A DNA stretch of 31,479 bases, taken from a virus. The notes under the pieces were generated by a model that made no database searches, was not told where the DNA came from, and was given only the letters and a program-made list of their open reading frames with translations. The DNA lies in the IMG/VR virus record IMGVR_UViG_3300022918_000231, positions 1 through 31,479 of that record; one strand, 5' to 3'. Made by a program: the position numbers and the translations under genes. Position 1 is the first letter of the stretch, and each line of letters begins with the position of its first letter. This document shows, piece by piece, positions 1 through 31,479 of this stretch.

Positions 1-555
1 ATGACATTCACCCCTGATCAGCTTGAGCAAATGATCCGCGCGCTGCCTCCGCGATCCTTACGTAAAACAGTTTTCGGTTTGGCTTTAGCTTATTCACAGA
101 CGGCATCGTCAGCGATGAACGGCATGGCTGAGAGTGGTAACGCTGACTTCGCTGGCCCAGCAATTGTCTGTCAAAGCTTCGCAATTGAGCTTCTATTGAA
201 ATTTTTCATCATCAATGATCAACCTCATGGGGAAACGTACCAACAGTTAATAGAGAGGGGTATGACGTTTGGCGGGCGCAAACGCGGCGTCCACGGGTAC
301 TCACCACTTTTCAATCAGTTACGCCCCGCGACAAAAGACAAAATTGCAAAAATCTATTCCGAAGTCTCAGGCATTCAAACTGATGCGGAAAAATTTGGCA
401 TAGCTCTCGTGTCAAATGGTGAAGAGCCCTTCATTAAGTGGCGGTATATTTACGAGACTGGGTCAATTTCTAGTTTTGATCAGACGCAGTTTTCAAACGT
501 GCTCCAAGCCCTGGGTGAGGCGGCTTCCGCAGAACTACACGCGGATCCGAATTAA
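1..555 (+). CDS. Hypothetical protein, possibly HEPN-like
   Basis: The 184-residue product is soluble, with no signal peptide or membrane segment. Its central part has a hydrophobic helix at about residues 55-72 (FAIELLLKFFI), then a polar linker and HGYSPLFNQL at 98-107. That spacing recalls the 'E-L-x-x-K ... H-x-L-x-x-L-F' arrangement of HEPN-type helical proteins. An RX4H string (R93 to H98) is present but sits in a linker rather than an obvious helix, so it may be chance. The gene starts on the first base of the window, so an earlier in-frame start or an upstream promoter cannot be excluded. Base composition is lower in GC than the phage core. It could be cargo of the phage or a host gene next to the attachment site. 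Function is not established. Confidence 0.55.
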   Translation: MTFTPDQLEQMIRALPPRSLRKTVFGLALAYSQTASSAMNGMAESGNADFAGPAIVCQSFAIELLLKFFIINDQPHGETYQQLIERGMTFGGRKRGVHGYSPLFNQLRPATKDKIAKIYSEVSGIQTDAEKFGIALVSNGEEPFIKWRYIYETGSISSFDQTQFSNVLQALGEAASAELHADPN

Positions 556-795
556 CTTTGATATACGACGTAGGGGGAATATCACACGCGCGGAGGAGGG
601 CGCGCTCTGATAATGGTCATTGAGCTGCTGAAAAGTGCCTAAGGGGTTGATAACAAGTGCTGAGTATGACAGCGGAGCCTAAAGCTGTTCCCTCCCTGAA
701 GCTGGCTTTATACACATAGATCGCGTTCACGAGCACGATCTATGTGAGGGAAGGCAACTGTGTCCTGACGAGTTTTCACTCCATAGCAGTGGCCG
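556..795. other. Non-coding gap between convergent genes
   Basis: These 240 bases lie between a rightward and a leftward gene. No convincing gene is seen; the short open frame running to 610 overlaps the upstream gene out of frame and lacks a good ribosome binding site. The main structure is the inverted repeat at 713-746. No tRNA fold could be recognised. Confidence 0.5.
713..746. repeat. Perfect 11-bp inverted repeat
   Basis: CACATAGATCG (713-723) is repeated as its exact reverse complement CGATCTATGTG (736-746) across a 12-base spacer. An outer pair, TTCCCTC at 688-694 and GAGGGAA at 746-752, could extend the structure with a large internal loop. No T-run follows either arm, so this is not a classic terminator. 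It lies where two genes converge; a hairpin, protein-binding dyad or recombination-related site are all possible. Confidence 0.6.
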
Positions 796-1854
796 TCAGC
801 GAATTATGCATTGAGCTTTGAGGAGGGACCGGTATGTGTTATCGATTTGACGTTCTGCAATCACATCGTTCGGGTAGTCAAATGCCATTGCATATGCCTG
901 ATTCACATAAGCAGTGCAATTCGGTCTCTCCAAAGTTATGACATCGACCTCTAAAGCATATTTCACTAGTGCGTCCGTGGAGGCGTTGCCAGCGACTCGA
1001 TATTGGTAGCGCTTGACTCTTGCTTCTTCGAACCGATCTTGAATGATTTTGTTGGACGTGACCTGCTGTTCATTTTTTATTTTCTGGAGTGGTGCGGTAA
1101 GTAACGCAGTTACGTTGGTTGTGTAGCTGCGGCTGAATCGCGCCTCACTTTTTTCTTGAAGTAGCGTTAAATTCATCAAGTACAGCGGTATTGTGGTGCA
1201 GTATTCCGTGCGGCCACATGACGTGCGCGCGCTCTCGTATAATACATCTGGTTTGAAGTTTTGCGGGTTCCACCCGATTGCTAAATTATATGACTTGAGT
1301 TTCGAATAGTCGGCTTTCAGTGAGTTGTTGAAGGTTGCAAAGCATGCTACAGTTTCTTTGGTGTTAGCGTCGCCGCATTGCTTGACTCCGGAAATGTCGT
1401 CGAGAGTCTGGCCACCGTAATCAAGCTCCATCTTTGGTTCGGGTACTTTCTGTGCGGTACCGCTTGGTCGCGTTAGACTTTCATGCGTTTTGCTGAATGC
1501 CGTCCTTACCTTCCCATACTTACCCATAATACTTTGCAGCTTCGTGTTGTCTGCCTTTTGAATGGTGGCAATGGCCATGAGCTGTTCAATTGAGGCTAAA
1601 TCATCCACTGTTAGATTTTCATTGCTCAAAAGTTCGTCTAGCAGCTCGAGCGTCGCGCCCGAATCGCCTCTCTCTGACTCTCCTCTTAGCGCGCTAAGAG
1701 TCGCCCCGTAACGGCTCTGCGGCTCGTACTCTTCAAGGTGCATTTCTTCCAGGCTTGCATACTTTATAGGTTGATTAATTTGTGTACTGATTTCTTTAGC
1801 TGTACATGTCGATGCCTGAAGCAGCGCGAGCAAAAATCCTACCGTAATCTTCAT
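796..1854 (-). CDS. Hypothetical secreted protein
   Basis: The product (352 residues) begins with a typical Sec signal peptide: MKITVGFLLALLQASTC then TAKE, with cleavage likely after about residue 19. An upstream ATG at 1899 is open but adds a non-signal extension; the start at 1854 has an AGAAGGA ribosome binding site about 6 bases away and exposes the signal, so it is preferred. The mature part is mostly polar and helical, with several cysteines in the C-terminal half that could form periplasmic disulfides. No catalytic motif was recognised. It is transcribed with the early phage operon but separated by about 150 bases from the AlpA-type gene, and is poorer in GC than the phage core. A cargo (lysogenic conversion) gene is likely; function unknown. 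Confidence 0.65.
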   Translation of the reverse strand: MKITVGFLLALLQASTCTAKEISTQINQPIKYASLEEMHLEEYEPQSRYGATLSALRGESERGDSGATLELLDELLSNENLTVDDLASIEQLMAIATIQKADNTKLQSIMGKYGKVRTAFSKTHESLTRPSGTAQKVPEPKMELDYGGQTLDDISGVKQCGDANTKETVACFATFNNSLKADYSKLKSYNLAIGWNPQNFKPDVLYESARTSCGRTEYCTTIPLYLMNLTLLQEKSEARFSRSYTTNVTALLTAPLQKIKNEQQVTSNKIIQDRFEEARVKRYQYRVAGNASTDALVKYALEVDVITLERPNCTAYVNQAYAMAFDYPNDVIAERQIDNTYRSLLKAQCIIR

Positions 1855-2005
1855 GACGTTCCTTCTGAGAGAGCACTGTGTAGATCCCATGGTCCCCAAC
1901 GGTTTCGGCTTTGAATTGGTTAACTTGAGTTTCGGGTCTCAAATGGCCATGGTGCGTTCTACTCTCTCTTCAGGACAGGTTAAGTGCCCATAGAGCCGAT
2001 GGGCG

Positions 2006-2209
2006 TCAAACGATCGACGTAGTTTTCCAGTTTGCAGGGTCCCTTTGCCAATCTATGATTGCTGACTCCCTCCATCCGACCCGGCCGGCTGATATCAGGA
2101 CTGGACGCGGAAAACGGCCATCCTTCATTGCCCGCCAGATTGTGGAGTGCGAGAGGGACGTGGCTTGTATCACATCCCGCTCGCGCATAAAACGGTCCAA
2201 CTTGCTCAT
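2006..2209 (-). CDS. AlpA-type phage transcriptional regulator
   Basis: A 67-residue protein with the compact AlpA/MerR-like winged helix. Residues 8-30 (RERDVIQATSLSHSTIWRAM) form the helix-turn-helix, followed by the family signature of a G-x-F-P-x-P stretch and V-G-W-R-E-S at about 44-49, ending in an I-x-D-W helix. AlpA proteins in prophages and satellites regulate integrase/excision or act as excisionase-like factors. A good AGAAGG ribosome binding site precedes the ATG. It is the last small gene of the leftward early operon (18-base gap to the preceding gene). In many prophages the integrase follows directly; here a secreted-protein gene follows instead. Confidence 0.85.
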   Translation of the reverse strand: MSKLDRFMRERDVIQATSLSHSTIWRAMKDGRFPRPVLISAGRVGWRESAIIDWQRDPANWKTTSIV

Positions 2210-2226
2210 TTATAAACCTTCTCTTA

Positions 2227-2523
2227 TCAGCGGGCGTGCCGCACCAGGTGAATCACCAGGTCTTCCAGATTGACGTTGTCATCCGTCTCTGACTGCCATT
2301 CCAAAACCGCTTGTATCTGGTCGCGGCTGCAGCCCATCACGAGAATTTCCCGCTCACCCCGAGCGGCGCGGACATCCAAAATCTCCAGCAGACCCTCGAT
2401 GGCAAAGGCATCCGCGTGGACGATGGGCAGACCGTCGCTAGTTTCTTTGAGACAGGCGGTTAAAAAGGGAATTAGGTCTGCTGCATTCGTTGTGCGTGAT
2501 TCGATCACGACTTCAATTTGCAT
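2227..2523 (-). CDS. Hypothetical early phage protein
   Basis: A 98-residue acidic protein with no recognised family. It looks like a small alpha/beta fold: beta-rich start (MQIEVVIES), helical middle, and an acidic C-terminal half ending in LEDLVIHLVRHAR. A GGAGTG ribosome binding site lies about 5 bases before the ATG. It follows the primase gene by 13 bases and precedes the AlpA-type gene by 17, so all three are very likely one transcript. A role in replication or regulation is inferred only from position. Confidence 0.7.
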   Translation of the reverse strand: MQIEVVIESRTTNAADLIPFLTACLKETSDGLPIVHADAFAIEGLLEILDVRAARGEREILVMGCSRDQIQAVLEWQSETDDNVNLEDLVIHLVRHAR

Positions 2524-2536
2524 ACGTCACTCCAGT

Positions 2537-5338
2537 TCAGGCTTTGAAGATCCAGCACTTCACCGTTCGGCAGCGCATGGTCATGGGGGATCGGACGTCT
2601 TGCGCAGCCCGCACGGCGCTGTCCACGGCCTTGTAGTCCACAAATTTCCGGCTGCGCGAATCCTTGAGCAGGTCTTTCAGCGTCGACACGTCCGCGATTT
2701 TCTGGCGGTGCTCCGCTGCTCGTTCGGCGAATTCGTTGATGTTGATGGCGATGAAGTCCGGGTTTTTGCTGTGGTTGACTAAGGGATCGGCGTAGAGGGA
2801 TTCGAGGTATTCGTAGACCTGCCAGAATTCGGCCACGGCCGCGTGGTCGGCACTGGTAGTGCTCTGACGCTCGAGGGCCATTTCGAGGATCTGCCGGCGG
2901 GTGGCTTCGACCTGGGTGTCATTGAGCGTGACCACCAGGCGAATGGCGTCCAACAGACTGAGTAGCTGGGCGTGATTCTTGATGATCCGCTCGATCCGGA
3001 TCTGGCCACGGATGTTATTGCCGCACTTGCGACAGGCGCTGTCTGCGGTGAATTCCGTACTGCAGAAGAAGCAGTTGCTGTGCAACCGGCGCAGCTTGCC
3101 TTCGTACTCCGGCATGCGGTGGCTAAGTACTTCCAACACCGCTGACTCTTTGCTGACCGCGAGCAGCAGGAAGTGGCTGAGGGTGGCCCCATCCAATGCG
3201 TTGAGCTGATCCGCTGCAGCGCGGCTTTCTGCCGTTACGGTAGGGCGGACAAAATGCAGCTTGCCGATCCGCGTCATGATCGCTTCGTGGGCCACCACTG
3301 CTGCGTTCTGAGCAATGGCGATCGCACCACGAAAGGGCGGTTCGTAAGTTTCATTGCCGGCAGTTTTCACGCCTTTGGTGGCCAGGGTGCCGCCGCCGTA
3401 AAAGTCTTTCAGCTCGTCCCATTCAAACGCCTTGGAGTGCGTCTTGTTGTTCTCATCCCCATTGCGGTCGGCCTCCAGGAACACAACCGGCATCCCCGAC
3501 ACCTGCCCCATCAGGCGTGAGCGGCCAGCTTTGGTCGACTTCATCGGGTCGAAGCCTTCATAACCTTCGCGGCCCATCAGCTTCCACAACAGATTGAGCA
3601 AAGTGGTTTTGCCCGCGCCGGCTTCGCCGGTCAGTTCGAGGAACAGGTAGGACTGATACCGCGCGCGGATCTGTTCGCAGAACAGGGAGCCGAAAAAGAA
3701 CACCAGGGCGACCAGACCTTGGGAGCCAAAGCAGATCAGCATGAGCCGCAGCCACTCTTCGTCGTAGTCCTTGCGCTCACGTTGCAGCACGATCGGAACG
3801 CCTTTCTGCAGCGTCTTGAGGCGCATCCGGCCAAGCTCGAAATAGTCCTCGCTGTTGATCGGATAGACCACCCCGTCCTTGATGGCCACGTCGCCGTACA
3901 GATAAGCGCCGTGCTCTTTGCTGTAGCCGATGAAATCAATGGTCGACACTGTTTTGAGTCCGTAAAGTTGGTCTTTCATGATTTTGTCCAGCTGCTGACC
4001 GCTGCCGGTGTACATGGCACCAGCGGCCATCCCGAGCAGACGCTTTTTGAATTCGCTGGCTGCAGTGAGCTGTCCACTGGTGAAGGTGTTCTTCACGCTG
4101 TCGCCGTCGTGGGGGAAGTCAACGCGCACGTAGTACCAGGACTCGTCGGTTACTTCGTTTCGCTGGTAATAGAGGGCTTGCGGATAGCAGTTGGCTATTT
4201 CGATCACGCTGCCGGACTGCTGCAGGGCCTTTTCCCGCATGGCGGACTGGTTCAGCAGTTGCTCTTCCTGGTCTTCACTGTCCTCTAGGTCCTGCATGGC
4301 ACGGTTGAATTTCTCCATGTCCAACTTGAACCAGTACAACCGGCTGGCAAAGCCCAGGTGAAATTCACCGCGCTTGTTCCAGTCGTACATGAGCAATGCC
4401 TTCTCTGCGGCGTTTTCAGCGATCAGTAACGCGCCCTGATGACGCGCCTGTTTGATATCGCTCGCTACCTGGTCAAGACGCTTGGCTTCTTCATCCATGA
4501 ACGCCCAGCGCTGGTGCAGGTCGTTCCAGTCGACCTTGCGGCCATCGCGTTGAGGAATTTGCGCCGCCTCACATATGAAGCCCAACTCCCTGGCCATGCG
4601 GACCCAGCGGCGGGTGTAACCGTTTGCACCTGGTTCGTTGTCTAGCGCCCATACAAGTTTGGGCAACTTCGCTTCACGATCAGCACAGTCACGCAGCAAG
4701 GCTTTCAACGACTCTTCCGGAAAGGCGTTGGAAGACATGGCGGACACCGCCGAAATGCCATTATGCAGAAGGGCTATGGCATCAAAGATGCCCTCTACGA
4801 TCCATATTTCTTTGACCTCGAGCAGGTCAACCGAGGGAGGGCACCACCACACGCCCCGGTAGGTTTCGCCTGGCTTGAACCGGGCTTTCATCTTGCCAAA
4901 CCGCGACGGTCGATCGATCAGCCGTTCCCAGTAGCCACCCTTCGTGAGAGGGAAGCGGACAGTCGCGCTGCCGGCATCCAGATCCCGGTTGAAATACGTT
5001 TCCTGGGTAAACCAGCCCCCGATCAGATCCATGCTGAAACCACGCGCAAACTCTAAGTAGGCGCGGGCACTTGCTGCAGGGGCGTTCTCGGTTGCCGGTG
5101 CTCGCTTACTCCAGTCCTCGAACAGATCCTCGTAGATTTCCTTCACGTGCATGGTGTGAGCGCACTTTTCAGGCCGGCCGCAGATCACCAACCAAGGGGC
5201 GGTGTGGCGGGTGAACAGGGTTTTCTGCCGGCACTTGGGACAAGTACCACCGCGCATGTAGTCGGTGCCTGGGCGGTGTTTCAGGCCAAAGTCGTGCTCG
5301 AGGCGCTGCAGGACGTCGTGACGTAGGTCGTCTCTCAT
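2537..5338 (-). CDS. Phage primase-helicase (zinc finger, TOPRIM, P-loop ATPase)
   Basis: A 933-residue replication protein. The N-terminus has a primase-type zinc site (C33, C36, C53, C59). A TOPRIM-like region follows at about 175-240, with the EG-x-FDA motif near residue 181 and an acidic ALDNEPG motif. A helicase-like ATPase domain carries a Walker A motif, GEAGAGKTT, at about 563-572 and a Walker B-like VVFLEAD soon after. A second four-cysteine cluster (CFFC ... CRKC, about 750-770) lies beyond the ATPase core. Such proteins prime and unwind DNA at the phage origin. The size and architecture fit the large primases of P2-like and satellite phages. Its ATG overlaps the preceding gene's stop by ATGA, showing translational coupling in the leftward early operon. 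Confidence 0.9.
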   Translation of the reverse strand: MRDDLRHDVLQRLEHDFGLKHRPGTDYMRGGTCPKCRQKTLFTRHTAPWLVICGRPEKCAHTMHVKEIYEDLFEDWSKRAPATENAPAASARAYLEFARGFSMDLIGGWFTQETYFNRDLDAGSATVRFPLTKGGYWERLIDRPSRFGKMKARFKPGETYRGVWWCPPSVDLLEVKEIWIVEGIFDAIALLHNGISAVSAMSSNAFPEESLKALLRDCADREAKLPKLVWALDNEPGANGYTRRWVRMARELGFICEAAQIPQRDGRKVDWNDLHQRWAFMDEEAKRLDQVASDIKQARHQGALLIAENAAEKALLMYDWNKRGEFHLGFASRLYWFKLDMEKFNRAMQDLEDSEDQEEQLLNQSAMREKALQQSGSVIEIANCYPQALYYQRNEVTDESWYYVRVDFPHDGDSVKNTFTSGQLTAASEFKKRLLGMAAGAMYTGSGQQLDKIMKDQLYGLKTVSTIDFIGYSKEHGAYLYGDVAIKDGVVYPINSEDYFELGRMRLKTLQKGVPIVLQRERKDYDEEWLRLMLICFGSQGLVALVFFFGSLFCEQIRARYQSYLFLELTGEAGAGKTTLLNLLWKLMGREGYEGFDPMKSTKAGRSRLMGQVSGMPVVFLEADRNGDENNKTHSKAFEWDELKDFYGGGTLATKGVKTAGNETYEPPFRGAIAIAQNAAVVAHEAIMTRIGKLHFVRPTVTAESRAAADQLNALDGATLSHFLLLAVSKESAVLEVLSHRMPEYEGKLRRLHSNCFFCSTEFTADSACRKCGNNIRGQIRIERIIKNHAQLLSLLDAIRLVVTLNDTQVEATRRQILEMALERQSTTSADHAAVAEFWQVYEYLESLYADPLVNHSKNPDFIAININEFAERAAEHRQKIADVSTLKDLLKDSRSRKFVDYKAVDSAVRAAQDVRSPMTMRCRTVKCWIFKA

Positions 5339-5574
5339 GATTGCTTCACTGCGTTGAGGCTGTGGGACAGGGCTGCCATCAGGCGTTTTTGCGCGGCCAT
5401 TACCGGGACATGGGCGAGAATTGCGCCGTGGCGCAGACCGTCCGCAACGAAGCGAAATTGGTCGGCATACCAGTATTCGTTGAGGCTCAAGCGGTACTGT
5501 TCACGCACGGCTGCCAGCAACGCTTCGGCCTCTGCCGGAGGCAGTTGGGTGGTGATGATTACGGCGTTTCCCAT
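5335..5574 (-). CDS. Hypothetical early phage protein
   Basis: The preferred start at 5574 (MGNAVIITTQLP) has a GAGG ribosome binding site 7 bases upstream; a longer frame from 5604 is open but less well supported. The 79-residue product has a helical segment (PAEAEALLAAVREQY) and no recognised domain. It overlaps the primase start by four bases (ATGA), so the two are probably co-translated. An accessory role in replication is possible by position only. Confidence 0.7.
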   Translation of the reverse strand: MGNAVIITTQLPPAEAEALLAAVREQYRLSLNEYWYADQFRFVADGLRHGAILAHVPVMAAQKRLMAALSHSLNAVKQS

Positions 5575-5647
5575 CGTGAAACCTCGAATTCGGGCGCAGC
5601 TCACCCAAACCCACGGGGTGTGGGGCAGGCAATGTGTTGGGTTGGTG

Positions 5648-6013
5648 TTACGAGTTGGCTAAGCGGTAACGCCCGTTGTCCGGTGCGTTGATGATGCGTT
5701 CGTAGATCAGGCTGACCGGGATTGCCCAGGCATTGCCGGTGGTTGGGTCGACGATGACCGAATGGGTCGCCGAACTGTTGAGGTTGTCTAGCCGCTGCCG
5801 ATCGCGGATTGCATGCATGTCGCTGTACGCCAGGTGCACCATCTTTTCGGCCAGCTGGGTCAGCACGTCGTAATCGGCCACCAGGTGGCGAACGGTTCGG
5901 CGGATCAGCTGCTGGTCATTGCTCAGGTGCTCACAGTGGTGACGCTCCAGGAACGTAAGAGCAGCGGCTTTCAACACGTCCTGATACTCCTGTACTGCAG
6001 GCGGGTTATTCAT
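5648..6013 (-). CDS. Hypothetical early phage protein
   Basis: The frame is open much further upstream, but that part lies inside the previous gene in another frame. The start at 6013 (MNNPPAVQEYQDV) has AAGGG about 8 bases upstream and overlaps the preceding stop by 8 bases, which is normal operon packing. The 121-residue product is mainly helical with a conserved-looking end (VDPTTGNAWAIPVSLIYERI). No domain or motif was recognised. A 73-base gap separates it from the next gene downstream. Confidence 0.75.
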   Translation of the reverse strand: MNNPPAVQEYQDVLKAAALTFLERHHCEHLSNDQQLIRRTVRHLVADYDVLTQLAEKMVHLAYSDMHAIRDRQRLDNLNSSATHSVIVDPTTGNAWAIPVSLIYERIINAPDNGRYRLANS

Positions 6014-6518
6014 TGGGCTGGCCCTTTTTGACGCGGTAAAGGTCGATGGCTGCCAGCACTTCGGCGTGACGTGCCGCCATGTGCAGGTTGTGAGCATTGA
6101 GGATGTGTTCTGCCTCGGCTTCGCTGATGCAGCCATCGGCCAGTGCCTTTGCAATTTCTTGATCGACGCAGCCACGCTTTGCAGCGACCTGAACGGAAAG
6201 GGTGTACATCTCCACGGTGTCATTCGTTTCGGGATCTGGTACCGCAACGAACAGGCCGCCATACATCGACGCCACGTAGTTGGGGAAATGCTGCGTGCCT
6301 GCTTCCTGCTCGAGCTGGTACAGCTGGGAGTCGTTCAGCGGGCGGCTGTTGTTATTTTCGTAGGCGTGGTTATCGAATTTTTTCAATGCCAAACCGATAC
6401 GTGCGGCAGCGCATTCGCGACCGCCTGGATAGCTGCAGATAATTGCGCTGACAACTTCGCGGCGAGTCTTTAGAACTGGGCTTTTCATGTTCTGCTTTTC
6501 CCTGATAGTCCGTGCCAT
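6006..6518 (-). CDS. YmfL/CII-like phage regulatory protein
   Basis: A 170-residue protein. The N-terminal third (REVVSAIICSYPGG ... ARIGLALKKFDNHAYEN) resembles the YmfL/Phage_CP76 group of putative CII-type regulators, where a helix-turn-helix-like start is followed by a helical tail. The C-terminal half is helical and acidic. The start shares one base with the stop of the Cro-like gene; an internal ATG at 6488 is an alternative. As the second gene of the early operon, next to the switch, it fits a role in the lysis-lysogeny decision or in early gene activation. The family assignment rests on recalled similarity and context, not on a search. Confidence 0.7.
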   Translation of the reverse strand: MARTIREKQNMKSPVLKTRREVVSAIICSYPGGRECAAARIGLALKKFDNHAYENNNSRPLNDSQLYQLEQEAGTQHFPNYVASMYGGLFVAVPDPETNDTVEMYTLSVQVAAKRGCVDQEIAKALADGCISEAEAEHILNAHNLHMAARHAEVLAAIDLYRVKKGQPNE

Positions 6519-6718
6519 TACTGTGTAATCACGCCGTCTTTAATCCCCAGCAACACGGCGGCTCGATGTGCCTCCCCTCGGCGGCCTTTTTTACGTCCGT
6601 TCAAAAGGTCGCTGACAAGATTCTTGTTCAAATCATGCTGGCGGCTGAATTCCGCAATGCTGATCCCTCTTCGGTCTAGGGCCTCGCGGGCTTGCTCGGT
6701 TGTAAGCGGGGCGGGCAT
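6518..6718 (-). CDS. Cro-like DNA-binding protein (BcepMu gp16 type)
   Basis: A 66-residue basic protein matching the pattern of the BcepMu gp16 family: T-x-E-Q-A-R-E-A-L-D-R-R-G-I-S-I-A-E-F, then a helix-turn-helix with NLVSDLLNGRKKGRRGEAHRAA and an L-G-I-K-D-G end. These are small helix-turn-helix proteins encoded beside phage repressors. It is the first gene of the leftward operon and is divergent from the repressor gene, with 87 bases between start codons, which is the usual Cro position. It probably represses the lysogenic promoter and moderates its own operon. Confidence 0.85.
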   Translation of the reverse strand: MPAPLTTEQAREALDRRGISIAEFSRQHDLNKNLVSDLLNGRKKGRRGEAHRAAVLLGIKDGVITQ

Positions 6719-6805
6719 AGTGTTCGCTCGTGTGCGTTTGTGTGGTTTCGTGTTCGTACAACGCTGATTATGACCAGTTAATTTGTCCTGTAAAGGGGCT
6801 TAAGC
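6719..6805. promoter_or_regulatory. Divergent lysis-lysogeny switch region
   Basis: The only spacer between the Cro-like gene (left) and the repressor (right); both promoters and their operators should be here. TGTTCG occurs twice in the same orientation at 6721-6726 and 6751-6756, 30 bases apart, with GTGTG-rich sequence between. The right half is AT-richer (TTATGACCAGTTAATTTGT). Exact operators and -10/-35 boxes could not be fixed by eye. Confidence 0.6.
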
Positions 6806-7174
6806 TTGAAAAATTTGTCACAGGCAGAAATTCCGCAGATGAGCGCGGGCGAATGCTTGCGTGAAGAACGGATCCGATTAGGGCTTAAACAAGAAGAAAT
6901 GGCCCAGATCGGAGGGGTTACCCGGAATACGCAAGGAAGCTACGAAAGGAACGAGCGGCGACCTGATTCCGGCTATCTGAAAGCCCTGGGCGACGTAGGT
7001 TTGGACGTTTTATACGTGGTCACTGGCGAGCGAACTGGTACGCCGATTACGAGCATCACTCAGGGAGAGGAAGAGCTTTTGAAGCACTATCGAGTGATTC
7101 CACCAGATGACCAAAAAATGGTTCTTCGAATCGTCCGAGGCATGGCGGACGACGCTAACAAGGTTCCGCAGTAG
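6806..7174 (+). CDS. XRE-family phage repressor (CI/C type)
   Basis: A 122-residue protein with an XRE helix-turn-helix at about residues 15-70: E-C-L-R-E-E-R-I-R-L-G-L-K-Q-E-E-M-A, recognition helix around NTQGSYERNERRPD, then Y-L-K-A-L-G-D-V-G-L-D-V-L-Y-V-V-T-G. The C-terminal part is short and helical (PPDDQKMVLRIVRGMAD) and shows no LexA-like peptidase motif, so induction by RecA-driven self-cleavage is not expected. The TTG start at 6806 has AGGGG a suitable distance upstream; an ATG at 6839 would also keep the whole DNA-binding domain. It diverges from the Cro-like gene and is the likely maintenance repressor of the prophage. Confidence 0.85.
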   Translation: MKNLSQAEIPQMSAGECLREERIRLGLKQEEMAQIGGVTRNTQGSYERNERRPDSGYLKALGDVGLDVLYVVTGERTGTPITSITQGEEELLKHYRVIPPDDQKMVLRIVRGMADDANKVPQ

Positions 7175-7277
7175 GGTGTGACATTCTGTGCCAAGCATTC
7201 GTAATGCACCTCAGTGGCGAAACGTGCGATAGCCCCGATAACGTCGATTCAGCAATGTACTTAATGGAGCCGTACGC

Positions 7278-7451
7278 ATGTTGGATCGTAAAAAAATCGA
7301 AGACAGCTATCGCGAGACACTTAGAAACGAGTGTCTAGACCTGAGCGAAAGAGAAGTTCGGTTGATTAGCTATTACCGACGCATGCCTGATCCAGATCAG
7401 GAGTATTTGTGCAGAATCGCCAAGTACCTTGTTCCGTCTGACAATGACTAA
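7278..7451 (+). CDS. Small hypothetical protein downstream of repressor
   Basis: A 57-codon frame from ATG at 7278 to TAA at 7451, starting MLDRKKIEDSYRETLR and ending YLVPSDND. A GGAG ribosome binding site lies 8 bases before the ATG. The product is highly charged, predicted helical, and has no cysteine pair or membrane segment. It lies 103 bases after the repressor in the same direction and could be on the same lysogenic transcript. No family recognised; codon use looks ordinary, which supports a real gene. Confidence 0.6.
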   Translation: MLDRKKIEDSYRETLRNECLDLSEREVRLISYYRRMPDPDQEYLCRIAKYLVPSDND

Positions 7452-7488
7452 AGCTACGCCATAGGCTAGGTTTTATTCCGCCACATAG

Positions 7489-7512
7489 CGCTGGCCTTTT
7501 TAACGGTCAGCG
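7489..7512. terminator. Hairpin between converging transcripts
   Basis: CGCTGGCC (7489-7496) can pair with GGTCAGCG (7505-7512) across an 8-base loop starting TTTTT, giving an 8-bp stem with one G-U pair. It sits between the rightward 57-codon gene and the leftward Ogr-like gene. There is no T-run after the stem on either strand, so it is not a standard intrinsic terminator. Confidence 0.3.
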
Positions 7513-7522
7513 GTCCCGCCGA

Positions 7523-7771
7523 TCACGCTGCACCCAACTGGTCAAACAACTCGCGCTGCTGAGTGCGGGACAAATTCTTGAGACTGTCGAAGATGAGCCG
7601 GTCCATGGCTTGGGCCGACGGGCTGAGTGTGTGTGAAAACGTCAGGTTTGCCACCCACGTGTGCCCGCACTTTGCGTCCAGGCACTGGCAATACAACTTG
7701 GCGAAGTCATTGGAAAGCTGATCCCTCGAAGCAATCCGCCCTCTGTGTCCGCACTTACAGGTGATGCGCAT
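7523..7771 (-). CDS. ogr: Ogr/Delta-type zinc-finger late activator
   Basis: An 82-residue protein of the Ogr/Delta family, which activates late promoters of P2-like phages by contacting RNA polymerase. The zinc site is seen as C5, C7, C30 and C35, with the typical Y-C-x-C-x4-C-G-H-T-W and the family segment LTFSHTLSPSA at about 43-54. The first pair is C-x-C rather than the usual C-x2-C. The C-terminal helix (RTQQRELFDQL) is typical of longer family members. A strong GGGGAGGGA ribosome binding site precedes the ATG. It lies downstream of portal, in the same direction, and has its own upstream region with repeats. Confidence 0.85.
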   Translation of the reverse strand: MRITCKCGHRGRIASRDQLSNDFAKLYCQCLDAKCGHTWVANLTFSHTLSPSAQAMDRLIFDSLKNLSRTQQRELFDQLGAA

Positions 7772-7810
7772 TTGTGTCCCTCCCCAGGGGCGGCTAATTG
7801 CTACTATTTT

Positions 7811-7855
7811 GCCACATTATGTAGTGGCATTCTCTACGTTAGCCACTATATGTAG
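7811..7855. promoter_or_regulatory. Repeated 14-bp sites upstream of ogr
   Basis: On the minus strand CTACATATAGTGGC (7855-7842) and CTACATAATGTGGC (7824-7811) are direct repeats, 12 of 14 identical, with starts 31 bases apart (about three helical turns). Their GTGGC ends also make inverted pairs with GCCAC (TAGTGGC 7822-7828 against GCCACTA 7842-7848). They lie 40-84 bases before the ogr start codon, the first one inside the last codons of the portal gene. An operator or activator site for ogr is the simplest reading. Confidence 0.45.
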
Positions 7856-8870
7856 CGTTTTCCCCTGCCGTTGGGGGCTCTCTCCAGGCAATCCGCCTGT
7901 CATCCCGCAAGGTATCGTTCAGCTGGCTGAAAAGTTGACAGATCGGACGGATTTCATTGCTCGTATAGACCCGGTCGATCTTCTCGATATCGCCAAAACC
8001 TGCGCTGTTTTCCGGAATGATCCCGGCCAAAGCGGGGTTCATTCGCCAGGCGGCGATCACGTCATTACGCGTGATGTTTTTGACCTTCTCCAGCTCGTCC
8101 TTAGCCTGAAAGTCCCCCACGGGGATGATCTGCACGGCCTTTTCGGCACCGCCTGGGATGTTCAGGAACAGCGATCGGAAGTTGCCCACGCCTTTACTGC
8201 CAGAGATCTGCTCGCGCAGGTTCTCTTCGTCCTCCTCGGTCAGGTTGGGGTCGTTGGTGTAGAACACGTAACCCGCGTGGGCACCGTTGGCGTAGTAGCG
8301 CCGGCGGAACAGCGTCGCGGCCTCGTTAAGCAACAGCGCCTGCATGCCGCCCAGATAGTCCGGCACGCCGTAGATGTCCTGCTCGACGTCGTAATCCATG
8401 ACGTGCTCGATCTCGTCCTGGTCGAACTCCATCTCCTTGCCGTCGGGCAGCAACATCACATACCCGCCGTCGACCTTGACCCGCATGTTGATCGCCGGCA
8501 GGTGCTGCATTTCCAGCACCTGGCCCAGCAGGTTGGGCTTGCGGTACAGGTACGCCTCGCCAAACACCACGAAGTCCAGGCCAGCGCGTCCCATGGTGGC
8601 CACGCTGCAGCCCACGGACGGCAGAAATTCCCGTAGCAGCAGGTTGCGCTTGAATTTGGGGATCGCGCCGTGATGCGCGTTGGCGCGCAACAGCTTGGCC
8701 AGCCCCTGACGAGACACCGGCGGTTTGTACAGGCGGCCATCCTCCGAGGCGAAGACGCCCAGGTAATTGCCCATGCTGCCGACCAGCACCTGTTCGGGAT
8801 CGCCGAACGCAAAAGAGCGTGTCGGTGGCTTGGGTTGAATCGGTTGGTCTTTGACTGTTCGCGTCGTCAT
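7839..8870 (-). CDS. Q: Phage portal protein (P2 gpQ-like)
   Basis: A 343-residue portal protein, the length of P2 gpQ. Recognisable portal segments include F-A-F-G-D-P-E near the start, PPVSRQGLAKLLRANAHHG, and a central YGVPDYLGGMQALLLNEAATLFRRRYYANGAH-type region with the helix following it; the C-terminal part has VGNFRSLFLNIPGG and NDVIAAWRMNPALAGI. Twelve copies form the ring through which DNA enters and leaves the capsid and to which the terminase docks. It runs leftward behind the large terminase with an 8-base gap, the standard P2 arrangement. Confidence 0.93.
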   Translation of the reverse strand: MTTRTVKDQPIQPKPPTRSFAFGDPEQVLVGSMGNYLGVFASEDGRLYKPPVSRQGLAKLLRANAHHGAIPKFKRNLLLREFLPSVGCSVATMGRAGLDFVVFGEAYLYRKPNLLGQVLEMQHLPAINMRVKVDGGYVMLLPDGKEMEFDQDEIEHVMDYDVEQDIYGVPDYLGGMQALLLNEAATLFRRRYYANGAHAGYVFYTNDPNLTEEDEENLREQISGSKGVGNFRSLFLNIPGGAEKAVQIIPVGDFQAKDELEKVKNITRNDVIAAWRMNPALAGIIPENSAGFGDIEKIDRVYTSNEIRPICQLFSQLNDTLRDDRRIAWREPPTAGENATYSG

Positions 8871-8878
8871 GGGGGCCT

Positions 8879-10693
8879 TTAGTTGCTGAACACGTAGCGG
8901 CTACGTTGTTTTTTGTCGGTGTTGAGGGGTTCATTGGCCAGGGCGTGCATGATTGCCCAGGCCACGTCCGCGTGACCGGTGGCGTCGGTGCGCGAAGCGC
9001 TGTAGGTGATCTGGCCACTGGCGGTGGCCCCGCGCTTGATCGTCAGGAAGGCCTGGGCGATATCGTTCCAGCCGGCGTCCCACTCTATGCGGCTGCCGAC
9101 AATGGTGTCCTGGGCCTTGAGCACCAGGCTGTTCTTGGTTTCCAGGCTGTAATGGATCGAGGTCGCACGGGGGTAGAAATCGCGCACCAGGTCAAACACG
9201 CCGTAGCCGATGCCCGTGGTGTCGATGCCGATGTGCTGCACGTTGAAGCGCTCCGTCAGCCGCTTGACCTGCTCGGCTTGGTATTTGAACGACTGGCCCC
9301 GCCAGCTGTGCTTCTCGAGGATCCGAAACTTGCCGTCCGGCTCGAGCGGCGGGGCGATGACCACGCACGTTGCATCGTCCCGGGTGCGGCTGGGGTCGTA
9401 GCCGATCCAGACCGGGCTGTTGCCGAAGGGCCGCGGATCGTCGGCGTCGTAATCGGTCCACAACGCAAGATCGGAATAACAGCGTTCCAGGTCGGTCAGG
9501 TGGAACACGCTCTGGGTGCTGTCGATGAATTTGCACATGAATAGTTGCTGGAACTTGTCTTCGTCGTACTCCAGCTGCAGCTGCTCGAGGTCGAACAGAT
9601 CACAGCCGCCGGCGATGGCATCCAGGATGGTAATGACCTTGCGCCACTGACCGTCCGGACAGAGCGAGCCTGCCGACGTTTGCTTGTCGCTGGGCCACGG
9701 TTCCTTCGCGTTCTTGCGTTTGCTGTTGCGGAATTTCTCGCCAGTCCAGAATGGGTACGCCTGGTGCGACACCGCGCTGGGCGTGGAAAAGTAGGTTTTG
9801 CGCCATTTCTTGTGGGTCGCCATGGCGCTGGCCACGGTGTTCAGTTTCTCGAAATCGCGGATCCAGAAATATTCGTCGACGTAAACGTGGCCATGGTGGC
9901 CCTGCGCTGTGCTGCTGTTGGTGCTGAGAAAGCGCAACTCCGCCCACGGCTTGCCGTCCTTGCTGAGCACGATCGGATTGCCGCTCAGCTCCAGGCCAAA
10001 CCATGCCTGGGCAAACGAAATGATGTAGCTGCGGAAGATCTCGGACTGGGCACGGCTGGCCGACAGGAAGATCTGGTTGTCACCGGTCAGCACCGCGTCC
10101 ATGAACGCTTCGCCGGCGAAGTAGTAGGTCAGGCCCACCTGGCGGCTTTTCAGGATGTTGCGGATCCGCGCCGTCAGCGGGTTGAGCTTCGCGGCGTACA
10201 GCTCTTTTTGGTAGCCGTACATTTTGCTGATGAACTTGTCCAGGAAGTCGACTTCGGTCAGTTCGCTGACGTCGTTCTTCACAGGCTTCGGCTTTTTCTT
10301 CCCGCCTTTGTCGCCCCGATCGCCTTTATCCCGACGTTCGCTGCGCTGCTCGTTCCGACGGTGGCCACCGTCCTCAATCGGATCATTCGCTGGCATCGGC
10401 GCTGGCTTGGCGCATTGCTTGGCCAGACGTTCGCGCACCGTGGTCAGGCAATCCAGTTCATCCAGGTCGCCTTTGGTCAGCGTTGTCTGTTTATCCAGGA
10501 TGAGCGTGATCCGCCGGCTGACAGCAGTCAGCGGTTCTTCATCCGACAGCATGTCGTCCCACTCGCCCTGGCGGATCCAGTAATAAACGATCCGGATGTT
10601 GGGCAGGGACAACTGCGCCTGAATTTCACGCGGCTTGCAGCGGCGTAAATAGAGGCGTTTGGCGGCTTCTTTAAGTTCGGGGGCGTATGGCAT
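8879..10693 (-). CDS. P: Terminase large (ATPase) subunit (P2 gpP-like)
   Basis: A 604-residue terminase. The N-terminus (PELKEAAKRLYLRR ... IRIVYYWI) is the helix-turn-helix region typical of gpP. The ATPase has a variant Walker A, SRQVGLTYY, at about 183-192 and a Walker B, HVYVDEYFW, near 272. The nuclease domain shows WIGYDPSRTRDDAT (about 430), HIGIDTTGIGYGVF and the late acidic motif GHADVAWA. It packages DNA and cuts at cos in P2-like phages. A strongly charged low-complexity insertion (RRDKGDRGDKGGKKKPKP, about residues 115-135) joins the helix-turn-helix region to the ATPase. It begins the leftward late transcript. Confidence 0.93.
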   Translation of the reverse strand: MPYAPELKEAAKRLYLRRCKPREIQAQLSLPNIRIVYYWIRQGEWDDMLSDEEPLTAVSRRITLILDKQTTLTKGDLDELDCLTTVRERLAKQCAKPAPMPANDPIEDGGHRRNEQRSERRDKGDRGDKGGKKKPKPVKNDVSELTEVDFLDKFISKMYGYQKELYAAKLNPLTARIRNILKSRQVGLTYYFAGEAFMDAVLTGDNQIFLSASRAQSEIFRSYIISFAQAWFGLELSGNPIVLSKDGKPWAELRFLSTNSSTAQGHHGHVYVDEYFWIRDFEKLNTVASAMATHKKWRKTYFSTPSAVSHQAYPFWTGEKFRNSKRKNAKEPWPSDKQTSAGSLCPDGQWRKVITILDAIAGGCDLFDLEQLQLEYDEDKFQQLFMCKFIDSTQSVFHLTDLERCYSDLALWTDYDADDPRPFGNSPVWIGYDPSRTRDDATCVVIAPPLEPDGKFRILEKHSWRGQSFKYQAEQVKRLTERFNVQHIGIDTTGIGYGVFDLVRDFYPRATSIHYSLETKNSLVLKAQDTIVGSRIEWDAGWNDIAQAFLTIKRGATASGQITYSASRTDATGHADVAWAIMHALANEPLNTDKKQRSRYVFSN

Positions 10694-10855
10694 GGCCGCA
10701 GTCTATGCGGCGAAAACGCAGGAAACGCGGGGTTAAAATCCGTGTTCGTCCTATAACGCGAAAATAGGACCAGCGCAAAAGTGAATCAATTGTTGGAGGG
10801 GGGATTGCTCCCTATCTTGGCGACTCAACTCACCGATTGAGCGCAGTTATCACCC
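10694..10855. promoter_or_regulatory. Divergent late promoter region
   Basis: This 162-base spacer separates the leftward terminase/portal unit from the rightward capsid/tail unit, the position of the paired P2 late promoters. It holds a perfect dyad, GTCCTAT-N9-ATAGGAC at 10748-10770, almost central. No exact P2-type TGT-N12-ACA Ogr site was found by eye. Neither flanking gene has a strong ribosome binding site. Confidence 0.55.
10748..10770. repeat. Dyad GTCCTAT-N9-ATAGGAC
   Basis: Seven-base perfect inverted arms, with half-site centres 16 bases apart (about one and a half helical turns), lie 55 bases from the terminase start and 86 from the scaffold start. This fits a dimeric regulator bound between two divergent promoters, most simply the Ogr-like protein. 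Confidence 0.5.
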
Positions 10856-11761
10856 ATGCCCCGTTCCCTTGTTTCGTTCTGGAAACGTGTCGCCACCAGC
10901 GGCCCGACCGTTGACGGTCGCGTCATCCTTCCCCAGGAACTGCGTGATATCGCTGAGACCTATAGCACCGCCACGTATACCGCTGTGATCTGGTCCGAGC
11001 ACGAACGCTGGTTTGGCTCCCACGGCACCGTCTTTGCGGTGCGTCTGCTGGAAGGCGTCGAAGGCCTCGCCGACGGTCAGGTGGCGCTGGAAGCCCAATT
11101 AAAGCCGAACGATCGCCTGCTTTCGCTCAACGACCAGGGCGAAAAGCTGTTTACCAGCATTGAAATCACCCCGGACTTCGCCAACACCGGCAAAGCCTAT
11201 CTGACCGGCCTGGCAGTGACCGATTCGCCGGCCAGCCTCGGTACCCAGGAACTCTACTTTTCTCGCCGCACCGGTGCGCCAGTGCACTACGCGGCGGCGG
11301 TGCCCCTGGGCGCGCTGACCGAAGAAGAGCCTGTGGGAGAAATCAGCAAGCTGACGGGCCTGCTGACCCGGCTGTTCAGCCGCTTTGTGGCAGAACCAGC
11401 CACCGATTCGACACCCACCCCTCCAACTGAGAACCCCCCAATGGATGAAGCTACAGCCAAGGCGTTAAAGGCCTTGAACGAGCAGCTATCGCTCGTCGTT
11501 GCCGGCATCGCTGCTGTGATTGAACCCGCTACTACCGAGGTTGTTGACCCGGTCGTTGCTGAAGTCGATGACGTTGCCGCCGCTGTTGACACCATCGTTG
11601 CCGACGCCAAGGCCGATGGCGAGTTCGCTCGCAAGGGCAGCGACAACGCCCGTCTCGATCGCCTCGAGCAGATCCTCGAAAAGGCGTTCAGCACCCCGGC
11701 CGGTCGCGTTGTTCCGCGCACCACCGGTTCCACCTCCGATGCCAAAAAGCGGGTGCTTTGA
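10856..11761 (+). CDS. O: Capsid maturation protease and scaffold (P2 gpO-like)
   Basis: A 301-residue bifunctional protein. The N-terminal protease half contains the expected residues of the gpO serine protease: D20 (TVDGR), H49 (SEHERW) and S101 (FTSIEI), matching my recollection of P2 D19, H48, S107. The conserved segment NTGKAYLTGLAVTDSPASLGT follows. The second half is proline-rich, then long acidic helices (about 195-275) ending in a basic tail, as in scaffolding domains that bind the capsid protein. It starts the rightward late transcript and is followed after one base by the capsid gene. Confidence 0.92.
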   Translation: MPRSLVSFWKRVATSGPTVDGRVILPQELRDIAETYSTATYTAVIWSEHERWFGSHGTVFAVRLLEGVEGLADGQVALEAQLKPNDRLLSLNDQGEKLFTSIEITPDFANTGKAYLTGLAVTDSPASLGTQELYFSRRTGAPVHYAAAVPLGALTEEEPVGEISKLTGLLTRLFSRFVAEPATDSTPTPPTENPPMDEATAKALKALNEQLSLVVAGIAAVIEPATTEVVDPVVAEVDDVAAAVDTIVADAKADGEFARKGSDNARLDRLEQILEKAFSTPAGRVVPRTTGSTSDAKKRVL

Positions 11762-11762
11762 C

Positions 11763-12779
11763 ATGAGCCAGCAATCCCTGAGCCAGCGTGCTCTTAAGCA
11801 ATACTCCGAACTGCGCGAAGCGATCGCCGAGACCTACGGCGTCGACGTGTCGCGCCAGTTCAACGTCGAACCGACCATTGCCCAGGAACTCAACGACAAG
11901 ATCACCGAGCGCGCCGACTTCCTGGAGCGCATCAACGTCGTGCCGGTTACCGAAATCAAGGGCCAAAAGGTCATGTTGGGCGTCAATGGTCCGGTGACCA
12001 GCCGCACCAACACCAAAACCACCGACCGCGAAGCCAAGGACGTGACGGACCTGAACGGTCTGGATTACGAACTGTTTTCCACCGAATCCGACGTGGGCCT
12101 GCCGTTCGCCAAGATCGACAGCTGGGCCAAGTTCCCGGACTTCGCCGAGCGTTATTCGGCGGCTGTGCAGAAACAGATCGCGCTCGATCGCATCATGATC
12201 GGCTGGCATGGCGTCCTGGCTGCGACGCAGACCAACCTGACCACCAACCCAATGCTGCAGGACGTCAACAAAGGCTGGCTGCAGATCGCCCGCGAGCAGA
12301 TCCCGGAACAAGTGATCGAGGAGGGCGCGACTGCCGGGAAAATCACCTTGGGTGCCGGCGGCGATTACGAAAACCTCGACGCCCTGGTGCACGACGTCAA
12401 GCAGATGATCGACACGGTATTCCGTGACGGCGGTGATCTGATCGCGATCGTGGGCAGCGATCTGCTGGCCGCTGACAAGGCCAAGCTGTATTCCAGCCAG
12501 GCTGGCAAGCCCACCGAGAAAGAGCGCATCGAAAGCGCCCAGGTCATCGCGACTTATGGCGGTCTGCCGACGTTCACCGTGCCGCATTTCCCGGCCAACG
12601 CCGTGGTGGTCACCAGCTGGGACAACCTGTCGATTTACTTCCAGGACAGCAGCTGGCGTCGTCACCTGATCGAGAACCCGAAGCGCTCGCGCATGGAAGA
12701 TTACAACGCCCGCAACGAAGGCTATGTGATCGAGCAGCTGGGCAAATTCGCGGCCGCTGAAAACGTGGCGGTGGTCTGA
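11763..12779 (+). CDS. N: Major capsid protein (P2 gpN-like)
   Basis: A 338-residue capsid protein of the P2 gpN family. Its start (MSQQSLSQRALKQYSEL) is one base after the scaffold stop; the same frame is open further upstream but that is inside the scaffold gene. Family segments include FNVEPTIAQELNDKI, DFLERINVVPVTEIKGQK, and the C-terminal RRHLIENPKRSRMEDYNARNEGYVIE region. The N-terminus is likely trimmed by the gpO-type protease during head maturation. It forms the HK97-fold shell. The stop overlaps the next ATG. Confidence 0.93.
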   Translation: MSQQSLSQRALKQYSELREAIAETYGVDVSRQFNVEPTIAQELNDKITERADFLERINVVPVTEIKGQKVMLGVNGPVTSRTNTKTTDREAKDVTDLNGLDYELFSTESDVGLPFAKIDSWAKFPDFAERYSAAVQKQIALDRIMIGWHGVLAATQTNLTTNPMLQDVNKGWLQIAREQIPEQVIEEGATAGKITLGAGGDYENLDALVHDVKQMIDTVFRDGGDLIAIVGSDLLAADKAKLYSSQAGKPTEKERIESAQVIATYGGLPTFTVPHFPANAVVVTSWDNLSIYFQDSSWRRHLIENPKRSRMEDYNARNEGYVIEQLGKFAAAENVAVV

Positions 12780-13510
12780 TGAGTCTGGCACTGGCGCACA
12801 AGCGCCGCGTACTCGCCCAAGGCCCAGCGGCCACTGTCGCCGGTGCCAAGGTGGAGGTTTATTCCTCTGCCACTGCGCTGACCAGTCCGGCCAATGGGCA
12901 GAAGCACCTCAAGTTGATGGAAGACGCTTTGGCAGTCGACCTGGAGCGCATCAGCGCAATCAACAGCCACGAGCTGCGCCGTCAGCTCAAGCGTGAGGAG
13001 CTGCTGCCCAAATACCAAGAATACGTGCAGCGGTACCGCGATTCCGGATTGAGTTTCCCGAACTCGGTGCTGATGTACGTCCTGATTTGGCTGTTCGACA
13101 CCGCCGACTTTGAAAAGGGCCTGGAATTGGCTGATTTCGCCATCTCCCAGGGCCAGGCACTGCCGGAACGCTTCAATCGGGACATTCCGACCTTCGTGGC
13201 TGATGAAGTCATCGACTGGGCGGAACGTGAGTACAAGGCAGGCCGCAGCCCCGAGCCCTATCTGAGCGACCTTCTTCCGAGAGTGGATGGCGAATGGAAG
13301 CTGTTTGAGCGCATTCCAGCCCGTTACCACCGTCAATTGGGGATGCTGGCCATCGATCGTAAGGACTGGGTAGCGGCGGTATCGCACCTGGAGCGAGCAA
13401 TCGCGCTTTATCCCGAGATCCGCCAGGAAACCCGGCTTGAAGGTGCCCGCAACGCCTTGAAGAAACTCGCTGCAGCCGAAGCAGCAGCCAACCAATCACC
13501 AGCTGAATAA
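12779..13510 (+). CDS. M: Terminase small subunit (P2 gpM-like)
   Basis: A 243-residue protein that recognises the packaging site and passes DNA to the large subunit. The gpM family pattern is seen in the basic N-terminus (LALAHKRRVLA), the helical middle with LVPKYQEYV-like LLPKYQEYVQRY, the segment VLMYVLIWLFDTADFEKGLELADFAI, and a C-terminal helical hairpin ending in an alanine-rich tail. It overlaps the capsid stop (ATGA) and sits in the O-N-M order of P2. Confidence 0.92.
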   Translation: MSLALAHKRRVLAQGPAATVAGAKVEVYSSATALTSPANGQKHLKLMEDALAVDLERISAINSHELRRQLKREELLPKYQEYVQRYRDSGLSFPNSVLMYVLIWLFDTADFEKGLELADFAISQGQALPERFNRDIPTFVADEVIDWAEREYKAGRSPEPYLSDLLPRVDGEWKLFERIPARYHRQLGMLAIDRKDWVAAVSHLERAIALYPEIRQETRLEGARNALKKLAAAEAAANQSPAE

Positions 13511-13527
13511 ACGACTACCACCCCCCA

Positions 13528-13591
13528 GCGGGAAACTGTGGAAGTGAGTCAGCCATTATGGCCGTCGACCCACCACCACCAGTTTTCCCGC
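13528..13591. repeat. Long-range inverted repeat between gpM and gpL genes
   Basis: GCGGGAAACTG at 13528-13538 is matched by CAGTTTTCCCGC at 13580-13591, complementary except for one extra T, with further pairing possible (TGG with CCA). It lies in the only sizeable gap (100 bases) of the head operon. A transcript hairpin, or a DNA site such as cos, is possible. Confidence 0.4.
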
Positions 13592-13610
13592 CCTTTTCGA
13601 GCGGCCAGCA

Positions 13611-14081
13611 ATGAGCTTTTCAGGTAACCCCACCAGGTTTGTGGAACAGCAGATCGGCAACGACGGCTTTTGGCCTGACCTGTCCGTGACCGAGTTCCAG
13701 AAGGCCTATCGCCTTCCTGGTGAATACCTGGGCGAGCTGCTGGCCGCCGATTTGACCACGGCGATGGTCGAGGTCAACACCGACCTGGCCGCCGTCAAAG
13801 CCGAGCTGCTGGCTGCTGACGTATCGAACCTCGAGACCGCTGCGAACGTATCTACCCCGGCAGGGTGGGGCTACGCCCATAAAGCGGCGCTCTACAAACG
13901 TGCCGTGTATGCCCGGGCCAAAGCCAGTCTGCTGACCCAGTTCGCCACGGTGACCCGCCGTGAAAGTGCCGAGAACACGGGCAAGGAATTACCGGAACGG
14001 TCGGAAACCTTTCTCGCTTTTAGCCAGGAAGCTATCCGCCTGCTGCAGGGCCGTGGCCGCATCACGGCGGTGCTGGTGTGA
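13611..14081 (+). CDS. L: Head completion protein (P2 gpL-like)
   Basis: A 156-residue protein of the gpL head-completion family, which stabilises filled capsids at the connector. Typical parts are F-W-P-D-L-S-V-T-E-F-Q-K-A-Y-R-L-P near residues 20-36, a long central helix, and the C-terminal segment with NTGKELPERSETFLAFSQEAIRLLQGR in which the basic/aromatic pattern is conserved. It starts after the 100-base gap and ends overlapping the next gene (GTGA). Confidence 0.88.
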   Translation: MSFSGNPTRFVEQQIGNDGFWPDLSVTEFQKAYRLPGEYLGELLAADLTTAMVEVNTDLAAVKAELLAADVSNLETAANVSTPAGWGYAHKAALYKRAVYARAKASLLTQFATVTRRESAENTGKELPERSETFLAFSQEAIRLLQGRGRITAVLV

Positions 14082-14521
14082 TCAAGCTGCAGGCTTTGAC
14101 GGCCTACCTCATCGAACGCCAGCTGGTGGCCACCGAACAGCTCGACAGCTGGACGGACCAGGTGCAGCTCGAGTTGATCTGGAAAGACGACGTCAAGGGC
14201 ATGCACATGGGCGACATGAACTACAGCGCCACGATCGTGCTGGAGCGCTTCGCCGATCACCCCGGGCGGCTGATGGCCCTGGTGGGTAGCTGGCTGGAGA
14301 ACCACGACGAAGAGCGCGACGGCCTGCCCGCCACCGTGTTCGACATCACCATGCTCGATGACGACCTGGCTGACGTGGATATCAAGCTGCAGTTCATTGA
14401 GCCGCAGTACCTGGCCGAGGATCCTGCCGGCGAAATCATCGCATTCAAAAAGACCTGGTCATTTATTCCGTTCGAACTGTGGGTCGCGGAAACCGGCGAG
14501 GTGAATGGCGATGGCGCGTAG
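14078..14521 (+). CDS. R: Tail completion protein (P2 gpR-like)
   Basis: A 147-residue protein with a GTG start that overlaps the gpL stop. The sequence fits the gpR tail-completion family: an N-terminal helix (ALTAYLIERQLV), then a beta-rich region with MNYSATIVLERFADHPGRLMALVGSWLE and acidic LDDDLADVDIKLQFIEP, ending in the VAETGEV motif. It joins the tail to the head connector. In P2 it comes after the lysis genes; here it directly follows the head genes. Confidence 0.85.
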   Translation: MIKLQALTAYLIERQLVATEQLDSWTDQVQLELIWKDDVKGMHMGDMNYSATIVLERFADHPGRLMALVGSWLENHDEERDGLPATVFDITMLDDDLADVDIKLQFIEPQYLAEDPAGEIIAFKKTWSFIPFELWVAETGEVNGDGA

Positions 14522-15191
14522 CACCTTCGCGCTCGACGTGCGCGGTTTGCTCGGCGCCGAAGAGCAGCTGGCCCTGCTCGAGCTGCCCCCGCAGTTGCGC
14601 CGGCGTCTGCTCAACAACGTCACCAAGCGCGTGCGCAGCCTCAGTCGCCAGCGGATCCGCGAGCAGAAGAACCTGGATGGCTCGGCCTTTGCGCCACGCA
14701 AGGGATCGGGCAAGGGCAAAAAGAAGATGGAAGCCGGCCTGGGCAAGCTCCTGGACGTCACCCGCCTCAGTGCCAACGAAGCCGAACTGGGCTGGCGTAA
14801 CGCGCTGACCCGTTGGGTGGCGTCGCAGCAACACAACGGGGTATCCGAGCGCCGCACCGCTGCGCAGATGCGCCAGTGGAACAAGGTTCCCGAAGGTCTG
14901 GCCGCGACTGAAAAGCAGGGCAAGCGCTTGCGCCGGCTCGGTTTCAAGACGCGCCAGGCGGGCAAGAAAACCCTCACGCGCCCATCCGTGGCGTGGATCA
15001 AAGAGCACGTGAACTACGCCAAGGCGGGTCTGCTGATCCGCCTCCTGGACGACGAACAAACCGAGACATCGGGCGCGCAAAGCTGGGACATCACCCTGCC
15101 CAAACGTCAGTTCCTCGGCCCTGGCACCGAATCGGAAACCAGCGCGCTGGTGAACCTGGTGCTGCAACAAATCCTAAATTCACCCCGCTAA
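14511..15191 (+). CDS. S: Tail completion / virion morphogenesis protein (P2 gpS-like)
   Basis: A 226-residue basic protein of the phage virion morphogenesis (gpS) family, with the characteristic RRLLNNVTKRVRSLSRQRIREQ-type helix near residues 25-50 followed by the F-A-P-R-K stretch and later LPKRQFLGP near the end. The ATG at 14511 has GAGG 9 bases upstream, better spaced than the in-frame ATG at 14505. It is longer than P2 gpS (about 150 residues), as in related Mu- and HP1-type proteins. It overlaps the gpR gene by 11 bases. Confidence 0.82.
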   Translation: MARSTFALDVRGLLGAEEQLALLELPPQLRRRLLNNVTKRVRSLSRQRIREQKNLDGSAFAPRKGSGKGKKKMEAGLGKLLDVTRLSANEAELGWRNALTRWVASQQHNGVSERRTAAQMRQWNKVPEGLAATEKQGKRLRRLGFKTRQAGKKTLTRPSVAWIKEHVNYAKAGLLIRLLDDEQTETSGAQSWDITLPKRQFLGPGTESETSALVNLVLQQILNSPR

Positions 15192-15203
15192 GCGAGGCAC
15201 TGC

Positions 15204-16322
15204 ATGGCACTCGGTAAAGTCAGCGTCAACAATCTCAATCTCAGCCAGGGTGCTGTGACTGCGATCGAACGCCACTTCCTTTTCATCGGCCCTGGTGCAA
15301 AAAGCATTGGTCAGCTGATCCCTCTCAACACTGACAGCGACCTGGACGTGATGCTGGGCATTCCCGCCAGCGACCTGAAAACCCAGATCACGGCCGCACG
15401 CCTGAACGGTGGCGATCGCTGGGCCTGTGTGGCCGCGCCGATTGCCGCCGATGGCAACTGGCAGGACGCGCTGACCGTTTCCCAGCAGCAGGGCCACTCG
15501 TTTGAAGCGGTCGTGGTCACCACACCGGTGAAAACCGCTGCAGAACTGTCGGCTATGCATGACGCCGCCATTGCCTTGGGCAACACCTACGGCCGCCGCG
15601 TTTTCATCCTGGCGGCGTCGGTCGGCATCACGACCGCCGAACAGACGTGGGCCGAATACACCGCTGCCCAGAAAGCCCTGGTGCTCGGCCTGGCTGCGCC
15701 GCGTGTCCTGTGCGTGCCGCAGCTGCACGGCAATGACCTGGGCGTGTTGGCCGGTCGCCTGGCCAATGCTGCCGTCAGTGTGGCGGATAGCCCGATGCGG
15801 GTGGCCACCGGTGCGGTACTCGGACTGGGCACCGTTCCGGTCGACTCCGACAACGTGCCGCTGCCGTCCGCCGTGCGCGCCGAGCTGGACACCGCGCGCT
15901 TTTCCGTGACCCAGACCTACACCGACTACCCGGGCGTGTACTGGGGCGACGGCAACATGCTCGACGTGCCGGCCAGTGACTTCCAGGTGGTCGAGTACCT
16001 GCGTATCGCCGACAAGGCCGCGCGCCTGGTGCGGCCGCTGCTGATCGCCCGGGTCGCGGATCGCCGCCTGAATAGTTCGGCCAACAGCATGGCGGTGAAT
16101 ATCAGCGCCCTGATGGCCCCGCTGCGTGCGATGGCCAAGTCCACGACCTTTGCCGGCCAGGTGTTCCCGGGCGAGATCGAGCAGCCCAAGGACGGCGACA
16201 TCGTCCTGACCTGGAAAAGCAAAACCGCTGTCGAGGCCTTCATCAAGGTCAAGCCCCTCAATTGCCCGAAAGACCTGACCGCGAACATCGCGCTCGACCT
16301 TTCGAACACCGAAACGGAGTAA
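15204..16322 (+). CDS. Contractile tail sheath protein (DUF2586-like)
   Basis: A 372-residue protein that I assign to the DUF2586 tail-sheath group typical of HP1/K139-type phages. Visible parts are the N-terminal strand (VSVNNLNLSQGA), a middle alpha/beta domain, and the C-terminal handshake-like region with YLRIADKAARLVRPLLIARVADR, which resembles contractile sheath proteins. It is followed after 6 bases by the tube gene, as sheath and tube nearly always are. Sheath contraction drives the tube through the cell envelope. Confidence 0.82.
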   Translation: MALGKVSVNNLNLSQGAVTAIERHFLFIGPGAKSIGQLIPLNTDSDLDVMLGIPASDLKTQITAARLNGGDRWACVAAPIAADGNWQDALTVSQQQGHSFEAVVVTTPVKTAAELSAMHDAAIALGNTYGRRVFILAASVGITTAEQTWAEYTAAQKALVLGLAAPRVLCVPQLHGNDLGVLAGRLANAAVSVADSPMRVATGAVLGLGTVPVDSDNVPLPSAVRAELDTARFSVTQTYTDYPGVYWGDGNMLDVPASDFQVVEYLRIADKAARLVRPLLIARVADRRLNSSANSMAVNISALMAPLRAMAKSTTFAGQVFPGEIEQPKDGDIVLTWKSKTAVEAFIKVKPLNCPKDLTANIALDLSNTETE

Positions 16323-16328
16323 CCCCGC

Positions 16329-16781
16329 ATGGCTGCAAAGATTGGCGGCAAGAACTTCGACGTGAACCTGGGCGATCTGCTCGTTCACGTCGAGACCGGC
16401 ACCCTGGACATCACCGACAACTCCACCGTGGCGCAGACCAAAGGCGTGCCTAACGGCCACGTCGATGGCGATGTGGCGGCTGCAGGCGAACTGGAGCTGG
16501 ACACCACCAACTTCAACCTGCTGATCGAGCAGGCCAAAACCGCCGGCAGCTTCCGCGAGCTGGAGCCGTTCGACATCGTGTTCTTCGCCAAGGCTGGCGA
16601 CGAGGAACTGCGCATTGAAGCGTTCGGCTGCAAGGTCCGGATCTCGAGCCTGCTCAGCGTCGACCAAAAGGGCGGCGAGAAGAACAAGCACAAGGTGCCG
16701 TTCGACGTCACCAGTCCGGACTTCATCAAGATCAACGGCGTGCCGTACCTGTCCGCCGCTGAAATCGAAGGCCTGACGTAA
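16329..16781 (+). CDS. Tail tube protein (DUF2597-like)
   Basis: A 150-residue beta-rich protein of the DUF2597 tail-tube type. It starts MAAKIGGKNFDVNLGDLLVHV, contains the loop NSTVAQTKGVPNGHVDGDVAA typical of tube proteins, and ends in FDVTSPDFIKINGVPYLS. It forms hexamer rings inside the sheath. Its stop overlaps the next ATG by one base (TAATG). Confidence 0.82.
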   Translation: MAAKIGGKNFDVNLGDLLVHVETGTLDITDNSTVAQTKGVPNGHVDGDVAAAGELELDTTNFNLLIEQAKTAGSFRELEPFDIVFFAKAGDEELRIEAFGCKVRISSLLSVDQKGGEKNKHKVPFDVTSPDFIKINGVPYLSAAEIEGLT

Positions 16782-16993
16782 TGGTTTGCCCGTTCGATCG
16801 CGCCCAGGCGCTGGAGCAGCGCCAGCGTGACCAGGCTATTGCGGCTCAGCTCGCCAGTTCGCGCCCGACCGGGCCAAGCCGCACCCACTGCGAGGACTGC
16901 GACAAACCGATTCCTGAAAAGCGCCAGGCGCTGGGCGGGATCCTGCGTTGCGTGCCCTGCCAGACGCTTGTTGAGCAAGGAAAACGCCGATGA
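16781..16993 (+). CDS. TraR/DksA-type zinc-finger protein
   Basis: A 70-residue protein with a four-cysteine zinc site C37-x2-C40-x16-C57-x2-C60 around the motif PIPEKRQALGG, the signature of the TraR/DksA group. Small phage and plasmid TraR proteins bind RNA polymerase through the secondary channel and mimic DksA with ppGpp. The N-terminal helix is short and the acidic tip residues are not clear. It sits between tail-tube and lysis genes, linked by overlaps on both sides, so it would be made late. A transcriptional role is inferred from the family. Confidence 0.85.
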   Translation: MVCPFDRAQALEQRQRDQAIAAQLASSRPTGPSRTHCEDCDKPIPEKRQALGGILRCVPCQTLVEQGKRR

Positions 16994-17316
16994 CCCCGAC
17001 CGTCCAGCCGCTGAACGACGTGAGCAGCGACGTCACCCGCCAGGGCCGTCTCGAACGTGAAGTGATGTTGATCGAGTACCGCGTAGGCGAACTGGAAAAA
17101 CATCACGGCACCGTGCCGACCCGGGTTACCAAGCTCGAGCAACAGTTCGAGCACATGTCCGGTCAACTGTCGCAGCTCAACGAAGGCCAGCAGAAGCTGA
17201 CCACCGTCGTCGCGGCTATTGGCAGCAAGATTACCTGGGCGTTGGCGGTGGCCAGCACCCTGTGGGCGATCCTGCAGATGTTCGGCCCGGCTCTGTTGCG
17301 GGTACTCCTGCCATGA
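16990..17316 (+). CDS. Putative holin-like membrane protein
   Basis: A 108-residue protein with a long coiled-coil region (about 20-75: heptad-like RLEREVMLIEYRVGELEKH and VTKLEQQFEHM) and a single C-terminal membrane segment at about 79-104. This layout resembles the XhlA-like group of accessory lysis proteins rather than classical three-helix P2 holin. It overlaps both neighbours and lies immediately before the endolysin, so a holin or pinholin role is likely by position. With an SAR-type endolysin, a small hole that only depolarises the membrane would be enough. Confidence 0.65.
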   Translation: MTPTVQPLNDVSSDVTRQGRLEREVMLIEYRVGELEKHHGTVPTRVTKLEQQFEHMSGQLSQLNEGQQKLTTVVAAIGSKITWALAVASTLWAILQMFGPALLRVLLP

Positions 17317-17840
17317 ACCTGCGCGCCAAGATCGCCGCCGGCGGGCTGACACTCTGCAGTTCCGCGCTGGTGTTGTTCCTGGGCACCTGGGAAGGCAACG
17401 GCCAGAACACCGCCTATGCCGACAAGCTGGCCCGTGGCCTGCCGACAGTGTGCAAAGGCATCACCCAACACACCAGCCCGTATCCGGTGGTGGTCGGTGA
17501 CTACTGGTCCGATGCGCGCTGCGCCGAAGTCGAGCACCTGGTGGTCGAGAAAGGGCAACTGGCCCTGGCCGACTGCCTGACCAACCAGGCGATCGGCCAG
17601 AACACCTTCGACGCCCTGACCAGCCATGGCCACAACTTTGGCGTGCCGACGACCTGCGCCAGTCGGGCCGTCGGCCTGATCAACGCCGGCCGCATTGCCG
17701 AGGGCTGCAGAGCACTGGCGTGGGCAGCGGATGGCAGAACACCGGTCTGGTCCTACGTGACCGATGCCCAGGGCAAGAAGCGATTTGTGCCCGGGTTGTA
17801 CGCAAGGCGTCTGGCGGAAGCGGAGTTGTGCGCGAAATGA
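17313..17840 (+). CDS. SAR-type phage lysozyme (GH24 endolysin)
   Basis: A 175-residue glycoside hydrolase family 24 enzyme that cuts the peptidoglycan glycan chain. The N-terminus (residues 9-25, AGGLTLCSSALVLFLGT) is a weakly hydrophobic, Gly/Ala/Ser-rich segment followed directly by the catalytic Glu in WEG (E27). This is a signal-anchor-release design, exported by Sec and held in the membrane until lysis. The likely remaining triad residues are D37 and T45 in the GLPTVCKGIT motif. Seven cysteines are present, including C15 inside the anchor segment and C47 in the active-site region. It overlaps the holin-like gene and the Rz gene by four bases each. Confidence 0.87.
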   Translation: MNLRAKIAAGGLTLCSSALVLFLGTWEGNGQNTAYADKLARGLPTVCKGITQHTSPYPVVVGDYWSDARCAEVEHLVVEKGQLALADCLTNQAIGQNTFDALTSHGHNFGVPTTCASRAVGLINAGRIAEGCRALAWAADGRTPVWSYVTDAQGKKRFVPGLYARRLAEAELCAK

Positions 17841-18349
17841 CGATCCCCTTGCCACGTCTTGCCGTGTTCCTGCTGCTGGCCAGCCTCGCGGCCTACATCC
17901 TTTTGGACTTCGTCGCTGACCAGCGTGACGAAGCCCGGGGCGAACGTGATGACGCCGTCACCGAGCTGGGCACCGTTACCACCGAGCGCGACGGCTTGCT
18001 CCAGGCGGCGCAGATCGCCGGCGAAATGCTCGCCGCCCGCGATGCCAACGACCTCAAACACACCCTGGAGCTGAACAATGCGCTCGATCACAACAAGTCT
18101 CTGCAGCGTGCTGTTGACGATGGCCGTCAGCGGCTGCTCATCAAAGCCAGTTGCCCCACCGCCGCCGCAGTACCTGGTGCCACCGGCACCGGCAGCGTGG
18201 CTGATGCTGGATCCGCCGAACTCGCTGCAGACGCTCGACCGGATTATTTCACCCTCCGGGACCAGCTCGCCCTGACCCGGCAGATGGTCCTCGGCCTGCA
18301 GGACTACATCCGCACGGTGGTGTTGCGAACGCCGCCGGCGAAACCCTGA
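17837..18349 (+). CDS. Rz: Rz-like inner-membrane spanin subunit
   Basis: A 170-residue i-spanin. It has an N-terminal membrane anchor at about 5-24 (PRLAVFLLLASLAAYILLDF), then a long periplasmic helical region rich in Glu, Asp, Arg and Ala (about 28-105), as in lambda Rz. The preferred ATG at 17837 overlaps the lysozyme stop (ATGA). The o-spanin gene is nested inside it in the +1 frame. The C-terminal part after the nested gene's start is less regular and alanine/threonine rich, as expected when two frames constrain each other. Together with Rz1 it fuses inner and outer membranes as the last lysis step. Confidence 0.82.
   Translation: MTIPLPRLAVFLLLASLAAYILLDFVADQRDEARGERDDAVTELGTVTTERDGLLQAAQIAGEMLAARDANDLKHTLELNNALDHNKSLQRAVDDGRQRLLIKASCPTAAAVPGATGTGSVADAGSAELAADARPDYFTLRDQLALTRQMVLGLQDYIRTVVLRTPPAKP
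18078..18275 (+). CDS. Rz1: Rz1-like outer-membrane spanin lipoprotein, nested in Rz
   Basis: A 65-residue frame wholly inside the Rz gene in the +1 register. It has a short signal peptide and a lipobox VSGC ending at C20, so the mature part is about 46 residues after lipidation. The mature part is proline-rich (VAPPPPQYLVPPAPAA), which is characteristic of Rz1 proteins. It would sit in the inner leaflet of the outer membrane and pair with the Rz protein across the periplasm. Confidence 0.83.
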   Translation: MRSITTSLCSVLLTMAVSGCSSKPVAPPPPQYLVPPAPAAWLMLDPPNSLQTLDRIISPSGTSSP

Positions 18350-18384
18350 ACCCTTTTTAACCCCAACCCCTACGGATACGACTC

Positions 18385-18675
18385 ATGAGCGAAGTAAACC
18401 GCGACATCACCCTGGAATTTGCTGATCAGGATTTCACTTTCCACCTCACGCCCCAGGACGTGACCAAGTACTTCAACAGCACCACGAACAACAACAAGGT
18501 GGCCCCGGCCAACAACCTGCTGATGACCACCGTCAAGCAGGACGAAAAAGCCGCGCTCAAGCCGTTCCTGGCTAACCCGGTCACCGTCATGGAACTGGCC
18601 GGCGCGCTGCTTGAGGAGTACTCGCCGGACATCGACGTCATCGTAAAAAAGTCCTCGACCACGCTGAGCGCCTGA
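18385..18675 (+). CDS. E: Tail assembly chaperone, short form (P2 gpE-like)
   Basis: A 96-residue acidic protein, beginning MSEVNRDITLEFADQDFTFHL, that lies just before the tape measure gene, the invariant position of the tail chaperone. Residues 41-85 are helical and match the putative tail assembly chaperone pattern (ANNLLMTTVKQDEKAALKPFL). The short form ends at 18675 in the zero frame; a heptanucleotide slip site at 18645-18651 allows a longer -1 product. The two forms wrap and present the tape measure during tail building. Confidence 0.85.
   Translation: MSEVNRDITLEFADQDFTFHLTPQDVTKYFNSTTNNNKVAPANNLLMTTVKQDEKAALKPFLANPVTVMELAGALLEEYSPDIDVIVKKSSTTLSA
18645..18651 (+). promoter_or_regulatory. 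-1 programmed frameshift site A AAA AAG
   Basis: In the zero frame the codons read GTA AAA AAG, so A AAA AAG fits the X XXY YYZ slippery rule and is the same heptamer as the E. coli dnaX site. It lies 8 codons before the zero-frame stop, and the -1 frame is open from here to 18833. A GAGGAG stretch is 27 bases upstream, too far for the dnaX-type stimulator. A downstream stem was not proven. Confidence 0.8.
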
Positions 18676-18833
18676 CCGAAGACGGACTGGGCCAGCTGTT
18701 GGCCCTGACCCACCGCTGGCTGCCTGGTGCCGAACCCACCATCGAAAACATGGGGGTGGCCAAGTGGCTGGAGGACGAACACTGGCGACGGATGGAAATC
18801 GCCGTCGCCAACGGCATCGCCCAAGCATTTTAA
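18651..18833 (+). CDS. E': -1 frame extension of tail chaperone (P2 gpE' like)
   Basis: Reading in the -1 frame after the slip gives 60 residues starting VLDHAERLTEDGLGQLL and ending IAQAF, with an HRWLPG segment and a strongly helical W-L-E-D-E-H-W-R-R-M-E tail. Joined to the first 89 residues it yields a product of about 149 residues, the usual E+E' design of P2 and gpG-GT design of lambda. There is no independent start with a good ribosome binding site. It ends 11 bases before the tape measure gene. Confidence 0.78.
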   Translation, partial: VLDHAERLTEDGLGQLLALTHRWLPGAEPTIENMGVAKWLEDEHWRRMEIAVANGIAQAF

Positions 18834-18844
18834 GGTTCTAATCC

Positions 18845-20941
18845 ATGGCTGACCGCAGCGCCCGCTTGGCTTTCATCCTCAGCCTGACCGACAAGGTCAG
18901 CGCGCCCCTGGGCAAGGTGAAAACCAGCTTTGCCGACCTGGCCACCCAGGGCCAACAGAACATCATGAAGATGGGCACGGGCCTGGCGGGCATGGTGGGC
19001 GCGGGCGTGGCCATCTCCGAATCGCTGGAACCGGCGCTGGAAATGAACCGCGCCCTGGGCGAAGTCCGCTCGCTGGGCGTGGCCGAAGATGCCTTGTCAG
19101 CCCTCAACAAAAAATCCCTGGAGTTTTCCGTGAACTACGCGGCGAACGCCCGGGATTTTGTCGCCTCGGCCTACAGCATTTCCGGCGCGATCAAGGGGCT
19201 GACGGGCGACCAGCTGGCGAACTTCACCAACACCAGCAACCTGCTGGCCAAGGCCACCAAGTCCGACGCCGAGACCATGGGCGCGTACCTGGGCACCATG
19301 TACAACCTGTTCAAAACCTCGGCTGACACCATGGGTAAAACCGAATGGGTCGAGAAGCTGGGTGGGCAGACGGCTTTGGCCGTGAAGCTGTTCCGCACGG
19401 ACGGCGCTCAGCTCAAGGACGCCTTTAAGGAAGTCGGTGCGATCGCCACTGGTGCCGGCGTCGACATTGCCGAGCAGTTCGCGGTGATCGGTTCGCTGAG
19501 CAGCACCATGGAAGGCGGCGACGCCGGCGGGCGCTACAAGGCGTTTTTCGAGAACGCGGCCAACGGTGCGAAAGCCTTGGGTGTCACCCTGACCGACCAG
19601 CAAGGCAAGATGCTGCCGATCCTCGACGTCCTGGACAAGCTGCAGGGCAAATTGGGCGACCTGAACGGCGCGTCCGCCAGCGCAAAATTGCTGGCGGCAT
19701 TCGGCGGCGAAGGTGCCCAGGTGATCGGCGCGCTGGCCAAGGACACCGACCGGCTGCGCAGCGGCATTGCCGAACTGGGCCGGGTCCGGGGCCTGGAGAA
19801 TGCCGAGAAGATGGCCAAGGCCATGGTCGACCCGTGGCAACAGTTCGGCGCGGCCGTCCAGGCGTTGCGCATCGCCTTTGGCCAGGCACTCATTCCGATG
19901 CTCGCGCCGCTGATGGACAAGCTAGTGGGCATTGCCAGCACGCTGACTCGCTGGACCCAGCTGTTTCCGAACCTGACCCGCATGATCGCCATGATCACCT
20001 TGGGGTTCCTGGGGCTGGTGGTGGCGATCGGGGCGCTGACGGTGATCAGCAGTGTGATCGGCATGCTGTCGATGCTGGCCAGCCCGATCGCCTTGATCGT
20101 GATTGCCATCGCCGCCCTGGTGATTGGTGTCGGTATCGGGATTTTGTACTGGGATCGCCTGAAAGCCTCGTTCGGCAACACCGCCTGGTTCCAGGCGCTG
20201 GTCACGATGATCACCCCGGTCATCTTGCTGTTCCGCGTATTCGCCGCGCTGCTCAACGTGTTGTGGGTCGGCCTGCAGCAGGTGTTCGCGTTCGGTATGC
20301 AGGTGGTCGACTGGATCGGGCAAATGGTCGGCGTCACGGTGTCGGCGAATACGGTGTGGGATGCCTTCATCTGGGCACTGACCAACATTTCTCCGTTTGC
20401 GGTGATTGGCAAGGCCTTGAAGGGCCTGATCGAACTGTTGAACCGGATCCCTGGCATCAACATCGACACGACCTTTGGCGACGTGCCCAAGCCGCCGGAG
20501 ATCCCCGGCGTAGAAAGCCAGGTGCCGACGACGCCAGCCGTGGACCGTGCGCTGCAGGCGGCGTTGCCTGGGAACCTCCCGACCGCTGTTCCGCAAGGCG
20601 CGGCCCTGTTGCAGCGGCCGATGGCCCTCGCTTCGCCGCTGCCGGCAGCCACCCAGCCCACCGTCAGCGCGGCCCCACCGGTGCCGCCCCTGGTGCTAGC
20701 CTCGGCGCGCACTGATCAGGCCGAAGAAGCCCGCAAACGCCAGGCAATCACCACGGCAAGCATTTCCCCCACGCGTCCGACCGCCGTGCCCCAGGGCGGG
20801 CTGCTGCGCAGCATTCAGAACACCACCAACCAGCAGACTCAGAACAAGGGCACGCATGTGGAGAACATCAACATCAACACGGCCAAGCCTATGACCCCGC
20901 TCGAGATCGAAAACATGATGAGCATGGCGGTGAGCGGATGA
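18845..20941 (+). CDS. T: Tail tape measure protein (P2 gpT-like)
   Basis: A 698-residue protein whose length sets tail length. The N-terminal 300 residues are a phage-tail minor domain (SLEFSVNYAANARDFVASAYS and the following T-S-N-L-L-A-K-A-T segment). The middle, about 375-490, has several strongly hydrophobic helices around a W-D-R-L turn, as in tape measure proteins that insert into the host inner membrane. The last 150 residues are proline-rich and low complexity, ending in NININTAKPMTPLEIENMM. It is somewhat shorter than P2 gpT (about 815), so the tail should be slightly shorter. Confidence 0.92.
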   Translation: MADRSARLAFILSLTDKVSAPLGKVKTSFADLATQGQQNIMKMGTGLAGMVGAGVAISESLEPALEMNRALGEVRSLGVAEDALSALNKKSLEFSVNYAANARDFVASAYSISGAIKGLTGDQLANFTNTSNLLAKATKSDAETMGAYLGTMYNLFKTSADTMGKTEWVEKLGGQTALAVKLFRTDGAQLKDAFKEVGAIATGAGVDIAEQFAVIGSLSSTMEGGDAGGRYKAFFENAANGAKALGVTLTDQQGKMLPILDVLDKLQGKLGDLNGASASAKLLAAFGGEGAQVIGALAKDTDRLRSGIAELGRVRGLENAEKMAKAMVDPWQQFGAAVQALRIAFGQALIPMLAPLMDKLVGIASTLTRWTQLFPNLTRMIAMITLGFLGLVVAIGALTVISSVIGMLSMLASPIALIVIAIAALVIGVGIGILYWDRLKASFGNTAWFQALVTMITPVILLFRVFAALLNVLWVGLQQVFAFGMQVVDWIGQMVGVTVSANTVWDAFIWALTNISPFAVIGKALKGLIELLNRIPGINIDTTFGDVPKPPEIPGVESQVPTTPAVDRALQAALPGNLPTAVPQGAALLQRPMALASPLPAATQPTVSAAPPVPPLVLASARTDQAEEARKRQAITTASISPTRPTAVPQGGLLRSIQNTTNQQTQNKGTHVENININTAKPMTPLEIENMMSMAVSG

Positions 20942-21252
20942 CGTACCTCGATCTGCTGATCACCGAAAACGACCTGGCGCTAGACCTGTCCCGTCAGCCG
21001 TTGCCCGTCGAGGACCGCGCCTGCATCGCCCAGGACATCGGGCACATGATCCGCGAAAGCGGCCTGCTGGTGACCCTGGTCGCCGAGCGCAACCGGCTCA
21101 AACAGCGCGACTGCATCCAGCAGCTGGAACTGCTGGTGGAAAACGACGTTCGCCTGGTACCCGGCACCGCGAAGATCACCGAACTTGCACCAGGTCAGTA
21201 CCTGGTCACGGCGAAAACCCTGCAGTTCGGCAGTGTGGAGGTGACGTTGTGA
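20938..21252 (+). CDS. DUF2590-like baseplate protein (gpW/gp25 role)
   Basis: A 104-residue protein that overlaps the tape measure stop (ATGA) and the next gene (GTGA). The start MTYLDLLITENDLALDL and the IAQDIGHMIRESGLL helix resemble the DUF2590 group, which occupies the place of P2 gpW (gp25-type baseplate wedge) in HP1/K139-type phages. It lies directly before the gpJ-like gene, as W does in P2. It is probably a wedge component that starts sheath polymerisation; the link to gp25 is inferred. Confidence 0.72.
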   Translation: MTYLDLLITENDLALDLSRQPLPVEDRACIAQDIGHMIRESGLLVTLVAERNRLKQRDCIQQLELLVENDVRLVPGTAKITELAPGQYLVTAKTLQFGSVEVTL

Positions 21253-22424
21253 GCGACGTCGACTTTAAACAGGCGCTCGCTGATTCAGGCGTTCCCACGA
21301 CCGAAGCCGCGCTGCGTGCCGCGTGGGAAGCCGAAGTGGTCGCCCAGGGCAGCAAGCTGGCCAATACCAGCGCGTATTCGCCGTTCTGGCGCGTGGTCAC
21401 CGCCCTGGTCACCAAACCGGTGCTCTGGATCCTGACCTTTGTCAGTGACACCGTGCTGCCAAACTTCTTCGTCAAAACCGCGACCGGGGCCTGGCTGGAC
21501 ATGCTGGCCTGGGCGGTCAACGTTGAACGCAAAGCCCCGACCAAGGCGATCGGCTCGCTGTTGTTCAGCCGTGCTACCACGGTGGGCCGCTTCGAAGTGC
21601 CGGCGGGCACCCGCGTGCAGTCGGCCGCGATCAACGGCCACGTCTACGAACTGGTGACCACGGTCGCCGCCAGCTTTGTAGAAGGCTCCTCACAACTACA
21701 AATTCCGGCTATGGCGATCGAGGCCGGCAGCGGCTTTAACCTGGCCCCGGGTTATTACGCGGTTCTGCCGGTGCCGGTACCGGGCGTGGTTCAGGTGGTC
21801 AATCTTGACAGCTGGCTGGCCAGCCCGGGATCGGACTCGGAGCTGGACGATGACCTGCGCCTGCGTGTGCGTAACCAGTTCAGCGCGGTCAACCAATGGC
21901 ACACCGACGCGGTCTATCGCGCCCTGATCGCCGCGTTCCCGGGCGTGTCGGCCAACGGCGTGTATTTCCAGCACGGCGCACCACGCGGGCCAGGCAGCGC
22001 CAATGCCTACGTGCTGTTCGAAGCGGACGTGCCGGCGGACACCTACCTGCAGCAGATAAACGCCCGGATCATGGACGAGGGCAACCATGGCCACGGCGAT
22101 TCAATGCTGGTGATGGTCATGCCAGAAACCCAGCACGACGTCAGCCTGCAGGTGTGGCCGGTGGTCAACTTGACCGACGCGCAGCGCGCCACCCTGAAAG
22201 CCGACATCGCCCTGTTTATCCGCGCGGCGTTCCGCGAGAGCACCGGCAGCGACTACACCCCGACGCTGACCTGGCCGCAGTCGCGCTTTTCGTTCAGCCG
22301 CCTGGTGGAAGAGCTGCACGAACAATTCCCGCGCATCGAATCCATGAAATTCGCGAACGAAGACATCCTTTCGGATCTGGCGGTTCCCCGGCTGCAGGCG
22401 CTGCAGGTGACCTTCGATGATTAA
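21249..22424 (+). CDS. J: Baseplate wedge protein J (gpJ-like)
   Basis: A 391-residue baseplate J protein with a GTG start. The family features are visible: VPAGTRVQSAAINGHVYELV at about 118-137, AIEAGSGFNLAPG at about 157-169, then SPGSDSELDDDLRLRVRNQF at about 192-211 and the downstream YRALIAAFPGVSANGVYF. The C-terminus (FSRLVEELHEQFPRIESM) contacts the other wedge protein. It overlaps the next gene by 8 bases. These wedge proteins surround the hub and carry the fibres. Confidence 0.92.
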   Translation: MSDVDFKQALADSGVPTTEAALRAAWEAEVVAQGSKLANTSAYSPFWRVVTALVTKPVLWILTFVSDTVLPNFFVKTATGAWLDMLAWAVNVERKAPTKAIGSLLFSRATTVGRFEVPAGTRVQSAAINGHVYELVTTVAASFVEGSSQLQIPAMAIEAGSGFNLAPGYYAVLPVPVPGVVQVVNLDSWLASPGSDSELDDDLRLRVRNQFSAVNQWHTDAVYRALIAAFPGVSANGVYFQHGAPRGPGSANAYVLFEADVPADTYLQQINARIMDEGNHGHGDSMLVMVMPETQHDVSLQVWPVVNLTDAQRATLKADIALFIRAAFRESTGSDYTPTLTWPQSRFSFSRLVEELHEQFPRIESMKFANEDILSDLAVPRLQALQVTFDD

Positions 22425-23094
22425 GCTCGAGTTGCCGTTCTGGCTGGACGGCGAAGAGGCCACCAAGCTCAAGGCGACAGCACAGGCCTGGTGGGAATCG
22501 GTGGAAGGCTGGCTGCGCTGGCCCCTGCTGCAGATGGACGCCGAGACGTGCCACCTGACCATTCTGGATCTGCTCGCCTGGCAGCGCGACATCACCCGCT
22601 TTCGCGGCGAGTCCGAAGCCCTTTACCGGCTGCGCGTGAAATACGCCTTTATCAATGCGGTGGACGCCGGATCCGTTATCGGCTTCCAGCGGATCCTGCA
22701 GCGCCTGGGCGTGGGGTATGTGCGGATTGCCGAACGCCTGGCCGATCGGGATTGGGACATCGTCCAGTTGCACCTGAGTGATTCCCAGCTTTCAGAAAAC
22801 CCGGCCCTGCTGGACATGATCGTCCACCAGTACGGGCGCACCTGCCGCCGGTACGAATTCGTCAGCACCTCTGTGGTGCGCCTGGTGATGGCTGCCTACG
22901 AAATCAGCAATGACCAGATGACCCTGATCGCCAAGTTCGATGACACGCAAACCGTGGGCATGCGCTTAGCCACCGGCGAGTTCGGTCATGACCAGCTGTC
23001 GATCGTCGCCCGCTTCAACGACACCCAAACGGTTGGCCTTGCGCTGGCCACCTCCGAGTTCAACAACGACCAGGTCACTCTGGTTACACGCTAA
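22417..23094 (+). CDS. I: Tail protein I (gpI-like) with C-terminal repeats
   Basis: A 225-residue wedge protein. Residues 1-150 match gpI: a short start, LLAWQRDITRFRGESEALYRLRVKYA-type segment at about 52-77, and GFQRILQRLGVG. P2 gpI is about 176 residues; the extra length here is a tandem repeat of 26 residues. Three units are seen at 154-179, 180-205 and 206-225 (last one partial), with consensus V-x-L-x-x-A-x-x-E-F-x-N-D-Q-x-T-L-x-A-x-F-D-D-T-Q-T. gpI links the wedge to the tail fibre, so the repeats may form a fibre-docking stalk. Confidence 0.85.
   Translation: MIKLELPFWLDGEEATKLKATAQAWWESVEGWLRWPLLQMDAETCHLTILDLLAWQRDITRFRGESEALYRLRVKYAFINAVDAGSVIGFQRILQRLGVGYVRIAERLADRDWDIVQLHLSDSQLSENPALLDMIVHQYGRTCRRYEFVSTSVVRLVMAAYEISNDQMTLIAKFDDTQTVGMRLATGEFGHDQLSIVARFNDTQTVGLALATSEFNNDQVTLVTR
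22876..23091 (+). repeat. 78-bp coding tandem repeat in gpI gene
   Basis: Units start at 22876, 22954 and 23032; the last is shortened to 60 bases by the stop codon. The first two encoded units share the blocks D-D-T-Q-T/N-D-T-Q-T and the N/H-D-Q triplet at the same spacing. The DNA is more diverged than the protein, pointing to an old duplication under selection. Confidence 0.7.
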
Positions 23095-23106
23095 AAGGAA
23101 TCACCC

Positions 23107-25383
23107 ATGGGGGCTAGCATTACCCTTGCAGGCGAAAGCCTGATCTCGCAGAAACAAGCCGCACGCCAGACCGTTGAGGTGTCCACGTTCATCCTCGCCA
23201 AAGTGCCAGGGCTGGACACGACCTTGCCGGTGGATCGCAGCGCCGGCGTACCTGACGCCAATCTGATCGTTCACACCACACCCGTCACCCGCGAAGGCTA
23301 CCTGGCCACCAATAAGGTGGTGTACAGCTTGATGTTGGGCACTGATATCGGTGACTTTGATTTTAACTGGATGGGCCTGGTCACCGCTGAAGGCGTGTTG
23401 CTGATTGCAGCCTATGTGCCCCTGCAGCAGAAACGCCGAGAGATTCCGCCGCTGCAGGCCGGCAACAATCTGACCCGCAACATCGTCTGGGAATATGACG
23501 GCGCGCAGTCACTGTCGGGGATCACTGTGCCGGCCAGCACCTGGCAGTTCGACTTTACCGCCGACTTCACTGCGATCAATACCCAGCTGGCTGAGTTGAA
23601 AACCGAGCTGGGCAAGAAGGTGGATCTGGAAACCTGGACGCCACCGCAAGCGGTCAGCCTTGACGGCCCGGTGTTGGTTTACCCAGGCAGCACCAACACG
23701 TACAAGATCACCGATTACAACCGCTTTAGCGTATTCACGGCATCAACCACACTGGGTACAGTCTCGGTCGCTGCAGACGTCCTGACGTTGGTGATTCCGA
23801 CCGTAGCCGCAGCCGGCCTGCTGACGCTTGAAGTTTTGCGCGACGGCAACAAGGCCTCGTTCAAGCTCCCGGTAGGGGCTGCATCCATTGTTCCGCCGAC
23901 CATCACCAGTCCTGCGAACCTGGCCACCGGAGTGGCCCTCGACCTGGTGCTGACCGCGACGGCGTTCGAGGTATTTCCTACAGCATTCGATCACCAGGTG
24001 TCGCGCCGCTGGCAGATCGCAACCGATGAGGCTTTTACCCAGATCGTCTTCGACAAGACCAGCACCACGGCGCTGACCAGCATTCGCCCCACCGAGTACG
24101 ACTTTCTGCTGCCTCCGGGTAAGCGCCTGTATGCGCGAACCTACGACATTGGCGCAACGCTGCAGTCAGAGAAATCCGCGACAGTGGTGTTCAACACGGC
24201 GACGACCTACATCCGCCGTCCAGCCATCACGTTCCCAATCGACGGTGCCCAGAACGTCAGCACTGGCGTGACGTTGTTGAGCGACGCGTTCAGTGTCTAT
24301 GGCGGCAATGACACCCAGGTGGGCAGCCGCTTCCAGATCTGCACGGCTGCTGATGGCACCGGCGTGGTGTTCGATAGCGGCTGGGTCACCAGCGGCTTCA
24401 CCAGCTACAAGCCGGCCAGCAATCTGGCAACCATCACTCAGTTCTATGGCCGGGTGAAATACAAGGGCCAGGCTCTGGGGGAGACCGAATGGTCGCCGTT
24501 GGTGGGCTTCAAGACTGCCAACAAGTTGCAGGGGGTCTACAAGGCCCTGAATGGCGGCGCGACCGCGCGAAGCAACCACGCCATGGCGGCATTGGATGGC
24601 AAGATTTATGTCGTTGGCGGCTCGGACTCCAGCGGCACCCTAAGCGATCTGTGGCGGTATGACCCCGCGACCAACGCCTGGCTACAACTGCCCAACATGC
24701 CGGTACCGCGTCTGTATCACACCATGGTCGCTATGGCCGGCAAGCTGTATGTGTTTGGCGGTAGTCCCACCGGTTCGCAGTTCGTCAACGATATCTACAC
24801 CTATGACCCAGTCCAGAACAAATGGGCCCAAGTGGTCGTGACATCGGCGAATCCACCCAGCGTGCGTTATGGCCACATCGCGAAGGTCATCAACGGCAAG
24901 ATGTATATCTATGGCGGCCACACAGGTATGGGCTACCTGAATGATCTGTGGGTATTTGATCCGACTGCACGCACCTGGACGGCGCTGCAGGGGGACTCAC
25001 CTGCGCGTTACTCCAGTACCGCCGGCGTCATCGCGGGGGAGTTGTATGTAGCGATCGGTGCTCAAGAAAGCACCGGATCGGCCTCACGCCTCTCGAAGTA
25101 CAACGTAACCACCAACACCTGGACGCCGCTCAAAAGCATGCCTTACAGCGCCCGCTTGTGGGCTACCGGCGAGGCTGCCTCGGAAAAACTTTACGTCTTC
25201 GGCGGGAGCAGTAACGCGGGCGAGTTATTGGAGTTTGACCCGCAGACGGGCGAATGGACGCAGTTGCCGGCCAACCCATCCGGAACACGTGCCTGGGCAA
25301 CCACTTGCGAGTTGAACGGCAAGCTCTATGTCTTCGGCGGCACCAACGGCGCTGCTTTGAATTCGCTGTTCTCCATTGAATAA
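23107..25383 (+). CDS. H: Tail fibre protein with Fn3-like and kelch-propeller domains
   Basis: A 758-residue fibre (P2 gpH position). Residues 1-165 match the phage tail-collar fibre N-terminal domain (KVPGLDTTLPVDRSAGVPDA; NWMGLVTAEGVLLIAAYVPLQQKRR), which attaches to the baseplate. Residues 262-370 and 371-475 are two related beta-sandwich repeats, each opening P-x-I-T-x-P and ending in a W-S/F-x-T-A strand. Residues about 490-758 hold six kelch motifs, with G-K-x-Y-V-x-G-G at about 498, 545, 597, 644, 692 and 738, and W-x-x-L in five blades. The last blade lacks its closing strand, which residues before blade 1 could supply. The propeller is probably the receptor-binding tip. Confidence 0.88.
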   Translation: MGASITLAGESLISQKQAARQTVEVSTFILAKVPGLDTTLPVDRSAGVPDANLIVHTTPVTREGYLATNKVVYSLMLGTDIGDFDFNWMGLVTAEGVLLIAAYVPLQQKRREIPPLQAGNNLTRNIVWEYDGAQSLSGITVPASTWQFDFTADFTAINTQLAELKTELGKKVDLETWTPPQAVSLDGPVLVYPGSTNTYKITDYNRFSVFTASTTLGTVSVAADVLTLVIPTVAAAGLLTLEVLRDGNKASFKLPVGAASIVPPTITSPANLATGVALDLVLTATAFEVFPTAFDHQVSRRWQIATDEAFTQIVFDKTSTTALTSIRPTEYDFLLPPGKRLYARTYDIGATLQSEKSATVVFNTATTYIRRPAITFPIDGAQNVSTGVTLLSDAFSVYGGNDTQVGSRFQICTAADGTGVVFDSGWVTSGFTSYKPASNLATITQFYGRVKYKGQALGETEWSPLVGFKTANKLQGVYKALNGGATARSNHAMAALDGKIYVVGGSDSSGTLSDLWRYDPATNAWLQLPNMPVPRLYHTMVAMAGKLYVFGGSPTGSQFVNDIYTYDPVQNKWAQVVVTSANPPSVRYGHIAKVINGKMYIYGGHTGMGYLNDLWVFDPTARTWTALQGDSPARYSSTAGVIAGELYVAIGAQESTGSASRLSKYNVTTNTWTPLKSMPYSARLWATGEAASEKLYVFGGSSNAGELLEFDPQTGEWTQLPANPSGTRAWATTCELNGKLYVFGGTNGAALNSLFSIE

Positions 25384-25394
25384 GGACACCCTCA

Positions 25395-25913
25395 ATGTAC
25401 CAACTTGAATCCTATGCAGATGGTGGCGCGCTGGTGGTGAACACCGTGGAGCTTTACCGCGCCACATTCAACGCGGCCAGCGCCGAGGAAGCGGAACAGA
25501 TCGTTGTTCGCTTGAACAAGCCGGTGATGCTGGCTGCTTTGGCGACCCATCGCTTTGACTTCGAAGTGGCCGGCCTCGACGTCACGGGCGGTCTGCGCGT
25601 GTTATCCGATCGCCAAAGCCAGTCGCAGCTGACCAACTCATTCACCAACCTCAAACACGGTTTGATTCCTGACACCGATTGGAAGGCGGCGAACGGCTGG
25701 CAAGTCGGAGACCTGGACGAGATTGAACCTATCGCCAAGGCAATGGCAGCGCATGTGAGAGCGTGTTTTCGTGGCGAACGTGTCACCGAAACGGCTATCA
25801 ATACCGCCACGAGCATGGCGGATATCGAAGCGGTCAACATTGCCGAGCTATTCGGCGCTGCCTACCAGGTGGCATTTGATGAGGTTATGACCGCCGAGCA
25901 GGCGACTGAATGA
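25395..25913 (+). CDS. Probable tail fibre assembly protein
   Basis: A 172-residue acidic protein directly behind the fibre gene (11-base gap with an AAGGACA ribosome binding site). A beta-rich first part (VMLAALATHRFDFEVAGLDVTGGLRV) is followed by a helical region of the DUF4376-like kind with VRACFRGERVTETAINTATSMADIEAV. Proteins of this type in this position usually act as fibre chaperones, the role of P2 gpG. It shares only weak resemblance with classic gpG, so the function rests mainly on position. Confidence 0.65.
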   Translation: MYQLESYADGGALVVNTVELYRATFNAASAEEAEQIVVRLNKPVMLAALATHRFDFEVAGLDVTGGLRVLSDRQSQSQLTNSFTNLKHGLIPDTDWKAANGWQVGDLDEIEPIAKAMAAHVRACFRGERVTETAINTATSMADIEAVNIAELFGAAYQVAFDEVMTAEQATE

Positions 25914-26836
25914 ACTGGTTGCCGGTGACCATGCAGTGGCCCGCCCAGGCCACGGCATGGATGGACCAGATGAACGATGCCAAGGACATGGCCACCGCCC
26001 AGCTCGACAGCGCGTCCGAACGCCTGACCAGCCTGGCAGACCAGGTCACCACGGATCTGAGTTTGATTGGCGCAGCGGTCAAAGGCGTGATCGCCACCGG
26101 GCGTGCCGCGCTAGATGGCCAATTCGGCGAGATCCCCAAGTGTTTTGTGGTGACCCCGTTCCAGAGCGGTGTTGGCCAGGGGACGGGTTACCAGCGTTTC
26201 CTGTCTGCTCCCAACCTGGTGCAGCGTCTGGCAGACAAGCTCGAGGACAGCGCGGATCCCGCGCACCCGACCGGCGAGCAGTACGCGCTGGTGATCCTGT
26301 TCCTGGGCACGCGCTTTGACCAGATGGCCGGGGTGCTGTCGAAATTCAACGCCCTGATGCCGATCGCCGAGCTGCAGAAGGCGGAGCGGCGTGCCCAGCA
26401 CCTGTTCGAACTGGATACGTCGAAGTGGGAACTGCCAACCGTTGGGGCGCTGCCGCCCTGGGCAGATCTGCCGCTTGAGCGTTGCACCGTGCTCAAGGAA
26501 GCCAGCGCCTCAATCAACGGCCAGCTGGCCCGCCTGGAAGCCTTCGCGGCTGACAGCTCGCCGCTTGATGACCTGGCCGAACTCGCCCAGCGTAAAGCGG
26601 AACAGGCCTTGGGGCTGGACTCCAAGCTGGACGCCCTGAAAGCGCTGCTGGCCAACGGCACGCCGGACACCAGCATGCAGTCGCGCCTGCTTGGACCCGG
26701 TGACGCTGGGGAGTTGCGCACGCAGCTGCTCGAGGGCGATGACGCGCCCGGGCACGAATGGGTACTGTCTTCCGGCGTCATGCTGGTCGGCTCGCTGCAG
26801 GGCCTGAGTTTCGTTCGTGAACTGGTGGGCTTATGA
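25910..26836 (+). CDS. Tail-associated hypothetical protein
   Basis: A 308-residue protein overlapping its neighbours on both sides by four bases. It is helical at the start (MNDAKDMATAQLDSASERLTSLADQV), has a hydrophobic but not clearly membrane-spanning ALVILFLG segment near residue 127, and a helical alanine/leucine-rich second half with acidic linkers. No motif or catalytic residues were recognised. Being locked between the fibre chaperone and hub genes, it is probably a late structural or tail-assembly protein specific to HP1/K139-like phages. Confidence 0.7.
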   Translation: MNWLPVTMQWPAQATAWMDQMNDAKDMATAQLDSASERLTSLADQVTTDLSLIGAAVKGVIATGRAALDGQFGEIPKCFVVTPFQSGVGQGTGYQRFLSAPNLVQRLADKLEDSADPAHPTGEQYALVILFLGTRFDQMAGVLSKFNALMPIAELQKAERRAQHLFELDTSKWELPTVGALPPWADLPLERCTVLKEASASINGQLARLEAFAADSSPLDDLAELAQRKAEQALGLDSKLDALKALLANGTPDTSMQSRLLGPGDAGELRTQLLEGDDAPGHEWVLSSGVMLVGSLQGLSFVRELVGL

Positions 26837-27381
26837 CACTGCTGCTCAATGGTGAACAGATCATCGGTAACCGGATGAAGGTCACCGGCAACTTCAAGAT
26901 CGAAAGCGAAGACATGTCCGGGCAGACCAGCGGGACCGAGACGTCGCACAAGGGCTTTAAGCCCAAGACGCTGACCGTCGCGTTGCAGATTCCCTTCAAG
27001 GATCTGACCAACCTGCGCACGTTGATGCGCCTGGCCGAGAGTACCGCCAGCGGTGGCCAGCGCACCACGTACCGGATCGTGAACGACACGGCCGAGGCCT
27101 TCGGCATCCGCCAGGTGGAGTTCACCGACGGCGTCAGCGCTCGGGAAGACGACACGCTGTCGCAATGGCTCGTCCAGTTCACGCTGTCGGAAAAACTCTC
27201 CAATCCGGAGAAGGTCGAGAACCGCCGCGCCGGCAGTCCGGTTTCAGCGCAGTCCGCACCCGGTGATGGCGTTTCAGGATCCGGTACCGGCGTCGACGGT
27301 GCAGGCGCCGCGCCGCAGGAACTGACCGGTTTTGAAGCGGTGTTGAAGCAGGTCGACACTTACCTGGGGCCGAAAGTATGA
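26833..27381 (+). CDS. Probable baseplate complex protein
   Basis: A 182-residue protein. Residues 1-125 are beta-rich with MTLLLNGEQIIGNRMKVTGNFKIESEDMSG-type start, conserved polar turn SGTETSHKG, and a strand LVQFTLSEKLSNPEKVE; the rest is a Gly/Ser-rich linker and a terminal helix (FEAVLKQVDTYL). Proteins like this are found just before the hub gene in HP1/K139-type phages and may replace the spacer between hub and tube. Overlaps with both neighbours place it in the same operon. The specific role is inferred. Confidence 0.62.
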   Translation: MTLLLNGEQIIGNRMKVTGNFKIESEDMSGQTSGTETSHKGFKPKTLTVALQIPFKDLTNLRTLMRLAESTASGGQRTTYRIVNDTAEAFGIRQVEFTDGVSAREDDTLSQWLVQFTLSEKLSNPEKVENRRAGSPVSAQSAPGDGVSGSGTGVDGAGAAPQELTGFEAVLKQVDTYLGPKV

Positions 27382-28088
27382 GCATGAAGCTGCACACAGT
27401 GTTGACGATCGGCGGCGTGATCGTTCCCCTGGTCAACCACGACGTGCGTCTGGATCTGAAAAGCCCAGGGCGGGCGACGTTCACCATTCAGGCCGGCAAC
27501 CAGGTGCAAGGGTTGGCGACGCTCGACATCGGCTACAACGAAGCCACGCTGCAGCGGCACTTCATTGGCTATGTGGAGCGATGCACCGCGGCTAATGGCA
27601 TCGAGCAGGTGGTGTTCTGCCGAGAGCTGACCGCCGTGTTGGTCAAGTCGCTGCCGATGAACCTGCGCCACGTCGACCTGCGCGCCGTGCTGACCGATAT
27701 CAGTAGCAAAACCGGGCTGCGCTTTCGGGTACCAGACCAGCCCTATACCAAGGTCAAAGCGCCGTTCTTCTACAGCCTGGCGGCCGGGTACCAGGCGCTG
27801 GACAGCATGGCCGGGGTGTTCGGCATTCCCGACTTTATCTGGCAGCAGCAGGGCGACGGGGAGGTGTTCGTGGGTTCCTGGGCGGACAGCTTCTTTGGCG
27901 CTCGATCGGCGCTGCAGCTGCCAGTCGGTCTGTTTGACGGCTACCAAGGTAATCAAAGCGCGATGGTCGCGGCTCTCCCCGGGCTGCGACCAGGTGCAAC
28001 TATCAACCAGGGCGAGCGGATCACCAGTGTCACGCTTGCCGGCACACAGATGGCCATCCGATGGACGACGCAATCAAACGCAGCGTAG
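27378..28088 (+). CDS. D: Baseplate hub protein (P2 gpD-like)
   Basis: A 236-residue protein. It has the pattern of phage late control D/gp27-type hub proteins: an initial beta domain (GGVIVPLVNHDVRLDLKSPGRATF) followed by YVERCTAANGIEQVVFCRELTAVL, and YQALDSMAGVFGIPDFIWQQQGDGEVFVG later. The hub rings the spike and connects it to the tube. It is shorter than P2 gpD (about 387 residues), so some domains are missing or are supplied by the neighbouring genes. A second start at 27384 is possible. It overlaps the spike gene by 28 bases. Confidence 0.78.
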   Translation: MSMKLHTVLTIGGVIVPLVNHDVRLDLKSPGRATFTIQAGNQVQGLATLDIGYNEATLQRHFIGYVERCTAANGIEQVVFCRELTAVLVKSLPMNLRHVDLRAVLTDISSKTGLRFRVPDQPYTKVKAPFFYSLAAGYQALDSMAGVFGIPDFIWQQQGDGEVFVGSWADSFFGARSALQLPVGLFDGYQGNQSAMVAALPGLRPGATINQGERITSVTLAGTQMAIRWTTQSNAA

Positions 28089-29032
28089 AACGCCTTTTTC
28101 CTGAACTCACCGGCGGGTACCACCTGCCGCGCTTTGCCCGCGTGGTCGGAGTGGCTGACGCCCCCGTCGACGCCGCCATGTGCGATGACTTCCGGCCGCG
28201 CTATGCAGTCGATATCGAAGTACTCGGCCAGGACGGCGAAGCAGATCCCGCCATTCCACTGCTTGCCGGCGTGCCGCTGCCATTGCCCTCGGGCGGCGAA
28301 GAGATGGGCATGTTTGCCTTCCCCCAGGAAGGCACCCGCGTGGTGGTGTGCTTCGCTTACGGATCGCCGAGCAGCCCCTACATTCAGTCGATCTTGCCGC
28401 ACGGCTTGAGCCTGCCGAAGGTGCCCAAGGGTGACCAGGTGTGGCAGCACAGCGACGCGGTACAGCAGCGCGTCGACGCGGACGGCAACTGGCTGCGCCT
28501 GACGGACGGCAAGATCCGCGACCATTCCCTGGAGCGGGAAGTGGAAGCCTTGGGCAACAGCGAGAAGTATCAGAGCCACACCCGCGAGGTGGAAAACCAT
28601 TCCACCGAGGAAGTGGGCGGCATCAAGCGGATCAACGCCCTGGGCGCGCTCAAGCTGAATTCAGCAGGCACTGCCACGCTGGCAGCGCTGGACGACATGC
28701 ACCAGGCCACCGGGCGCGACCTCAACCTTGTGGTGGGTAAAACCCATAACGCCACTGTGGGGGGCGACATGCAGGAGAAAATCGCCGGCCTGCGAAAAAG
28801 CGTCGCTGGAGCAAGTCAACGCCTGGTTGCGCCGAAAAACCACGTCGGATCTGACGGGGTAAACATTTTTCGGGTCCTGTGCGACACACTCGACCTGATT
28901 GAGCAGTTGGCCACTGAGTTAGCCTCACACACGCATGGTCCATCGCCGGTACCGACGCAAGCAGGAGCATTCATTATCGATGCGTCAAAAGCCGCGTTGC
29001 TTGGTGTCGCGCTCAAGTCGGTCACATCCTAA
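28061..29032 (+). CDS. V: Baseplate spike protein V
   Basis: A 323-residue baseplate assembly V protein. After a short helix it has the OB-fold region (about 20-130: F-A-R-V-V-G-V-A-D, MGMFAFPQEGTRVVVCFAYGSPSSPY), the mark of gpV/gp5 spikes. The rest includes polar repeats (about 165-260, rich in His, Glu and Asn) of the beta-helix spike kind, and a C-terminal segment with ATELASHTHGPSPVPTQAG. It punctures the outer membrane at contraction. The distal location, after the fibre and hub, differs from P2 where V begins the VWJI group, and it is longer than P2 gpV (about 211). Confidence 0.86.
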   Translation: MDDAIKRSVERLFPELTGGYHLPRFARVVGVADAPVDAAMCDDFRPRYAVDIEVLGQDGEADPAIPLLAGVPLPLPSGGEEMGMFAFPQEGTRVVVCFAYGSPSSPYIQSILPHGLSLPKVPKGDQVWQHSDAVQQRVDADGNWLRLTDGKIRDHSLEREVEALGNSEKYQSHTREVENHSTEEVGGIKRINALGALKLNSAGTATLAALDDMHQATGRDLNLVVGKTHNATVGGDMQEKIAGLRKSVAGASQRLVAPKNHVGSDGVNIFRVLCDTLDLIEQLATELASHTHGPSPVPTQAGAFIIDASKAALLGVALKSVTS

Positions 29033-29105
29033 CTGTAAACTTGTCCCCTTAGGCATGTTAGCAGGTACTCTGTAGGTGCTATGACTTCATCAATGGGAGG
29101 CTCGA

Positions 29106-30671
29106 GTGGGCGCTACAGGGAAACTTTCAGAGGTTAACATTGGTCAGCTTATTACGCTGAAAACCAAGATGTCGAGGGAGAGTTACTATTTTCGAGAGCC
29201 GCTTGAAATGCTAGTAAGGCATTTCTTGAAAAATTTCTCCTCAAGAAACACTCTGGCTCTATCAGATCAGGAACTTATTGATGAGTATGTAGAGTTGGCA
29301 GGGGGGAGGCAGAATACTTTTTTAGATTCTGAATTCGTATCCTACATTGCTACGGAGTATATGTTTCTTGTTGCCCCGCCAAAGGAAAAGCTGTTTGAGC
29401 TATATCTGCAGGCCAGTGACGATCTAAAAGATATCGAAGATCATCTAGCCTTCATCTCAGGAGAAGAGGCTAAAGTCGTTGGTGGAAGCCAGTCCGAAGA
29501 TATGACGGCAGGCGAAATGAATTACTATTCAAAGCAGCTGGCTTTCTACAAGGCTCGAAACATAACTGCTCGTTCGGAAATACTAAATTTTCTAACTAAC
29601 AAAATCAAATTGTTTGCGTTAAGGCTAGCGACTCCTGAGCCATCCTGGCAAATATCGTCTCTCAAGCCAACACCGTATCCTTATGCGCGAAAACGTACAT
29701 TTTATAAAACATATCCGAATATATACGATGTCAGAAGCTTGACGCCTCTTCTCAATAAGTTCGGCGATCAGCATATTTCGACTATTACGAGTTTGGAAAA
29801 ATGCTACAGAGACGATAAAGATGCTTTTTATGTACAGGCCAGAAAATATATCGATACTGGTTTCCGCAGCGAAGCCGGAGTGGTCGAAAAAATCCGCGAA
29901 TTTGTATCGCAGAATCATATCCTCTGGTCGCGGCGAGATATTATTGAAACAATAATCGGACACTATACGTCGGGAGACTATATTTCATTTGTCAACATGG
30001 TGCCCCTTCAGATTGAGGGTATTTTCCATGACATTTGCGTCGAGTGTGATATTGATCCTGCCACGCTTAACGGCGCTTCGTTGAATACGAAGCTGGATTT
30101 GCTCCAGTCTCCGCTAAAATATATGCCCTATTATGAATATTATTCTTTCAAGTTCCCTGTAATCAGGAATCAAGTCGCACACGGCGGTATAGTTGCTGAC
30201 AATCTAGAGCATGCCGCAATGATGCTTCTTCTAGACTTTCTGCCTGTATGTAGTATGACAGTAATTGAAAATATACCTATCAATAAATCCCTTCACTTAA
30301 TAAAGAAGTTCAATGCTGATCCTGGTGCCTACGAGGCGTTGATTGAGTGGCTTCCTTACTATGGAAGGGTGTTGCCAGACTTTTATGACATGGCGGCATG
30401 TCGCGAGAATCTCGTGCATGCCTACTCCTTCCCGGAATTTTGGGAGTATATTGAAAGTAGTGTGGAGTCCGAAGGTTCTTTTGATGGATCTGTGTACCTG
30501 GCTTTTATAGTCAGGCTTAAAAAAGCAAAGCTGGCGCTAGACTGCATTATAAAATTTGATAGAAAGAAACGGGCAATACTGAAGAGGATTGAAGAGCGTA
30601 AAGCAGAAGAGCTACATTGGTATGAATCTCTAGAAATAAGTGCTCATATCAATCCTACGCCTAAACAATAG
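29106..30671 (+). CDS. HEPN-motif cargo protein (putative defence or toxin)
   Basis: A 521-residue cytoplasmic protein with a GTG start 5 bases after a perfect GGAGG. Near residue 350 it has PVIRNQVAHGGIV, in which R354-N-Q-V-A-H359 is the RX4H motif of HEPN ribonuclease domains, including the common N after R and the H-G following. Helices before the motif (about 295-345) fit the four-helix HEPN bundle. The first 290 residues and the last 120 have no recognised domain; the former includes several aromatic, charged helices. The gene is clearly AT-rich against about 60% GC around it, and sits past the last virion gene, a typical cargo slot. An RNA-cutting anti-phage role is plausible, not shown. 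Confidence 0.65.
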   Translation: MGATGKLSEVNIGQLITLKTKMSRESYYFREPLEMLVRHFLKNFSSRNTLALSDQELIDEYVELAGGRQNTFLDSEFVSYIATEYMFLVAPPKEKLFELYLQASDDLKDIEDHLAFISGEEAKVVGGSQSEDMTAGEMNYYSKQLAFYKARNITARSEILNFLTNKIKLFALRLATPEPSWQISSLKPTPYPYARKRTFYKTYPNIYDVRSLTPLLNKFGDQHISTITSLEKCYRDDKDAFYVQARKYIDTGFRSEAGVVEKIREFVSQNHILWSRRDIIETIIGHYTSGDYISFVNMVPLQIEGIFHDICVECDIDPATLNGASLNTKLDLLQSPLKYMPYYEYYSFKFPVIRNQVAHGGIVADNLEHAAMMLLLDFLPVCSMTVIENIPINKSLHLIKKFNADPGAYEALIEWLPYYGRVLPDFYDMAACRENLVHAYSFPEFWEYIESSVESEGSFDGSVYLAFIVRLKKAKLALDCIIKFDRKKRAILKRIEERKAEELHWYESLEISAHINPTPKQ

Positions 30672-30716
30672 AGCAATAGGGGCAGACGGTAGGCTTCCAG
30701 CCCGGGCTATTCGTGA

Positions 30717-30962
30717 TCAAAGGTAATGTTGGTTTTGAAGATCATTCATTCGGGCACGAACTACTGCATCAAAGCCTAAATATAACGCCTCGATCAGATC
30801 GGTTTTGAATGCCGAGGCGGTTTCCAAACCTAGCACAAACCCCTCGGCTCGCGTGCTGCCCATTTTAATGGCCTGGGCGGATCCGGCCACCTCAATGGAT
30901 GCGAGCAACTTAAGCACCTCAGCCCGCACGCCTGTCGGCAATACCAGCGTGCGTAGGTTCAT
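30717..30962 (-). CDS. Hypothetical protein
   Basis: An 81-residue protein from the ATG at 30962, which overlaps the preceding stop (ATGA); a longer frame from 30986 is less likely. It is helical, with a segment EVLKLLASIEVAGSAQAI and an end rich in Asp, Arg and Asn. No family recognised. It is the last gene of a tightly packed leftward trio and ends 45 bases from the cargo gene's stop, with a palindrome AGCCCGGGCT (30699-30708) in the gap. It may be phage, or host DNA beyond the attachment site. Confidence 0.6.
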   Translation of the reverse strand: MNLRTLVLPTGVRAEVLKLLASIEVAGSAQAIKMGSTRAEGFVLGLETASAFKTDLIEALYLGFDAVVRARMNDLQNQHYL

Positions 30963-31237
30963 GGCTGTCCCCTGGGCACGCCCCACTCATCCCCTGTGTA
31001 AAACACCAATAAGCCAGACTTCGTATAAGTCACTGGGCCATATTCGACGATGCCGCTCGGCAGTGCCACCCTCACAGCAGTGCAGCTCGCGCGCTCCGGT
31101 CGGTCGGGGATAAAGACCAGGCGAAAGGTCGCGGTGTGTGTCTGCTCCATACTCACAACCAAGTCATGTACTACCGACCGCTCCTCACCGAGTTCGAACA
31201 CTACGTCTGCGGGGCCGCTGTAGGTCATATAGGCCAT
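30959..31237 (-). CDS. Hypothetical protein
   Basis: A 92-residue protein beginning MAYMTYSGPADVVFEL. It looks beta-rich, with alternating hydrophobic strands (HTATFRLVFIP; CTAVRVALPSGIVEYGPVTY) and no signal peptide. It overlaps the previous gene by 13 bases and the next by four, so all three share a transcript. No motif or family recognised. Confidence 0.6.
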   Translation of the reverse strand: MAYMTYSGPADVVFELGEERSVVHDLVVSMEQTHTATFRLVFIPDRPERASCTAVRVALPSGIVEYGPVTYTKSGLLVFYTGDEWGVPRGQP

Positions 31238-31479
31238 TGCACTTCCTCCGGATTGGAATCGATCAGCGCTTCAACTGCGTAGGCCAACGCTCCGTCAGCC
31301 AGCTCCAGTAAGTCACTCAGATCGTCACGATTAATCACGTCGGCTCGGTAGAGCGCATTGGCCGTTCTGAGGAGCACCCTGTGTTGAACGCCGGGGTTCT
31401 CAAGCAACGACACGCTGTCGTTGAGCAATATTGTCCAGGTCGCGATCGCGGCGGTTCTCTCGACGGTTGCCATATCCAT
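31225..31479 (-). CDS. Hypothetical protein, reaching the window edge
   Basis: Eighty-four residues from an ATG whose first base is the last base of the window; an earlier start outside cannot be excluded. It is acidic and helical, with ALYRADVINRDDLSDLLELADGALAYAVEAL near the C-terminus and TILLNDSVSLLENPG before it. No family recognised. It is the first visible gene of the leftward trio. Confidence 0.55.
   Translation of the reverse strand: MDMATVERTAAIATWTILLNDSVSLLENPGVQHRVLLRTANALYRADVINRDDLSDLLELADGALAYAVEALIDSNPEEVQWPI

What the first reader, a model, noticed from the sequence alone, without database searches (positions are those of the whole stretch)
23107..25383. Tail fibre ending in a six-motif kelch propeller
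Most tail fibres of P2-like phages end in trimeric beta-helix or knob tips. This one joins a standard phage attachment domain to two Fn3-like repeats and six kelch motifs spaced 46-52 residues apart. The last blade is incomplete, implying closure by a strand from before blade 1. A propeller tip would be a distinct receptor-binding solution, perhaps for a glycan, and suggests domain capture.
Basis: partly seen in the sequence, partly recalled or inferred. Interest (0 to 1): 0.5.

Follow-up and report, generated by a model that had tools for sequence, protein, structure and literature searches.

The report
Phage tail fibre tipped by propeller
A Pseudomonas phage carries a tail fibre that is predicted to end in a six-bladed propeller, and related phages carry quite different binding heads on the same arm, so it looks like an exchangeable host-recognition tool.

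Summary
Confirmed and extended. ORF 23107-25383 (758 aa) joins a P2-type tail-fibre attachment domain (PF12571) to a short helix, three Ig-like domains and a C-terminal kelch domain. AlphaFold2 (seven-sequence alignment) gives a closed six-bladed propeller at 475-758; the three-stranded last blade is completed by strand 478-481, Z 38 to the LZTR1 kelch domain. No trimeric tip domain was found. It is not a one-off: of 31 non-redundant Ig-shaft fibres, 16 carry kelch heads, 2 WD40/YVTN-type propellers, 10 Lcl_C lectin-like heads. In one near-isogenic pair, kelch and Lcl heads are exchanged as a cassette with the downstream gene. Kelch heads behind attachment domains at least 95% identical are only 24-81% identical, and all loop-length variation lies on one face, by topology the one away from the shaft. 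One relative's head is a retroelement target. Best reading: a modular receptor-binding head. Receptor, glycan binding and trimer geometry are untested. Kelch virion proteins and propeller receptor-binding proteins are known; this shaft gave only one weak hit in 50,697 isolate-phage records.

The parts
23107..25383 (+). tail-fibre gene, 758 aa
   Evidence: ORF; Pfam; sits between tail protein I (22417-23094, Tail_P2_I) and a DUF4376 gene (25395-25913)
23113..23568 (+). attachment domain PF12571, residues 3-154
   Evidence: E 3.2e-25
23557..23622 (+). probable coiled coil, residues 151-172; positions 154,157,161,164,168,172 (3-4 spacing) hydrophobic in 16 of 16 kelch fibres; inferred trimerisation point
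   Evidence: helix 151-169 (partly pLDDT under 50); columns
23653..23880 (+). Ig-like domain 0, residues about 183-258
   Evidence: strands; shaft alignment A5
23893..24207 (+). Ig/Fn3-like domain A, residues about 263-367
24211..24522 (+). Ig/Fn3-like domain B, residues about 369-472
   Evidence: sub-threshold Ig_Rha78A_N in relatives L001, L010, L011
24532..25380 (+). six-bladed kelch propeller head, residues 476-758
24538..24549 (+). closing strand 478-481 (outer strand of blade 6)
24580..24690 (+). blade 1 (492-528)
24721..24834 (+). blade 2 (539-576)
24877..24987 (+). blade 3 (591-627)
25018..25131 (+). blade 4 (638-675)
25165..25263 (+). blade 5 (687-719)
25300..25377 (+). blade 6, three strands (732-757)
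25395..25913 (+). downstream DUF4376 gene, probable fibre-assembly partner; in relatives the start of this protein follows the head class
   Evidence: PF14301 E 1e-14; tail fiber PHROGs

Best explanation
The gene encodes the host-recognition fibre of a P2-like Pseudomonas phage, probably temperate (its full-length relatives lie in Pseudomonas genomes; no integrase was identified in the window). PF12571 joins the fibre to the baseplate (known family role); a short coiled coil (151-172) probably trimerises it (inferred). Each chain then continues as an arm of three Ig-like domains ending in a self-closed six-bladed kelch propeller (fold predicted here). Topology puts the chain entry and the short AB/CD loops on the shaft side, so the long, length-variable BC/DA loops face outwards and most likely bind a surface receptor (inferred). 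Arm ends are exchanged as cassettes together with part or all of the downstream gene, so these phages change their binding head, within kelch or to a WD40/YVTN propeller or an Lcl lectin-like head, without touching the attachment domain (exchange shown by comparison; its effect on host range inferred).
For: Domain content and gene order. Closed six-blade model, head pLDDT mostly 85-95, Z 38.0. Same shaft with other heads: WD40/YVTN-type in L002/L104, Z 33.4, Lcl_C. N-domain tree: 22 Ig-shaft fibres (16 kelch, 4 Lcl, 2 WD) form one group (100/100) apart from 27 chosen fibres without this shaft; the four labels need 6 changes, of which well-supported branches force at least 2 for kelch and 2 for Lcl. 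L102 and L087 DNA is 95% identical up to fibre codon about 380 and 96% again from the end of the downstream gene, with Lcl versus kelch between. Of 18 kelch pairs (of 120) with N-domain identity of 95% or more, kelch identity is 24-81%, 12 of them 33% or less. Window versus L010: 98% in the N-domain, 42% in kelch. Loop lengths over 16 non-redundant kelch heads: AB always 2, CD always 4, BC 0-17, DA 8-14. Residues invariant in 16 of 16 heads are only G, Y and W. L113, same shaft with an Lcl head, has RT (PF00078), a bAvd-like ORF (38.7 bits, cut-off 40) and a template repeat; 13 of 13 VR/TR differences lie at template A.
Against: No binding, host-range or virion data. Trimerisation and separate arms are not modelled; only monomer prediction was available, pTM is 0.52 and parts of the N-domain and helix are under pLDDT 50 (62-70, 116-123, 131-152, 167-177). 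BC-loop length variation may be common to kelch domains in general: no control family was run. The entropy contrast between the faces is modest (2.08 against 1.77 bits; 247 of 10,000 permutations as large). A few polar residues are nearly invariant in the heads (R488, Q527, D711, N752 in 15 of 16, D567 in 14). The WD-type model rests on three sequences (two near-identical) and is good only in the head (mean pLDDT 52). No reverse transcriptase in the window record.
Confidence: 0.8

Rival explanations
1. The propeller is an enzyme, e.g. a sialic-acid mutarotase or galactose-oxidase-like protein, that modifies or cuts surface sugars rather than a pure binder.
For: The Pfam NANM model matches (E 2e-24, 86.4 bits, above its Pfam cut-off of 45); NCBIfam N-acetylneuraminate epimerase and mutarotase models hit. 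A few polar residues are nearly invariant (R488, Q527, D711, N752 in 15 of 16).
Against: NCBIfam subfamily cut-offs are missed by far (86.6 of 416, 78.9 of 243.2, 72.6 of 256.35 bits). Only G, Y and W are invariant in 16 of 16 heads. Heads are replaced by other folds on the same shaft.
Confidence: 0.08
2. The head binds another virion protein or is decorative, not the receptor.
For: Kelch domains are protein-binding modules elsewhere, and a jumbo-phage kelch protein (CBB_552) is part of the virion with no role given in the passages seen (PMC5259590).
Against: The head is the most variable part and is swapped as a cassette while the baseplate side stays 95% or more identical; a head on the same shaft is retroelement-mutated.
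Confidence: 0.08
3. Three propellers pack into one compact trimeric platform, as in phage phi11, so the tip is trimeric after all.
For: The phi11 receptor-binding protein has three propellers around a threefold axis (PMC4901313, passages); the coiled coil would set up a trimer.
Against: In phi11 the propellers follow the helical stem directly; here three Ig-like domains lie between helix and propeller, and heads of other folds sit on the same shaft. None of this excludes packing.
Confidence: 0.2

Closest known systems
PF12571 tail-collar fibre proteins of P2-like phages (e.g. Pseudomonas phage phi3)
   Same: Attachment domain 60.8% identical to the phi3 fibre over residues 3-160; same place between tail protein I and a fibre-assembly-like gene
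   Different: Among 49 PF12571 fibres scanned, Collar, Gp53-like_C and Phage_fiber_2 tips or repeats are the common matches (20, 10, 7) and kelch is in 3; here Ig shaft plus propeller
Staphylococcus phage phi11 RBP gp45
   Same: Trimeric receptor-binding protein with a propeller in each chain, with a cavity that could hold GlcNAc (PMC4901313, passages)
   Different: Five-bladed, directly on a helical stem and followed by a tower domain; no Ig arm
phiKZ gp131C and PRD1 P2 propellers
   Same: Propellers proposed as phage receptor-binding domains (PMC4901313 and PMC6115969, passages)
   Different: gp131C is seven-bladed; P2 is called a distorted five-bladed propeller in one paper and grouped with six-bladed ones in the other; relation to PF12571 not tested
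eCIS eBAP3 fibres with beta-propeller lectins
   Same: Contractile-tail fibres whose binding parts include propellers among many domain types (PMC12923769, passages)
   Different: Collagen-like shafts and a TNFR-like end; toxin-delivery particles, not phages; no mention of kelch in that text (0 occurrences)
Kelch proteins of jumbo phages (EL, PhiPA3, Noxifer, CBB)
   Same: Kelch propeller in phage proteins annotated or found as virion proteins (CBB_552 in the virion, PMC5259590, passages)
   Different: Large unrelated phages; none of the 150 records covers 80% of this fibre in one place
Paenibacillus phage phiERICV ORF ERICV_05142
   Same: Kelch domain (34.6% identity) in the gene right after tail protein I, the fibre position
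   Different: Gram-positive phage, 598 aa; the best tblastn match covers the head only
Tentaclins
   Same: Phage proteins joining Ig domains with a variable C-type lectin, retroelement targets (PMC10743442, abstract)
   Different: Lectin is N-terminal with Ig domains after it; gut phages

Membership tests
PF12571 tail-collar fibre | match over curated cut-off at N-terminus | tested here: met
   89.3 bits against 23
P2-like tail fibre gene | position after tail protein I and before an assembly-type gene | tested here: met
   same order in phi3
P2-like tail fibre gene | conventional tip or repeats (Collar, Gp53-like_C, Phage_fiber_2) | tested here: not met
   no such Pfam family in the window protein at E 0.001; found in many relatives
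kelch six-bladed propeller | kelch repeat models over curated cut-offs | tested here: met
   six motifs
kelch six-bladed propeller | closed six-blade fold | tested here: met
   predicted model only; Z 38.0 over 475-758
NanM / mutarotase enzymes | NCBIfam subfamily cut-off | tested here: not met
   86.6 of 416 bits; 78.9 of 243.2; 72.6 of 256.35; the general Pfam NANM model is passed
propeller receptor-binding proteins (phi11 type) | propeller binds surface receptor | not testable with these tools
   needs a binding assay
propeller receptor-binding proteins (phi11 type) | homotrimer | not testable with these tools
   only monomer prediction; hydrophobic 3-4 spacing suggests a coiled coil
diversity-generating retroelement target | RT and template repeat in the same record | tested here: not met
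   no RT in the window record, which may be a fragment; no second copy of the kelch DNA in the window; met in relative L113

The most novel reading that the evidence does not exclude
A branched, antibody-like tail fibre: a trimeric stub from which three independent Ig arms spread, each carrying a self-folding, exchangeable head (six-bladed kelch, seven-bladed WD40/YVTN or Lcl lectin), with the kelch BC/DA loops acting as the variable binding surface. It would be a natural plug-and-play adhesion platform in which head folds swap freely because no trimeric fold has to be preserved.
Probability: 0.4. Interest if true: 0.72.

Novelty: new variant of a known kind. Interest (0 to 1): 0.55.

Why it matters
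It points to a P2-type fibre class whose tip is a single-chain domain on an Ig arm, exchanged between at least three head types in nature. If the heads alone set host range, they would be compact scaffolds for studying phage adsorption without trimeric tips, and the kelch loop face would be a natural case of a propeller used as a variable recognition surface. It also offers a testable role, recognition, for the kelch virion proteins of jumbo phages.

Tried and rejected
A retroelement source of kelch diversity in the window: no RT in 15 records, including the window and five other kelch records, and no repeat of the head elsewhere in the window. Conserved enzyme: see rivals. RNA elements: no Rfam match in the window. 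Tandem repeats by TRF: none. In the isolate-phage collection (50,697 records) the shaft gave one weak hit, Salicola SCTP-2, and no record matched at least 80% of the whole fibre in one place (0 of 150). Papers: kelch with tail fibre, receptor-binding protein, prophage, tailocin or baseplate was searched; in the papers opened for kelch, the passages were a jumbo-phage note (CBB; Erwinia SNUABM_12) or an author name. Other listed papers were not opened. Those searches, and the searches, showed me no report of a P2-type kelch fibre, in a library that lacks most subscription journals. A BFVD Foldseek search listed kelch proteins of jumbo phages and of poxviruses. SU10 and CASP13 propeller passages concern other proteins.

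Full report
What is there. The window is a 31,479-base IMG/VR virus record. Its structural genes are P2-like: terminase, portal, tape measure, baseplate J and tail protein I, then the fibre gene 23107-25383, a DUF4376 gene, a gene of unknown function (phrog_1677), an HP1_ORF34-type gene and two baseplate genes. The nearest full-length fibres in the genome collection are in Pseudomonas: P. iridis 65%, P. triticifolii 49%, Pseudomonas sp. UBA1879 48% identity in the best segment.

Fold. Pfam places PF12571 at 3-154 and kelch families from 487 on. A model from seven aligned fibres (A2) has mean pLDDT 80, mostly 85-95 in the head, and pTM 0.52. Blades are 492-528, 539-576, 591-627, 638-675, 687-719 and 732-757; strand 478-481 supplies the fourth strand of blade 6. 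The head aligns over 475-758 with the LZTR1 kelch domain: Z 38.0, 1.8 A, 282 residues. The shaft has three Ig-like domains and follows a helix 151-169; positions 154, 157, 161, 164, 168 and 172 are hydrophobic in 16 of 16 kelch fibres, as in a coiled coil. Parts of the N-domain and helix are modelled with low confidence.

A family with several heads. A scan with the shaft alignment gave 35 IMG/VR loci. With the window, L010, L011, L012, L077 and L078 added (41 in all) and 10 near-copies (95% identity or more) merged, 31 remain: 16 kelch, 2 WD40/YVTN, 10 Lcl_C-type, 1 glycine-rich by eye (L109, no Pfam head match), 2 fragments (L110, L118). WD type: the head of L002 (same contig as L104) is modelled as a propeller, Z 33.4 to a designed seven-blade protein and 31.3 to a YVTN propeller; its model is good only in the head. 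L106 (same contig as L003) was not folded; its last 200 residues align with L104 at 39% over 130 and WD40/propeller models hit below their cut-offs. Lcl_C: all 10 match at E 0.001 or better; 7 pass the curated cut-off of 34.9 bits, L115 (34.2), L103 (28.2) and L117 (22.7) do not. Of 398 Pseudomonas genomes, 216 have a PF12571 match; 7 matched shaft or head, and 4 of these have the shaft-plus-kelch fibre, three being the seeds and one, G150, new with two prophages. One search scored at most three candidates a genome, so this is a lower bound, but the class is rare. In the isolate-phage collection the shaft gave one weak hit.

Exchange. In a tree of the attachment domain (49 rows: 22 Ig-shaft fibres and 27 chosen fibres that match the query only in about the first 160 residues, labelled conventional), the 22 stand together with support 100/100; the four labels need 6 changes, of which starred branches force at least 2 for kelch and 2 for Lcl. 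Eight fibres with near-identical attachment domains carry kelch (6) or Lcl (2) heads. L102 and L087 are 95.4% identical in DNA to base 4636 (fibre codon about 380) and 96.0% again from 6131/6315; between lie an Lcl head and its downstream gene in one, a kelch head and its downstream gene in the other. Window versus L010: 85% DNA identity to base 24070, a 151-base island, then loss until 25659 inside the DUF4376 gene. Kelch identity is 24-81% in the 18 of 120 pairs with attachment-domain identity of 95% or more. The start of the downstream protein follows head class: 16 of 16 kelch and 2 of 2 WD fibres show class-typical starts; of 10 Lcl fibres, 6 have one of two other starts, 1 (L113) is followed first by a bAvd-like ORF, and 3 had no ORF found; none was found for L109 (classes read by eye). 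Pfam finds DUF4376 in the window and L104 partners but not in those of L101 or L103.

Why the head is probably the receptor binder. (i) It is the most variable part: mean entropy 0.53 bits in the N-domain, 1.86 in kelch. (ii) In a four-stranded blade the outer strand D starts on the AB/CD face; the chain enters the head through strand D of blade 6, so the shaft joins that face, by topology. All length variation over 16 heads is on the other face: AB always 2, CD always 4, BC 0-17, DA 8-14. The entropy contrast is weaker (247 of 10,000 permutations as large), and I ran no control kelch family. (iii) Heads of other kinds sit on the same shaft, and one, L113, is a retroelement target: RT over its cut-off, a bAvd-like ORF just under it (38.7 of 40 bits), and a template repeat with 13 of 13 differences at template A. 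A more distant fibre (L079, G127; 34% identity over part of the shaft) also has an RT and a repeat, 9 of 12 differences at A and 3 at T. (iv) Only G, Y and W are invariant in 16 of 16 heads; a few polar positions (R488, Q527, D567, D711, N752) are conserved in 14 or 15, so a shared site is unlikely but not excluded.

What is not shown. Receptor identity, sugar binding, oligomeric state, arm separation and virion incorporation are untested.

Known versus new. Kelch proteins in phage virions (CBB; PMC5259590, passages), propellers in receptor-binding proteins (phi11, with phiKZ gp131C and PRD1 P2 as cited there; PMC4901313, passages; PMC6115969, passages) and propeller lectins in fibres of contractile injection systems (PMC12923769, passages) are known. 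A Paenibacillus phage has a kelch protein at the fibre position. New here, as far as my searches reach, is the P2-type fibre class with an Ig arm and heads of at least three kinds that are exchanged. I rate it a new variant of a known kind.

Noticed in passing
L113:3148-7223: Retroelement around an Lcl-headed Ig-shaft fibre: variable repeat 4664-4795, bAvd-like ORF 4862-5245 (38.7 of 40 bits), template 5373-5504, RT ORF 5242-6618; all 13 VR/TR differences at template A.
   Followed up: yes
L079:3650-8631 (unnamed Pseudomonas genome G127): Fibre with similar Fn3-type repeats and a different C-terminal head, a 112-base repeat 89% alike downstream and an RT ORF: a second retroelement-linked fibre; 9 of 12 repeat differences at template A, 3 at T.
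   Followed up: partly
window 22417-23094: Tail protein I has a C-terminal extension of imperfect repeats of about 26 aa (seen by eye). Related proteins are shorter (204 aa in L001, listed from an upstream TTG; 199 in L003 and L077) against 225 in the window and L002, consistent with one unit fewer.
   Followed up: partly
window 29106-30671: 521-aa ORF in an AT-rich stretch (GC about 0.42) after the baseplate genes; no match in Pfam, PHROGs, NCBIfam, PADLOC or the isolate-phage collection: unknown cargo.
   Followed up: partly
window 796-1899 (-): 367-aa ORF in a lower-GC stretch without match in Pfam, NCBIfam or PADLOC.
   Followed up: no
   Followed up: partly
L006:3378-8135: Long fibre-like protein with many Fn3-type repeats and a C-terminal part that reads by eye like a BNR/YCF48-type repeat region (family recalled, no Pfam match for it): another possible head class.
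   Followed up: no
L125:3824-4843: Kelch ORF of about 340 aa in another phage, without the Ig shaft; found by the kelch alignment.
   Followed up: no
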